Below are positions 1-64,000 of a stretch of 64,000 nt of DNA, in pieces. This DNA comes from Archangium violaceum (GTDB taxonomy: Bacteria > Myxococcota > Myxococcia > Myxococcales > Myxococcaceae), in the NCBI RefSeq assembly GCF_016887565.1, contig NZ_CP069396.1:3685001-3749000 (forward strand), written 5' to 3'. A program made the position numbers and the translations under genes. Position 1 is the first letter of the stretch, and the number at the start of each line of letters is the position of its first letter. Below the pieces are notes generated by a model. It made no database searches and was not told where the DNA came from. It saw only the letters and a program-made list of their open reading frames with translations.

Positions 1-3
1 CCA

Positions 4-1929
4 TTGGATGTAGTGTACATGGCGCCCATGGGAAGGAACGAGGCGGGCGCCGGACGGTGGGCGCCGCTGGTGGCCGTGCTGCTCGGGACGTTGCTGTGGC
101 CCTCGGCGTGGGTGGGGGTGCCACCGCACTCGGCCGACCATAACGTCCACCTGGCCAACGCGGTGGAGAGCGGGCTCCTGCTGCGCTCCGGGCGCCTGGT
201 GGGCTGGAGCGACTTCCAGTTCGCGGGACATCCGGCCAACGCCTTCTACCCGCCGCTCGTCAACCTCACCGTGCCCGCGCTCCACCTGCTCACCGGAGGC
301 CTCCTGGGCTGGGAGGGGACGTACTCCGTCGTCCTCCTGGTGTTCCTCGGGGGCTTCGCGCTGGCGCTGTTCGTGCTGCTGCGCCCGGTGCTCGGTCCGC
401 TCTGGGCGCTGGGCGCGCTGGGCCTGTGCCTCTTCGTGGACAGGGGCGGCACGTACGCGGGTGGCCGGCACTGGTACCTCGACATGGGCGTCTGGCCGTT
501 CGGCGCGTCCGTGGCCCTGGTGCTGGCGGCGCTCGCTCGGCTGCCGGAGCTCCTGGTGGGGGGAGGGCGCCGCGAGGCCCTCGTTCCGGGGGCGTTGCTG
601 GGCCTGGGCCTGCTGGCGCATCCCTTCGCGCTCGTCCTCTTCTTCCCGCTCGCCGCGCCGCTGGTGCTCCTCGTCTGGAAGGAGGCGGGGGGCGGACTCC
701 GTGCCCCGAGGCGGTGGCTGGCCGTGTCCGCCATCGGCCTGGGCCTGGCGGCATGGTGGCTCGTCCCGTTCCTCCTCCGGGGTGGGCAGGCCGAGCACGT
801 AGGATCGCCGCCCCAGTCCCTGACGAGGCTGTGGAGCGGGATCTGGGGAGGCGAGCTCGTGCCGGGGCTGCCGGGGTGGGTGGGGCCGCTGGCGGTGGTG
901 GGCTCGGGGGTGGCGTGGCTGAAGGGAGGCGTGAGGGGGCGCTGGCTCGTGCTCGCCACCTGGGGCGCGCTGCTGCTGACGACGGACGGGCCGTACCGCC
1001 TCCTGGGGTTGGAGAAGAACCGGACGATCGAGGGGCTTCAGGTGGTGCGTTTCCGGGCGGTGGGGCGCCTGTTGCTGGTGGGGCTCTCCGTGCTGACCGT
1101 GCGCGAGCTGTTCGCCACGCTGCGCGCGCGCCATTGGTGGAGGGCGGGGACGTTGGGGCTCCTGGCGTGTGCGGGCGTGGGCACGTGGCGTCTTCGGGGA
1201 GGAGATCCCCCGGGGGGCACCTCGGAGCCGCCCAAGCACTTCCAGTGCTACACGGCCGAGGAGGAGGCCGGGCTCGAGCAACTGCTGCGGGAGGCCCTCC
1301 CGCGAATGGGGCGGGGGCGCCTGGCGCTCTACAATCCCTCACCCCACCAGCACTGCCTGATGCTCGCGGTGCCCCGGGTGGAGCGCCCCTTCTTCAAGGT
1401 GGGCTACACGCCGGCCACCGTCTTCGGCGGCAAGTTCAGCACCACGGATCCGGTGATGCTGGGACACCTGGGGGTGACGGCGGTGCTGATGGACGCGCCG
1501 GCCGACGCGTCGCTGGCGGGCCTGCCGGTGCTTGCGAGGCGGGGGCGGTTCGAGGTGCGGGAGGTCCATCCACTCCCCCGCGTCGTCGCCGAGACGCCCG
1601 GAGCGCAGGCGGAGGTGCTGTCCTGGGAGGACGAGGCGGTGCGCCTGCGCATCACCGGGCCCGAGCCCACCGAGGTGTTGCTCTGGATGGGCTGGGCCCC
1701 CGAATGGCGGGCCACGCGCGAGGGGCGGGAGGTGCCGCTCGAGCCGGCGCTCGTCGAGAGCGCGCGGTTGATGAAGCTGCGCGCGGCGCCGGGCGAGGTG
1801 GAGCTGCGCTTCGGGCCCTCGAGAGGAGCGCGTCCGGCGGCGCTCCTCTCGGTGTTGACCCTCTTGGGAATGGCGTGGGCGGTGCGGCCGCGTCCACGCC
1901 CTTCCTCCGTCAGTGGATCGTCTTCTTGA
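4..1929 (+). CDS. Polytopic membrane protein with periplasmic C-terminal domain, YfhO/PMT-like
   Basis: Integral membrane protein of unknown substrate. I see about eleven hydrophobic spans, roughly residues 20-40, 100-150, 160-225, 240-260, 285-335 and 360-397. A soluble segment of about 190 residues follows, and one last hydrophobic stretch lies near the C-terminus (about 610-628). The soluble part ends in a pattern with W-A-P-E-W near residue 565 and a short beta-rich tail before the last helix, which resembles YfhO-type and glycosyltransferase-39-like membrane proteins. This is inference from layout only; no catalytic motif was confirmed. The start is uncertain: TTG at 4, ATG at 19 and ATG at 28 are all in frame, and the true start could lie left of the window. 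The 3' end overlaps the convergent DUF2383 gene by 20 bp. Confidence 0.7.
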   Translation: MDVVYMAPMGRNEAGAGRWAPLVAVLLGTLLWPSAWVGVPPHSADHNVHLANAVESGLLLRSGRLVGWSDFQFAGHPANAFYPPLVNLTVPALHLLTGGLLGWEGTYSVVLLVFLGGFALALFVLLRPVLGPLWALGALGLCLFVDRGGTYAGGRHWYLDMGVWPFGASVALVLAALARLPELLVGGGRREALVPGALLGLGLLAHPFALVLFFPLAAPLVLLVWKEAGGGLRAPRRWLAVSAIGLGLAAWWLVPFLLRGGQAEHVGSPPQSLTRLWSGIWGGELVPGLPGWVGPLAVVGSGVAWLKGGVRGRWLVLATWGALLLTTDGPYRLLGLEKNRTIEGLQVVRFRAVGRLLLVGLSVLTVRELFATLRARHWWRAGTLGLLACAGVGTWRLRGGDPPGGTSEPPKHFQCYTAEEEAGLEQLLREALPRMGRGRLALYNPSPHQHCLMLAVPRVERPFFKVGYTPATVFGGKFSTTDPVMLGHLGVTAVLMDAPADASLAGLPVLARRGRFEVREVHPLPRVVAETPGAQAEVLSWEDEAVRLRITGPEPTEVLLWMGWAPEWRATREGREVPLEPALVESARLMKLRAAPGEVELRFGPSRGARPAALLSVLTLLGMAWAVRPRPRPSSVSGSSS

Positions 1930-2341
1930 GACGGCTCATGCGCTCGTGGGTGCGCTTCTGAGCGGGCAGCAGCTCCATGCGGACCAGGCGGCGGGCCTCG
2001 CCGTGGGTCTTGTCCATGTCGCGCTGGTAGTCCGCGAGGCCGTGGTCCTCGCCCTCCTCGAGCGCCTGTATGGCCGCCTTCTCTCCGAGGACATCGGCGC
2101 CCGCCTGGATCAGCTTCGAGAAGGTGCCCCAGATGCCCGAGCCTCCAGCGGGTTTGCCTCCGAGCTTCTCGATGCGATCACGGAGGGTGTCCACGCGGTG
2201 CTCGTGGTCGTGCAGGCAGTCTTCCAGCTGACTGCGGATCTTCTCGTCCGACACGTGGCCGATGGCCTGACGGTAGGTCTCCACGGCGGAGATCTCCCCA
2301 CGAAGGAACGAGTTGAGCGTCTCGACGTCGGTATTCGCCAT
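1910..2341 (-). CDS. DUF2383 (PA2169-like) ferritin-fold four-helix bundle protein
   Basis: Predicted soluble all-helical protein of 143 residues. The N-terminal half (MANTDVETLNSFLRGEISAV onward) with E-T-Y-R-Q-A and the D-H-E-H-R motif around residue 46 matches the DUF2383/PA2169 family, a ferritin-like four-helix bundle often linked to stress responses. The E/H residues could bind metal, but that is inference. ATG at 2341 was chosen because AGGGAG sits about 10 bases upstream and the extra upstream residues look non-coding. No neighbour suggests a pathway; the gene is convergent with the membrane protein to its left, overlapping it by 20 bp. Confidence 0.8.
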   Translation of the reverse strand: MANTDVETLNSFLRGEISAVETYRQAIGHVSDEKIRSQLEDCLHDHEHRVDTLRDRIEKLGGKPAGGSGIWGTFSKLIQAGADVLGEKAAIQALEEGEDHGLADYQRDMDKTHGEARRLVRMELLPAQKRTHERMSRLKKTIH

Positions 2342-2446
2342 GCGCGTTCTCCCTGCATGAATGGGCTCGCGCAAAGGTGATGCTCCCTCGCGGGGCGGCA
2401 ACGAACGCTTCGTCGGCCGCCCCCCCTCCGGGTCTGAGACGCGAGC

Positions 2447-3589
2447 CTATCCCTGCTTGCCCTGTGCCTGGGCCCAGAGCGAAAGCAACTCGGCCTCACG
2501 TTCCGGGGAAAGTCCGGCACGAGGCTTGTCGCGGCGCTCCTGGGGTTGGCTCTTGAACCAGGCGAGCGCATCCCGGGTGGTGATGACCGGCGAGCGGAAC
2601 TTCAGCCCGGCGCTCACCGCCCGGGCATTGCTGCGCAGGTGCATGCCCGCGTAGGCCCCGAGGGCCGGAGCCCAGATGGGGATGGCGCCCTCGCCGTCCT
2701 CGCCGTTCTTCAGGAGGAACTCGCCGGGCACCCAGGTGAGCTTCGTGTCCTTGCCCGTCACCTCCCTGCACGCGGCGAACATCTCGCCCATGGTCCAGGG
2801 CTTCTCCGGCCCCACGGCGTTGAAGGTGCCCGGGGTGTTGTTCTCGATCAGCAGCACGAGCCACTCGGCCAGGTCGCGCGCGTCGATGATCTGCAGCGGA
2901 TCCGACGGGCTGCCCGGGGCGAGCATCTCGCCGCCCTGCTCGAAGCGCCGGGGGAAGTACGAGTAGCGGTCCGAACCATCCTCGGGACCGACGATGTAGC
3001 CGGGGCGGACGACGGTGGCGCGGCCGGGCATGGCCTTCTCGGTGGCCTCCTCGCACGCGCGCTTCAGCCCGCCGTAGTTCTCGAAGTTCTTGCCCATCGT
3101 CTCGACGGTGGGGTCCGCGAGCGTCGCGGTCGCGGCGGTCTCGTCCGCGTAGGGGGTGTCGTTCTTCGCGTACGCCGAGACGCTGGAGATGTAGACGTAC
3201 TGCCCGATGTTGGGGGCCAGCAGCTCGGCGGAGGCCCGGACCATGCGCGGGTATTGGCCGGAGGTGTCGAGGACCGCGTCGAACGAACGGCCCTCGAGTG
3301 CCTTCAGGCCCTCGCCCTTTTTCGGATCCCGATCCCCGTGCAGCTTCTCCACGTCCGGGAACAGGTGCGGCCGTGTCCTGCCGCGGTTGAAGAGCGTCAG
3401 CGTGTGTCCGCGCGCCTGGGCGGCGGTGACGAACGCCGGGCCGAGAAAGTTCGTGCCACCCAGGACGAGGATCTTCTTCTTGGAGGAGGCGCGGCCCTCA
3501 CCGGACGAGGCCCGCATGCCGGGCGCGCAGGCCGTCAGCGCGCTCGCGGCCAGGATGTACTGCAGGAACTGCCTTCGGGAAGTGGTCAT
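2447..3589 (-). CDS. Exported NAD-dependent epimerase/dehydratase (extended SDR)
   Basis: Rossmann-fold oxidoreductase of 380 residues. The N-terminus carries a twin-arginine motif (S-R-R-Q-F-L-Q) and a hydrophobic stretch ending in L-T-A-C. It is therefore probably a Tat substrate, possibly lipid-anchored at that Cys. After a short linker the NAD-binding glycine motif GGTNFLG starts the fold (about residue 40). An SDR-type Y-x-x-x-K (YGGLK) is near residue 170 and an extended-SDR substrate domain follows. The family acts on nucleotide sugars or related compounds; the substrate here cannot be read. Tat export fits a cofactor-loaded enzyme. ATG at 3589 was preferred to an upstream ATG because it puts the Tat motif at the N-terminus. 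Confidence 0.85.
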   Translation of the reverse strand: MTTSRRQFLQYILAASALTACAPGMRASSGEGRASSKKKILVLGGTNFLGPAFVTAAQARGHTLTLFNRGRTRPHLFPDVEKLHGDRDPKKGEGLKALEGRSFDAVLDTSGQYPRMVRASAELLAPNIGQYVYISSVSAYAKNDTPYADETAATATLADPTVETMGKNFENYGGLKRACEEATEKAMPGRATVVRPGYIVGPEDGSDRYSYFPRRFEQGGEMLAPGSPSDPLQIIDARDLAEWLVLLIENNTPGTFNAVGPEKPWTMGEMFAACREVTGKDTKLTWVPGEFLLKNGEDGEGAIPIWAPALGAYAGMHLRSNARAVSAGLKFRSPVITTRDALAWFKSQPQERRDKPRAGLSPEREAELLSLWAQAQGKQG

Positions 3590-3682
3590 GGTCAGGAGTC
3601 GAAGGGTAACCGAGAAGGGGAGCGACCGGGCCACGAACGGCCCGGTCCCTCGGTAGCCCCCCAAGACACCCGGCGGTTTTTC

Positions 3683-5317
3683 CTATTCCCCACGTGCCTG
3701 GGCGTCGGCTTCGAGCTCGAGGAAGACCTTTCCATCGCTTCCAGCGAGCCCGAGCAGCCACATCAGATCCGGCACCTCCGCGCCCTCCTTCATCCAGATG
3801 CGGAAGCATTGCGTGCGATTGTCCCGCCAGAACGCCACGCCCCCCATATCCGTTCCGGCCTCGGGCCTGTCGGTGCCCACCCTCGGAGACAGCGAACGCC
3901 GGGGGCCGAGCTCGATCCACCTTTCCTTCTCGGGGGAGGACGTGCCGCAGCCCTGGTTGCCCACCCGCAACGTGACCGTGGGAAGGGCAGCGGAGAACAG
4001 GATCGCGACCTCTGGACCTACCCGCCGGAGGGCTGCCTTCGTCGAGGCGGGGGGCTGGTGGCCGGGACCCACCACGAGCGCGAGCGACTCAAGGCCGATG
4101 TGCCTGGCCGCCGAGACCAGCGCTGTCAGCGCCGGGACCGGCAATCCCTCCTGGAGCGCCACTGGGATCCAGGGAGGCGGGGTGGCCTGTCCGCTGAGAG
4201 CGAAGAACGTCATGTGCCGTTGCTGGGCATCCAGCACCCGGGCGAGGGCCTCGGTGCCCTCGCTCCAGGCCACCCGAGGACCGTGGGGGGACGACAGTCC
4301 ATCCGGGTGGGCGATGAGCGCCGGTGGGGGGACGTATCTCAGGTTGGGAACCTCGGCCTGGATCAGGGTCGCGACATGGGCGTCATCTCCGGCGATACCG
4401 CTGGAGCGCTCCGCCTCTCGGAAGATGAAGCGCTCGGCCATCCGGTCCACGCCGTGAGCGCTCACGATGATGGCGAGCACGAACCCCCGGGTGACAAGGC
4501 TCACGGGATGCGTCCGTGGAGCACGAAGGCCACGGATGAGCCAGATGCACGAGGACAGCAGCGCCACTGCGAGTGTGGCCTGGCGGAGCAGATGGAGCAG
4601 GGACCACCGTTCCGCGAGTACATCGTGCGTGGAATCCCATGTCGCCAGTCCCGACTGGGCGACGGCGGCGAGGAGGTCGAACGCTGTCCTCGAGGCGAGG
4701 CTGGCGCAAACCCCGTTGACCACGAGTCCTGCCAGGCAGAGTCCACCCAGGCGCTTGGTGCCAGCGTCCTCAGGGCGGGAGCCCGAGGGTTCTCCGGGCG
4801 GCTCGGGAACGAGCCCGACTCCGGCCACATCGAGAATCAGTGCCACGATGAGCGCGCCGAGCAGCAGCATGCAGCCGAGGATGACGATGGAGCGGACGCT
4901 CATGAGCTCCGCCAAGCCTATCGCCAGCGTCGCCCATGAGGAGGCGTGGCCCACGGTCGCCATGAGGCCCACGACGCCGTACTTGCAATGGACGAAGAGG
5001 TACAACGAGCACAGGAGCCAGGGCAGTCCGATCAACAGCGAGGACGACTTCAAGGCGGGCCGCTGGTATTTGCCCCAGCGGTAGAAGATCACCGCCAGGA
5101 GCACCGGGCTGAAGATCAGCCAGGTCAGGAGGAGCCGCTGCGTCAACGGGACGTAGCGGCTGACATCGGACACGAAGAAATGCCCATCGTATTGCAGCCT
5201 CTGGGCTTCGAGCCGTTGGTGCAGCGCGTAGGCGCACGCCGGTCCATACAGGAACAGCGGGGGTAGGCTGGCATAGAGCCAACCACGCCAGGCGCGAGTC
5301 TTTCGCTGGATGGACAC
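3683..5317 (-). CDS. Multi-pass membrane protein with soluble C-terminal domain, unknown function
   Basis: Not recognised. The first 300 residues contain about eight hydrophobic spans (near 13-31, 62-82, 92-112, 118-138, 143-168, 195-215, 245-262, 277-297). A soluble region of about 240 residues follows, rich in Pro and Gly, with a segment M-T-F-F-A-L-S-G and a later V-A-I-L-F-S-A-A-L-P-T-V-T-L strand pattern. I see no catalytic motif. The start is GTG at 5317, fixed by a short basic leader before the first span. It stands alone on the minus strand between an epimerase and a patatin gene. Confidence 0.75.
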   Translation of the reverse strand: MSIQRKTRAWRGWLYASLPPLFLYGPACAYALHQRLEAQRLQYDGHFFVSDVSRYVPLTQRLLLTWLIFSPVLLAVIFYRWGKYQRPALKSSSLLIGLPWLLCSLYLFVHCKYGVVGLMATVGHASSWATLAIGLAELMSVRSIVILGCMLLLGALIVALILDVAGVGLVPEPPGEPSGSRPEDAGTKRLGGLCLAGLVVNGVCASLASRTAFDLLAAVAQSGLATWDSTHDVLAERWSLLHLLRQATLAVALLSSCIWLIRGLRAPRTHPVSLVTRGFVLAIIVSAHGVDRMAERFIFREAERSSGIAGDDAHVATLIQAEVPNLRYVPPPALIAHPDGLSSPHGPRVAWSEGTEALARVLDAQQRHMTFFALSGQATPPPWIPVALQEGLPVPALTALVSAARHIGLESLALVVGPGHQPPASTKAALRRVGPEVAILFSAALPTVTLRVGNQGCGTSSPEKERWIELGPRRSLSPRVGTDRPEAGTDMGGVAFWRDNRTQCFRIWMKEGAEVPDLMWLLGLAGSDGKVFLELEADAQARGE

Positions 5318-5354
5318 GGTCCCCAGCGTAGCATCGAGCCGGGCGGCGGGTGGG

Positions 5355-6278
5355 CTACGGAGCCGGCATCGAGGGGACGGGTGGAGGGACGTTCACCACG
5401 GTCTGCTGGAGCATCGCCATCCGCGCGACGTCCTCGCCGTGCCGCATGCGCAGCCGGATCGTCTCGGGCGAGAAGTCGAGGGAGTCCCCCATCGGCTTGC
5501 GCGGGGTGAGCACGGTGATGGGGCAGTAGCGATAGGCGCTCCCATCGGGCTTCTTCAGGGTCAAGCCCGCCTCGTGGGCCTGTCTCACGACGTCATTGAT
5601 GCGGACGAACTCGTCCACGTCGTTGAGCAGGATTTCATTGATGGTGATGTCGGTGAGGCTGCGCTTGGCCACGTCCACGATGTTGGCCGGAGTCTTCGCC
5701 GATTCGACCTCTCCCGCGCTGCAGGGGATGACCACGATCTCGGTCGCGTTGAAGCGCAGTGCGTCACCGAGGGGGGTGACGTTGCGCAGACCTCCGTCCA
5801 CGAACGCCTTCGGGCCAATCGCTTCCCAGATGACGGGCATCGTCGCGCTGTGCCACACCGCGTCCAGGAAGTCCGGAGCATCGCTGTCCACCAGATCGTA
5901 CAGTCCCGACACGAGCGAGACGCGGCCGACATGGGTGGGGATGCGGAAGGGCCGTCCCTTGGCGTGCTTCTCGATGAGCGCCCGCAGCGGCGTGTCATCG
6001 TAGAACCCGAGCTTGCGCTGGACGGCGAGCCGGAAGGCCACGATGGGCCAGGAGAACTTCTTGTAGATGTCCTGCTCGCGGATGTTCAGCCAGAGGTTCA
6101 TCAGCCGTTGGTACTCCTCCTGCGCGAGGAGCGTGCCATTCAGGGCTCCGACGGACACTCCGAAGATGCGCTCCCAGCGGAACCCGAACTGTTCGCGCAG
6201 GACGCGCTCGGCGCCGACCTGAAACGCACCCTTGGCACCACCGCCGGAAAGAACGAGTGTAGCGAGTCGCTCCGCCAT
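5355..6278 (-). CDS. Patatin-like phospholipase family protein
   Basis: Predicted serine lipid acyl hydrolase of 307 residues with the patatin Ser-Asp dyad. The oxyanion-hole motif GGGAKG lies at about residue 13, the nucleophile elbow G-V-S-V-G (GxSxG) at about 40, and the D-G-G containing the catalytic Asp at about 165. No signal peptide is visible, so it is cytoplasmic or delivered by other means. Length is normal for bacterial patatins. The minus-strand gene ends 37 bp from the start of the next gene in that direction, so co-transcription is possible. The substrate (phospholipid or other acyl ester) cannot be assigned. Confidence 0.9.
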   Translation of the reverse strand: MAERLATLVLSGGGAKGAFQVGAERVLREQFGFRWERIFGVSVGALNGTLLAQEEYQRLMNLWLNIREQDIYKKFSWPIVAFRLAVQRKLGFYDDTPLRALIEKHAKGRPFRIPTHVGRVSLVSGLYDLVDSDAPDFLDAVWHSATMPVIWEAIGPKAFVDGGLRNVTPLGDALRFNATEIVVIPCSAGEVESAKTPANIVDVAKRSLTDITINEILLNDVDEFVRINDVVRQAHEAGLTLKKPDGSAYRYCPITVLTPRKPMGDSLDFSPETIRLRMRHGEDVARMAMLQQTVVNVPPPVPSMPAP

Positions 6279-6457
6279 GGCCTGCCCCCCGATGGCGTGG
6301 ATCGGCGATGCGGTAACGGAATCGTCGCCACGCGGATGCGGCGTTCATACCGGTGCATCCAGGGGGCCGGAATCACCCCGGAGCGCGGGGCCACGGTCCT
6401 GGGCGAGACATCCAAGGCCCGGGAGCTCGTCCCGGAGTGCGAGAACCTCCCGGCTCT

Positions 6458-8248
6458 TCAACGTGGTGGTTTCACGCGGGGGCCGGGACGGGGCGTGGAG
6501 GGGGCGGCGGGCTTGGGGGCGGGTGGCTCGCCGAGCCTGGGAATCGCGGCATCCGCCAGGTCGCCACCGAGGAGGGCCGCGGAGCGTGACTCGCAGGCCT
6601 CCCACATGCGGAGGAAGGCCTCGGCCGAGGAGAAGAGCGGATCCATCTGCGCATCCGTCATGCCCACGTGGACGAGGTCGCGGATGAAGTCCGGCAGCAG
6701 GCCGATGTGGGCCAGCCCATCGGTGTTGAAGTCGAACTCGCGCGTGTTGGCTCGTGCCTTCACGAAGGGCGCGTCCGAGCGGTACATGGTGCCCGCGTAG
6801 GGCAGTTGCGGTTTGTCGATCTGCCGCCGTTGCTGGACGGGGCGCCGCTTCTCGCGCGCCTTGTCATCCTTCAGGCTGTAGGCGGCGTTGGGCCCGTAGC
6901 GAGGGCCCGGCTGCTGGTTGAGGCCATTGAAGTCGGTGCCCATGGCCACGCCGCCAGCGCCCACCTCGCGCAGCAGGGACAGGGCGTACTGGTAGGACTG
7001 GGCCCACGTCTTGGAGGAGCGCGCGCAGTCGTTCTCCACCGTGCCGCCGGGGAAGTCCTTCAGCTCGAGCTGGTTGGTGATGGGGGCCAGCAGTCCGCCC
7101 AGCGCGAGGATGCGCCGGGCCTGCTCGCGCGTCTTCTGGTACTCGCTGGCGCGCTTGGACTTGCGGCTCGTGTCCTGGGGGGCCAGGGCCTGCTCGCGGA
7201 AGGCGCAGTGCGAGGCGACGACGGGGTAGCCCGTCTGCTCGGCCAGGCCGAGCACCGAGTCGGTGCAGCGCTCGGACATGTGCTCCACGTCGAGGATGAA
7301 GCCCTGGCGCATGGCCTCGCGCAGGAAGGTTTCCCCCAGGGGCGTGAGGCCGAGCTGGTTGACGTGGCCCTGGCCCGGGGCGTTGAGGGCGTAGCCGTGC
7401 GGGTAGTGCGCCCGGCGTGTCAGCTCGTAGAAGGCGATGACGAGCTTGGTCTGCGTGTCCAGGTCCTGTCCGAGCCGGAAGCCCACGCTGGGGTTGCCCT
7501 GGACGTCGAAGAAGCGCCCCCGCAGGAAGTGGTTCAACAGGTTGAACTTGTCGTCGTAGACGGCGGCGCCACCGAAGCTGTTGTTGGCCAGGTGCAGCGG
7601 GGTGATCATCCGGAAGCCCTGGTCCCGGAGCCACTGGAGGATGCGGGGCAGCCGCTCCTGGGGGAGGGCCTGCTTGTTGAGCAGCTCCCGGTCACCCAGG
7701 AGGCTGTCCAGCGAGTCCACCTCCACGCCAGCCACCACGGCCAGCTTGCCGGACGCGATGAGCCGGCGGGCCTCCGAGGCGCTCAGGGCCAGTCCCATCC
7801 AGCTCGAGTGCCGCTCGGTGAAGCGGCGCAGCTCGCGCATCTGCTTCTCGATGGAGCTCTCGTCCTTGTCGGGGTGGTGGAACTCCTCGGCCAGCAGCTC
7901 GTTGTTGACGGCCACGCTGCACAGCAGCCGCAGCCCTCCGGCATGGGCCCGTTGGATCCACTCCACGAAGAGCTGCTGGTGGACCATCGTGTTGAAGTGG
8001 GGCCAGTCGGCATAGGTGCCATGGCCGCAGGGGCCGTGGCCCACGCCGCCCTCGATGAAGACCTGCACCAGGGGCCAGTTCTTCCCGAAGTTGCCCAGGC
8101 CCCACTTGCCGTGGAGGTGGATGTCACATCGGGCGAGCGCCTGCTCCATCTTCCCATCCGGGAACCCGGCGAGCACATGTCCGCCGAAGCCCAGGTGGGC
8201 CATCACGTGGCAGTGGAGATCGGCGAATCCGAACACGGGGGAAGCCAT
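6458..8248 (-). CDS. Long M19 (membrane dipeptidase)-like metallohydrolase
   Basis: Amidohydrolase-superfamily protein of 596 residues related to peptidase family M19. Visible markers are the D-L-H-C-H metal motif at residues 10-14, a central E-V-D after a V-V-A-G-V strand, V-A-S-H-C-A-F-R (metal His), and G-V-A-M-G-T-D-F-N-G near residue 445. H-I-G-L-L-P-D-F-I, usual near the C-terminus of dipeptidases, is also present. It is much longer than standard renal dipeptidase-like enzymes (about 320-400), with insertions near residues 25-110 and 460-500 and a Pro-rich tail. No signal peptide is seen. A GGAGG sits 6-10 bases before the ATG. The substrate could be a dipeptide or another amide. Confidence 0.85.
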   Translation of the reverse strand: MASPVFGFADLHCHVMAHLGFGGHVLAGFPDGKMEQALARCDIHLHGKWGLGNFGKNWPLVQVFIEGGVGHGPCGHGTYADWPHFNTMVHQQLFVEWIQRAHAGGLRLLCSVAVNNELLAEEFHHPDKDESSIEKQMRELRRFTERHSSWMGLALSASEARRLIASGKLAVVAGVEVDSLDSLLGDRELLNKQALPQERLPRILQWLRDQGFRMITPLHLANNSFGGAAVYDDKFNLLNHFLRGRFFDVQGNPSVGFRLGQDLDTQTKLVIAFYELTRRAHYPHGYALNAPGQGHVNQLGLTPLGETFLREAMRQGFILDVEHMSERCTDSVLGLAEQTGYPVVASHCAFREQALAPQDTSRKSKRASEYQKTREQARRILALGGLLAPITNQLELKDFPGGTVENDCARSSKTWAQSYQYALSLLREVGAGGVAMGTDFNGLNQQPGPRYGPNAAYSLKDDKAREKRRPVQQRRQIDKPQLPYAGTMYRSDAPFVKARANTREFDFNTDGLAHIGLLPDFIRDLVHVGMTDAQMDPLFSSAEAFLRMWEACESRSAALLGGDLADAAIPRLGEPPAPKPAAPSTPRPGPRVKPPR

Positions 8249-8297
8249 GGGAACCTCCGGGGCCGGCTGCGAGAGGGGACAGCATGCACCGGACGCT

Positions 8298-9545
8298 TCA
8301 AGGCGTCGCGGCTTCCGGCCACTTTCGTCTCTTCACCAACTCTCGTGGCGTGGGAGGGCGCGGGTCCGGGGCATCGAGCGGCTCGACGACGAGCTCGAAC
8401 AGTCCGTTGTCGAAAGGTTGGCCGGGAGCGGGAGCCTTCGGGGTGAGGCGCTCGCGCAGGCCCTGCTTCGCCAGCGTCCTCGCGCGATAGTGGCAATAGG
8501 GGTTGTTGCCCGGCCTGCCGAACAGCGAGTGCGCGGTGAAGCTGCACCCGGCCATGCACGCCGCCGCGAACGGGCAGGTGCGGCAGAAGCCCCAGAGGTC
8601 CTCCACGGTGCGCGTGCGCGTGAAGGCGAGCTCCGGCGAGCCCTCCCAGATGTCGCGCAGCGGCCGCTGGCGCAGGTTGCCGCCCACGTAGTGCGCCGTC
8701 TGCAGGGAGGGACACCCCTTCACGGCGCCATTGGACTCGATGCCCATCACGTACCGGCCCGCCATGCAGCCCCGCCAGTGGTCCCCGGCATCGGGGCGGG
8801 GCGAGCGCAGCAGGCCTTCCTCGGGCCCGAAGTACCCCAGGTTGTTGCCGGGCATGAGGGTGATGCCGTCCTCGAAGGCGCGCGTCTTCAGGGCCGCGAT
8901 GCGGGGGAGCAGGTCGATCAAATCCCACGGCTGGAGCAGCATGGCCGGACGGTCCGCCGCGCGCCCGAGCGGGGCGGTGATCTGAAGCTGCCAGGCGCGG
9001 ATGCCGAGCCCCTTCAGGTGCTCGTAGAGGGGCTCCAGGTCGGCCTGGTTGAGCCGGTTGAGGTTGGTGTTGGCCGCCACGCGCACGCCCGCCGCGCCCA
9101 GGAAGCGCAGCGCCCCGGTGGCCGAGGCGAAGCTGCCCGGGGCGGCACGCATCAGGTCGTGCGTGGGCTCCAACCCGTCGATGCTGACGGAGGCCGCGTA
9201 CAGGCCGGCGTCGGCCACCTGCCGGGCGAGGGCCTCGGTGATGCCACGGCCGCCGGTGGTCATCCCCGGGCGGATGCCCGCCTCCTTCAATGCGCGGACG
9301 ATGTCGAGGAAGCCCGGGTGCAGGTACGCCTCGCCGCCGATGAGCACCACCTCGCGGGCGCGCATCTCCCGGAGCTGACGGACCACGCCGAGCGCCTCCT
9401 CGGTGGAGAGCTCATCGGGGCGGTGCGTGCCCGCGCGCGAGCCGCAGTGGGTGCAGGGCTGATCGCAGCGGAGGGTGAGCTCCCAGACGACGTAGGCCGG
9501 GTGGTGGTCCGGCTGGGTGACCTCGAGTCGGCGCAACATGGACAT
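8298..9545 (-). CDS. Radical SAM/SPASM peptide-maturase-like enzyme
   Basis: Predicted [4Fe-4S] radical S-adenosylmethionine enzyme of 415 residues. The SAM-cluster motif C-x3-C-x2-C is at residues 27-34 (C-D-Q-P-C-T-H-C), followed by V-L-I-G-G-E-A-Y, the GGE SAM-binding turn. The C-terminal third carries a SPASM-type Cys set: G-C-M-A-G-R, G-C-P-S, then C-R-T-C-P-F-A-A-A-C-M-A-G-C and a late C-H-Y-R. SPASM enzymes usually modify ribosomal peptides or activate sulfatases. No sulfatase is nearby, but a Cys-rich lipobox protein is divergently encoded 169 bp away, which suggests a maturase-substrate pair (inference). ATG at 9545 has AAAGG just upstream; ATG at 9539 is an alternative. Confidence 0.9.
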   Translation of the reverse strand: MSMLRRLEVTQPDHHPAYVVWELTLRCDQPCTHCGSRAGTHRPDELSTEEALGVVRQLREMRAREVVLIGGEAYLHPGFLDIVRALKEAGIRPGMTTGGRGITEALARQVADAGLYAASVSIDGLEPTHDLMRAAPGSFASATGALRFLGAAGVRVAANTNLNRLNQADLEPLYEHLKGLGIRAWQLQITAPLGRAADRPAMLLQPWDLIDLLPRIAALKTRAFEDGITLMPGNNLGYFGPEEGLLRSPRPDAGDHWRGCMAGRYVMGIESNGAVKGCPSLQTAHYVGGNLRQRPLRDIWEGSPELAFTRTRTVEDLWGFCRTCPFAAACMAGCSFTAHSLFGRPGNNPYCHYRARTLAKQGLRERLTPKAPAPGQPFDNGLFELVVEPLDAPDPRPPTPRELVKRRKWPEAATP

Positions 9546-9584
9546 GCCTTTGGATGGAGCAAGAAGCGGGCACAATCCCCACCC

Positions 9585-9600
9585 CTGACAGGAATGTCAG
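9585..9600. promoter_or_regulatory. Operator-like dyad in the divergent rSAM/lipoprotein intergenic region
   Basis: Perfect inverted repeat CTGACA-GGAA-TGTCAG, flanked by C-runs and G-runs that extend the symmetry imperfectly. It lies 40 bp upstream of the radical SAM gene and 115 bp upstream of the small Cys-rich gene. Such a dyad could be a repressor or activator site controlling one or both genes; no binding protein can be named. Confidence 0.4.
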
Positions 9601-9614
9601 AGGGGATGAACGGG

Positions 9615-9638
9615 AAATCCCAACTATTTCAGGGATTT
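9615..9638. promoter_or_regulatory. Second dyad in the same divergent region
   Basis: Inverted repeat AAATCCC, ten bases, GGGATTT, overlapping a shorter GGGAAATCCC-like palindrome. It sits in the least GC-rich part of the 169-bp divergent intergenic region and could overlap the promoter of the plus-strand Cys-rich gene. The function is not known. Confidence 0.3.
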
Positions 9639-9714
9639 GGGAGCGGCATGCGATTCGCTCCAGGCTCGCCCGCCCGGCTACCATGGAGGTGGCCGCTGGA
9701 TTCGAGGTGTTCCG

Positions 9715-10077
9715 ATGACCGCTCTCTCCTCCTGTCAGAAATGTCGTGGTTTCGTCCCGCCCGCGAGCGCCGCGTGCGTGCACTGCGGTGCTCCCATGGT
9801 GGAGCAGGCGCCTCGCGGAGGCGTGATGCTGAAGGGCCTGCTCGGTGTGGCGGGCGCGGGTGTGGCGGCCATCACCCTGATGGCCTGTTACGGCATGCCC
9901 CCGTGCGACGCGCCACCGCCGGAGGGAAGCAACGACCCGTACCACTGCTACGACATCGAGGAGCCCTGCATCAGGGCCCTGCCGGATGGCGGCCGTGAGC
10001 CGTATTCCTGCGACGGGACGGTGGGCGGGGATGCCGGCACGCAGCCCGCTGATGCCGGGGTCGACGCGGGGCCCTGA
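9715..10077 (+). CDS. Small Cys-rich protein with zinc-ribbon N-terminus and internal lipobox; possible radical SAM substrate
   Basis: 120 residues in three parts. Residues 7-24 form a C-x2-C...C-x2-C zinc-ribbon-like knuckle. Residues 38-57 are hydrophobic and end in a lipobox-like L-M-A-C (Cys58). The tail has A-C-Y-G-M-P-P-C and further Cys at about 78, 85 and 99, then an acidic, Gly/Ala/Asp-rich end. From memory, C/M-Y-G-x-P motifs directly after a lipobox occur in lipoproteins paired with radical SAM enzymes in Bacteroidetes, and a SPASM enzyme is divergent here. The start at 9715 has GAGGTG upstream. An in-frame ATG at 9826 with GGAGG four bases upstream would give a classical lipoprotein signal peptide without the ribbon. 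Confidence 0.75.
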   Translation: MTALSSCQKCRGFVPPASAACVHCGAPMVEQAPRGGVMLKGLLGVAGAGVAAITLMACYGMPPCDAPPPEGSNDPYHCYDIEEPCIRALPDGGREPYSCDGTVGGDAGTQPADAGVDAGP

Positions 10078-10100
10078 GCGGTGAGGCTCGGGGGCTCGTG

Positions 10101-10610
10101 TCAGTGCGTGGCGGGGCCGATGAGCCAGTGCGCACGGGCCCGGGCCACCACCTCGCCGTTCTCATCGGTGAGGTCCGCCTGGACGTGGTACTCGCGCCGC
10201 TCACCGGCCACGGCGGTGGGGGCGCGGCACTCGGCGGTGATGGGGCCCCGGGCCTTCTTCAGGTAGTCCATCTCCAGGTGGGTGATGATGCCCCGCATGC
10301 CCTCGGGCAGAGCGGACATCATCGCCACGCCGGTGGCCACCTCGCCCAGGTTCATCAACGCGATGGCATGCACCGAGCGCAGGTGGTTGCGGACGCGGCG
10401 CCGGTCGCGCATGCGCACCCGGGTGTAGCCCTCCTCCAGGGTGAGCACCTCCGGGTGGATGGTGCCGGTATAGGGCGCGAGATTGCCGAGGATCTGCCCC
10501 ATCAGGACCCCACCGCCGGGAGCGTGGCGCAGCAGGCTCCACGCGCGGCGCAGGGTCTCGGCCGAGGCGAGACGGGAGAGGGATTCGGTCAGGCTGGAGA
10601 GGGTGGGCAT
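10101..10610 (-). CDS. DUF4442/PaaI-like hotdog-fold thioesterase family protein
   Basis: 169-residue protein with hotdog-fold character. A helix-rich N-terminus is followed by P-Y-T-G-T-I and the N-H-L-R-S-V-H-A-I-A-L-M-N-L-G-E motif typical of the hotdog central helix in the DUF4442/PaaI group, then alternating strands. Members hydrolyse acyl-CoA thioesters; the substrate here is unknown. ATG at 10610 was chosen because the conserved region begins soon after it. It ends 23 bp from, and convergent with, the small Cys-rich protein gene. Confidence 0.75.
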   Translation of the reverse strand: MPTLSSLTESLSRLASAETLRRAWSLLRHAPGGGVLMGQILGNLAPYTGTIHPEVLTLEEGYTRVRMRDRRRVRNHLRSVHAIALMNLGEVATGVAMMSALPEGMRGIITHLEMDYLKKARGPITAECRAPTAVAGERREYHVQADLTDENGEVVARARAHWLIGPATH

Positions 10611-10776
10611 GGTCCAGGGACATAGCATTACGCCGAGGCGTGGGCCGTCTCCTCGCCCTGCGGCCATGCGCCCCGGCCCCCTGGCCATGCTTCACGGGGT
10701 GCCTACTTTCGTGGAGAGGGCTGAACGCGCTTTCAGATGGGCGCGGCTCGGACGATTCCACGAGAGGACTTCATCG

Positions 10777-11229
10777 ATGGCACGCACAAGCAAGCAGCGC
10801 CGGAGCAGCAGCGGACGGGAGGCGCTCCGGAAGAACGGGATGATGGCGCACCTGCTGGACTCGCTCGACGCGGGCGAGGACATCGGCCACTTCGGCCGGC
10901 TCGTCTTCGCGATGGTGGCGCGCTACTTCATGGACGAGGAGGAGCTGCGCCAGACGCTGGTGCAGGATCCGGCCTGTGACGAGCACCAGGCGCTCTCGCT
11001 CATCGAGCAGGTGAAGCAGCGGGACTACAGCCCGCCCCGGCGCGAGAAGGTGCTCCAGTTCCAGGCGCAGCAGGAGTTCCCCATCTGCCCCAACGCGGAG
11101 GATCCGGACGCCTGCAACGTCTACAAGGATCTCCAGTTCCCGGAGAGTGTCTACGAGCACATCTCCGAGTACCGGGAGCAGAAGGCGCACGCACACGAAG
11201 AGGACGCGTCGGCGGCCGGTCCGGCGTGA
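10777..11229 (+). CDS. Conserved-looking small protein, function unknown
   Basis: 150 residues, not recognised. The N-terminus is basic (K-Q-R-R-S-S-S-G-R), followed by a helical, acidic core containing R-Y-F-M-D-E-E-E-L and then a segment with three Cys (I-C-P-N-A-E-D-P-D-A-C-N) before an acidic C-terminus. No signal peptide or membrane span. ATG at 10777 has GAGAGGA upstream, and codon use resembles neighbouring genes, so it is very probably real. Confidence 0.65.
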   Translation: MARTSKQRRSSSGREALRKNGMMAHLLDSLDAGEDIGHFGRLVFAMVARYFMDEEELRQTLVQDPACDEHQALSLIEQVKQRDYSPPRREKVLQFQAQQEFPICPNAEDPDACNVYKDLQFPESVYEHISEYREQKAHAHEEDASAAGPA

Positions 11230-11304
11230 GGCTTCGCGAGAAGTGGCTCCAGCGGGAGCTGGTCGCCCCGGCGGCAACGGGCACCGCCGGGGGCGAGCGC
11301 GGGC

Positions 11305-11886
11305 TCAGTGCTGGATGCGCGTGCCCAGCACCTGGAGGAAGCCGGCGATCCACTTCGGGTGCGCGGGCCAGGCCGGAGCGGTGACGAGGTTGCCGTCGAT
11401 GACGGCGTCATCCACGGGGACCTGCACGTAGGTGCCCTTGGCGAGCGTCACCTCGGGGCCGCAGGCGGGGTAGGCCGTGCAGCGCTTGCCCTCGAGCACG
11501 CCCGCCGCCGCGAGCACCTGCAGCCCGTGGCAGACGGCGGCGATGGGCTTGCGCGCCTCGGCGAAGTGGCGCACCACCTGGAGGACCTTCGGGTTGAGCC
11601 GCAGGTACTCGGGGGCGCGGCCACCGGGAATCACCAGTCCCTCGTACTGGGAGGCCTCGATCTCCGCGAAGGTGGCGTTGACGGCGAAGTTGTGGCCCGG
11701 CTTCTCGCTGTACGTCTGCGCCCCGTCGAAGTCGTGCACCGCGGTGCGCACCGTGTCTCCGGCCTTCTTGTCCGGGCAGACGGCGTGGACCGTGTGTCCC
11801 ACGGCCTGCAGGGCCTGGAACGGCACCATCACCTCGTAGTCCTCGACGTAGTCGCCCACCAGCATCAGCAGCTTCTTGCCTGCCAT
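11305..11886 (-). CDS. DJ-1/PfpI family protein
   Basis: 193-residue flavodoxin-like protein of the DJ-1/ThiJ/PfpI superfamily. The first strand ([15 protein letters not shown]) supplies the conserved acidic residue. [10 protein letters not shown] matches the family turn, and A-V-C-H-G-L-Q carries the nucleophile-elbow Cys at about residue 119 with the adjacent His. Members include deglycase/glyoxalase-like stress proteins and intracellular proteases; which activity applies cannot be read. A GGAGG precedes the ATG. The gene is monocistronic or first in a unit running left. Confidence 0.9.
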
Positions 11887-11946
11887 ATGGCACCTCCGGG
11901 TTGAAGACGCTCCTTGGATAGCACAGCGAGCGTCCCGAGGCGCTCG

Positions 11947-12600
11947 TCAGGCGCGCGGAAGCGGGGGCAGGTGCTGGAGCAGCTGCCCCAGGTCCGGTTG
12001 GATTTCATCCGGAGTGGCGGTGGCGAGCAGCGCGGCGTCGTGGTTGCCCCAGGTGACGCCGTAGGTGCGCAGCCCCGCGGCCCGCCCGGCCTGCATGTCC
12101 GCGGTGGTGTCACCCACCATCCACAGGCCCTTGGCACCACCGAGCGCGCCCAGGGCCCGGTGGATGACATCCGGCGCGGGCTTGTGCGGGAAGCCATCGG
12201 TGCCCTGCACGTGGTCCACCATGGGCATCATCCCGAGCGCCTCGACGAAGCGCCGCGCCATGTCGGTGCGCTTGGTGGTGGCGATGGCCAGCTTGTAGCC
12301 CCGCTCCCGCAGGGTCCGCAGCAGCTCGAGGACGCCGGGGAAGGGGCGCGAGCGGTTGACGAAGTTGCGCGGGTAGTGCTCGCGGTAGATGGAGCACAGG
12401 CGCGTGACATCCTGCCCGGGCGCGAAGTGCTCGAACATCTCCTCCAGGGGGTGGCCGATGAGCACGCGCACCTCCGTGTCCGTGGGCACCGGCAGTCCCA
12501 GGCTCATCAAGCTGTACTGGAAGCTGGCGATGATGTCCGGCAGCGAGTCCACCAGCGTGCCGTCGAGGTCGAAGACGATCGTCTTGTGCATGGGCGTCAT
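11947..12600 (-). CDS. HAD-superfamily phosphatase, phosphoglycolate phosphatase/PpaX-like
   Basis: 217-residue HAD hydrolase. Motif [11 protein letters not shown] gives the nucleophile and general-acid Asp pair near residue 13. A helical cap follows, then motif II A-T-T-K, a Lys in H-K-P-A-P-D-V and motif [13 protein letters not shown]. This layout is the Gph/PpaX type, which dephosphorylates phosphoglycolate, pyrophosphate or similar small phosphates. The start could be ATG at 12600 or 12591; neither has a strong ribosome site. Divergent from the YgiQ-family gene across 190 bp. Confidence 0.9.
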
Positions 12601-12699
12601 GGGGAGTGCCCGGGTCTCTATCACCCCGGACGGTGACCCGGGGAAGCTTCCCTCCTCGCCCGCCCTCCCACCTGCCAGGGCTCACCGGGAGGGGTGCCC

Positions 12700-12733
12700 G
12701 GCCCCCGGCTTGACGGGGGCCTGGGCGCTTTTT
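12700..12733 (+). terminator. GC hairpin followed by a T-run in the 5' region of the YgiQ-family gene
   Basis: GGCCCCC and GGGGGCC form a 7-bp stem (12700-12706 and 12715-12721) with an 8-nt loop. A T5 run follows at 12729-12733, eight bases after the stem. It lies between two divergent genes, so it cannot end an annotated plus-strand gene. If transcription of the YgiQ gene starts upstream of it, it could be a leader attenuator. It may also be chance in GC-rich DNA. Confidence 0.3.
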
Positions 12734-12790
12734 CGGACACCGGGCATTTGCATCGCCCCGTCTCCAGCGGTTAGGGGAGGGATGGGCACC

Positions 12791-14713
12791 ATGGCCACAC
12801 ACTCCCGCTACTCGCACCCCTTCCTTCCCGTCACCCGCGCCGACATGCAGGCCCGGGGGTGGGAGCAGCTCGACATCATCATCGTCTCCGGGGACGCGTA
12901 CGTGGACCATCCCGCGTTCGGCCCGGTGCTCATCGCCCGCTTCCTCGAGGGCCGCGGCTTCAAGGTGGGCATCATCGCCCAGCCGGACTGGCACTCGGCC
13001 GAGCCCTTCAAGGCCCTGGGCAAGCCGAGGCTCTTCTTCGGGGTGGCCGCCGGCAACCTCGACTCGATGCTCAACCGGCTCACCGCGCAGAAGAAGAACC
13101 GCTCGGAGGACCAGTACAGCCCGGGCGGCCGCACCAACTGCCGGCCGGACCGCGCCACCATCGTCTATGCCCAGCGCTGCCGCGAGGCGTACCCGGACGT
13201 GCCCATCGTCCTCGGGGGCATCGAGGCCTCGCTGCGGCGCATCGCGCACTACGACTACTGGAGCGACAAGGTGCGCCGCTCCATCCTCATGGACGCCAAG
13301 GCGGACCTGCTCGTCTTCGGCATGGGCGAGCGCCCCGTCTGGGAGATCGCCGACCGCATGCGCCGGGGCGAGAAGGTGGAGGACCTCCGCGACGTGCGCG
13401 GCACCGCGTACATCATCAACGACGCGGAGATGAAGACGCACGAGGCGGATCCGGCGAAGCGGGCCGCGGACCGCAAGGTGGTGGTGCTGCCCTCGTACGA
13501 GGAGGTGGTGGAGGACAAGCTGGCCTTCGCCCGCATGTCGCGCGACTTCCAGATGGAGACCAACCCCGGCAACGGGCGGCCCCTGGCGCAGCGGCACGGC
13601 AACCGCGCCGTCTACTTCAACCCGCCGGCGCAGCCGCTGGATGACGGGGAGGCGCGCGGCGACACGGTGGCCATGGACGAGCTGTACGACCTGTCCTTCA
13701 ACCGTGTCCCGCACCCCATGTACAAGGAGGGCATCCCCGCCTACGAGACGGTGAAGCACTCCATCGTGCTGATGCGCGGGTGCTTCGGCGGCTGCACCTT
13801 CTGCTCCATCACCGAGCACGAGGGCCGCGTCATCCAGAGCCGCAGCGCGGAGAGCGTGCTGCGCGAGGTGCGGGCCCTGCGGCGCATGGGGGACTTCCGC
13901 GGCACCATCACGGACCTCGGTGGCCCCACGGCCAACATGTACAAGCTCAAGTGCAAGAGTCCGGACATCGAGCGCAAGTGCCGCAAGCTCTCGTGCGTGC
14001 ACCCGGGCGTCTGCGAGAACCTCCAGACGGACCACGGGCCGCTCATCGACCTGATGAAGCAGGTGCGCGAGGAGGAGGGCGTCAAGCACGTCTTCATCGC
14101 CAGCGGGGTGCGCTACGACCTGGCCGAGCGCTCGCCCGAGTACGTGAAGGAGCTCGCCGCGCACCACGTGGGCGGACAGCTCTCGGTGGCGCCCGAGCAC
14201 GTGTCGCCCCGGGTGCTGGAGAAGATGAAGAAGCCCGGCATCGAGAGCTTCGAGCGCTTCCAGAACATGTTCGCCTGCGCCAGCGAGGAGGCCGGCAAGG
14301 AGCAGTACGACATCCCGTACTTCATCAGCGGCCACCCGGGCTCGACGCTCGAGGACATGGTGGAGCTGGCGCTGTGGCTGAAGAAGAACGGCAAGCGCCC
14401 GCGCCAGGTGCAGGACTTCATCCCCACGCCCATGGCGATGGCCACGGCCATGTACTACTCGGGGTATGACCCCTTGAAGATGGAGCCCGTCTATACGGCC
14501 AAGGGTCTGCGGGAGAAGCGGCTGCAGAAGGCGCTGCTGCTCTACTGGAACCCCGAGCACTGGCCGCTGGCGCGCGAGGCGCTGACGCTGGCGGGCCGGG
14601 AGGACCTCATTGGCCGCGGGCCGCAGGCGCTGGTGCCTCCGGAAACCGGTGCCGAGGCCTCTCGCCGCAAGCAGGCCGAGGCCCGCGAGCGCTCGGAGCG
14701 CCGGACGCGCTGA
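12791..14713 (+). CDS. YgiQ-family radical SAM protein
   Basis: 640-residue protein of the large UPF0313/YgiQ radical SAM family. The N-terminal domain contains [14 protein letters not shown], characteristic of the family, and a cobalamin-binding-like Rossmann region. The radical SAM motif [11 protein letters not shown] (C-x3-C-x2-C) is near residue 330, and extra Cys lie around 390-410 (C-K...[12 protein letters not shown]). V-A-P-E-H-V-S-P and the C-terminal F-I-P-T-P-M family stretch are intact. The physiological reaction is not established for the family. AGGGGAGG lies before the start; ATG at 12782 and 12791 are both possible, the latter with better spacing. Confidence 0.9.
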
Positions 14714-14801
14714 GGGGCGCCTGGTCCCTCGCCCGCCTGTCCTCCGGACATATGGACTGGAGGCCCAGGCGGTTGCCGCGATGCATCCCCACCTTGGGGG
14801 A

Positions 14802-15251
14802 ATGACGGACCTGTTCCAGCTCTTCGCGGTAGCCGCGGTGGTGATGGGAATCTCCCAGACCATCGCCAGGGAGCGCATCTTCGCGTCCTTGCGCGCGCGT
14901 CTGGGGGGGAAGGAGACGTGGTGTGGCTACCTGGTCTCCTGCCCCTACTGTGTCTCGCACTACGTGGCCTTCGTCCTGGTGCCGCTCACGGGCACCTATC
15001 CCATCCGCGTGGTGGTGGGGGGCTGGGTGGGGAGCGTGCTGAGCTGGTTCCTCTCCTCCGTCCTCCTCTCCGTCATCGCGGCCTTCTTCCGGGTCCTCTT
15101 CTGGTTCGTGGATGAGTCCCAGGGCCTGGTGCGACGGCGCCAGCGGACGGAGGAGGAGGAGATCGCCACCAAGCGCGTCATCCGCAAGCAGGTGGAGCAG
15201 CAGCTTCCTCCCGAACATCGCACGGAGTCCCCGCCGCCGGCCCCTCACTGA
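14802..15251 (+). CDS. DUF1360-like small membrane protein
   Basis: 149 residues with about three hydrophobic spans (residues 4-20, 43-65, 70-95) and a polar, acidic then Pro-rich C-terminal tail. The C-P-Y-C-V-S-H-Y segment between spans is the signature I associate with DUF1360, a family first noted among spore-coat-related genes in Bacillus. The Cys pair could bind metal or form a disulfide. ATG at 14802 follows GGGGGA; ATG at 14781 is an alternative. Its end is 3 bp from the convergent CheR gene. Confidence 0.7.
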   Translation: MTDLFQLFAVAAVVMGISQTIARERIFASLRARLGGKETWCGYLVSCPYCVSHYVAFVLVPLTGTYPIRVVVGGWVGSVLSWFLSSVLLSVIAAFFRVLFWFVDESQGLVRRRQRTEEEEIATKRVIRKQVEQQLPPEHRTESPPPAPH

Positions 15252-15254
15252 GGG

Positions 15255-16109
15255 CTAGGCGCGGCGCCGGTAGAGGCGCTCCTGGAAATCCACCTCGTCG
15301 TAGTCGTTCTCCAGCACCGTGTGGCGCAGCGTCTCGCCCCGGCCCAGGGCGAGGATGCCGAAGCGCCGCAGGGACTGGTGCAGCAGCCGGTGCACGCGCT
15401 CCTGCAACTGCGTGCCGAAGTAGATGAGCACGTTGCGGCACAGCACGACGTTGAACTCGTTGAAGGTGCCGTCGCTCACCAGGTTGTGCTGCGCGAAGAC
15501 GATGTTCTTGCGCAGCGGGGCCTTGAAGATGGCGTGGTCGTAGTTGGCCGTGTAGTAGTCGCTGAAGGCCGCCGAGCCCCCGGCCCGCAGGTAGTTGGCG
15601 GTGTACTCGCGCATGTGCTCCAGCGGGAAGATGCCCGACTTGGCCCGCTCCACCACGGACGCGTTCATGTCCGTGGCGTAGATGCGGCTGCGCTCGTACA
15701 GCCCCGCCTCCATCAGGAGGATGGCCAGCGAGTACACCTCTTCCCCCGTCGAGCACCCCGCGTGCCAGATGCGCACGAAGGGCGCCGAGAAGAGGTGCGG
15801 AACGATCTTCTCCCGGAAGGCCACGAAGAAGCTCGGGTCGCGGAACATGGTGGTGGTGTTCACCGACAGGTGCTGCAGCAACAACTCCATCTTCGAGGAG
15901 TCGTGCAGCACCTGCGCCTGAAGCGCGGAGATGGTCTCCAGCCTCTGGGCGTGCACCATGTTCCACACCCGCCGCTTCAGCGACGCGCGGGCGTAGCCAC
16001 GGAAGTCCAGTCCGTAGCGCCGCACGAGCCCCTCGAGGAGCAGATCCAGCTCGATCTCCTCGAGGGTCATCTCACCCTCCACCACCTCACGCGCCGCGCT
16101 CTCGCTCAT
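15255..16109 (-). CDS. CheR-type protein-glutamate O-methyltransferase
   Basis: 284 residues with the CheR two-domain layout. The helical N-terminal domain (about 15-85) has R-Y-G-L-D-F-R-G-Y. The SAM-dependent methyltransferase domain carries T-T-M-F-R-D (family T-x-F-F-R-D), A-G-C-S-T-G-E-E-V-Y-S-L (SAM site), I-Y-A-T-D-M-N and V-L-C-R-N-V-L-I-Y-F. CheR methylates glutamates of chemoreceptors using SAM. No chemoreceptor and no CheB lie nearby. Instead the gene sits 37 bp downstream of the poly-HAMP kinase on the same strand, so it may serve that kinase or its input (inference). Confidence 0.92.
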   Translation of the reverse strand: MSESAAREVVEGEMTLEEIELDLLLEGLVRRYGLDFRGYARASLKRRVWNMVHAQRLETISALQAQVLHDSSKMELLLQHLSVNTTTMFRDPSFFVAFREKIVPHLFSAPFVRIWHAGCSTGEEVYSLAILLMEAGLYERSRIYATDMNASVVERAKSGIFPLEHMREYTANYLRAGGSAAFSDYYTANYDHAIFKAPLRKNIVFAQHNLVSDGTFNEFNVVLCRNVLIYFGTQLQERVHRLLHQSLRRFGILALGRGETLRHTVLENDYDEVDFQERLYRRRA

Positions 16110-16146
16110 CTTCCGTGACCCGTTGGTTCGCTACCCGTTGGTTGCG

Positions 16147-22566
<6,420 letters not shown>

Positions 22567-22677
22567 GGTGTGGGGCGTCTCCTGTGCTGCGACTGCGGGT
22601 CCGCGCGAGGGGCTTCACCCGGGGGGCGGGTGGGGCGTCCGTCGGCGGAAGGGGGGTTGAAGGGGGTGGGTCGGCCG

Positions 22678-24918
22678 TCAGGCCGCTGTACAGAGCTTCT
22701 TCAAGACTTGTGACAGGTCGTCCGAGGACACGGGCTTGACGAGGTGGGCATCGAAGCCGGCCTCGAGCGCGCGTTTGCGATCCTCGGGGTGGCCGTAGCC
22801 GGTGAGGGCCACGAGCCGGGTGGTGGAGCCGCCAGCGGAGGCGCGGACGAGCTCCGCCACCTTGTAGCCGTCCAGCTCCGGCAGCCCGATGTCCACCAGG
22901 GCCACCTGGGGGCGCTGGGAGAGGACCATGTCCACCGCCGAGCGCCCATCGCTGGCCTCCTCCACGCGGTGACCGTGGAGCTCCAGCAGATCCTTCAGCG
23001 TCTCGCGGATGTCCGGGTTGTCCTCCACCAGGAGGATGTGGAGCGGCTGCAGCTTGTTGAGGGAGGCGGCGGCCTTCACCATGCTCGGCAGCGAGATCGC
23101 CGCGGGGATCTCGGGGGGCAGGGGGAGGCGGACGGTGAACTCGCTGCCCTTGGAGGGCCCCTCGCTGCGAGCGCTCACGCTGCCGCCGTGCATCTCCACC
23201 AGGCTGCGCACCAGGGTGAGACCCAGGCCGAGCCCGCCCTGGGCCCGGTCGCTGCCCGGATCCACCTGGACGAAGAGCTCGAAGACGCGGTGGAGCATCT
23301 CCGGCTTCAGGCCGATGCCGTTGTCGCGCACGCTCAGCATCAGCTCCTCGCCCTGGCGCTCGGCGCGCAGGTGGATCTGCCCGCCGGAGGGCGTGTACTT
23401 GGCCGCGTTGTGCAGCAGGTTGGCCACCACCTGCGTCATGCGGGTGGGGTCCACGTTCAGCGTCACCTGCTCGGATGGCAGGGACACGCTCAGCTCGTGG
23501 TGGCGCTGGCTGATGATGGGCTCGCAGGCCTGGACGGCGCCCTCCACCAACTCCGTCAGCGACACGGGGATGGGCTTGAGCTCCACCTTTCCGCGGGTGA
23601 TGCGGCTGACGTCCAGCAGGTCATCCACCAGCCGCGTCATGTGCGCTACCTGGCGATCCGCGCTGGAGATGGCCCGCTGGATGATGTCGTCCTGCCACAT
23701 GCGCATCCGGAAGACCTCGAGCGCGTGGCGCACGGGGGCCAGGGGGTTGCGCAGCTCGTGGGCGAGCATGGCGAGGAATTCATCCTTGCGGCGGTCCGCC
23801 TCGCGCAGCGCGCCGATGAGCCGCTCGCGCTCGAGCGCCACGGCCACCTGATCGCACACGCCCTGCATGAGGGACAGCTCGTCCGGGGAGAAGACGCGCA
23901 TGGTGCGCGTGCCGAAGGCCAGCGTGCCCAGCACGCGTCCCTGGCTGATCAACGGGTAGCACGCGAGCGCGGACAGCCCCAGCTCCGGCGCGGCGTCCGG
24001 GAGGGGCCCGTTGGCGGCGGCGCCACCGTCGAGCACCCAGCGCTGGTTCTCCGCGACCACCCGGCCCGCGACGCCCTGTCCGGGCTCCAGGTGCTCCAAC
24101 CGCGGCAGCATGGCCGCCGGGATGCCCGCGTGGGTCGCCAGCTCCAGCGCGCCCCGGCCCTCCTGGACGAGGTAGCCCAGGCACACCTCGAGTCCCATGT
24201 GGGCCGTGAGCTGGCCGTGGACGCCGTCGAGCAGGGTGCGCCCGTCGGTGCCCTTCAGCAGCCGGCTGGCGGTGTCCGCCAGCAGCCGCAGCCGCGCGTT
24301 GCTCTCGTGCAGTGCCGACTGGGCCTGTTCCTTCTCCTGGACCAGCCGCGCCAGCTCCTGGGCGCGCTGTTCGCGGGCCTCGGACACCTTGCGCTCGCGC
24401 TCCATCTCCTGCTCCAGCAGGGAGCGCTCGTAGTGCGAGCGGGCCTCGGCCAGTTGCCGCTCGTGCTCGCGGTTCTCCGCCTGCCGCAGCAACTCCGCCT
24501 GCCGCCGCACCTCCTCCTTCTTGCGGTGCAGGTCCAGGAACACCGCCACCTTCGTGCGCAGCACCTCCGGGACGATGGGCTTGAAGAGGTAGTCCACCGC
24601 GCCCAGCTCGTAGCCACGCGTGACGTTCACTTCGCTGCGGGTATAGGCGGTGATGAAGATGATGGGGATGTGCCGCGTGCGCTCGCGCATGCGGATGAGG
24701 CTGGCCGTCTCGTAGCCATCCATCCCCGGCATCTGCACGTCCAGGAGGATGAGGGCGAAGTCGCGATCCAACAGCAGCCGCAGTGCCTCGTCTCCGGAAG
24801 AGGCGGTGACGACGTTGGCACCCAGGTCCGCCATCAGCACCTCCAGGGAGCGGAGGTTGGCTGGGGTGTCATCAACGGTGAGCACGTCGACGCGCGGGAG
24901 CGCGGTGGGGGAAGACAT
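22678..24918 (-). CDS. Hybrid histidine kinase (REC-coiled coil-GAF-HisKA-HATPase-REC)
   Basis: 746-residue soluble kinase. An N-terminal receiver (8-125) has V-D-D-T-P-A-N, phospho-Asp strand L-I-L-L-D-V-Q-M-P-G-M-D-G and a K-P-I end. A charged coiled coil (130-215) leads to a GAF-like domain (225-370). HisKA carries L-A-H-E-L-R-N-P-L-A (His about 388). The HATPase has N-L-L-H-N-A-A-K-Y, D-N-G-I-G-L and G-L-G-L-G-L. A C-terminal receiver (626-745) has V-A-L-V-D-I-G-L-P-E-L-D-G and a K-P-V Lys. The N-terminal receiver suggests that another kinase feeds it. It lies 111 bp upstream of the poly-HAMP kinase on the same strand, so the two kinases and cheR may form one unit. Confidence 0.93.
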   Translation of the reverse strand: MSSPTALPRVDVLTVDDTPANLRSLEVLMADLGANVVTASSGDEALRLLLDRDFALILLDVQMPGMDGYETASLIRMRERTRHIPIIFITAYTRSEVNVTRGYELGAVDYLFKPIVPEVLRTKVAVFLDLHRKKEEVRRQAELLRQAENREHERQLAEARSHYERSLLEQEMERERKVSEAREQRAQELARLVQEKEQAQSALHESNARLRLLADTASRLLKGTDGRTLLDGVHGQLTAHMGLEVCLGYLVQEGRGALELATHAGIPAAMLPRLEHLEPGQGVAGRVVAENQRWVLDGGAAANGPLPDAAPELGLSALACYPLISQGRVLGTLAFGTRTMRVFSPDELSLMQGVCDQVAVALERERLIGALREADRRKDEFLAMLAHELRNPLAPVRHALEVFRMRMWQDDIIQRAISSADRQVAHMTRLVDDLLDVSRITRGKVELKPIPVSLTELVEGAVQACEPIISQRHHELSVSLPSEQVTLNVDPTRMTQVVANLLHNAAKYTPSGGQIHLRAERQGEELMLSVRDNGIGLKPEMLHRVFELFVQVDPGSDRAQGGLGLGLTLVRSLVEMHGGSVSARSEGPSKGSEFTVRLPLPPEIPAAISLPSMVKAAASLNKLQPLHILLVEDNPDIRETLKDLLELHGHRVEEASDGRSAVDMVLSQRPQVALVDIGLPELDGYKVAELVRASAGGSTTRLVALTGYGHPEDRKRALEAGFDAHLVKPVSSDDLSQVLKKLCTAA

Positions 24919-25071
24919 GATGGTCGGAGCCGTGGGCGCGCGAGCCGTCCGAAGATCAGACGTCGCACCTCTTTACAGCCTTCTCACCTTCCGACCCAGC
25001 GCGAAGGGGTCGGTGGCTGTCGGCTGACTGACGTCCAGACGGCCAGCCGTCCCAGGGACTGTCTGACGCAT

Positions 25072-25084
25072 GACACTGGGTGTC
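25072..25084. promoter_or_regulatory. Short dyad in the kinase upstream region
   Basis: Inverted repeat GACAC-TGG-GTGTC in the 267-bp gap between the XRE gene and the hybrid kinase start, about 155 bp upstream of the kinase ATG. A possible protein-binding site, with no further support. Confidence 0.25.
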
Positions 25085-25129
25085 CCGAGGCCTGCTGGGA
25101 AGTGCCCGATGGACGACAATCCGCGTCGG

Positions 25130-25150
25130 CGGATGTCGGATGGCGGATGA
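25130..25150. promoter_or_regulatory. Three heptad-spaced CGGATG direct repeats upstream of the hybrid kinase
   Basis: CGGATG occurs three times at an exact 7-bp interval (25130, 25137, 25144). Regularly spaced direct repeats can be activator sites. It lies 36 bp past the stop of the XRE gene and about 210 bp upstream of the kinase gene. The role is inferred only. Confidence 0.3.
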
Positions 25151-25185
25151 CCCGGGGCGAGAGTAGACGCGACGGCGGGGCCGGG

Positions 25186-25566
25186 TTACCGCCCACACTC
25201 CTCGTCGGGGTGGGTGATGGCCCGGACGAGGATGCGGAACAAGCGGAACCTGTCGGGGGGCAGCTCGCACACGAGCATGATGAGGCGCCGGAGCTCGGGA
25301 GACTCGGCGGGCTCGTCCGCCGTCGGTTTTTCCGGAGAGGACGGCTCCCGGGGCTTCAAGGAGAGGAGTACATCGGCCGACAGACGCAGGGTGACGCACA
25401 GCTGCCAGAGCTTGGGGACACTGGGCAACATGTCCCCGCGCTCGACACGCCCGTAGACCTCCGGGGCGAAACCCACCGCCCGGGCCACCTGCTCCTGGGT
25501 GAGGTCCAGATGCACGCGGGCCCTTCGTAGCACTGCACCGAGCTGGGGTTGCGGCGTGTCGTCCAT
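25186..25566 (-). CDS. XRE-family helix-turn-helix regulator
   Basis: 126 residues. Residues 8-65 form an XRE/Cro-type HTH (R-R-A-R-V-H-L-D-L-T-Q-E-Q-V-A-R, then V-Y-G-R-V-E-R-G, the classic recognition-helix end and Glu-Arg-Gly turn). A short acidic, Pro-rich linker and a helical C-terminal segment of about 40 residues (L-R-R-L-I-M-L-V-C-E-L) follow, perhaps for dimerisation. ATG at 25566 places the HTH at the N-terminus. It is just upstream of the kinase-kinase-cheR block on the same strand and could regulate it, or itself. Confidence 0.85.
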   Translation of the reverse strand: MDDTPQPQLGAVLRRARVHLDLTQEQVARAVGFAPEVYGRVERGDMLPSVPKLWQLCVTLRLSADVLLSLKPREPSSPEKPTADEPAESPELRRLIMLVCELPPDRFRLFRILVRAITHPDEECGR

Positions 25567-25645
25567 GAAGGCGGCGGACCCTACTTCATGGAACGAGTGG
25601 CTGGGAACAAACCTGATTCGTGCTCCAGCGGTGTCTCCCGCGGTG

Positions 25646-26110
25646 TCAGATGGAGCGGGCCCAGAGCGCTCGCAGGTCCACTGGCAGCTCGTCGCCGACC
25701 TGCGCGGCCTCGCCCTCGCTGATATGCGCGCGCACCGTGGCGAAGACGGCCCGGGTGATGCTCTCGGCCCGGGCGGTGTCACCGCCGAGGTCCCCGGCCA
25801 CCTGCTGGAGCAGCGCGTCCACGCCGGACTTCCACGAGGGAGGCTCGCCCCGGGGGGCACAGGCCTGGAGCGCCTCCTGGAGCTTCATCGGCAGCCGTGT
25901 CCGCGGGTCGTCCTCCTCACCCAGCAGGAGCCACTGCTCCAGCGTGCACAGCACCGACAAGAGGGCCTTCTCCGCGTGCTCGCTCGGCAGGCCGCTCCTC
26001 TCGCGCAGGTCGTCGAGGAAGAGCGAATACGTCCGTGTGCGCTTCGTCCCGCGCCGCTGGGCGCGCAAGTCCTGTCCCTGTTCTCCAAAGCCTTCGGGCT
26101 CGTCCGCCAT
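25646..26110 (-). CDS. DUF2267-family protein
   Basis: 154 residues, helical, acidic and without membrane spans. The pattern F-L-D-D-L-R-E-R-S-G-L near residue 30, A-E-K-A-L-L-S-V-L-C-T-L near 46 and L-P-x-x-L-Q-E-A-L at 74-81 matches DUF2267, whose molecular function is unknown. The second half repeats a related helical pattern (A-E-S-I-T-R-A-V-F-A-T-V), in keeping with a duplicated domain. AGGAGGTGA, a perfect ribosome-binding site, precedes the ATG by about 6 bases. It lies 79 bp upstream of the XRE gene. Confidence 0.75.
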   Translation of the reverse strand: MADEPEGFGEQGQDLRAQRRGTKRTRTYSLFLDDLRERSGLPSEHAEKALLSVLCTLEQWLLLGEEDDPRTRLPMKLQEALQACAPRGEPPSWKSGVDALLQQVAGDLGGDTARAESITRAVFATVRAHISEGEAAQVGDELPVDLRALWARSI

Positions 26111-26234
26111 GGGCGCTCACCTCCTGGCGGATAGGGTGGCTATCCAGAGGAGGAGATGCACCCGTCGAGGGCCCGGGCACAGAGGGAGCGGGGGAGCGGG
26201 AGCCTCGCCCGGGAATGGAATGGAGCCGCGCGGC

Positions 26235-26606
26235 TCAGCCCGTCTGCCGCCAGGCGGCGAGCGCGAACAACACCCAGCCGACGAGGAAGCCGACCCCTCC
26301 GAACGGCGTGATGGCGCCCAGGACGCGCACCCCGGAGAGCGCCAGCGCGTACAGGCTGCCGGAGAAGAGGACGATGCCGGCGAGCATGGCCCAGCCCGCG
26401 GCGTTCAACAGGGGGTTGGGACGCAGCTGCATCAGCAGACCCATCGCGATCAGACCCAGCGAGTGGTACATCTGATAGCGCGCGCCGGTTTCGAAGATGG
26501 TCAGCAGGTCCGCGGAGAGCCTTGTCTTCAGCGCGTGCGCGCCGAATGCTCCCGCCGCCACGGATATGAACGCGCTTGCCGCGCCAAGAATGAGCCACAG
26601 CCGCAT
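26235..26606 (-). CDS. DUF423-family small membrane protein
   Basis: 123 residues with four hydrophobic spans (about 4-22, 47-62, 70-90, 98-116). The family motifs G-A-F-G-A-H-A-L-K near residue 19 and Y-Q-M-Y-H-S-L near 44 are clear, as is the F-S-G-S-L-Y-A-L turn. DUF423 proteins (YgdD/YwdK type) are widespread inner-membrane proteins of unknown role. It is divergent from the SET-domain gene across 82 bp. Confidence 0.92.
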   Translation of the reverse strand: MRLWLILGAASAFISVAAGAFGAHALKTRLSADLLTIFETGARYQMYHSLGLIAMGLLMQLRPNPLLNAAGWAMLAGIVLFSGSLYALALSGVRVLGAITPFGGVGFLVGWVLFALAAWRQTG

Positions 26607-26688
26607 CGCCGAGCGCCTTTCTTCCTTCAGAGGTCCGACTGAGGCACCCTACCGCGCCTTCCCTGGCGCGTCTCCAACGCACTTTCCG

Positions 26689-27366
26689 ATGCCCGCTCCC
26701 ACCACCAAGAAGCCCTCCTCCCGCAAGATGCCCACCCTCTCGCCCCAGCCCTTCGTGCTCAGGCCCTCGTCCATCCAGGGACAGGGCGCCTTCGCCACGC
26801 GGCCCATCCGCAAGGGCGCTCGCATCATCGAGTACGTCGGCCAGCGCATCTCCCAGGCCGAGGCGGACGAGCGCTACGACGACACCTCCATGTCCCGCCA
26901 CCACACCTTCCTCTTCAACGTGGACGAGGACACCGTCATCGACGCCGCCTACGAGGGCAATGACGCGCGCTTCATCAACCACTCGTGCGACCCCAACTGC
27001 CAGGCCTTCCTCGAGGGGGACCGCATCTACATCTACGCCCTGCGCCCCATCGCCGAGGGCGAGGAGCTCTGCTACGACTACGCCTACGACCGCACCGAGG
27101 ACATGGGCGAGGAGGAGGAGCAGCTCTACGTCTGCCGTTGCGGCGCCGCCACCTGCCGCGGCACCATCCTCGCCCCCAGTGAGGAGGAGAAGGCCCCCGC
27201 GCCCCGGAAGAAGTCCCCCGTGAAGGCCTCGAAGAAGAAGTCCTCCGGCTCCGCCCGCAAGCCGCCGGTGAACACCCGGAAGGGCAAGTCCTCCGCCAGA
27301 TCCGGACGCTCCGGCCCGGGTACGGGAACGAAGTCCCGCTCCGGGACTCGTGCCGCCCGCGGTTGA
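26689..27366 (+). CDS. SET-domain protein with Lys-rich C-terminal tail (protein lysine methyltransferase-like)
   Basis: 225 residues. A short N-terminal region is followed by a complete SET domain (about 20-150): G-Q-G-A-F-A-T-R-P-I at the start, R-F-I-N-H-S-C-D-P-N-C for SAM binding and pseudoknot, and C-Y-D-Y-A-Y for catalytic Tyr residues. A post-SET C-R-C-G-A-A-T-C-R-G follows. The last 65 residues are Lys/Ser/Pro-rich, like histone H1 or an intrinsically disordered DNA-binding tail. SET enzymes methylate lysines on histones and other proteins. In bacteria the targets are mostly unknown; a basic chromatin protein is one guess. ATG at 26689 begins the conserved part closely. Confidence 0.9.
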   Translation: MPAPTTKKPSSRKMPTLSPQPFVLRPSSIQGQGAFATRPIRKGARIIEYVGQRISQAEADERYDDTSMSRHHTFLFNVDEDTVIDAAYEGNDARFINHSCDPNCQAFLEGDRIYIYALRPIAEGEELCYDYAYDRTEDMGEEEEQLYVCRCGAATCRGTILAPSEEEKAPAPRKKSPVKASKKKSSGSARKPPVNTRKGKSSARSGRSGPGTGTKSRSGTRAARG

Positions 27367-27407
27367 CGCGGTGCTTCTCGTTTCACGGTGGGAGGACGGG
27401 GACGGGT

Positions 27408-27441
27408 ACCCTCTCCCCGTCCCTCTCCCGGAGGGAGAGGG
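27408..27441 (+). repeat. 34-bp REP-like element, copy 1
   Basis: GC-rich element: a CCCTC(A/T)CCCC-type head followed by a 9-bp perfect hairpin CCCTCTCCC-GGA-GGGAGAGGG. It differs from copy 3 (32369) at three or four positions. It is intergenic, between the SET gene and the S9 peptidase gene. Confidence 0.8.
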
Positions 27442-27602
27442 GAGGTTGACTCGGCGTATGGGTGGGCGGCTCGGGGTGGATTGCTCCTGGCTCCGTCGGG
27501 CATGAACGGTGGACAGCAACGGTTGGAACGGGCACCGTCCACCCGCCTCGCGCCCCGGCACACGCTGGAGCCCGCGAGCGGTTGACTCCCACGGAGGCCT
27601 CT

Positions 27603-29687
<2,085 letters not shown>

Positions 29688-29698
29688 TCGAGAACATC

Positions 29699-29732
29699 CC
29701 CTCTCCCTCTGGGAGAGGGCCGGGGTGAGGGT
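29699..29732 (-). repeat. 34-bp REP-like element, copy 2 (inverted)
   Basis: Reverse-complement copy of the element at 32369, with one mismatch; hairpin arms are CCCTCTCCC and GGGAGAGGG around TCT. It begins 12 bp after the S9 peptidase stop. With the copy at 27408 it brackets the peptidase gene in inverted orientation. Confidence 0.85.
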
Positions 29733-29821
29733 CATGCCTCTCCTGGCCCTTTTCGCGTCAAATGGGCATAAGGTCGCGCGCTGGCGTGCCGGACGAGCCG
29801 GTGCGCCCTCAAGGAGGATTC

Positions 29822-30466
29822 ATGAAGTCGCGTCCGTCTCGCCTGTTCGCCGCGCTGTTCGCCACCGTCCTGTCGCTGCACGTGTCCGGCTGCTTCGGCT
29901 CGTTCGCGTTGACGCGGAAGATCTACGGCCTCAACGAGAGTGTCTCGGACAACAAGTTCGTGCGGTGGCTGGTGTTCCTCGGCTTCAGCATCATCCCGGT
30001 GTACGCGGTGGGCACCTTCGTGGACGCCATCGTCTTCAACAGCCTGGAGTTCTGGACGGGGAGCAACCCGCTGGCGAGCGCGGAGCCGCAGGAGGACGGC
30101 TCGCGGATCGTGCGGCTGAGCCCCACGGACACGCTGCGGCTGTCGCGAGACGAGCAGAGCGGAGTGATGCGCGTGGCGCTGGAGCGCGAGGGCCAGGAGC
30201 CGGTGGTGCGCTACTTCGAGCCGCTGGACAACGGCATGGCCGTGCGGGACGAGGCGGGCGCGCTGCTGGTGCGGGCGTACGAGCGCGCGGATGGGGCGGT
30301 GGAGGTGGTGGATGCCTCCGGCTCGGCGGTGACGGTGCACTCACGCGAGGCAGTGGCCCAGGCGCGCGAGGCCTTCTTCCAGGAGGGCGTGGCGGGGCTC
30401 GCGAGCCAGGTGACGTCGCGCGCGTCCATGGAGCAGGGACTCGCGCTGGCCTGCCCGGCGCACTGA
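29822..30466 (+). CDS. DUF3332 lipoprotein
   Basis: 214 residues. A basic start and hydrophobic stretch end in V-S-G-C at Cys24, a lipobox, so it is probably a lipid-anchored envelope protein. G-S-F-A-L-T-R-K-I-Y, N-K-F-V and the hydrophobic F-S-I-I-P-V-Y-A-V-G-T-F-V-D-A-I-V-F-N segment with S-L-E-F-W-T-G-S-N-P match DUF3332, of unknown function. The C-terminal 110 residues are beta-like and acidic. AAGGAGG sits six bases before the ATG. Confidence 0.9.
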   Translation: MKSRPSRLFAALFATVLSLHVSGCFGSFALTRKIYGLNESVSDNKFVRWLVFLGFSIIPVYAVGTFVDAIVFNSLEFWTGSNPLASAEPQEDGSRIVRLSPTDTLRLSRDEQSGVMRVALEREGQEPVVRYFEPLDNGMAVRDEAGALLVRAYERADGAVEVVDASGSAVTVHSREAVAQAREAFFQEGVAGLASQVTSRASMEQGLALACPAH

Positions 30467-30475
30467 GCGCGTGTC

Positions 30476-31180
30476 TCAACCCGCTCGGCGGCGGAAGGTC
30501 TCGTCGAACGCCGCCAGCGGGGGGTAGGAGAGGGGCTTCACCGTGTCCAGGGTGAGCAACCGCTCACCGTAGGCCGCCAGGTACGCCGCGCGCTGCGTGT
30601 CGCTCACGCGCGCCGGCGCGTAGCTGAGGAAGGGCGGCAGCGCGTCGAAGCCGCAGAAATAGAAGATGCCGTGGTTGATGGGGTAGAGCAGGTCGTTGAT
30701 GTCGCCGTTGATGCCATCCGGGGCGTAGAAGCTGTCCCCTCCGCCCGTGGTCAGCGACAGCATGGCCCGCTTGCCGCGGAAGACGCCCCGGTCGAACCAG
30801 CGGCCTCCGCCGTAGGCGAACCCCATGGCGAAGACGCGGTCCACCCAGCCCTTGAGGATGGCCGGCAGCGAGAACCACCACAGCGGCGCCTGGAAGACGA
30901 GCACGTCGCACCACTGCAGCTTCTCCATCTCCGCCTGGACGTCCGGAGCGAAGCCGTGGTGCTGCGCGGCGTGCATCTCCTCCTGCTGCGGCTTGAAGTA
31001 GTCCGGGTTGGCCACCGTGGTGAAGTTGTGCCGGTCCAACACGGGGTTCCACTTCATGGCGTGCAGGTCGGACACGCGGACCTCGTGGCCCGCCGCCCGG
31101 AGGACCTCCTGGGCATGGAGGGTGAGGGCTCCATTGAAGCTCTGCGGCTCGGGGTGGGCATGGACGATGAAGACTTTCAT
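30476..31180 (-). CDS. NAD(P)H:quinone oxidoreductase, flavodoxin-like fold
   Basis: 234 residues of the NQO1/MdaB/KefF-like FMN or FAD reductase family. V-H-A-H-P-E-P-Q-S-F-N-G at the N-terminus is the phosphate-binding loop. F-Q-A-P-L-W-W-F-S-L-P-A-I-L-K-G-W-V-D-R-V near residue 95 is the family core, with G-K-R-A-M-L-S-L-T-T-G-G near 138. These enzymes reduce quinones with NAD(P)H, usually for redox protection. No signal peptide is seen. It is convergent with the DUF3332 gene (9 bp gap) and divergent from the class V PLP enzyme. Confidence 0.9.
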   Translation of the reverse strand: MKVFIVHAHPEPQSFNGALTLHAQEVLRAAGHEVRVSDLHAMKWNPVLDRHNFTTVANPDYFKPQQEEMHAAQHHGFAPDVQAEMEKLQWCDVLVFQAPLWWFSLPAILKGWVDRVFAMGFAYGGGRWFDRGVFRGKRAMLSLTTGGGDSFYAPDGINGDINDLLYPINHGIFYFCGFDALPPFLSYAPARVSDTQRAAYLAAYGERLLTLDTVKPLSYPPLAAFDETFRRRAG

Positions 31181-31203
31181 GCCGCCAGCGTAGCAGGCGC
31201 ATA

Positions 31204-32361
31204 ATGCGCGTGCCCATGACCCCGCCCCTCGACCTCGACAGGTACCGCGCCGAGTTCCCCGTCGTTCAGGAGCAGCTCTACTTCAATCACGCCGGGGTTT
31301 CTCCCACGAGCGTGCGCGTCGCCACCGCCATGCGCGAGTGGGTGGACGATGTCCTCCACCACGGCGTCCGCTACGAGCGCGGCTGGGAGGCCCGGACGGA
31401 GAAGACCCGCGAGCTCGCCGCGCGCATCATCGGCGCCGCCCCGGCGGAGATCGCCCTCGTACGCAATACGAGTCACGGCCTCGGGCTCGTCGCCGAGGGG
31501 CTGGACTGGAAGCCGGGCGACGAGGTCGCCGTCGCCTCGTCCCTCGAGTACCCCTCCAACGTCTACCCCTGGCTCCACCTGCGCGACCGCGGCGTCGTCG
31601 TCCGGGAGATCGAGCCTCGCGAGGGCGGTGTCACCCCCGAGGCCGTCGCCGCCGCCCTCACCCCGCGCACCCGGCTCGTGGCCCTCAGCTCCGTCCAGTT
31701 CGCCACCGGCTACCGCACCGACCTGGAGGCCATTGGCGCCCTCTGCGAGCGCTCCGGCGTCCTGTTCTGCGTGGATGGCATCCAGAGCGTCGGCTGTATC
31801 CCCGTGGACGTGAAGAAGAGCCGCATCCACTTCCTCAGCGCCGACAGCCACAAGTGGATGATCGGCATCCCCGGGATTGGTTTCCTCTACGTGGACCGGA
31901 ACGTGCTCCCGCGCGTGCGCCCCGTGCTCGTCGGCTGGCGCTCCACCACCGACGCCTGGAACTTCAACCGCGCTCACTTCGAGCTGCGCCCGGACGCCAC
32001 GAAGTTCGAGGAGGGCAGTCACAACTACGCGGGCACCTATGCCCTCGGCGCCGCCCTCGGCCTGCTCCTGGAGGTGGGCATGGAGAACGTCGCGGCCCGC
32101 ATCCGCGAGCTCCTCGCATACGCGGACCGGGAACTGCGCGCCATCGGGTGCGACACCGGGCCCTCTCCCGAGCACCGCGCTGGGATTCTCACCTTCCTGC
32201 CTCCACAGGGGGAGGCGAGGGCACTCGCTTCGTACCTCTCCGAGCGCAACGTCAGCTTCTCGCTGCGCCGCGGGCGCATCCGCATCTCGCCCCACTTCTA
32301 CAACCAGCCCGCGGAACTGGACCGGCTCGTGGAAATGGTGCGCGGGTTCTCCGGCAGGTGA
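31204..32361 (+). CDS. Class V aminotransferase-fold PLP enzyme, cysteine desulfurase-like without the active-site loop Cys
   Basis: 385 residues of PLP fold type I. Y-F-N-H-A-G-V-S-P near residue 24, V-R-N-T-S-H-G near 88 (cofactor phosphate region), F-C-V-D-G-I-Q-S-V-G near 190 (PLP-pyridine Asp) and S-A-D-S-H-K-W-M near 215 with the Schiff-base Lys identify the class V group. SufS/CsdA desulfurases carry a catalytic Cys in a G-H-H-C loop. Here the matching region reads R-R-G-R-I-R-I-S-P-H-F, with no Cys. A desulfurase role is therefore unlikely, and an isopenicillin-epimerase/lyase-like activity is more plausible. The cysE-cysK pair lies next to it but on the opposite strand. Starts at 31204 or 31216. 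Confidence 0.85.
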   Translation: MRVPMTPPLDLDRYRAEFPVVQEQLYFNHAGVSPTSVRVATAMREWVDDVLHHGVRYERGWEARTEKTRELAARIIGAAPAEIALVRNTSHGLGLVAEGLDWKPGDEVAVASSLEYPSNVYPWLHLRDRGVVVREIEPREGGVTPEAVAAALTPRTRLVALSSVQFATGYRTDLEAIGALCERSGVLFCVDGIQSVGCIPVDVKKSRIHFLSADSHKWMIGIPGIGFLYVDRNVLPRVRPVLVGWRSTTDAWNFNRAHFELRPDATKFEEGSHNYAGTYALGAALGLLLEVGMENVAARIRELLAYADRELRAIGCDTGPSPEHRAGILTFLPPQGEARALASYLSERNVSFSLRRGRIRISPHFYNQPAELDRLVEMVRGFSGR

Positions 32362-32368
32362 ACCATTT

Positions 32369-32402
32369 ACCCTCACCCCGACCCTCTCCCAGAGGGAGAG
32401 GG
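32369..32402 (+). repeat. 34-bp REP-like element, copy 3
   Basis: Element with head ACCCTCACCCCGA and hairpin CCCTCTCCC-AGA-GGGAGAGGG, followed by a purine-rich G tract. It lies between the convergent PLP enzyme gene and cysK, where the hairpin may also help end transcription. Confidence 0.85.
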
Positions 32403-32438
32403 AGGGGATGGGGAGAGGGAGGGGTTGGGGGCAGGGGG

Positions 32439-33359
32439 TTACTGCGCCGGGAAGAGCGTCTCGATGGACAGGTAACGCTCGCCCGTGTCGTAGCAGAAGC
32501 AGAGCACCCGGCTCTTCTCGGAGATCTCCCCCAGCTTCTTGTTCACCGCCGCCAGCGCCGCTCCCGAGGAGATACCCACGAAGATGCCCTCCTCACGCGC
32601 CGACCTCCGCGCGAAGTCGAACGCCTCCTCCTCCGTCACCTGGATGACCCCGTCCAGCGCTTCCTTGTGCAGGTTCTTCGGGATGAAGCCCGCTCCAATT
32701 CCCTGGATCGGGTGCGGCCCCGGCGCTCCTCCGCTGATGACCGGCGACTTCGTCGGCTCCACCGCGAACACCTTCAGCTTCGGCCAGTGCTGCTTCAGCA
32801 CCTCCGCGCACGCCGTGATGTGTCCGCCCGTCCCCACGCCCGTGATCAGGTAGTCCAGGCCCTCGGGGAAGTCCTTGAGGATCTCCTGCGCCGTCGTGCG
32901 CTTGTGGATCTCGATGTTCGCCTCGTTCTCGAACTGCTGCGGCATCCACGCGTTCGGCGTCTGCGCCACCATCTCCTGCGCCCGGGCAATGGCTCCCTTC
33001 ATGCCCTGCGCCCGCGGCGTCAGCTCGAACGTCGCCCCGTACGCCGCCATCAGCCGGCGCCGCTCGATGCTCATCGAATCGGGCATCACCAGGATGAGCT
33101 TGTAGCCCTTCACCGCCGCCACCATCGCCAGGCCGATGCCCGTGTTGCCCGACGTGGGCTCGATGATGACGCTGTCCTTCTTCAGCACGCCCCGCTTCTC
33201 GGCGTCCTCGATCATCGCCAGGCCGATGCGGTCCTTGATGCTGCCGCCCGGGTTGGCCCGCTCCAGCTTCATGTACACCTCGACGCTGGCGGGGAAGAGC
33301 CGGTTGACGCGGACGTGCGGCGTGTTGCCGATCGTCTCCAGGATGTTGTTCGCCTTCAT
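32439..33359 (-). CDS. cysK: Cysteine synthase A (O-acetylserine sulfhydrylase)
   Basis: 306 residues, PLP fold type II, normal length. [11 protein letters not shown] opens the fold. N-P-G-G-S-I-K-D-R contains the Schiff-base Lys near residue 43, and [11 protein letters not shown] is the substrate-binding loop. G-T-G-G-H-I-T holds the cofactor phosphate near 178, and G-I-S-S-G-A-A-L near 262 contacts the pyridine. It makes cysteine from O-acetylserine and sulfide. The gene lies 54 bp downstream of the serine acetyltransferase gene on the same strand, so the pair forms a cysE-cysK operon for cysteine synthesis. Confidence 0.95.
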
Positions 33360-33384
33360 GGATCGTGGACCTCGCGGGGAAGTG

Positions 33385-33425
33385 TCTGCTGCGGCAGATA
33401 GGCCTCTGCTATATCAGATGTGATA
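33385..33425. promoter_or_regulatory. Two 5-4-5 dyads at the cysE-cysK junction
   Basis: TCTGC-TGCG-GCAGA (33385-33398) and TATCA-GATG-TGATA (33412-33425), both with perfect 5-bp arms and 4-bp spacers, lie within 70 bp upstream of the cysK start and overlap the cysE stop. The matched geometry hints at a regulator site or an internal promoter, but it could be coincidence. Confidence 0.3.
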
Positions 33426-34259
33426 CTCGAGTTCGTCGAATTCCGCACCCCCATGTCGCGGGCGGACCTCGCTGCGCCGGCTGACGACGGACTCGGGGGG
33501 GATGCTCTGGGTGATGAAGGCGTTGCCGGCGATGACGCTGCCGCGGCCCACCACCGTCTGCCCCCCGAGGATGGTGGCGTTGGCGTACACCACCACGTCG
33601 TCCTCGAGCGTCGGGTGGCGCTTCTTGTCCGCCAGGGCCTTCTGGACCTGCAGGGCGCCCAGGGTGACGCCCTGGTAGATGTTGACCCGGTCTCCGATGA
33701 TGGTCGTCTCGCCGATCACCACGCCCGTGCCGTGGTCGATGACGAAGCGCCGCCCGATGGTGGCCCCGGGGTGGATGTCGACGCCCGTGCGCTGGTGCGC
33801 CAGCTCGGTGAGGAGCCGGGGCAGCAACGGGAAGCCCAGGTCGAGCAACGTGTGGGCGATCCGGTAGATGGCGATGGCGTAGAAGCCCGGGTAGGTGAGG
33901 ATGACCTCGTCCACGCTGCGCGCCGCCGGGTCCGCCTCGAAGATGGCCTCGGCGTCCTGGCGCAGCCAGGCGTAGACCTCCGGCAGCTGCTCCATGAAGC
34001 GGCCGGGCAGGTCCGGCGCGAGACCCGGGTAGCGCGACGCGAGCGTGTCCAACGTCCGCGTCAGCACCGCCTCCACCACCGCCACCTCGGAGCGCACCGC
34101 GACCGCGCTACAGTCCAGCCTCTTGGAGAAGTGGGGGAAGAGGAGCGCGAGCACCTTGTCGATGAACTCCGGAGCAGCGTGGCGCACGTCCGGAGGGAAG
34201 CAGTGGTGCTTGCGTGCGTCGATGAGCGTCTGGATGAGCCGGCCGTTGGGTTCTCCCAT
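33414..34259 (-). CDS. cysE: Serine O-acetyltransferase (EpsC/SrpH type)
   Basis: 281 residues. An N-terminal helical domain of about 140 residues precedes a left-handed beta-helix built of hexapeptide repeats: D-I-H-P-G-A-T-I-G, F-V-I-D-H-G-T-G-V-V-I-G-E-T and V-N-I-Y-Q-G-V-T-L-G. The catalytic His lies in I-D-H-G. L-E-D-D-V-V-V-Y-A-N-A-T-I-L-G-G and S-V-I-A-G-N-A-F extend the helix. It acetylates serine with acetyl-CoA, giving the cysteine synthase substrate. The long N-terminus places it in the EpsC/SrpH branch. First gene of the probable cysE-cysK operon. Confidence 0.92.
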   Translation of the reverse strand: MGEPNGRLIQTLIDARKHHCFPPDVRHAAPEFIDKVLALLFPHFSKRLDCSAVAVRSEVAVVEAVLTRTLDTLASRYPGLAPDLPGRFMEQLPEVYAWLRQDAEAIFEADPAARSVDEVILTYPGFYAIAIYRIAHTLLDLGFPLLPRLLTELAHQRTGVDIHPGATIGRRFVIDHGTGVVIGETTIIGDRVNIYQGVTLGALQVQKALADKKRHPTLEDDVVVYANATILGGQTVVGRGSVIAGNAFITQSIPPESVVSRRSEVRPRHGGAEFDELEYHI

Positions 34260-34277
34260 GACGCGACAGGTTAACCG

Positions 34278-34973
34278 CTAGTAGCGACCTCCGCCCAGTG
34301 CGCTGATGGCGGCCGACAGCACCCGGTTCTCCACCCCCCAGACGGCCTTGTTGAGCCCCTTGATGCCGGCTCCCCGCAGGTAGTCCGTGAAGTCGTGCAG
34401 GGCCGTGGAGCGCTGCATGCCCTCGCCCTTGGCCGCGTAGAGGAGCGGGGTGTTCGGCGCGCCGGTCATCCCCAGGTCCGGGCAGGCCTCGGACAGCTTC
34501 TGGGCGTCGATGCCCGTGGCCGCCGACAGCATGGCCACCGTGAACTTGTGCACGGGCAGCTCCCGGGCATTCGGAATCTTCTCCAGCACCTTCTTCCGCG
34601 TCTCCGGGCCGGAGTCCAGCTTGTCCAGCGTCACCTTGGACATGGCCAGCAGCTGCTCGTTCGTCACGTGCTTGTTGTCCAGGATGGCCCGGCGGAAGAG
34701 GCTCTCCGGCGTGTCACCCTTGATGGTGATGTCGCACTGCTTGAGGCGCTCGAGCATGCCGTTGATGGCGCGCCCCACCTCCGAATCCGCCGGGCCCCGC
34801 CAGGTGCCGACGGGGGCCAGGGCCGCGGCCTTCACCCCCGGAGCCTCGAAGCCACTCTTCAGGGCGTGGCCCACCTCCCGGGCGGCGGCCGTCGTGGACG
34901 CGGCGGGCGCCTCGGTCCGGGCGGGTTGGGAAGGCAGCTTGACGGCTACGGGACGACGGCCAATCGGGTCCAT
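34278..34973 (-). CDS. Hypothetical protein with disordered N-terminus, unknown function
   Basis: 231 residues, not recognised. The first 45 residues are Pro/Ala-rich and look disordered. The rest is helical, with a region L-P-V-H-K-F-T-V-A-M-L-S-A-A-T-G-I near 145 and G-M-Q-R-S-T-A-L-H-D-F-T-D-Y-L near 185 that has the look of a compact all-alpha domain. No signal peptide or membrane span. It ends 18 bp from the cysE start on the same strand and might be co-transcribed with it, although it has no evident link to cysteine synthesis. Confidence 0.65.
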   Translation of the reverse strand: MDPIGRRPVAVKLPSQPARTEAPAASTTAAAREVGHALKSGFEAPGVKAAALAPVGTWRGPADSEVGRAINGMLERLKQCDITIKGDTPESLFRRAILDNKHVTNEQLLAMSKVTLDKLDSGPETRKKVLEKIPNARELPVHKFTVAMLSAATGIDAQKLSEACPDLGMTGAPNTPLLYAAKGEGMQRSTALHDFTDYLRGAGIKGLNKAVWGVENRVLSAAISALGGGRY

Positions 34974-35121
34974 GGTTGGATTATCGGCGTTTCACGGGGG
35001 GAGTTGCTACCGGGGGGGAGCCCGGCGTGGACGGGTTTCGCGCGGGAAAAAATCCGGGCTGAATCCAAGTGGCCGGGACCGGGAGTCCTAACGCCCAGAA
35101 AACCGACGGAAGGAGTCCTTC

Positions 35122-35829
35122 ATGAAGGTCCAGTTGCTCACCCTGTGCCTCCTGGCCACTCTCGCGGGAGAGGCCCGGGCCCAGGCCACGCCCGAGTCCG
35201 AAACCCCCGCCGCCCCCTCCACGCCGCCTGGTGCCCCCGTGCCGGCGTCCCCGAGGCTCGAGGCGCAGCGCCAGGCGCTGGAGGCCCGCCGGGCTGCCCT
35301 CGACGCCCAGCGGCAGGCGCTGGAGGAGGATATCCAGCAGTTGGAGGAGCAGGCGCGGCGGATCGATCCTGAAGGGCGGCTCAGCTCCGACCAGCTCTTC
35401 GAGCTGCTCCAGGCGCGCGAGCGAGCCCAGCGGCCCGACGCTGATTTCGATCCCGGTCCCTACATCGTCAGCGTGTGCTTCTTCACCTGCCTGCTGACGG
35501 GCTTCCTGGCGTGGCTGGTGGCCAACAACCGCAAGAACCATCAGCTCCACCAGACGGTGCGCATGATGGTGGAGAAGGGGGCGGAGATTCCCCCTGGGCT
35601 GCTCGCGCCGCCGCCCAGGCGGAAGCCGTCCGACCTGCGGCGGGGAATCATCCTGTCCACGACGGGCGTGGGGCTGACGATCTTCCTGGCCGCTCTCCCC
35701 CATTCGGACGGGGCCTGGGGGGTCGGGGTGACGCTCTTGCTCATCGGCGTGGGACACATGCTCGTCTGGCGCCTGCAGCGGGGCCGGGGTCCCCTGGCCT
35801 CCGAGCTCTCGCCGGAGCCCCAGCTGTAA
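35122..35829 (+). CDS. DUF6249-type membrane protein with signal peptide and coiled coil
   Basis: 235 residues. A signal peptide (1-21, cut after A-R-A) is followed by a Pro-rich segment, then a coiled coil with repeated R-Q-A-L-E (about 45-85). Three hydrophobic spans follow: near 114-133, 175-191 and 196-213. The arrangement N-x-R-K-N-H-Q-L-H...P-P-R-R-K-P-S-D-L-R-R-G-I-I-L and a final membrane pair is that of DUF6249, a family often encoded next to an ECF sigma factor and its antagonist. AAGGAGT precedes the ATG. The sigma gene follows after 12 bp. Confidence 0.75.
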   Translation: MKVQLLTLCLLATLAGEARAQATPESETPAAPSTPPGAPVPASPRLEAQRQALEARRAALDAQRQALEEDIQQLEEQARRIDPEGRLSSDQLFELLQARERAQRPDADFDPGPYIVSVCFFTCLLTGFLAWLVANNRKNHQLHQTVRMMVEKGAEIPPGLLAPPPRRKPSDLRRGIILSTTGVGLTIFLAALPHSDGAWGVGVTLLLIGVGHMLVWRLQRGRGPLASELSPEPQL

Positions 35830-35841
35830 CCCCCACGACCC

Positions 35842-36393
35842 ATGTCCACCCCTCCTGAAGCCCCTTCGGACGCCGAGCTCATCACGCGAGTGCTCGTGCG
35901 GGACGACCGGCGCGCGTTCGGCGAGCTGGTGGCGCGGCACCAGTCCGCGGTGCGTGGTCTGCTGCGCCGGCTGACCGGGGGGGATGTGGCGCAGGCGGAT
36001 GACCTGGCGCAGGAGACCTTCCTGCGCGCCTTACGGGGGCTGCGCGGGTACCGGGGGGGAGCGAAGTTCTCCTCCTGGCTCTACCGCATCGCCTGCAACG
36101 TGTACTTCAGCCACGACCGGGGCAGCCGCGACGTTCCCTCCGAGCCTCCCGCCCTGGAGGAGGGGAGCGCCGCGCTCCACCTGCTGCCAGACACGTTCCT
36201 GGAGCGGTACGACCTGGAGCGGGCGCTCGCTTCCCTCAAGCCCCGCGAGCGGGCCGCACTGGTGCTCACCTACGCCAACGAGCTGACCCACGAGGAGGCG
36301 GCGGTCGTCCTCGACTGTCCCCTGGGCACGCTCAAGACCCATGTCGCGCGCGCGAAGGAGAAGCTGCGCCGACAACTCGAGGAGGAACCATGA
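35842..36393 (+). CDS. ECF-type RNA polymerase sigma factor
   Basis: 183 residues. Sigma region 2 spans about 20-90 (A-F-G-E-L-V-A-R-H-Q, D-D-L-A-Q-E-T-F-L-R-A, S-S-W-L-Y-R-I-A-C-N, the polymerase-binding and -10 recognition parts). Region 4 covers about 125-178 (L-K-P-R-E-R-A-A-L-V-L-T, T-H-E-E-A-A-V-V-L-D-C-P-L-G-T-L-K-T-H-V-A-R-A, the HTH). Its stop overlaps the next start (ATGA at 36390), implying translational coupling with the small membrane protein, a probable antagonist. Confidence 0.95.
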   Translation: MSTPPEAPSDAELITRVLVRDDRRAFGELVARHQSAVRGLLRRLTGGDVAQADDLAQETFLRALRGLRGYRGGAKFSSWLYRIACNVYFSHDRGSRDVPSEPPALEEGSAALHLLPDTFLERYDLERALASLKPRERAALVLTYANELTHEEAAVVLDCPLGTLKTHVARAKEKLRRQLEEEP

Positions 36394-36677
36394 ACGGCCA
36401 CGATGACGAAGTCTGGCTCGATTCGCTGCTCCAGCGGCAACTCCCGTCGGGACTTCCGGACGAGGGTTTCCAGGCGCGATTGCTCCAGCGCCTGCCCCGG
36501 CGCCCGCGGCCCGTACTGCGCCTGCTCATCCTCGGCGCCGCGTGCGGGGTGGCCGCCGTCCCGCTGATCATTTCCGCGGAAGTGGCGGCGCTCTCCTCCT
36601 CGGGCCCGGCCGACCTCGCCGTCCCCTTCAGCCTGGGGACCGCCCTGTTCTGGTACCTCGTCGACTGCCTGGGGTGA
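36390..36677 (+). CDS. Small membrane protein, probable anti-sigma factor
   Basis: 95 residues. A soluble N-terminus (D-E-V-W-L-D-S-L-L-Q-R-Q-L-P) followed by F-Q-A-R-L-L-Q-R-L-P and a basic patch leads into two hydrophobic spans (about 39-60 and 72-92). The 4-bp overlap with the ECF gene and the short membrane-anchored form fit an anti-sigma factor, though no zinc motif (H-x3-C-x2-C) is present. It is assigned by context; the sequence itself is not diagnostic. Confidence 0.6.
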   Translation: MNGHDDEVWLDSLLQRQLPSGLPDEGFQARLLQRLPRRPRPVLRLLILGAACGVAAVPLIISAEVAALSSSGPADLAVPFSLGTALFWYLVDCLG

Positions 36678-36689
36678 GAGGCACCGGGC

Positions 36690-36708
36690 GGCCCGGCTTC
36701 AACGGGCC
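36690..36708. terminator. Hairpin between convergent genes
   Basis: GGCCCG, seven bases, CGGGCC forms a 6-bp stem within the 51-bp gap between the small membrane protein gene and the convergent terpene cyclase gene. There is no T-run, so a Rho-independent role is uncertain. Confidence 0.3.
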
Positions 36709-36728
36709 CCCCGGGATGTCCCTGGCGC

Positions 36729-38420
36729 TCAGCGGAGCGTCATCGCACCGTACATCGCATCCAGCACGGCCGAGGCGACCTGGAAGCGGGGCGCGTACAT
36801 GTTCTTGGAGATCCACAGCGCCGGCAGCTGGACGTTCGGCCGCTGCAACTCCTGGACGAAGAAACGGTGGGCTCCCTGGATGAGCTCCCGGACCTTCTCC
36901 GTCTCGTTGGGCAGCAGCTCCGGCTCGTACTTCAGCAGGGTGGCCAGACCGGAGGCGACATAGGCGGTCTCCTCCAGGGTGGGCTCCTGCTGTCCCCAGC
37001 CGCCCTGCTTCGTCCGGTTCTCCACCTCGGTCAGCATCTGCCGCACCCGCTCGGGGTAGGTGAAGAGGATGGAGCGCAGGCTCAGCCACTTCTGCACGCC
37101 GTAGGTCCACGTGGCATGCCACTTGTCGTGGTTGAGCTGGTCGAAGTCGAAGTCCTGGGGATCCAACTGCTCCAGCAGGCTGCGCAGGATGCCCTGGTTG
37201 ACGGGCTGGCTGGTGAAGGCCTCCTCGAACGTGCCCGCGGCCAGGTCCATGGACATGACCGAGTGGAGCAGGGCGGAGGGGGACGGATGGAGCTCGTACG
37301 GGTAGCAGAAGAAGGTGCCGTTCTTGCGCTGGAACCGCTGGAGGCTGGTGCTCGTCATCGGCTTGAGATCGCGCACCCCCGCCTTGACGAGCACGGAGTA
37401 GAGGGCGAACGCGACCGCGGTGTCATCCAGGTCCGGCAGGTCGGCGTTGTTCGTGTCCCACGAGACGCGGCCCAGCTCGTCGATGTTCGTCTCCTGGTAG
37501 ATGCGCGTCAGCAGGGGCAGGATGGTCTCGTCCCTGACGAGATCGAAGATGTTGCCGGACACCAGCCAGGGGCGCACGTTCCACAGCCGCCGCGAGGTGA
37601 CGATGGGGTGCAGGTTGGGGAAGCCCGTGCGCTGGTAGTCCTCGAAGGTGTCCCGCAGGTACTGGTAGAGGCCGCTGGGGACCTCGCGTCCGTGCTCGCA
37701 GAGCAGGAGGATGGTGGCGGCGGTGGCGGACGGCGACAGGCCGATGGCTCCATTGGGAAGCATCGTCTGGGGGAGCTGGCCCACGTCCTCGACGAGCCCG
37801 GGTGTGAGGGCCGCGAGCTCGGCCGTGTAGCTCAGCGTGCTGCCCGGATCGAACAGCGGGCCCAGATGCCGCAGCTTGCCCAGCTTCATGTCTCCCTTGC
37901 GATCCAGCGTCTCGATGAACTCGCGGGCCCGGGCGCCGAGCGGGAAGGTGCACTGGTGCCGCTCGAGCCACTTGAGGAGCTTGGGGGCCACGAGCTCGAA
38001 GGCCACCGTGTCATGGTGCGGATAGTCGTGACACGCGAGGATCAGCGCCTCGACGCGGGCCTTCAGCTCCTGGGGCCTGGGCAGCGGCTGGCCCAGGCGC
38101 ACCAGGGCCATGGTGGCCGCCAGGGTGTCCACGAGCGCCGAGTGCGGCATGTAGCTGGCATCTCCCCAGCCGCCATCGGTGTTCTGCGCGTCGAGCAGCA
38201 GCGCGAGGTTCTTCCGCTTGTCCTCTTCATTGAAGAAGTCGCAGCACAGCACCCAGGCCAGGTCGTAGACGGAAAGGTTCCAGTCCCCCTTGTCCGAGAG
38301 CAGGGCCTGGAAGTGATGCCGGATGTGGAGGCGCAACGCGGCCGCATCCTGAGCACGGGCCGCGTCCTTGAGAATGCGCACCGAGGCGCAGGAAGGGGTC
38401 TGAGAGCCTGAAACGAACAT
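36729..38420 (-). CDS. Class II diterpene cyclase (copalyl diphosphate synthase-like)
   Basis: 563 residues, all-helical terpenoid cyclase/squalene-hopene-like fold. L-P-D-L-D-D-T-A near residue 330 is the D-x-D-D general-acid motif of class II diterpene cyclases, which protonate geranylgeranyl diphosphate to form copalyl diphosphate. D-G-G-W-G-D near 94 and Q-G-G-W-G near 475 are QW-like repeats. No class I D-D-x-x-D aspartate motif was found, so it should leave the diphosphate in place. Length and D-x-D-D context fit bacterial copalyl/labdane-type synthases better than squalene-hopene cyclase (about 630). No prenyl synthase or class I partner lies in the window. Confidence 0.88.
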   Translation of the reverse strand: MFVSGSQTPSCASVRILKDAARAQDAAALRLHIRHHFQALLSDKGDWNLSVYDLAWVLCCDFFNEEDKRKNLALLLDAQNTDGGWGDASYMPHSALVDTLAATMALVRLGQPLPRPQELKARVEALILACHDYPHHDTVAFELVAPKLLKWLERHQCTFPLGARAREFIETLDRKGDMKLGKLRHLGPLFDPGSTLSYTAELAALTPGLVEDVGQLPQTMLPNGAIGLSPSATAATILLLCEHGREVPSGLYQYLRDTFEDYQRTGFPNLHPIVTSRRLWNVRPWLVSGNIFDLVRDETILPLLTRIYQETNIDELGRVSWDTNNADLPDLDDTAVAFALYSVLVKAGVRDLKPMTSTSLQRFQRKNGTFFCYPYELHPSPSALLHSVMSMDLAAGTFEEAFTSQPVNQGILRSLLEQLDPQDFDFDQLNHDKWHATWTYGVQKWLSLRSILFTYPERVRQMLTEVENRTKQGGWGQQEPTLEETAYVASGLATLLKYEPELLPNETEKVRELIQGAHRFFVQELQRPNVQLPALWISKNMYAPRFQVASAVLDAMYGAMTLR

Positions 38421-38440
38421 GCCGGCCGCCTTGGAGGGGG

Positions 38441-38465
38441 GTTACCACATCGTGGGTGAGGTAAC
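38441..38465. promoter_or_regulatory. Nested dyad just upstream of the diterpene cyclase gene
   Basis: GTTACC (38441-38446) and GGTAAC (38460-38465) form an inverted repeat with 13 bp between them, and CCAC-ATC-GTGG lies inside its left half. The dyad ends 20 bp before the cyclase start on the minus strand, within or just after the likely promoter. It is a candidate operator controlling expression of the cyclase. Confidence 0.4.
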
Positions 38466-38602
38466 GCATACTCTCCTCGGAGGTAGGCCCGCAGTAAAGA
38501 AGGCAACGGCATATTTCGCTTTGATTGAAAACGTGTCGGACGTGGAAAGCCCGACGTATGTGATTAAGGGTTGCTCTCCAGGGCGGTGTTTGGGGTCCCC
38601 AG

Positions 38603-38633
38603 GACCGTGAGGCTGGGTGTCTGCCTCACGGTC
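38603..38633 (-). terminator. Strong hairpin downstream of the carbohydrate-active lipoprotein gene
   Basis: GACCGTGAGGC (38603-38613) and GCCTCACGGTC (38623-38633) give a perfect 11-bp stem with a 9-nt loop, 18 bp past the stop of the lipoprotein gene on the minus strand. A second small palindrome, TGGGG-T-CCCCA, follows at 38591-38601. No T-run is present, but it is the only sizeable stem here and probably ends or protects that transcript. Confidence 0.5.
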
Positions 38634-38651
38634 GGTGTGGGATGAGGCTGG

Positions 38652-39833
38652 CTACAGCACGTCCGACAGGCTGCGGCCCATGACCCAGCCGTCGTGGTAG
38701 ACGACGCCCACCTGCGAGACGGTGTCACTGCGGTACAGGCCCACCTTCAGGTAGTTGAGCATCCCGGAGAACTGGGTGGCGATGTAGCGCTTGGGCATGA
38801 CGAGCGTGCCGTTGTGGTACAGCTCGACGAAGCCGACGCTCGGGTCGGGCGACCACCTCACGTGGAAGATGAAGTCCTGCCACTGCCCGCGAACCAGCGG
38901 GGTCTTCCACACGATGACGCCGGGGTCGCCGCCAATGTTCAGCCGCACCTCCTCGCCGTACACGTAGAACTCCACCGGCGGCGAGCCGCTGCCGCCCTCG
39001 TGGTGCCACTGGGCGAAGAGCTGCCACGTCTTCACGCTCGGGAAGTCCGAGGCGAACATCGTGCTGAATTTGTAGTAGTACTCCGAGCCCACCGCCTCGC
39101 GGGTCGTCTTCACCAGCTCGTTGCGGTTGCCACTGGCGTTGATGGGATCATCCCCCTGCCTCACCGTGGCCTTGAGGGCGTAGCTGCCCTGGCGCGAGGG
39201 CGAGGACACCACCTGCAGCCGGTCCGCGCTGACCATCTGCGCGCGGGTCCACTGGGAGGTGTCGCCCGTCTCGAAGTCGCCGCGCCACACCACGGTGGAA
39301 CTGGTGATGGTCGTGCCGCAGGCGCGGACCTCGGCGATGCTCGCCCAGTCATTCAGGGTATTGCCATTGACGTAGATGCGCACGCGGCGCGCGGTGCGCG
39401 CGGTGAAGGAGTAGGTCTCCGCGGCCGTCGTCGTGCCGCTGCTCCTGCCGGTGTAGACGGTCGTGTAGCTCATCCCGTCCGTGGACACCATCACGTCGAA
39501 GTCATTGGCGCGCTGGTCTCCCTGGTGCCAGGCGATGGCCACGCCCGACACGGAGCGATTGGCGCCCAGGTCGTAGTCGATCCACGACTCCTTGCCCAAT
39601 TGGCTCCAGCGCGTATCGAGCCGGTCATCGAGCGTGTTGGCCGGAACGTTGCCATCATTGCCGCTGGCGATCACCGACGCGGCGGTGAGCTGCGAGCAGT
39701 TCTGCGTGGTCAGTGCCGCGGTTGCCGTCCCCCATGTCTGGGAAATGCCTTCGTTGGCTTCGGTGTCGGGTGTTCCGCAAGCAATGACGCCGAGGATGAG
39801 AAATGTTCCGGCCAGGAGAAGGGTTTTCTTCAC
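38652..39833 (-). CDS. Lipoprotein with F5/8C-like carbohydrate-binding domain and polysaccharide-lyase-like domain
   Basis: 393 residues starting at GTG. A signal peptide ends in V-I-A-C at Cys19, a lipobox. Residues about 48-172 look like a discoidin/F5-8C (CBM32-like) module: N-T-L-D-D-R-L-D-T-R-W near 67, W-I-D-Y-D-L-G and R-R-V-R-I-Y-V-N-G. The C-terminal 210 residues (F-E-T-G-D-T-S-Q-W, Y-Y-Y-K-F-S-T-M-F, W-Q-D-F-I-F-H-V-R-W) resemble the jelly-roll polysaccharide-lyase family related to heparin lyase I and PL20 glucuronan lyase. It probably cleaves an acidic polysaccharide at the cell surface; the substrate is inferred from fold only. Confidence 0.8.
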   Translation of the reverse strand: MKKTLLLAGTFLILGVIACGTPDTEANEGISQTWGTATAALTTQNCSQLTAASVIASGNDGNVPANTLDDRLDTRWSQLGKESWIDYDLGANRSVSGVAIAWHQGDQRANDFDVMVSTDGMSYTTVYTGRSSGTTTAAETYSFTARTARRVRIYVNGNTLNDWASIAEVRACGTTITSSTVVWRGDFETGDTSQWTRAQMVSADRLQVVSSPSRQGSYALKATVRQGDDPINASGNRNELVKTTREAVGSEYYYKFSTMFASDFPSVKTWQLFAQWHHEGGSGSPPVEFYVYGEEVRLNIGGDPGVIVWKTPLVRGQWQDFIFHVRWSPDPSVGFVELYHNGTLVMPKRYIATQFSGMLNYLKVGLYRSDTVSQVGVVYHDGWVMGRSLSDVL

Positions 39834-40148
39834 GTAGGGAGCTCCCGAGAAGAGTTGAAGACAGACAAGGGAAGACCGTTCCGCGGGGGCGCGGGCGGTG
39901 CGAAATGACAGACTTTGGAAGGACTGAACTCCTGCTCAACGATGGTGCGCTCGGCCGTTCGACCGGCCCCCTCGAGCATCCATCAAATGTATTTTGTACT
40001 CAACACAGGCGCCCGATGCCTGCATGCTGGGCAAGTGGACGGGCGAAGTCCATTCAATCTGTTGCACTGTAATTATTCACATCCACAGGTTCGCGGATGT
40101 CCCAGACGAGCCCGAGCCGCGCCAACCAACCCTGGTAGGATTCGGGTC
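39834..40148. other. 315-bp intergenic region, partly AT-richer
   Basis: Lies between two divergently transcribed lipoprotein genes. The central part (about 39980-40090) has clearly more A+T than its surroundings, including runs such as ATGTATTTTGTACT and GTAATTATTCACAT. A short dyad, CAGGC-7-GCCTG, lies at 40006-40022. Promoters for both genes are expected here; I cannot fix -35/-10 elements. A short plus-strand reading extension exists but lacks coding character. Confidence 0.5.
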
Positions 40149-40769
40149 ATGCGACTCTTCGTGAAGGGGTGTGTCGTCGCGGGGCTGGGCTGTGTCTGGA
40201 CGATCGCGTTGTCCGGATGCTCGCTCGCGCGGAAGAACGACCCCCAGCGCCCGCTCGTCGACAAGATACGGCCCGCTCCGGTGGGCTCGTTCGGTCCGGG
40301 TGCGACGGAGCGTGTCCCACCCCCCGAGTCCGAGGCGTGCACGCTGGGCACCGCGCGCCAGTGTTACGCGCACGCCCTGGCCTTCGCGTCCGGTCAGGGG
40401 GGCCAGAAGGACTTCATCCAGGCCGTGGCGCTGCTTTCCAAGGCTTGCGATGGGCGGGTCGAGGAGGCCTGCAGGACCCTGTCCCTGCGGATGAAGCGTC
40501 CCGAGCGGCTCTCTCCCAGCCCCAAGCGCTCCGAGGGAGGCCGCTCGGGCACGGGGCCCACCGACGCGGATGACTTCGCCCGGCTCCGCTGCCGGCTGGT
40601 GGAGCCCGGCGTCCTGCGCGGCTGCGAGGTGGTGTTCCCCTTGATGGCCGGGAGCCGGCGGGCGCGCGTCCTGGAGTCCGTCTCCTCCTACCGCTATGCG
40701 CTTCCCACCTTCGATGGGGCCGCCTTCGAGTCGGACTACACCCTCACGGTCGACCTCGATTCCTTGTGA
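40149..40769 (+). CDS. Lipoprotein with a Sel1/TPR-like segment, unknown function
   Basis: 206 residues. A signal peptide ends in A-L-S-G-C (Cys24), a lipobox. After a Pro-rich linker, residues about 70-115 (C-T-L-G-T-A-R-Q-C-Y-A-H-A, F-I-Q-A-V-A-L-L-S-K-A-C-D, V-E-E-A-C-R-T-L) look like a Sel1-type helical repeat with paired Cys. The C-terminal part contains R-C-R-L-V-E-P-G-V-L-R-G-C-E-V, possibly disulfide-linked. Function not recognised; it is a surface or periplasmic protein by signal. Confidence 0.7.
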   Translation: MRLFVKGCVVAGLGCVWTIALSGCSLARKNDPQRPLVDKIRPAPVGSFGPGATERVPPPESEACTLGTARQCYAHALAFASGQGGQKDFIQAVALLSKACDGRVEEACRTLSLRMKRPERLSPSPKRSEGGRSGTGPTDADDFARLRCRLVEPGVLRGCEVVFPLMAGSRRARVLESVSSYRYALPTFDGAAFESDYTLTVDLDSL

Positions 40770-40913
40770 GCACCATTCCCCGCGACCGCGCCGTGGCCCC
40801 GCCGGTTGCTGGAGGAGCCTGGTCAGGGTGGGGGCGGGTAGGCAGGGCCCGCGAAAAAACCGGCGATTCCAGGCAGTATGTGCGCGCGTCGGAATCGTCT
40901 GGGAGGACTTCGA

Positions 40914-42329
40914 ATGAGGCGGATGGCCTTCGGGTGTCTGTTGTTGCTCGCGGCGTTGTCGGGGTGCACGTCACGGTTCGTGGACTTCGCCCCGGACGAG
41001 GAGGCCGTCTACGCGCAGCCCGTCGAGGAGGTCTGGCCCCAGGTGCGTGAGTACTTCGCGTCCAACGGCTTCGCCCTCCGGGAGACCGGGGGCGTGGCCT
41101 CGCTGGAGACGGAGTGGCGCGAGGAGTTCGTCGGCTCGCGGATCGCCGGCTACTGGCACCGCTACCTGGTCGTCGCCACCCCCGAGGGCCCCGGCCATTG
41201 CAAGGTGGTCATCACCCGGCAGACCCGCAGCGCCAACACGGCGCTGAAGGCCGCGGGCAGTGAGCTCCTCTGGGGAGTGGATGGCCGCACCGAGGACAAC
41301 CCCGTGGGCTTCGGAAGCGACGTGGCCTTCAAGGAGTCCTTGCGGCAGGCGGGCGGTGATGCCGCCGTCCAGGGCGAGTCCCAGCAGACCGCTCGCGACC
41401 TGGTGATGGAGTGGAAGGTGTTCCGGAAGCTCGCCCCGGTGCTCGCCCAGAAGGCCCGGAAGTCCAGCGACACGCCCGAGGTGAAGGTGACGCGGGATGC
41501 CGACATCGAGTGCGGCGTGCCCATCCTGGGGCTGGGCAAGGTGGTGCGTCCCGGCAACGTGGTGCTGATGGGCGAGCTGCATGGCACGCAGCAGGTGCCG
41601 CACTTCCTCTCCCAGAGCGCGTGCCAGGCGCTCCTCCAGGGCGTCCCCGTGACGGTGGGTCTGGAGGTGCCGGTGGAGAACCAGGAGCGGCTCCGGACCT
41701 TCCTGCACGGCGCGGGCAGGCCGGAGGACTGGGCGAAGCTCATGGAGAGCCCCTTCTGGCGCAGCCCGTACCCGGATGGCCGCAACAGCGAGGCCGTGGT
41801 CTGGCTCATCGAGTCCCTGCGCAAGCTGCGCGGCCAGGGGCTGGACGTGGAGCTCTTCGCCTTCGATCACCCGACGCTCGAGGGCGAGGCGCGCGAGGAG
41901 GCCATGGCGAAGACGGTGCTGGAGGTGGCCGGGAACGCCTCCAAGCGGGCGGTGCTGGTGCTGAGCGGCAACCTCCACCCCCGGCAGGTGAAGGGACTGC
42001 CGTGGAGTCCGGACTACCGCCCCATGGGCCTGCGCGTGGCGGAGCAGCTGCCCAGGGTGTTCTCGTTGGACATCGCCTACAAGAGCGGCACGGCGTGGAT
42101 CTGCGCCGTGGACGCGCAGCAGAAGCTGGACTGTGGCGTGAAGCAGGCCAAGGGACGGGACAACGGGGAGCGCTACTTCGTGCACCTGTTCGACGGCCGC
42201 AATGGGCAGGGCTACCACGGCATCTTCTACGTGGGCGCGGTGTCCGCCTCGCTGCCGGCGGTGTACCACGGGGTGGAGCCCGCGGGGGACGCCCAGGCCT
42301 CCACGCCTCCGTCCCAGCCCGCCAGGTAG
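40914..42329 (+). CDS. Lipoprotein with C-terminal ChaN/Tiki-like domain
   Basis: 471 residues. The signal peptide ends in L-S-G-C (Cys18), a lipobox. Residues about 25-110 form a domain with E-E-V-W-P-Q-V-R-E-Y-F, resembling the NlpC/BamC-like domain of envelope lipoproteins. From about 215, V-V-L-M-G-E-L-H-G-T opens a Tiki/ChaN-type domain (GE-x-H motif), with S-G-N-L-H-P near 345 as the matching C-terminal motif. Tiki-superfamily proteins bind haem or act as metal-dependent proteases. Insertions are larger than in plain ChaN. A GGAGGA lies six bases before the ATG. Confidence 0.75.
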   Translation: MRRMAFGCLLLLAALSGCTSRFVDFAPDEEAVYAQPVEEVWPQVREYFASNGFALRETGGVASLETEWREEFVGSRIAGYWHRYLVVATPEGPGHCKVVITRQTRSANTALKAAGSELLWGVDGRTEDNPVGFGSDVAFKESLRQAGGDAAVQGESQQTARDLVMEWKVFRKLAPVLAQKARKSSDTPEVKVTRDADIECGVPILGLGKVVRPGNVVLMGELHGTQQVPHFLSQSACQALLQGVPVTVGLEVPVENQERLRTFLHGAGRPEDWAKLMESPFWRSPYPDGRNSEAVVWLIESLRKLRGQGLDVELFAFDHPTLEGEAREEAMAKTVLEVAGNASKRAVLVLSGNLHPRQVKGLPWSPDYRPMGLRVAEQLPRVFSLDIAYKSGTAWICAVDAQQKLDCGVKQAKGRDNGERYFVHLFDGRNGQGYHGIFYVGAVSASLPAVYHGVEPAGDAQASTPPSQPAR

Positions 42330-42394
42330 ACACTCCCCGGCGGGGGCCCGCGTTTCCTGTGGCGGGCTCCGGCGGCGGCGCTAGCCTGGAGGCG

Positions 42395-43708
42395 ATGATT
42401 CCCTCCGATACCGACGCCGCCGCCAACGATCTGCTGGCCTATATCGACGCCTCGCCCACGCCCTACCACGCGGTGCGCGAGACGATCCGCCGCCTCACCG
42501 CCCAGGGCTACCGCGCCCTGGACGAGCGCGAGTCCTGGGACCTGAAGCCCGGTGACAAGGTGTACGTCACCCGCGGGGACACCAGCATCGCCGCCTTCCA
42601 CCTCGGCACCACCCCGGTGGACCGCGCCGGCTTCCGTCTGGTGGGCGCCCATACCGACTCGCCCAACCTGCGCCTCAAGCCCAACGCGCAGGTGCAGCGC
42701 TCCGGCTTCCAGCAGCTCGGGGTCGAGGTGTACGGCGGCGTCCTCTTCAGCACCTGGCTGGACAGGGACCTGTCTCTCGCCGGCCGCCTGGTGACGGCGA
42801 AGGACGGCCGCCTCGCGCACCACCTGGTGGACTTCCGCCGCCCGCTGCTGCGCATCCCCAACCTCGCCATCCACCTCAACCGCTCCGTCAACACCGACGG
42901 CCTCAAGCTCAACGCCCAGGATCACCTGGTGCCGGTGCTCGCCCTGGAGCGCTCGGGCTCGTTGGACCTCAAGACGATGCTCGTCGAGGAGCTGGCCCGT
43001 GGCGGCACCCGGGTGGAGCCGGGCGACATCCTCGGGTTCGATCTGTGCCTCTACGACACGCAGCCCTCCATCCGCTCCGGCGCCTTCGGTGAGTTCCTCC
43101 ACGCGCCGCGCCTGGACAACCTGGCCAGCAGCCACTCCAGCCTGTCCGCGCTACTGGCGAAGTCGGGTCCGAGCGAGGCCACGTGCGGCGTCGTGCTGTA
43201 CGACCACGAGGAGTGTGGCAGCACCAGTGCCCAGGGCGCCGCGTCCCCCTTCCTGAAGGACCTGCTGGAGCGCATCACCCTGGCGCACTCGGACGGGCGA
43301 CGGGACTCGTTCCACCGGGCCATCCGCCACTCGTTCCTGGTGTCGGCGGACATGGCGCATGCGTTGCATCCCAACTACTCCTCCATGCACGAGCCCAAGC
43401 ACCAGCCGCTGCTGGGGGCGGGTCCGGTCATCAAGTCCAACGTCAACCAGTCCTACGCCACCGATGGCGAGAGCTGGGCCTGGTTCGCCCTCTGCTGCCG
43501 CGAGGCGGGGGTGACGCCGCAGAACTTCGTCACTCGCACGGACCTGGGGTGTGGCAGCACCATTGGCCCCATCACCGCGGGTGAACTGGGCATCCGCACC
43601 GTGGACGTGGGCAATCCCATGCTGTCCATGCACTCCATCCGCGAGATGGCCGCGGCGGCGGACGTGGCGGCGATGATCTCCGTACTCCGGAGCTTCTTCT
43701 CTCGCTGA
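42395..43708 (+). CDS. M18-family aminopeptidase (aspartyl aminopeptidase)
   Basis: 437 residues, normal length for the family. Metal-ligand motifs are visible: G-A-H-T-D-S-P-N near residue 83 (first metal His), R-L-D-N-L-A near 240 (bridging Asp), D-H-E-E-C-G-S near 270 (Glu pair), D-M-A-H-A-L-H near 325 and a late M-L-S-M-H-S-I-R-E (last ligand His). M18 enzymes are dimetal, usually zinc, aminopeptidases that release N-terminal residues, often acidic, from peptides and work as large oligomers. It is cytoplasmic (no signal). It follows the Tiki-like lipoprotein by 65 bp. Confidence 0.95.
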   Translation: MIPSDTDAAANDLLAYIDASPTPYHAVRETIRRLTAQGYRALDERESWDLKPGDKVYVTRGDTSIAAFHLGTTPVDRAGFRLVGAHTDSPNLRLKPNAQVQRSGFQQLGVEVYGGVLFSTWLDRDLSLAGRLVTAKDGRLAHHLVDFRRPLLRIPNLAIHLNRSVNTDGLKLNAQDHLVPVLALERSGSLDLKTMLVEELARGGTRVEPGDILGFDLCLYDTQPSIRSGAFGEFLHAPRLDNLASSHSSLSALLAKSGPSEATCGVVLYDHEECGSTSAQGAASPFLKDLLERITLAHSDGRRDSFHRAIRHSFLVSADMAHALHPNYSSMHEPKHQPLLGAGPVIKSNVNQSYATDGESWAWFALCCREAGVTPQNFVTRTDLGCGSTIGPITAGELGIRTVDVGNPMLSMHSIREMAAAADVAAMISVLRSFFSR

Positions 43709-43777
43709 GGGCCGGGGGCGGGGGGGCCCAACGAGGTTGTTACGAGGAGCGGCTGTCCGGATGCTAACGTTCCGGAC

Positions 43778-45379
43778 ATGCAGCTCATCATGAACCCGGG
43801 CCAGCTGGATGAGCAGGTCTTCGAGCTTTCCGACGACGCCGTCACGATCGGGCGTACGAAGGAGAGCTCCATCTGCGTGCTTCACAAGAGCCTGTCGCGG
43901 CGGCACGCGTTGCTGCAGCGCGAGGGTGAGCGTCTCTTCCTGATCGACCTGGACAGCAAGAACGGGACGTTCGTCAACGACCTGCGCATCCAACGCTGCG
44001 AGCTGTTCGGGGGAGAGATCTTCCAGTGTGGCGAGGTGCGCTTCAAGCTGGTGCCCCTCTCCCGCGAGATCGCCCTGGATCTGCTGCCGACGCAGGTGCA
44101 GGCGCTCCAGACCCGATTCTCTCCCGCCTCGATGGTCGACCTGCTCGAGGCGATGCCCGAGCCCGGGAGCACCACCGCCCTGAAGGTGAAGCACGGGCGA
44201 GCGGAGGACCGGGCCAGGGACAAGCTCCAGGTGCTGCTCAAGGTGAGCCAGCTCCTCTCCTCGCCCGACTCCATCGACGCGCTGATGGAGCGCGTGCTGC
44301 AACTCGTCTTCCAGATCATGCAGGTGGACCGGGCGACCGTGCTCCTGGTGGACCCCGCCAGCGGGCAGTTGCGTCCCCGGGTGGCGAAATCCCTGACGGG
44401 CGAGCTCCCCACGGGCCAGTTCTACAGCCAGCACATCGTCGACTACGTGCGCACGCACAGCGTGGCGGCGCTCTTCTCCGACGCCCGCGTGGACCCGCGC
44501 CTGGGCAATGCCGACTCGGTCTTCCAGCAGTCCATCCGCTCGTCCATGTGCGCTCCGCTCAAACCCCGGGACGAGCTGCTGGGCGTGCTGTACGTGGACA
44601 ACCTCACGCGGCCCCATGGCTTCTCCGAGGAGGACCTGGAGTTCCTCACCGCCTTCGCCAACCAGGCCGCTATCGCGCTCGACAACTCGCTGCTGCGCCA
44701 GCGCATCGAGGAGGAGGCCGTGCTGCGCAACACCTATCTGCGCTTCTTCCCCCCGGCCACCCTCAAGAAGCTACAGCTCACGCGCAGCGCGCCCCTGGAG
44801 GTCATCGAGACGGAAGTGACGATCCTCTTCGCGGACATCTGCCAGTTCACCGCCCTGTCCTCCACGCTCGAGCCCCGGCAGGTGGTGGACCTGCTCAACG
44901 AGTACTTCCCGGTGATGGCGGAGATCGTCTTCCGGCACGAGGGGACGTTGGAGAAGTACATCGGCGACGCGCTGATGGCGGTGTGGGGCGCGCCGTTCGC
45001 GCACTCCGACGATGTCGACCGGGCCGTGCGCGCGGCGGTGGAGATGCAGCAGGCGCTGGCCGGGTTGAACGCGCGCTGGCGGGCCCAGGGCCGGGCGGAG
45101 ATCCAGATCCACGTGGGCCTCAACACGGGCCGGGTGGCGGCCGGCAACATCGGCTCCGAGCAGTACGTGCAGTACGCCACCATCGGTGACGCCACCAACG
45201 TTGCGAGCCGGGTGTGCTCCGTCGCCGGACCGGGGGAGATCTGCCTCACGCACACCACCCTCGAGGGCTGGCCCGAGCGGTCCTTTTCCGTCTCGCCCCT
45301 GCCTCCAGCCCTGGTCAAGGGGAAGAAGGAGGCGCTGAGGATCTACCGCGTGGAGTGGTGCGGAGAGCCCACGCAGTGA
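43778..45379 (+). CDS. FHA-GAF-class III adenylate/guanylate cyclase
   Basis: 533 residues. An FHA domain (about 20-92) has I-G-R-T, S-R-R-H and N-G-T-F-V-N, the phosphothreonine-binding set. A GAF domain follows (about 150-310), beginning D-K-L-Q-V-L-L-K-V and ending with A-N-Q-A-A-I-A-L-D-N. A short linker leads to a class III cyclase (about 345-520): T-I-L-F-A-D-I-C-Q-F-T for metal binding, K-Y-I-G-D-A-L-M-A-V-W-G and G-D-A-T-N-V-A-S-R for base and transition-state residues. It should make cAMP (or cGMP) in response to a phosphoprotein and a small ligand. No membrane span is seen. Convergent with a hybrid kinase gene (18 bp). Confidence 0.93.
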   Translation: MQLIMNPGQLDEQVFELSDDAVTIGRTKESSICVLHKSLSRRHALLQREGERLFLIDLDSKNGTFVNDLRIQRCELFGGEIFQCGEVRFKLVPLSREIALDLLPTQVQALQTRFSPASMVDLLEAMPEPGSTTALKVKHGRAEDRARDKLQVLLKVSQLLSSPDSIDALMERVLQLVFQIMQVDRATVLLVDPASGQLRPRVAKSLTGELPTGQFYSQHIVDYVRTHSVAALFSDARVDPRLGNADSVFQQSIRSSMCAPLKPRDELLGVLYVDNLTRPHGFSEEDLEFLTAFANQAAIALDNSLLRQRIEEEAVLRNTYLRFFPPATLKKLQLTRSAPLEVIETEVTILFADICQFTALSSTLEPRQVVDLLNEYFPVMAEIVFRHEGTLEKYIGDALMAVWGAPFAHSDDVDRAVRAAVEMQQALAGLNARWRAQGRAEIQIHVGLNTGRVAAGNIGSEQYVQYATIGDATNVASRVCSVAGPGEICLTHTTLEGWPERSFSVSPLPPALVKGKKEALRIYRVEWCGEPTQ

Positions 45380-45397
45380 GCTCCGAGCGGGCCCCGC

Positions 45398-47329
45398 TCA
45401 ACCCACGGCGGTGAGCACCTCGCGCGTCACCGCCAGCAGGGCGCGCGCGTTGAAGGGCTTCTCCACCCGGCGGTTGGGGACCCGCTCGAGGAAGTCCTTC
45501 GCCTGCGGGGTGAATGCGCCACCGGTGAGGAAGATGACGCGGCCGGTGAGGTCCGGACGCAGCCGGTGCAGCGCCGCGTGGAAGTCCATTCCATTCATCC
45601 GCGGCATCATCAGATCGCACAGGATGAGGTCGAAGCGCTCTCCCGACTCCAGTCGCGGGAGCACCTCGGCCGCCAGCGTGCTGAGCACCACGTCGTGGTG
45701 GGGCCTCAGGATGCGCTCCACCGCCGAGCACAGCAGGGGCTCGTCGTCGATGACCAGCACTCGGCACCGGGGCCCTTCCGTGATGGGCGTGGGGACGGTC
45801 ACCGGCGCGGGTGACTCCAGCGGCGTGGTGGCCACCGGGAGCAGCACCTGGAAGGTGCTGCCCCGTCCCAGGTCGCTGTGGACGTGGAGCTCCCCGCCCA
45901 GGCTGGTGATGAGGTTGTGGCAGATGGACAGTCCCAGTCCGGTGCCCACCCCTGGCGGCTTGGTGGTGAAGAAGGGATCGAAGATGCGCCCCAGCAGCTC
46001 GGGCGCGATGCCCATGCCGGTGTCCGAGACCTCCACCGCCACCCTCCCGGGCGTGGCCAGGCGCGTGGTGACGCGGATTTCATGGTGCTCCGCGTTGCCG
46101 TCGGAGGGGATGGCCTGGGCGGCGTTCACCAGCAGGTTGAGCAGCACCTGGCCCAGGCGCGAGTCGTTGCCGAGCACCGGGGGCACGTCCCCGTACTCCT
46201 TCACCAGCCTCGCCCGGTGGCGGATCTCCCCGGACGCCAGGCTGAGCGTGGAGTCCAGCACTTTCTTCACGTCCACCGCCCGGAGCGGCTCCTGCGTCTC
46301 CCGGGAGAACGTCTTCAAGTCCCCGACGATGGTCCGCACCCGGTCCGCGCCCTGCATCGCCTCGCCGAGCGCGGCGGCCACCGACTTCAGCGGGGCCGGG
46401 GAGGGAAGCTCTTCCGCCAGTGCCACGGGCCAGCGCTCCAGCACCCGGGCCAGCTCCTCGTGCGCGTAGCCGAGGTTGGCCGTGACGTAGGCCAGCGGGT
46501 TGTTGATTTCATGCGCCACGCCCGCCGCCAGCGTGCCCACCGAGGCCATCCGGTCCGCCAGCAGCAGCCGCGCCTGCATCTGCTTGCGCTCGGTGACGTC
46601 CGGGAACATGGTCACGACGTGCGGCGTGCCCGCGTACTCCGCGATGCCCGTGAAGACGAGCACGTGGCGGCTCTCTCCACTCTTCGTCCGCACGCGCGAC
46701 TCCACCCCGCGCAGCACGCCCTGCTCCCGGAAGAGCGCGGAGAGCCGCTCACTCTCGAGCGGGGTCTCGAACAGGTTCAGCTCCTTCTCGCTGCGCCAGA
46801 GCATCTCCTCGCGCGAGTAGCCGAACAGCCGCGCGCAGGCGTCGTTCACCTCGACGAAGGCGGCGCCCTCGCGCGTGGTGATGCAGGTGGGCACCGGGCT
46901 CTCCCGCAGCAACACCGCGCACAGTCCGTCCAGCTCGAAGTCCTCCGGCAGTGGCTCCGGGCGCTCGGCGTAACGGCGCTCGGCGAGCCGCAGCCGGAGC
47001 GTGGCCGTGGCCTCGTCCAGGGGCAGCAGCAGGAAGTCGTCCGCCCCGGCGTCGAGCAGTGGCTGCAACTGGCTCGACTGCTCGGGCCTCGCCAGCAGGA
47101 GGATGGAGGACCGCATGCCGCGCGGGCAGGCCCGGAGCGCTCGCACGAGGACGATGCGATCTCCCGCGCCATCCACCTCGAGCAGCACCACCGGGAAGGG
47201 CGTCTGCCGGAAGGCCATGATGGCCGACTCGTCATCGGAGACCCGCGTCGGGCTCCATCCCCACTGTCGGAGCTGCGTCTCCACGGGTGAGGGTTCGTGA
47301 TTGCCAGACGGCACGAACAGGGCTCGCAT
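45398..47329 (-). CDS. Hybrid histidine kinase (REC-like-PAS-HisKA-HATPase-REC)
   Basis: 643 residues. Residues 1-120 form a receiver-like fold in which the phospho-Asp strand reads V-V-L-L-E-V-D-G, so it is probably a pseudo-receiver. PAS (about 145-265) has F-G-Y-S-R-E-E-M. HisKA has G-V-A-H-E-I-N-N-P-L-A-Y (His about 290). The HATPase has N-L-L-V-N-A-A-Q-A-I, D-T-G-M-G-I and G-T-G-L-G-L. The C-terminal receiver (530-640) has V-I-D-D-E-P, L-I-L-C-D-L-M-M-P-R-M-N-G and E-K-P-F. AGGAG lies just before the ATG. It stands downstream of the trypsin-like protease gene on the same strand. Confidence 0.92.
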   Translation of the reverse strand: MRALFVPSGNHEPSPVETQLRQWGWSPTRVSDDESAIMAFRQTPFPVVLLEVDGAGDRIVLVRALRACPRGMRSSILLLARPEQSSQLQPLLDAGADDFLLLPLDEATATLRLRLAERRYAERPEPLPEDFELDGLCAVLLRESPVPTCITTREGAAFVEVNDACARLFGYSREEMLWRSEKELNLFETPLESERLSALFREQGVLRGVESRVRTKSGESRHVLVFTGIAEYAGTPHVVTMFPDVTERKQMQARLLLADRMASVGTLAAGVAHEINNPLAYVTANLGYAHEELARVLERWPVALAEELPSPAPLKSVAAALGEAMQGADRVRTIVGDLKTFSRETQEPLRAVDVKKVLDSTLSLASGEIRHRARLVKEYGDVPPVLGNDSRLGQVLLNLLVNAAQAIPSDGNAEHHEIRVTTRLATPGRVAVEVSDTGMGIAPELLGRIFDPFFTTKPPGVGTGLGLSICHNLITSLGGELHVHSDLGRGSTFQVLLPVATTPLESPAPVTVPTPITEGPRCRVLVIDDEPLLCSAVERILRPHHDVVLSTLAAEVLPRLESGERFDLILCDLMMPRMNGMDFHAALHRLRPDLTGRVIFLTGGAFTPQAKDFLERVPNRRVEKPFNARALLAVTREVLTAVG

Positions 47330-47506
47330 GTGCTCCTCTCCGGGAGGGGGACACCGTGTCCGCCCGAGGCGCACCGCGTGCCTCGTGCACCGGTTGTCTT
47401 ACTACGAGCCGACGGCTGTCCCGACGGGACGGACTCCGCTCCCGAGGAGGAGGGTCTCCGAGCTGCCTGGGATGTCCTGGATTGGACGGATTTCGCGGAT
47501 GTAGGA

Positions 47507-47524
47507 GTACCTCATTGGAGGTAC
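47507..47524. promoter_or_regulatory. Perfect dyad at the end of the protease gene
   Basis: GTACCTC-ATTG-GAGGTAC, 7-bp arms with a 4-nt loop, overlapping the stop codon of the trypsin-like protease and about 180 bp upstream of the hybrid kinase start. It could form a 3' hairpin or be a regulator site; there is no T-run. Confidence 0.35.
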
Positions 47525-48507
47525 GACTTGGGAGCCGCCATGCGCGCGAAGGCGGCCTGGGCCTGGAGCCAGCGGTCGATGACATGGAGGAGGCCGTCGA
47601 AGGTGTCGCGCAGGGCCCAGGCGCACGCGTCCATGTCGTCGTCGTGCTGCGAGCAGCGTTGGAACCCGGCGCGTAGGGCGGCCAGTGCGCCGGGACAGTC
47701 CGAACGCTCCTGGAGGATGCGCTCGGCCGTGCGCGCATAGAGGCGGTAGCAGCTCTCGGGGTCTCCGCGGTTGTAGGCGGGAGCGCCGAGCTGGATGGCC
47801 TGCATGATGGAGAGGGCGATCTCCTCGATGGCGTCGGTGGGGCTGCCCTCCAGCAGGGAGAGCGGGTGCGTGGGCACCTGACGCGGGCGGGGGGCCGGAG
47901 CCTTCGCCAGGGCGAGCGCGGAGAGTGGCTGGGCCTCGGGCCGGGCGATCAGCGGCAGCAGGTAGCGCGAGGGGATGACGATGGTGACGGGCCGCCCGTC
48001 CGCGAAGGCGCAGGTGGCCACGCCCACCAGCGCGCCCGAGGCATCCAGCACCGGACCACCCGAGGCATCCTCGGGGAGCGCGGCCTCCAGCTCCAGGAAG
48101 GTGAGGGACTCGTCGAGCACCTGCACGGCATGGACCCGCGTCTCCAGCAGCCCCAGCATGCCCCCGCCGGTCGGCAGGAGGATGAAGAGCGCGTCTCCCT
48201 CGCCGGGGTGCGACTCGGGAGCGAGCCGCAGCGGCTCCACCTCGTGCGAGGGCAGCCGTAGCACGGCCAGGTCCCGCTTCTCGTCCAGGGCGATGACCTC
48301 CTGCACCTGCAGGAACTGCTCGTCGGCGAGCACGACGTGGACCTCGTCGGCACCCGCCACGACGTGCAGGTTGGTGACGAGGTAACCCTCGGGAGACACC
48401 ACGAAGCCGACCCCCTGGCGGCCCGGCATTTCCAGGATGGCGAGAGCGGGTGCTGCCCGGGCGGCGACTGCCCGAGCGGTGGTGGGATCGGTGTCGACGG
48501 TCATCAT
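47512..48507 (-). CDS. Trypsin-like serine protease domain protein, cytoplasmic-looking
   Basis: 331 residues. The first 200 residues are a chymotrypsin-fold protease: V-T-N-L-H-V-V (His48), E-K-R-D-L-A-V-L-R-L (Asp about 79) and E-D-A-S-G-G-P-V (Ser about 151), so the triad looks complete, with D-A-S-G-G instead of the usual G-N-S-G-G. No signal peptide, membrane span or PDZ domain was found, unlike DegP/HtrA proteins. The C-terminal 110 residues are helical with TPR-like character. A ribosome site AGGAGA precedes the ATG at 48507. The substrate is unknown. Confidence 0.8.
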   Translation of the reverse strand: MMTVDTDPTTARAVAARAAPALAILEMPGRQGVGFVVSPEGYLVTNLHVVAGADEVHVVLADEQFLQVQEVIALDEKRDLAVLRLPSHEVEPLRLAPESHPGEGDALFILLPTGGGMLGLLETRVHAVQVLDESLTFLELEAALPEDASGGPVLDASGALVGVATCAFADGRPVTIVIPSRYLLPLIARPEAQPLSALALAKAPAPRPRQVPTHPLSLLEGSPTDAIEEIALSIMQAIQLGAPAYNRGDPESCYRLYARTAERILQERSDCPGALAALRAGFQRCSQHDDDMDACAWALRDTFDGLLHVIDRWLQAQAAFARMAAPKSYLQ

Positions 48508-48611
48508 GGCGGGTCTCCTGCTTCCCTACAGCATGGACACGCCCGTGCGACCGGGCAGGTACGGGACCGGGAGCGGCCCGATGGAGGCAGAGCGGGCGGC
48601 CGGACTCCGCC

Positions 48612-49805
48612 TCAGGCCGAGTGCGCCACCAGGGGGAGCCGGATGGGGCCCCGGATGATCAGCGAGGCGTTCCACTTCACCTCTCCGTCCCCGGGCGTCA
48701 GCCGGACGAAGCGGGCGAGCAGCTCCTCCAGGGCCACGCGGGTCTCGATCCGCGACAGGTGGGCACCCAGGCAGAAGTGGGCTCCGTAGCCGAAGGGAAG
48801 ATTCTGCGGGTTGGGGCGATCCAGGTCGAAGCGGTCGGGGTCGGGGAAGTGCGACTCGTCGCGGTTGCCCGAGGCGATCATGAGCAACAGCCGCGCGCCC
48901 TTGGGGATGCGCGCGCCGCCGAGCTCCACATCCTGGGTGGTCAGCCGCACGATGCCATGGGCCGGGCAGTGGAGGCGCAGCGCCTCCTCGACGAAGCGGG
49001 GGATGAGCGAGGTGTCCGCGCGCAGCCGGGCCAGCAGCTCCGGCTCCTCCTGCAACCGCATGAGGCCGAGGCTCAGCAGGTGCACGGTCGTCTCCAGCCC
49101 GGCGACGAGGAGCAGGAACATGAAGCCCATCAGCTCCGTCTCCGTCAGCGACTCGCCATCCACCTGCGCCCGCAGCAGATCGCTCAGCAGGTCCTCGCGA
49201 GGCTCCTTGCGGCGGGCCTCCAGCACCTGGGCGAAGTACTGCCGGGCCTCGTTCACCGTGGCGCGCATCTGCTCGTGCTTCGCGGTGTCGTTGGGGCCGA
49301 TGCTGGTGAAATGGGTGATCACCTCCACCCACTGCCTGAAGCGCGGATGCAGGGAGGCGGGCAGGCCCGCCATCTCACCGAGGACGGCGAGGGGGATCCG
49401 GAAGGAGAAGGCCTCCACGAAGTCCACCGTCTGGCCCGGGGTCAGCGCGGCGACGGCCTCCTTCGCGAGCGCGCGGATGCGCGGCTCCATCCGGCTCAGC
49501 ATGGAGTGGCCGAAGGCGCGGCTGACGAGTGCCCGCAGCCGGGTGTGCTCTGGAGGATCCATGACGAGCATGGAGTCGGCGAGCGGGTAGTCGGGTATCC
49601 ACGCCGGGCGGTAGGTCTGCCGGATGCCCTCCGAGGAGAAGACCTGGGGGTTCTTCATCACCGTGATCAGATCGTCGTAGCGCGAGACGGCCCAGAGTCC
49701 CCCCGGGTCCACCTGGCTCACGGGGGCGTTGCGGCGCAGCTCGGCGTAGAAGGGGTAGGGATTGGCTCGCACCTCGGGTGCGAGCAGGTTCAGCCGGCTG
49801 CTCAT
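48612..49805 (-). CDS. Cytochrome P450
   Basis: 397 residues, usual for a soluble bacterial P450. The heme-binding loop reads F-G-Y-G-A-H-F-C-L-G-A with the axial Cys. The I-helix motif L-V-A-G-L-E-T-T (A/G-G-x-E-T) places the Glu-Thr pair, and E-E-A-L-R gives the K-helix E-x-x-R. It oxidises a small molecule with electrons from unlinked partners; no ferredoxin or substrate pathway is adjacent, and the diterpene cyclase gene lies 10 kb away. ATG at 49805 was chosen because the family N-terminus (P-Y-P-F-Y-A-E-L) follows closely. Confidence 0.93.
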   Translation of the reverse strand: MSSRLNLLAPEVRANPYPFYAELRRNAPVSQVDPGGLWAVSRYDDLITVMKNPQVFSSEGIRQTYRPAWIPDYPLADSMLVMDPPEHTRLRALVSRAFGHSMLSRMEPRIRALAKEAVAALTPGQTVDFVEAFSFRIPLAVLGEMAGLPASLHPRFRQWVEVITHFTSIGPNDTAKHEQMRATVNEARQYFAQVLEARRKEPREDLLSDLLRAQVDGESLTETELMGFMFLLLVAGLETTVHLLSLGLMRLQEEPELLARLRADTSLIPRFVEEALRLHCPAHGIVRLTTQDVELGGARIPKGARLLLMIASGNRDESHFPDPDRFDLDRPNPQNLPFGYGAHFCLGAHLSRIETRVALEELLARFVRLTPGDGEVKWNASLIIRGPIRLPLVAHSA

Positions 49806-49992
49806 CGGTCCGCCTCGTGGAGGGAGAAGAGACGGGGTCATGCTAGCGCGGCGTCGGGCCCGGGAGGGCTGATTCTGGTGGGCCCGGAAGGAGGCCTGAC
49901 AGGATGGAAAAGGGCAGGTGGCCGGGCTGCCCCGCACCACGTGATGGATTCCGTTGGCGGGCCCGACTTCCGCCGTTAAATCACCGGCTCCC

Positions 49993-52900
49993 ATGCACAA
50001 GACGCACCTCGTTGGAGCCCGGACCCACAACCTTCAATCCCTGTCGGTGGATCTCTCCGAGGGAGAGCTGGTGTGCCTCACCGGCGTGTCCGGCTCCGGC
50101 AAGTCCAGCCTCGCGCTGGACACCCTGTATGCGGAGGGCCAGCGCCGCTTCGTCGAGAGCTTCAGCCCGTACGCCCGGCAGTTCCTCGAGCGGCTGGAGC
50201 GGCCCCCGATGGACAACCTGGAGCCCGTGGCGGCGGGCGTGGCGGTGGACCGGCGCGCTCCGGTGAAGAGCTCGCGCTCCACCGTGGCCACCCTGGCCGA
50301 CGTGGAGGCGTATCTGTCCGCGCTCTTCACCCGTGAGGCCATGCCTGTGTGCCCGACGTGTGAGGTCGAGGCGGTGCGAACGGACGCGGGCGTGGCGGCG
50401 CGGGCCACCCTGGCCGCCGAGCCCGATGTGCTCGCCGTGGTGGCCTTTCCCCTGCGGATCGCGGACACCGCCGAGTTCCTCGACGTGCGCGCGCGGTTGT
50501 TGAAGGAGGGCTTCCACCGGCTGGTGGTGCGCGGCGAGGTGCGGGAGTTGGAGTCACTGCGGCCCTCGGAGGCCACCGACTCCGCCGGCGTGGCGCACGT
50601 GGTGGTGGACCGGCTGAAGCTGGCCGAGGCGCAGCTGGGCCGGGTGACGGCAGCGCTGGAGTCGGCGTGGTCGATGGGCAATGGCGAGGCGGTGGCCTTC
50701 ACGCCCGCGGGTGTCCGGCGCATCCGCCGGGGCCTGGTGTGCCCCAAGTGCTCGCGCGAGTTCGAGCAGGCCCGGCCCGGTCTCTTCAGCTACCAGTCGC
50801 CCACCGGCGCCTGCCCCACGTGCCGGGGCTTCGGCCGCACCATTGGCATCGACTGGGACAAGGTGGTGCCCAACCCGACGCTGAGCCTGGAGAAGGGGGC
50901 CATCCGCCCCTGGTCGGGCAAGACGTCCGAGTGGGAGCGGAAGATGCTGTTCCGCTACGCGCGCGAGCAAGGGATTCCCCTGGACGTGCCCTGGGCGCGG
51001 CTCACCCCGGCGCAGCGGGAGCGGGTGCTGGAAGGGGAGGGTGATTACGACGGTGGCCGCGTCTACCCGGGCGTGCGCGCGTGGTTCCGTTGGATGGAGA
51101 GCCGCACGTACAAGATGCACGTGCGCGTGCTGCTCTCGCGCTACCGCGCCTACTCGCTGTGCGAGAGCTGCCAGGGCGCGCGTCTCAACGAGTCCGCGAG
51201 GGCCTGGCGCGTGGGCGGGCTGGACCTGGCCGCGTGGCACGGGCTGGAGCTGTCCGAGGCCCGGGAGCGCCTGGACGCCCTGCGGACCCATACGGGCCAG
51301 GGCGAGCTGGTGCGCCGCGAGCTGGCCGGCCGCCTGGGTTACCTGGAGCGGGTGGGCCTGGGCTACCTCACGCTGGACCGGCCCGCGCGCACGCTGTCCG
51401 GCGGCGAGGCGCAGCGCGTGTCCCTCACCGCGGCGCTGGGGACGTCGCTGACCGGGGCGCTCTTCGTCCTCGACGAGCCCACCGTGGGCCTGCACCCGGC
51501 CGACGTGGGCCCCCTCACCGGTGCCATGGCCGAGCTGGCCACCCGGGGCAATATCGCCCTCGTCATCGAGCATGACCCGCTCGTCATCCGCTCCGCCCAT
51601 CGCGTGCTGGAGCTGGGGCCCGGGGCCGGCAAGCACGGTGGGAAGCTGTGCTTCGACGGGACGCCGCAGGTGCTGGCGAAGCGCGCGGATCTGCCCACGG
51701 GCCGGCTGCTGGCGGGCACCGAGGAGGTGAAGCGCACGCCACGCGAGCGCATCGGCGAAATCGTGGTGCGCAACGCCCGGGCGCACAACCTCCAGGGCGT
51801 CTCCGTGCGCGTACCGCTGGGCGTGCTGTGCGCCATCACCGGGCCGAGCGGCTCGGGGAAGAGCACCCTGATGGACGAGGTGCTGTACCGCCACCTCGGA
51901 CGCGCCCTGGGTGAGAAGGACGTGGAGGTGCCCGGCGAGGCCGACGGTGTGGACGGCCTGGAGGCCGTGGAGCGCGTCACCTTCGTGGACCAGTCTCCGC
52001 TGGGGCGCACCTCGCGCGGCAACGCGGCCACGTACACCAAGGCGTGGGATCGGATCCGCGATCGCTTCTCCTCCGAGCCCGAGGCCGAGGTGCGGGGCCT
52101 CACCTCGGCGCACTTCTCCTTCAACGTGGACAAGGGGCGCTGCGAGGCCTGCTCGGGCGAGGGCTACGAGACGGTGGAGATGCAGTTCCTCGCGGACGTC
52201 TCCCTGCTGTGCCCGGTGTGCCGGGGCCGCCGCTTCAAGGAGGAGGTGCTGGCCGTCCGGCACCACGGCCTCTCCGTGGCGGACGTGCTCGAGCTGACCG
52301 TGGACGAGGTGCTGGAGCGCTTCGCCGGTGACAAGGCGCTGGTGCGCGCGCTGGGACCCGTGTCCCGGCTGGGCCTGGGGTACCTGCCCCTCGGCCAGCC
52401 CCTGTCCACCCTGTCCGGTGGCGAGGCCCAGCGCCTCAAGCTGGCGCGGGCCCTGGCCAGCGAGGCGAAGGGCTCGCTCTTCCTCATCGACGAGCCGAGC
52501 GCCGGTCTGCACGACGCGGACGTGCGTCAGGTGCTCGCCGCGCTGCACGAGCTGGTGGACCGTGGCGCGAGCGTCATCGTGGTGGACCATGACCTCGTCG
52601 TCATGCGGGGCGCGGATTGGATCATCGACCTGGGTCCCGGTGGTGGCCGCAATGGCGGGCGCCTGGTGGCCGAGGGCACTCCGGAGCAGCTCGCCAGGGG
52701 GCAGGGCCTCACCGCGGCGGCGCTGCGCGGGGAGCTGGGCACGGCGGTGGTGCCCGGGAAGCGCGGCAAGGGCGCCCCGGAGGTGCCTCCCGCCATCGAG
52801 GTGGAGCACGCGCGCGAGCACAACCTGCAGGAGGTGTCCTGCCGGATTCCGCTGGGGAAGATGACGGTGGTGACGGGGCCGAGCGGCTCGGGCAAGAGCT

Positions 52901-55293
52901 CGCTCGTCTTCGACGTGGTGTTCGCCGAGGGCCAGCGGCGCTTCCTGGAGACGCTGACGCCGTACGCGCGCCAGTTCCTCCCCACCATGCCGCGCCCGGA
53001 CGTGGAGCGCATCAGCAGCATCCCGCCGTCGGTGGCGCTGGAGCAGCGCACCTCGCGCGCGGGCGCCACCAGCACCGTGGCCACCGTCACCGAGGTGGCC
53101 CACTATCTGCGCCTCCTCTTCGCCAAGCTGGGCCAGCCGCACTGTCCCCGGGATGGTGAGCCCATCGCCGCCACCACGCCCGAGGCCCTCTACGCGCAGC
53201 TCACCGGGATGAAAGGGGATGGCACCGTGCTCGCCCCCGCGGTGCGTGCGCGCAAGGGTACGTACCTGGACGTCTTCACCGCCGCCGCGCGCGCGGGCAT
53301 CGAGACGGCCATCGCGGATGGGAAGGTGGTGTCCACGGACCAGCCGCCCCAGCTCGTGAAGTCGCGCGAGCACGACATCGACCTCGTGATGTACCAGGGC
53401 AAGCTGGCGAAGCTGCCGCGCGAGGTTTTCGACAAGGCCCTCACCTGGGGCAAGGGCGCGTTGAAGGTGCGCACCGGTGGCAACAAGGAGACGCTCCTGT
53501 CCAGCGAGCGCACCTGTCCCGTCTGCGGCTTCTCCGTGCCGGAGATGGACCCGCGCTGGTTCTCCTTCAACACGAAGCAGGGCCGGTGTGTCGACTGCGA
53601 GGGCACGGGCGTGGAGGGGGGCGCGGAGGCCCTGGCGGAGGGACGCACGGAGTCGTGCCGCACCTGCGAGGGCTCGCGCCTGGAGCCGGTGCCTCGCGCC
53701 GTGAAGCTGGAGGGCTCGCGCTACCACGAGGTGGTGCAGCAGTCCGTCACCGCCACGCTGGAGCAGGTGCGCGGGTGGAAGTTCCGTGGGGACCGGGCGC
53801 TGCTGGGGGAGCCTTCCCGCCAGGAGCTGCTGCGGCGCATGGAGTTCCTGGACCGCGTGGGACTGGGCTACCTGTCGTTGGATCGGAACGCGGCCACGCT
53901 CTCGGGTGGCGAGATGCAGCGGCTGCGGCTGTCCGCGCAGCTCGGCGCGGGCCTCACCGGCGCGATGTACGTGCTGGACGAGCCCACCATCGGTCTGCAC
54001 CCGCGCGACACGCACCGGCTGCTGTCCAACCTGCGCGCGCTGGTGGACACCGGCTCCACCGTGCTGGTGGTGGAGCACGACACGGACACCATCCGCGCGG
54101 CGGATCATCTCATCGAGCTGGGACCCACCGGCGGCCGTGGCGGCGGACGCATCCTCGCCGAGGGCTCGCCCGAGAAGGTGCTGCAGACCGAGGATGCTCC
54201 CACGGCCCGTGCGCTCCGAGAGCCCGCGGTGCTGGCGGGGTCGCCCCGGGGGGCGCCGGAGAAGTGGATTGAGTTGAAGGGGGCTCGGGCCAACAACCTG
54301 AAGGGCGCGGATCTGCGCATTCCCGTGGGCCGGCTCACGGTGGTGTCGGGCGTGTCGGGCTCGGGGAAGAGCACCCTGGTGCGCCAGGTGCTGTACCCGG
54401 CCCTGCGCGAGAAGCTCGGGCTGGTGACGACGCGTCCGGGGCCCTTCAAGTCCCTCACGGGCATGGAGGCCATCCGCCGCGTGCTGGCCGTGGATCAGTC
54501 GCCCATCGGGCGCACGCCGCGCTCGGTGCCAGCCACCTTCCTGGGCCTCTGGGACGAGCTGCGCCGGGCGTTCGCCGCCACTCCCGAGGCCAAGGTGCGG
54601 GGCTTCACTCCCGCGCGGTTCTCGTTCAACACCGCGGCCGGAGGCCGGTGCACGGCGTGCGAAGGGCAGGGGGCCATCTCGCACGAGATGTCCTTCCTCC
54701 CGGATGTCGTCACCCCGTGCGAGGCCTGTGGTGGGGCGCGCTTCGACGCGGCCACGCTGGAGGTTCGCTATCACGGGCTGACCATCGGCGACGCGCTGCG
54801 CCTGTCGGCGGACGAGGCCAAGGACGTCTTCCACGCGCTGCCCAAGGTGGCCGCGCCCCTGTCGTGCCTGTCGGATCTGGGCGTGGGTTATCTGCAGCTC
54901 GGCCAGGGGTCCAACACGCTGTCGGGCGGCGAGGCCCAGCGGCTGAAGCTGGCCGCGGAGCTCACGGCCTCCATGCGTCACGAGCCCACGCTGTACGTGC
55001 TCGACGAGCCCACCACGGGTCTGCACCTGGGGGACGTGTCGAAGTTGATCGCCTTCCTGCGTCGGCTGGTGGACCGGGGAGACACGCTGGTGGTCATCGA
55101 GCACCACCCGAGCGTCATCGCCTCGGCGGATCACGTGGTGGAACTGGGGCCCGAGGGAGGCGAGGCGGGCGGGAGCATCGTGGCGGAAGGGACGCCGCAG
55201 GAGGTGGCGCGGGTGAAGACGGCCACGGGCCGGGTGCTCAAGTCCGTTTTCGCCGCGGAGGAGCCAGCCCGGAAGGTGGCTCGGGGGCGGTGA
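49993..55293 (+). CDS. Double-length UvrA-like excinuclease ABC subunit A (two fused UvrA units, four ATPase cassettes)
   Basis: 1766 residues, close to twice the usual UvrA (about 940). Each half has the UvrA plan. Walker A motifs are G-V-S-G-S-G-K-S-S (near 30), G-P-S-G-S-G-K-S-T (near 617), G-P-S-G-S-G-K-S-S (near 961) and G-V-S-G-S-G-K-S-T (near 1454). Four L-S-G-G-E-(A/M)-Q-R signatures and four D-E-P-(T/S)-x-G-L-H Walker B ends follow. All four zinc C-x2-C pairs are intact (C-P-K-C/C-P-T-C, C-E-A-C/C-P-V-C, C-P-V-C/C-V-D-C, C-T-A-C/C-E-A-C). UvrA finds DNA lesions as a dimer and loads UvrB. A fused form may act as an intramolecular dimer (inference). The region where UvrB binds in classic UvrA is shorter and diverged in half one. 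No uvrB or uvrC lies nearby. Confidence 0.92.
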
Positions 55294-55476
55294 GCGGGCC
55301 GGTCTCCGTGCGCGTTGTCTCCGCTCCTGCCGGGGTCCAGGGTGCCCGCGCATGAAACCGGGATCCCGGGACGGAGCAGGGGGCCGCAATCGTTTTCGGC
55401 CTCGTTCGTAGGGGCCTGGGGGCCCGTCTGGCTGGAGTTTCCTCCAGAGCGTGCCCTAGAGTCGGATACGCCCCTC

Positions 55477-56208
55477 ATGCGCTGTCCTTCCTGCCAGAAC
55501 GAGAATGATGCCGGTGCCGCCTACTGCGACATGTGCGGCTTCGACCTGACGCCTTCCAAGCAGGCTCCGGCCGCCGAGAGCGCTCCCGCGCCCCTGCCGC
55601 CCCAGCCGGCCAACCCGCATCAGAAACGGCGCACCGTCTTCGAGCCGGATCCGGCGGCTCCTCCGCCCCCGCCCGCCCACCGGGGCGCGGACTTCTTCGC
55701 CAATCCTCCTCCTCCCCGGCCCACCTTCGATCCGCGCGACCCCTTCGCCGCCGCGTCCATCCCGCCTTCCCGGCCGGCTGCTCCTCCGCCGGCCGCTCCT
55801 CCGCCGCCCGCCGCTCCACCTCCGCGCCCCAAGGCCCGGACCCTCGTGGAGACCGCCAACGAGGGCTCCGCCGCGGGGCTCATCCGTGGCGCTCTCTTCG
55901 AGTACCGCGGCCCCACGGATCCAGGACGCGTCCACCCTCTGCGCGCCGGGCGCAACGTGCTCGGGCGCAACCCCGACTGTGACGTGGTCGTCGACGACGG
56001 GCGCGTGAGCGGTCAGCACGCCTTCCTGTTCATCCGCGCCGAGGACGCCTCGTTCATCGACGTCTCCAGCAACGGCTCCGTCGTCAATGGCTCCGTCGTC
56101 CATGGCGAGCAGGTGGTCCTGCAGAACCACGCGGTGATCACCCTCGGCGGGACGACGCTCGTGCTCGTCATCGTCCCCGAGCAGCTGCTGGCCCGCCGCT
56201 CTCCGTGA
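55477..56208 (+). CDS. Zinc-ribbon FHA-domain protein
   Basis: 243 residues. The N-terminus is a zinc ribbon (C-P-S-C at 3-6 and C-D-M-C near 17-20). A Pro/Ala-rich linker follows (about 30-125). The C-terminal FHA domain (about 135-235) has L-G-R-N-P-D-C-D-V, V-S-G-Q-H-A-F and N-G-S-V-V-N-G, the phosphothreonine-binding set (with S-G-Q-H in place of S-R-x-H). No membrane span. It opens the FHA-vWA-PP2C operon; the next gene starts within about 20 bp of its stop. Confidence 0.9.
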   Translation: MRCPSCQNENDAGAAYCDMCGFDLTPSKQAPAAESAPAPLPPQPANPHQKRRTVFEPDPAAPPPPPAHRGADFFANPPPPRPTFDPRDPFAAASIPPSRPAAPPPAAPPPPAAPPPRPKARTLVETANEGSAAGLIRGALFEYRGPTDPGRVHPLRAGRNVLGRNPDCDVVVDDGRVSGQHAFLFIRAEDASFIDVSSNGSVVNGSVVHGEQVVLQNHAVITLGGTTLVLVIVPEQLLARRSP

Positions 56209-56225
56209 CCCGGTCCAGACGGGGG

Positions 56226-58232
56226 ATGCCCATGCATCGCACAGTCGTCGTGACCGCGGGCCTGCTCACCGCGCTCCTGCTGGGGGCGCCCGCGCTCGCC
56301 GCGGACAATGGACTCACCGTGCTCGCGGCTCCGCCCGCGGCCAATGGGAAGACCCGGCTCCAGGTCGAGGTCAGGGACCTCGCCCTCCAGAAGGAGCTCC
56401 GGTCCGCTGGCGCCTCGCCGGACCGCTTCCGCATCGCCGCGGAGCAGGCCGGCGCGCAGGTGACGGCGGTGCGCCGCATGGCTGACTCCGCGGAGGGTCG
56501 CTACACGGTCCTCGCCTTCGACCAGTCCAGGTCCTTCTCCACGTACTGGCCGCGTGCCTTCGAGCTCGCCAAGGCCTACGTGGACGCGCTCGGGGCCCGG
56601 CCCCGGAACCACACCGTGGCGGTCATGACCTTCGGGCAGGGCAAGACCACGCATTGCGAGGAGACCACCGCCGCCAGACTCGAGGCCTGCCTGGCGAAGG
56701 TGCGGCAACTCGGCACCCATCAGCTCGTCACCCGGCTCAAGTTCTACATCCAGGATGCCGTGCGCGAGGCCGCGCGCGAGCAGCCGCTCCGCCGAGGTGG
56801 CTCGCGCGAGGTCATCGTCTTCACGGATGCCGGTGAGGAGTCGGCCGCGCTCAAGGTGAAGGACCTCGCGAGCGAGGCGCGCGAAAAGGGCGTGCGCATC
56901 CACGTGGTCGTCTTCAGTGGCAGGAGCAGCGGCAAGGGCATCGCCCAGCGGCTGGACGAGATGTCCCAGCTCGCCGAGGGCTCCGGCGGCCGCTACATCC
57001 AGGATGGGGACGTCGATGCCCGGCAGGAGCTCCCGGGGCTCGTGAGCGCGTTGGAGCACATCTACTGGCTGGACGTGGCCTTCTGTGGCGTGAAGCCCGG
57101 ACAGCGCTCGGATCGGCTCTCCATCGAGGCGCTCTCGGGCCGAGCCCCCATCGCGTGGAGCGACGCCGTCTCCTTCCGGCAGAGCGCCGAGGGCGGTGCG
57201 ACGGCCGCCTGCCCCAGTACGGTCGCCACGGGTTCCTCTCCGGTGCACTCGGGTACGGCGTCCACGCCCGGCGCCCGGGGGACGACCCTGCCTTCCGGCA
57301 CCGGAACGGGGACCCCCGGCTCCACCTCGCGACCTGGCTCCACGGCGGGTAACCCTGGTGCCTCGACACCGCCGGGGACCGCGAGCGGCACTCCCGGATC
57401 GGCGACGCAACCCGGGGGCATGACGGGGACTCCCGGTTCCGCGACGCAGCCGGGTGGCGTGGTGGGAACGCCCGGAGGCACACCACAGCCTGCTCCGGCG
57501 GCGGGTACTCCCGGAGCGACGCAGCCGGGTGGTTCGGGGACACCCGTGGTCGAGCTGGCTCCACGAGAGTTTCCCTGGTGGCTAATCGCGCTGCTCATCG
57601 CGCTGGGGCTGCTCCTGCTGCTCGCGATCATCGCGATGCTCACCCGGCGCCGCTCGGAGCCCGCCCCCGCTCCCCAGGTGTCTCCGCCCGTGGCCGCGCC
57701 GCCTCCCTCGCCTCCCCCGCAGCCCGAGCCTCCTCCGGCTGCTCCGGCCGTGTGGAAGGATCCCTTCGCCACCCTGCCGGAGACCCGGCTGGTGGTGACC
57801 CGGGGACCCCCCGGGCTCGAGCCCTTCTACCGGGTGCACAAGTCCACGTTCACCATCGGCGCCCGCTCGGGTGAGATGGACCTCGTCATCGAGCTGCCGC
57901 AGCTCAGTGGCCATCACGCGACGGTGCAGCTCTTCAAGGCGGGCAATGTCTTCATCAAGGACGAGAACTCCACCAACGGCACCTTCGTGGACGGGCGCCG
58001 CCTCGAGCCGGGCGAGCGCGTCCAGGTGAAACCCGGTCAACGCATCCTCCTGTCCCAGCACCTGGAGCTCACCCTGGAACAGCCCGGACTCCAGCCGGCC
58101 ACGGAACCTCCCCCGGCCGGTGCGCCCCTCGTCGCGGCGCCTCCATCGGCGCCCGCCGATTCTCCTCCCGCTGAAACCCCTCGGCCGAAGTCCCGGACCA
58201 TCTACGCACCCGCGAGAGGAGATGACGAATGA
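56226..58232 (+). CDS. Single-span membrane protein: extracytoplasmic vWA domain and cytoplasmic FHA domain
   Basis: 668 residues from ATG 56226 (an in-frame GTG at 56205 overlaps the previous stop). A signal peptide of about 25 residues is followed by a vWA domain (about 95-290) with MIDAS D-Q-S-R-S, V-A-V-M-T-F-G-Q and V-I-V-F-T-D-A. A low-complexity Gly/Thr/Pro linker (G-T-P-G-S-A-T-Q-P-G-G repeats, about 330-445) leads to a hydrophobic span (W-W-L-I-A-L-L-I-A-L-G, about 452-475). A Pro-rich segment and an FHA domain (about 525-615) with I-G-A-R-S-G, L-S-G-H-H-A-T and N-S-T-N-G-T-F-V-D complete it. The orientation suggests that an outside ligand or partner at vWA is relayed to a phosphothreonine reader inside. 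The PP2C gene overlaps its stop by 4 bp. Confidence 0.9.
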   Translation: MPMHRTVVVTAGLLTALLLGAPALAADNGLTVLAAPPAANGKTRLQVEVRDLALQKELRSAGASPDRFRIAAEQAGAQVTAVRRMADSAEGRYTVLAFDQSRSFSTYWPRAFELAKAYVDALGARPRNHTVAVMTFGQGKTTHCEETTAARLEACLAKVRQLGTHQLVTRLKFYIQDAVREAAREQPLRRGGSREVIVFTDAGEESAALKVKDLASEAREKGVRIHVVVFSGRSSGKGIAQRLDEMSQLAEGSGGRYIQDGDVDARQELPGLVSALEHIYWLDVAFCGVKPGQRSDRLSIEALSGRAPIAWSDAVSFRQSAEGGATAACPSTVATGSSPVHSGTASTPGARGTTLPSGTGTGTPGSTSRPGSTAGNPGASTPPGTASGTPGSATQPGGMTGTPGSATQPGGVVGTPGGTPQPAPAAGTPGATQPGGSGTPVVELAPREFPWWLIALLIALGLLLLLAIIAMLTRRRSEPAPAPQVSPPVAAPPPSPPPQPEPPPAAPAVWKDPFATLPETRLVVTRGPPGLEPFYRVHKSTFTIGARSGEMDLVIELPQLSGHHATVQLFKAGNVFIKDENSTNGTFVDGRRLEPGERVQVKPGQRILLSQHLELTLEQPGLQPATEPPPAGAPLVAAPPSAPADSPPAETPRPKSRTIYAPARGDDE

Positions 58233-59305
58233 GCCTCCCGCTCTACATCCACGGAAGTTCCGACGTCGGCCGCCAGCGTGCGCAGAACGAGGACTCCTTC
58301 CGCGTGGCCGCCCATCCGGATGGCTCCCGGCTGCTCCTCGTCTGTGACGGCATGGGAGGCCACGAGGCCGGTGAGGTGGCCAGCCAGGTGGCCAGCGACC
58401 GCATCGTCGAGGTGATCGCCGCCAGCTCGCCCGACAATCCGCCCCGCGCCCTCTATCAGGCGTTCGTCGAGGCCAACCAAGCCGTGCTCGACGCCGTGAG
58501 CACCCGGGGCGCGGAGGGCATGGGGACCACGGGCGTCGCCGCCTGGGTGATGGGCTCGCGCTGCTATGTGGGGTGGGTGGGTGACAGCCGCCTCTACCAG
58601 TTCCGGGCCGGCGTGCCGCTCGAGCGCACGAGAGATCACACGCGGGTCGCCCAGCTGGTCAGCCAGGGCATCCTCACGGCCGAGGAGGCCCGGCACCATC
58701 CCGAGGCGCACGTGCTCGTGATGGCGCTGGGAGGAAGCCCGGGCGTCCAGAAGATCTTCAAGCCCGAGGTGTGGACGGACCCGCTGGAGCTGCGGTCCGG
58801 TGATGTGGTGCTGCTGTGCAGCGACGGGCTGTACGACCTCATCGAGGACCACGAGCTGTATCCGCTCATCGAGGGCCGCGACTACCAGGAGGCGGTGGAT
58901 CGGCTCATCCAGACCGCCAACGAGCGCGGGGGGACCGACAACATCTCGGTCATCCTGCTCGTGGTGGGCCAGCCCGAGGTGCCTCGCGTGGCCCGTGGCT
59001 CCCAGGCGCCCCGGCGGGAGACGCTCCCGGATGGCATGCCGATGCTCGCGCCCGTGTCCCCGGAGCCGTCGGAGCCCGAGGTTCGCGCCACGCGGATTCC
59101 CGAACCCCGGACGGTGGAACCCGTTGCTCCGGTGGTGCCGGTGACCCCGAGTATGCCGGAGCAGACGGGGCGCACGGGGCGCCGGGTTCCCCTGTGGTGG
59201 TTGCTCGCCACGGGCCTCGTGGCCCTGGGGTTGGGCATCGGCCTGGGGCTGAGGGCCTCCAGCAAGACGACGCCCGCGGACTCCGGACAGGCCGAGGGCA
59301 AGTGA
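58229..59305 (+). CDS. PP2C-family protein phosphatase with C-terminal membrane anchor
   Basis: 358 residues. A complete PPM/PP2C domain (about 1-245) shows Q-N-E-D-S-F, C-D-G-M-G-G-H-E-A-G-E, G-W-V-G-D-S-R-L-Y, R-D-H-T-R, C-S-D-G-L-Y-D and G-G-T-D-N-I-S-V, giving the metal Asp set. It should dephosphorylate Ser/Thr on partners. A Pro-rich linker and one hydrophobic span near residues 310-335 (L-W-W-L-L-A-T-G-L-V-A-L-G) follow, then a short tail, so it is a C-tail-anchored phosphatase with its domain in the cytoplasm. Its start overlaps the previous stop (ATGA) and its stop overlaps the next start (TGATG), so all are translationally coupled. Confidence 0.95.
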   Translation: MSLPLYIHGSSDVGRQRAQNEDSFRVAAHPDGSRLLLVCDGMGGHEAGEVASQVASDRIVEVIAASSPDNPPRALYQAFVEANQAVLDAVSTRGAEGMGTTGVAAWVMGSRCYVGWVGDSRLYQFRAGVPLERTRDHTRVAQLVSQGILTAEEARHHPEAHVLVMALGGSPGVQKIFKPEVWTDPLELRSGDVVLLCSDGLYDLIEDHELYPLIEGRDYQEAVDRLIQTANERGGTDNISVILLVVGQPEVPRVARGSQAPRRETLPDGMPMLAPVSPEPSEPEVRATRIPEPRTVEPVAPVVPVTPSMPEQTGRTGRRVPLWWLLATGLVALGLGIGLGLRASSKTTPADSGQAEGK

Positions 59306-61488
59306 TGCACCGTGCGCTCCCGGCGCTGCTCGTCGTGGTCTCGCTGCTGCCGCGGGCCGCTCCCGCCCGGGGCGCGGAGACCTACTGCGTCGGCGGGTAC
59401 GATGGGACTCCGCCGAACGTGGTGGCCGCGTGCGATCTGCCCGCGGTCCGGGCGCTGCACCCAAGGTGGCACGCTCACACCTACGTGTTCGACGGCAAGG
59501 AGTGCTCCCTCTGCTACGACGAGGAGGACAACACCTGTCAGACGGTGTTCCTCGCCAGGAACCCGAGCTATCGGCGGGCCTACGAGTACGACTGCACCCG
59601 CCTGGGCGAGAGCCACCGGTCCGGTGAGCTGCTCGCCCATGTCATCGATGGCAAGCCCGTCTCGCCGCTTCCTCCTCCGCCTCCGATGCAGCTCGAGGCG
59701 CGGGTGGAGCGCATCAGCCCTGGCCCGTATACAGCCGGGGACAGGCTCTCCGTGGTGGGGGCCGTTCGCGACGACACGGGCCTGTTGCGCCGGCTCTCGG
59801 GAGGACTCTTCCGCATCGTGGATGCCAGCGGGAAGAGCACCGAGCACCGGGGGACCGTGCAGCCGGATGGCACGGTGGTGGCCGATTTCATCCTTCCGCC
59901 CACCGCCTCCGCTCGCATCGAGTTCGTTCCCGACAAGCCTCCGCTCGCCCAGGGCGAGACGCTCCGCGCGGCGGCTTCCGAAGCCCAGGAGCTGAAGGTG
60001 GAGGTCTGCGGCTTCCGGGCGCGGGTCGTGCAGCCCTCCGTGCACGAGTCCCTCGTGGCCGGGCAGTCCACCTTGCTGAGCGCCAGGCTCTTCGATGCGG
60101 CGGGACAGGTACCGGTGACAGCGCCTCCCGCGGGGCTCTCACTGGAGTTCACCGTGCAGGTCCAGGAAGAGAAGCCGGTGACGCTCTCCGCCGATACCTC
60201 GCTCTCGGCCACGTGGATTCCCCCCGCCTCACCCAAGCCGCGCGAGGTGCGTATCCGCGCGGGCGGGCGCGCGGGCGAGCACGTGGTGTGTCCCACGGAA
60301 GAGGTCATCGCCAAGGTGAGCGATCTCGGGCTCGGATTCGACACCTCGGCTCTGCCGCGCACCTGCTACGTCGGGCTTCCGTGCCAGGGCACGGTACGGC
60401 TCGTCCGTCCGGAGCCCGGGCCTGGTCGCCAGCAGGTGGACGCGCTCCTGACGGATCCCCAGGTGGTGGTTCGCGTGGTGGACACGGGCGAGGAGCGCTA
60501 TCGCGGGCCTCCCCGAGCGGATGACCGGTACGCGTTCAACGTCACCTACGCCGAATACGGGGCCGCGAGCTGGTCGATCGTCTTCCAGACGCCGCGAGGG
60601 CCCATCACCATGCCCTCTCACGAAATCCAGGTTCGTCCCCAGCTGAAGCTGGAGCTACCGGCGCAGCTGGACTTCGGAACCGTCACGGCGGGCACCTCCG
60701 TGGAGCGGGCCTGCCAGAAGCTGGACTTCAGCCAATCCCAGGCCGTCGAGGAGCAAGGTTTCCTCATTCGCGCCGAGGGGCTCGAAGGGTGTCAGGCCCG
60801 TCCGGTGCTGATGGCTCCGAACGCGGCGGGAGGGACGGACTGGCTCGAGCTGGTGACCGCGTCCGATGAGAGCGCGCTGAAGATTCGCGCGCTGGATCCG
60901 AAGGCTCGCTGGGTCGACATCTGCCTCGAGGTGCCCCGGTGCGCCGGAGAGGTGTCACCGGACCCGGCCGTGCTGCGCGTGGTTCCGCTCACCTCCGAGT
61001 TCAAGGTCCAGGAGAAGACGGTACGTCTGCGCTGGAAGGTCGAGGGCCGTGGCTTCCTCGGCTGTCACGGCGCGTGGGTGTGGTCCTCCCTGGGACTGCT
61101 CGGCTTCGGGGTCCTGCTCGCGGGTTTCACGCAGCCCGCGCGCTTCCCGTCCGGTGCGTCCATTCGCGTGGCCGGGAGCGAGCGCGGCATCCGTCAATCC
61201 GCCTCCATCCTCCTGCGGGACTGTCCTGGCAGCAGCCCGGGTTTCTACCGTGACGCCCGGCTGGGACTGCACGGCGATGGCGAGGTCAAAGGCCGCACCC
61301 GGAACGCGGTCATCCTCCTGCGCGCCACCCGCGGTGCTGGCGTAGTGCTGACGGGCACGGGTCCCCTGGAGCAGCAGGACCGTCGCACCCTCAAGTGGGA
61401 GCCGGTGGCCGACCTCGCCCAGGGGCACGTTCCTTCTCCCTCGGTGCTGTATCGGGCCGGGGGCACGTACTTCAAGGTGGAGCTCTAA
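59305..61488 (+). CDS. Large single-span envelope protein with paralogous C-terminal cytoplasmic module
   Basis: 727 residues, not recognised as a known family. A signal peptide (about 1-24) is followed by a Cys-containing N-terminal region, then beta-rich, Ig-like stretches (about 130-460). A domain starting L-E-L-P-A-Q-L-D-F-G-T-V (about 450-575) precedes a hydrophobic span (W-V-W-S-S-L-G-L-L-G-F-G, about 592-612). The C-terminal 115 residues (A-S-I-R-V-A-G-S-E-R-G-I, G-F-Y-R-D-A-R-L-G-L) should be cytoplasmic. The L-D-F-G domain and the C-terminal module both recur in the next gene. That module might be a divergent FHA-like fold, but I see no clear motif. Confidence 0.8.
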   Translation: MHRALPALLVVVSLLPRAAPARGAETYCVGGYDGTPPNVVAACDLPAVRALHPRWHAHTYVFDGKECSLCYDEEDNTCQTVFLARNPSYRRAYEYDCTRLGESHRSGELLAHVIDGKPVSPLPPPPPMQLEARVERISPGPYTAGDRLSVVGAVRDDTGLLRRLSGGLFRIVDASGKSTEHRGTVQPDGTVVADFILPPTASARIEFVPDKPPLAQGETLRAAASEAQELKVEVCGFRARVVQPSVHESLVAGQSTLLSARLFDAAGQVPVTAPPAGLSLEFTVQVQEEKPVTLSADTSLSATWIPPASPKPREVRIRAGGRAGEHVVCPTEEVIAKVSDLGLGFDTSALPRTCYVGLPCQGTVRLVRPEPGPGRQQVDALLTDPQVVVRVVDTGEERYRGPPRADDRYAFNVTYAEYGAASWSIVFQTPRGPITMPSHEIQVRPQLKLELPAQLDFGTVTAGTSVERACQKLDFSQSQAVEEQGFLIRAEGLEGCQARPVLMAPNAAGGTDWLELVTASDESALKIRALDPKARWVDICLEVPRCAGEVSPDPAVLRVVPLTSEFKVQEKTVRLRWKVEGRGFLGCHGAWVWSSLGLLGFGVLLAGFTQPARFPSGASIRVAGSERGIRQSASILLRDCPGSSPGFYRDARLGLHGDGEVKGRTRNAVILLRATRGAGVVLTGTGPLEQQDRRTLKWEPVADLAQGHVPSPSVLYRAGGTYFKVEL

Positions 61489-61490
61489 CG

Positions 61491-63569
61491 ATGATGCTCG
61501 CGCAGCTCGTCCTGCCCCTGCTCCTCACCAGTGCGGCCGGCAGTGGCAACGAGATCGTCCTCATCCTCGACAACTCATGCTCCATGGGCGTGGAGGCCCG
61601 GGACCAGGCGACAGGTCGCCGGGTTCCACCCAATGATCCCGAGCGCGCGGCGGTGCTCGGGACGCTCGTCGTCGAGGGCCTGGCGCGTGGCTCGGCCGAC
61701 CGGTTCAGCGTGCTGGCCTTTGGCGATGGCAAGGAGGCCCCGCCTCGCGAGGCTCGGAGCGCGGACGACATTCGCGCACTGCCGTACTCCAATGGCACCT
61801 ACTTCCGCCGTCCGTTGGAAGAAGCGGGCAACCGGCTGCGAGGCTCGGCGCTCCAGAACCGGCTGTTCCTCTTCTTCACCGACGGCATTCCCGAGGATTT
61901 CAGGGACCCCGCCGAGGGTCCTCGCGCCCTTGGCCTCTCCGAATCGGCGGACTTCGAGACGCTGGTCATCGGCCTCTTCGGCAGCGAAGAGGTTCGTCAG
62001 ACGGGCGAGCAGTTCCTCCGGCCGCTGGCGCGCAACCCGCAGGACCTGGTCTTCGTCCAGACGCCGCGCGAGGTGATTGGCGCCTTCACCCGAGGCTACG
62101 CCCGCGTTCTGGGCTCGCGGCCGGAGACGGGCTCGCTGTCTCCCGGACAGTCGAAGACCTTCGAGGTGGGCAAGTACGTGGTGGAGGTGCTGGTGGCCAC
62201 CGCGTCCGCCTCGCCCGGGCCCGCGTATACCGCGAAGCTGGAAGGCCCCCAGGGTGACGTCCCTGCCCAGGCGTCCGGTGACAACGGCTGCCCGCCCGGC
62301 ATCCGCTATTCGGGCGCGCCCAGACTGTGCCAGCCGCCGCACCGCCACTATCAGGTCTTCCGCTCGCCCAACTCGCCGGACCAGCGCAGCCAGTGGACGC
62401 TGTCCCTGCCTCGGGGCTCGGGGCCTATCGATTACGGGCTCATCCTCCGTTACGACCTCGCGGCCTCGCTCGCCGTGCCGTCCACCGCGCGGGTGGGCGA
62501 GCCGGTGCAGCTCGATGCGCGGCTGCTCTTCCGTGGAAAGACCTTCGATGATGAGTCCTTCTTCCAGGCGGACGGCTTCACGGCCGTGGCCACCCTCGAG
62601 GGCCAGGAGGTACCCCTGCGCCACGCCGGAGGAGGGCGCTTCGTGGCGGACTGGACGCCTTCCCAGCTGTCGATGGATGGTGCCGCGACGCCCGTGCAGG
62701 TGACGTTCCGTAACGCGTGGATGGAGCAGTCCGCGCGCCGCTCCGTGCAGGTGGAGGGCTTCATCGACTTCGCCCTGGTGCCGGAGCCGGCCTCGCTCGA
62801 CTTCGGCGAGTGGCGGGGCGAGCGTCACGAGACGCGCCGGTGCTCCACGGTGGATCTGTCGCGTTCCACCAACGCGGGCCGCATCCCCATCACCTGCTCC
62901 TCGGAGGGGAGTGTGGAGGGCGGAGTGCTCTCCTGTTCGCCCGTGGCGGGCTCGGAGGCGGACCTGGGCAATGGCCGCAAGGGACAGCCTCTCAAGTACG
63001 AGGTGTGCTTCGCCGCCGAGGGCTGCTGCGGCCAGTTGGCTCCGCCGGGGCTCGGGGTGCGCTTCGCCGCGACCCACCCGCACTATTCCGCGGCCGCCGT
63101 GCTCGTCCCGGCGCGCGCGAAGGTGGACGAGACGGGCTGGCTGCGCTGCTGGTGGCCCTGGCTCGCCCTGGCCGGAGGAATGCTCTTCTTCGGCTGGGTC
63201 GTCATGGGCTTCGTCCGGCCGAACAACTTCGACCCGGCGGCCAGCGTCTACGTGGCCGGCTCGGAGATGGGGCTCAAGCGCGCATCGGCGCTCGTGCTGA
63301 ACGAGACTCCCGGAGGCCGGCGCGGCTTCTACCGCAACGCCCGCATGTGCCTGAACGCGGGAGGTGACTTCGTCCGTGCTCCGCGTGCGGCCGTGCTTGT
63401 ACTCGAGGCGGGGCCCGGTGGCTCCACGCGCTTCGTCACCGCCGCGGGCCTCGAGCGCAAGGTGCAGAGGACCGGGAAGTGGGAGCCCGTGCCGGCCGAG
63501 GAGCTGGCCCTCGGGTACACGCCCAACGTGGTGTATCGAGTGGGGAGCCTCTACTTGAAGTGGAGCTAG
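61491..63569 (+). CDS. Single-span vWA-ectodomain protein, paralogous C-terminus to its upstream neighbour
   Basis: 692 residues. The signal sequence is short (about 1-16). The vWA domain begins at once: V-L-I-L-D-N-S-C-S-M-G carries the MIDAS D-x-S-x-S, F-S-V-L-A-F-G-D-G and F-L-F-F-T-D-G-I-P-E the other vWA strands (about 20-225). Beta-rich segments, a domain starting P-A-S-L-D-F-G-E-W (about 425-545), a hydrophobic span (W-W-P-W-L-A-L-A-G-G-M-L-F-F-G, about 555-577) and a C-terminal module (A-S-V-Y-V-A-G-S-E-M-G-L, G-F-Y-R-N-A-R) follow. The shared modules show duplication with the 59305 gene. The vWA could bind a surface partner through Mg/Ca. It starts 2 bp after the previous stop. Confidence 0.88.
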   Translation: MMLAQLVLPLLLTSAAGSGNEIVLILDNSCSMGVEARDQATGRRVPPNDPERAAVLGTLVVEGLARGSADRFSVLAFGDGKEAPPREARSADDIRALPYSNGTYFRRPLEEAGNRLRGSALQNRLFLFFTDGIPEDFRDPAEGPRALGLSESADFETLVIGLFGSEEVRQTGEQFLRPLARNPQDLVFVQTPREVIGAFTRGYARVLGSRPETGSLSPGQSKTFEVGKYVVEVLVATASASPGPAYTAKLEGPQGDVPAQASGDNGCPPGIRYSGAPRLCQPPHRHYQVFRSPNSPDQRSQWTLSLPRGSGPIDYGLILRYDLAASLAVPSTARVGEPVQLDARLLFRGKTFDDESFFQADGFTAVATLEGQEVPLRHAGGGRFVADWTPSQLSMDGAATPVQVTFRNAWMEQSARRSVQVEGFIDFALVPEPASLDFGEWRGERHETRRCSTVDLSRSTNAGRIPITCSSEGSVEGGVLSCSPVAGSEADLGNGRKGQPLKYEVCFAAEGCCGQLAPPGLGVRFAATHPHYSAAAVLVPARAKVDETGWLRCWWPWLALAGGMLFFGWVVMGFVRPNNFDPAASVYVAGSEMGLKRASALVLNETPGGRRGFYRNARMCLNAGGDFVRAPRAAVLVLEAGPGGSTRFVTAAGLERKVQRTGKWEPVPAEELALGYTPNVVYRVGSLYLKWS

Positions 63570-63582
63570 AGGGAATGCGGAA

Positions 63583-64000
63583 ATGAGATGGATTGCGCTA
63601 ACGATTGCCGTCGCGGTGGCCACTTCCGGGTGTGTCCATGCACAACGGCCGGAGCACCGAATCTACGTCATTTCCGAAGATGCTCAGGGGCTCGGCTCTG
63701 ATCTTGGCACTGGCGGCGCTGGTCTCCGTGACTGTGATGCGGAGCAGCATGCGTGTTTCAATAAATGCTGGAAATCCGATCCGTTGCCCTACCCTCACGA
63801 GAAGCGGGACGGATGGTTTTATGAGTACTGCACCAGGGAATGCCGCAAGCTGTACATGGAGTGCGAAAAGTCAAATGAGAAAAAAGCGAGTGAGTTGAAG
63901 TTCTCGCGTGTCGATGAAGCGATTGAATGGATCAGGAACCACAAGGCGGAAATAATGCTGGGGACGGTTGTCGTCATCGCTGGTGTTGCATTCATCGTCA
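63583..64000 (+). CDS. Partial lipoprotein gene with Cys-rich N-terminus and C-terminal hydrophobic segment
   Basis: Open to the window edge (139 codons seen, no stop). A signal peptide ends in A-T-S-G-C (Cys17), a lipobox. A Cys-rich part follows (C-D-A-E-Q-H-A-C-F-N-K-C-W and E-Y-C-T-R-E-C-R-K-L-Y-M-E-C). Then comes an amphipathic helix (D-E-A-I-E-W-I-R-N-H-K-A-E-I) and a hydrophobic run (L-G-T-V-V-V-I-A-G-V-A-F-I-V). Base composition is visibly less GC-rich than the genes upstream. From memory the layout resembles the N-terminal part of myxobacterial lipoprotein polymorphic toxins (SitA-like); this is uncertain. It begins 13 bp after the vWA gene stop. Confidence 0.7.
   Translation, partial: MRWIALTIAVAVATSGCVHAQRPEHRIYVISEDAQGLGSDLGTGGAGLRDCDAEQHACFNKCWKSDPLPYPHEKRDGWFYEYCTRECRKLYMECEKSNEKKASELKFSRVDEAIEWIRNHKAEIMLGTVVVIAGVAFIV

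Follow-up and report, generated by a model that had tools for sequence, protein, structure and literature searches.

An FtsZl1/Tubulin_2-type operon under putative phosphothreonine control in Archangium violaceum

An FHA reader and a PP2C eraser of phosphothreonine, encoded beside extracytoplasmic vWA domains in Archangium violaceum, raise the question of which kinase serves them and what they control. The genes lie at 55477-63569 of the window, by which we mean the whole 64,000-nucleotide stretch that was analyzed (positions 3685001-3749000 of a single 13.2 Mb contig); genes past its right edge are given in window-equivalent coordinates. An earlier, sequence-only reading had described them as a five-gene operon without a visible kinase.

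All five genes are co-directional on the + strand, and their junctions (-4, -4, -1 and +2 bp) confirm the tight run described in that reading. FHA1 (55477-56208) combines an N-terminal zinc ribbon (CPSC..CDMC), a proline-rich linker and an FHA domain at residues 148-231 (Pfam FHA, 2.5e-13); the zinc ribbon scores just under the Pfam cutoff (24.2 versus 25 bits), with its CxxC..CxxC pattern visible. The second protein, vWA-FHA (56205-58232; Pfam VWA 6.5e-11 and FHA 8e-15), has a signal peptide, a periplasmic vWA domain (MIDAS DQSRS at 106), a low-complexity linker, a transmembrane segment at about 460-478 and a cytosolic FHA domain at 550-616. The phosphatase (58229-59305; Pfam PP2C 9e-15) has all metal-site Asp motifs and a C-terminal transmembrane segment (322-340). 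P4 (59305-61488), for which no Pfam family matched, consists of a signal peptide, a Cys-rich periplasmic region, beta domains, a transmembrane segment (590-608) and a cytosolic domain in common with P5. P5 (61491-63569) starts with a signal peptide and a vWA domain (20-207) with intact MIDAS, matched weakly by Pfam VWA_2 (0.006), followed by beta domains, a transmembrane segment (550-575) and a cytosolic beta domain (585-692). By hydropathy, each of these membrane proteins has one transmembrane segment, signal peptides aside. The domain calls of the earlier reading (zinc-ribbon FHA, vWA-TM-FHA, tail-anchored PP2C, two single-span proteins with a matching module) were thus borne out by Pfam, hydropathy and the roughly 30% identity of P4 and P5. 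Its combination of extracytoplasmic vWA with cytosolic modules was likewise supported, as was the pairing of an FHA reader with a PP2C eraser, which implies a Ser/Thr kinase.

A promoter/terminator scan found no such site within the five-gene run. In the neighbourhood survey that the earlier reading had called for, the five genes stay together, with their order kept in 8 genomes; since there are also only 5 PF00481 PP2C matches genome-wide, the run is far beyond chance. Its 5' neighbour is a UvrA-like ORF of 1779 amino acids (49954-55293) that appears to comprise two UvrA-like halves with four P-loops; Pfam recognises the UvrA interaction domain at two places in it. The window contains a further FHA protein (43778-45379, 533 amino acids), with GAF-like and adenylate-cyclase-like regions by eye, that is not linked to the operon.

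The kinase was reported as absent from the window, and none is found there among the matches listed. It appeared to be missing because the window edge cuts the operon short: its last two genes, STK1 (72942-74408) and STK2 (74427-76124), encode Ser/Thr kinases and are located about 9 kb to the right of that edge. Between P5 and the kinases, the + strand encodes a small lipoprotein (63583-64047), a 125-aa protein (64060-64437), the Tubulin_2/FtsZl1 protein TUB (64536-67760), the membrane protein ROSS (67762-70155) and the membrane-anchored, MrfA-like protein MZB (70152-72926). A gap of 98 bp precedes TUB, and from TUB rightwards the gaps are +1, -4, +15 and +18 bp; after STK2, the next long ORF is on the opposite strand. 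Catalytic motifs are intact in both kinases, and the key residues of the PP2C, kinase and FHA domains are present. Because the genome has more than 150 kinase matches, kinase adjacency alone is weak evidence. Rather than a stand-alone device without a kinase, the five genes form the left-hand half of a predicted ten-gene operon centred on the FtsZl1/Tubulin_2 protein and completed by TUB, ROSS, MZB, STK1 and STK2. To the right, where the earlier reading had proposed to look for a linked kinase or MoxR ATPase, there are two kinases and, by Pfam, no MoxR.

The lipoprotein and 125-aa genes (63583-64437), which cross the right edge of the window, sit between P5 and TUB in 5 of 7 family copies and are absent from the other two (G063 and G122) as well as from G016, a genome of another myxobacterial family. 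G061 and G064 have paralogues of the 125-aa gene on the opposite strand, accompanied by further lipoprotein-like genes. The pair looks like a mobile or polymorphic, variable cassette.

TUB matches Tubulin_2 (PF13809) with 4e-55 and 187.8 bits (curated cutoff 27) and has the loops GLGGNGG and GGTGSG (AGGTGSG), the latter a GTP-binding loop of the GGGTG(S/T)G type. The GTP-loop pattern GG[TS]G[ST]G is found in 87/90 TUB relatives. A canonical FtsZ is encoded elsewhere in the genome, at 3191536.

No Pfam family matches ROSS. Its family profile aligns to TUB along the GTPase domain with 95.6% probability (E 1.1e-8; 92% and E 6e-7 for the domain alone), while unrelated control profiles reach about 0.1% probability. 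In the one AlphaFold model on which the fold of ROSS rests, that of the A. violaceum orthologue (pLDDT 86), the top 50 structure matches are all tubulin, BtubA or FtsZ (Z 14.0-15.8, about 263 residues, rmsd 4.2-4.8, model span 6-785). Foldseek with the same model gave no match with E below 0.001 and ranked pore-forming proteins first, which we read as matches to the long coiled-coil. The membrane segment of ROSS lies within its inserted middle part. We read ROSS, from profile and model, as a TUB paralogue and membrane-anchored pseudo-tubulin, the label "pseudo-tubulin" being chosen because the glycine (GTP) loop is absent in 52/52 ROSS proteins.

A Planctomycetota MAG has two Tubulin_2 genes in tandem (L121:9236-14843), an arrangement from which the TUB/ROSS pair possibly arose. 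In another MAG (G157, L107:10168-15744), an apparent frameshift, perhaps an assembly error, breaks the ROSS gene, with matches in two frames.

MZB matches PF09369 above cutoff, and its family profile aligns to MrfA/YprA (PDB 6znp) with E 1.3e-43 across most of the MrfA chain. Unlike MrfA, MZB has transmembrane helices at its N-terminus, and the Walker A Lys pattern is absent in Archangium. Among 34 relatives, the Lys pattern is found in 4, Arg in 13 and neither in 17, including Archangium, in whose clade Walker A has become LPDPTE-type and DExH has become SRVD. By sequence, MZB is a membrane-anchored MrfA-like pseudo-helicase with decayed ATPase motifs.

PF13809 was found in 11/195 Myxococcota genomes; every one of the six genomes of the genus is among them. 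The order FHA, vWA-FHA, PP2C, P4, P5, TUB, ROSS, MZB, STK, STK is kept in all 7 TUB-carrying genomes of the family, and within the genus the core components are near-constant (TUB 94-99% identical). In the other myxobacterial family (G016, locus L051; TUB 46% identical), the eight genes from FHA to MZB are in order and are followed by a kinase on the opposite strand. ROSS is present in 9/195 Myxococcota genomes, namely in 9/11 with TUB and 0/184 without TUB, the nine genomes corresponding to about four independent lineages.

A wider survey used 80 named loci from a genome-wide scan. The four-gene core, of which P5 is gene 1 (P5-TUB-ROSS-MZB), was found in Polyangium, Sandaracinus, Enhygromyxa, Lujinxingiaceae and Acidobacteria MAGs; the Plesiocystis locus has P5-TUB-ROSS, and in a Chromatiaceae locus the diverged fourth gene after ROSS is MZB. 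Of 46 loci whose upstream flank covers 9 kb or more, 10 have FHA and 9 have PP2C; because contigs end and flanks were limited to 10 kb, these counts are lower bounds. FHA and PP2C, and P4 with them, are mainly confined to one TUB clade. FHA and PP2C occur again in a separate lineage (L062), where FHA, PP2C, P5, TUB, an unassigned protein in the ROSS position, MZB and a kinase form a single run. As judged from the gene content of these loci, FHA and PP2C are an add-on, and the vWA-tubulin core is the constant part. Clustering of unexplained ORFs revealed no additional widely conserved neighbours; it did draw attention to loci of Chromatiaceae and Firmicutes whose fourth gene has diverged.

Three loci from gut MAGs of Clostridia and others (L115-L117) have a core-like layout: vWA, Tubulin_2, a protein of about 680 amino acids and one of about 1300-1500, with the vWA gene seen in L115 and L117. 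No informative Pfam family matched the third and fourth genes of these loci, the Firmicutes fourth gene included. The third is possibly a distant ROSS and the fourth a replaced fourth component.

The patchy distribution among Myxococcota would suit a biological-conflict (defence) system, in which the kinases and vWA proteins would detect an invader, and the MrfA-like membrane protein would act with the tubulin pair on foreign DNA or the membrane. The relation of MZB to an MrfA-type helicase points the same way. Kaur et al. (2020, PMC7159879) describe tubulin-vWA gene sets and sets of zinc-ribbon kinase, PP2C and vWA with GAP1-N2 GTPases, and assign them to predicted conflict systems that are enriched among multicellular bacteria. 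Each theme unites vWA with its partners in one neighbourhood, as here; in contrast to those systems, the Archangium operon has both together, with FHA readers added. However, PADLOC, used to search for known defence systems, returned only generic kinase matches and one weak PP2C match, and the operon has no recognisable variable effector, nuclease or FNIII protein. Pfam profiles revealed no P-loop GTPase there, of the GAP1 type or otherwise. The near-constancy of the core in the genus and the decayed helicase motifs of MZB also argue against defence, which we regard as rather unlikely.

P4 and P5 share about 289 amino acids at 30% identity, spanning the beta domain before the membrane, the transmembrane segment and the cytosolic domain. 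By eye, the cytosolic domain had been suspected to be a degenerate FHA domain, but profile comparison was negative both for the domain alone and with the transmembrane region. In a structure search with whole P5, vWA and Ig-like folds dominated, and the cytosolic domain was thus outside its reach. Assignment of the P5 vWA domain is secure despite the weak Pfam score, given profile and AlphaFold-model matches to vWA structures and an invariant MIDAS: D27, S29, S31 and D131 are unchanged in 32/32 relatives, and position 103 is T or S.

The P5 vWA domain aligns to the ArnAB structure 8s05 with Z 15.5. ArnA and ArnB of Sulfolobus are cytosolic archaellum regulators. They resemble the operon in having an FHA protein (ArnA) and a vWA protein (ArnB) under Ser/Thr phosphorylation (cited in PMC5898192), and differ from it in having no tubulin. 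A similar logic is seen in the threonine phosphorylation pathway of type VI secretion (T6SS), formed by PpkA (a kinase with an extracellular vWA domain), PppA and Fha (PMC3224232). That pathway also brings together an extracytoplasmic vWA domain, a Ser/Thr kinase, PP2C and FHA; unlike PpkA, STK1 and STK2 have no vWA domain, so that vWA is not fused to the kinase here. Both comparisons would fit a sensory phospho-relay, in which the periplasmic vWA domain reads an envelope signal, a loop of FHA, kinase and PP2C relays it, and the tubulin pair merely scaffolds a signalling patch. Across loci, however, it is FHA and PP2C that are optional and the vWA-tubulin core that is constant, and we consider such a relay quite unlikely.

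The operon could also encode a machine for secretion or transport, either T6SS-like or of an unnamed kind, that threonine phosphorylation would switch. In favour of this, FHA1 gives a weak TagH-like match (30.8 of 120 bits), and a reviewer suggested transport in the review published with the 2010 paper discussed below (PMC2875224). Yet a search for sheath genes placed the nearest VipB match more than 0.9 Mb away, and among the operon products none was recognised as a pore, sheath or outer-membrane component. We consider a secretion machine very improbable. The resemblance to TerY-P and vWA-MoxR-PP2C ternary systems drawn in the sequence-only reading did not hold either, as their core is not shared: by Pfam, no MoxR/AAA+ or TerD-type protein is found among the ten core proteins.

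Whether the cluster belongs to a known, named system has a divided answer. Operons of FtsZl1 (Tubulin_2, PF13809), vWA and protein kinase genes were predicted in 2010, with a proposed role in membrane remodelling (Makarova and Koonin, PMC2875224). A Tubulin_2 protein, a vWA gene and Ser/Thr kinases are shared with the Archangium operon, in which P5 lies upstream in the core and STK1 and STK2 downstream. According to the same source, the 2010 set includes Plesiocystis pacifica, whose locus (L071) carries P5, TUB and ROSS. On the other hand, the main text of that paper makes no mention of FHA, phosphatase or helicase. Relative to this text, ROSS as a pseudo-tubulin and the MrfA-like protein are additions; some such genes may be among its unnamed families. 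A predicted GTPase or OmpA, frequent but non-obligatory FtsZl1 partners, was absent by Pfam from all operon proteins. In the literature searched, no operon of this kind had been studied experimentally.

In our view, the operon is probably an FtsZl1/Tubulin_2-type operon brought under phosphothreonine control, acting as a switched tubulin scaffold at the inner membrane. TUB would assemble on the cytosolic face of this membrane, where ROSS would serve as anchor or as a fixed partner that does not cycle, and the cytosolic domains of P4 and P5 would, together with ROSS, couple the TUB filament to ligand binding by the periplasmic vWA domains. STK1 and STK2 would phosphorylate threonines of one or more operon components; docking of FHA1 and vWA-FHA on these phosphothreonines would drive assembly, and their removal by PP2C would reset the system. 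We infer the FHA ligands, the kinase substrates and filament formation itself. As output, the operon may remodel the membrane, form a scaffold that spans the envelope, or serve transport.

Two questions were raised by a referee of the FtsZl1 paper, in the review published with it (PMC2875224). One was how periplasmic vWA proteins could cooperate with a tubulin relative in the cytoplasm. The loci suggest an answer, in that the vWA partners cross the membrane once and carry a conserved domain on the cytosolic side. The other was whether filaments can be formed by an FtsZl1 that lacks the T6-H7 and C-terminal parts. In ROSS, the C-terminal tubulin part comes after a long insertion, and parts thought missing from FtsZl1 may therefore be displaced. 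The loci further name candidate on/off enzymes, the kinases and PP2C, for a tubulin system. More tentatively, it is possible that the operon encodes a two-tubulin machine, in which a GTP-cycling tubulin and a membrane pseudo-tubulin are mechanically tied, via the single-span proteins, to integrin-like MIDAS vWA ectodomains and switched by kinase, phosphatase and FHA. If true, this machine would be a prokaryotic counterpart, in logic, of integrin-cytoskeleton coupling.
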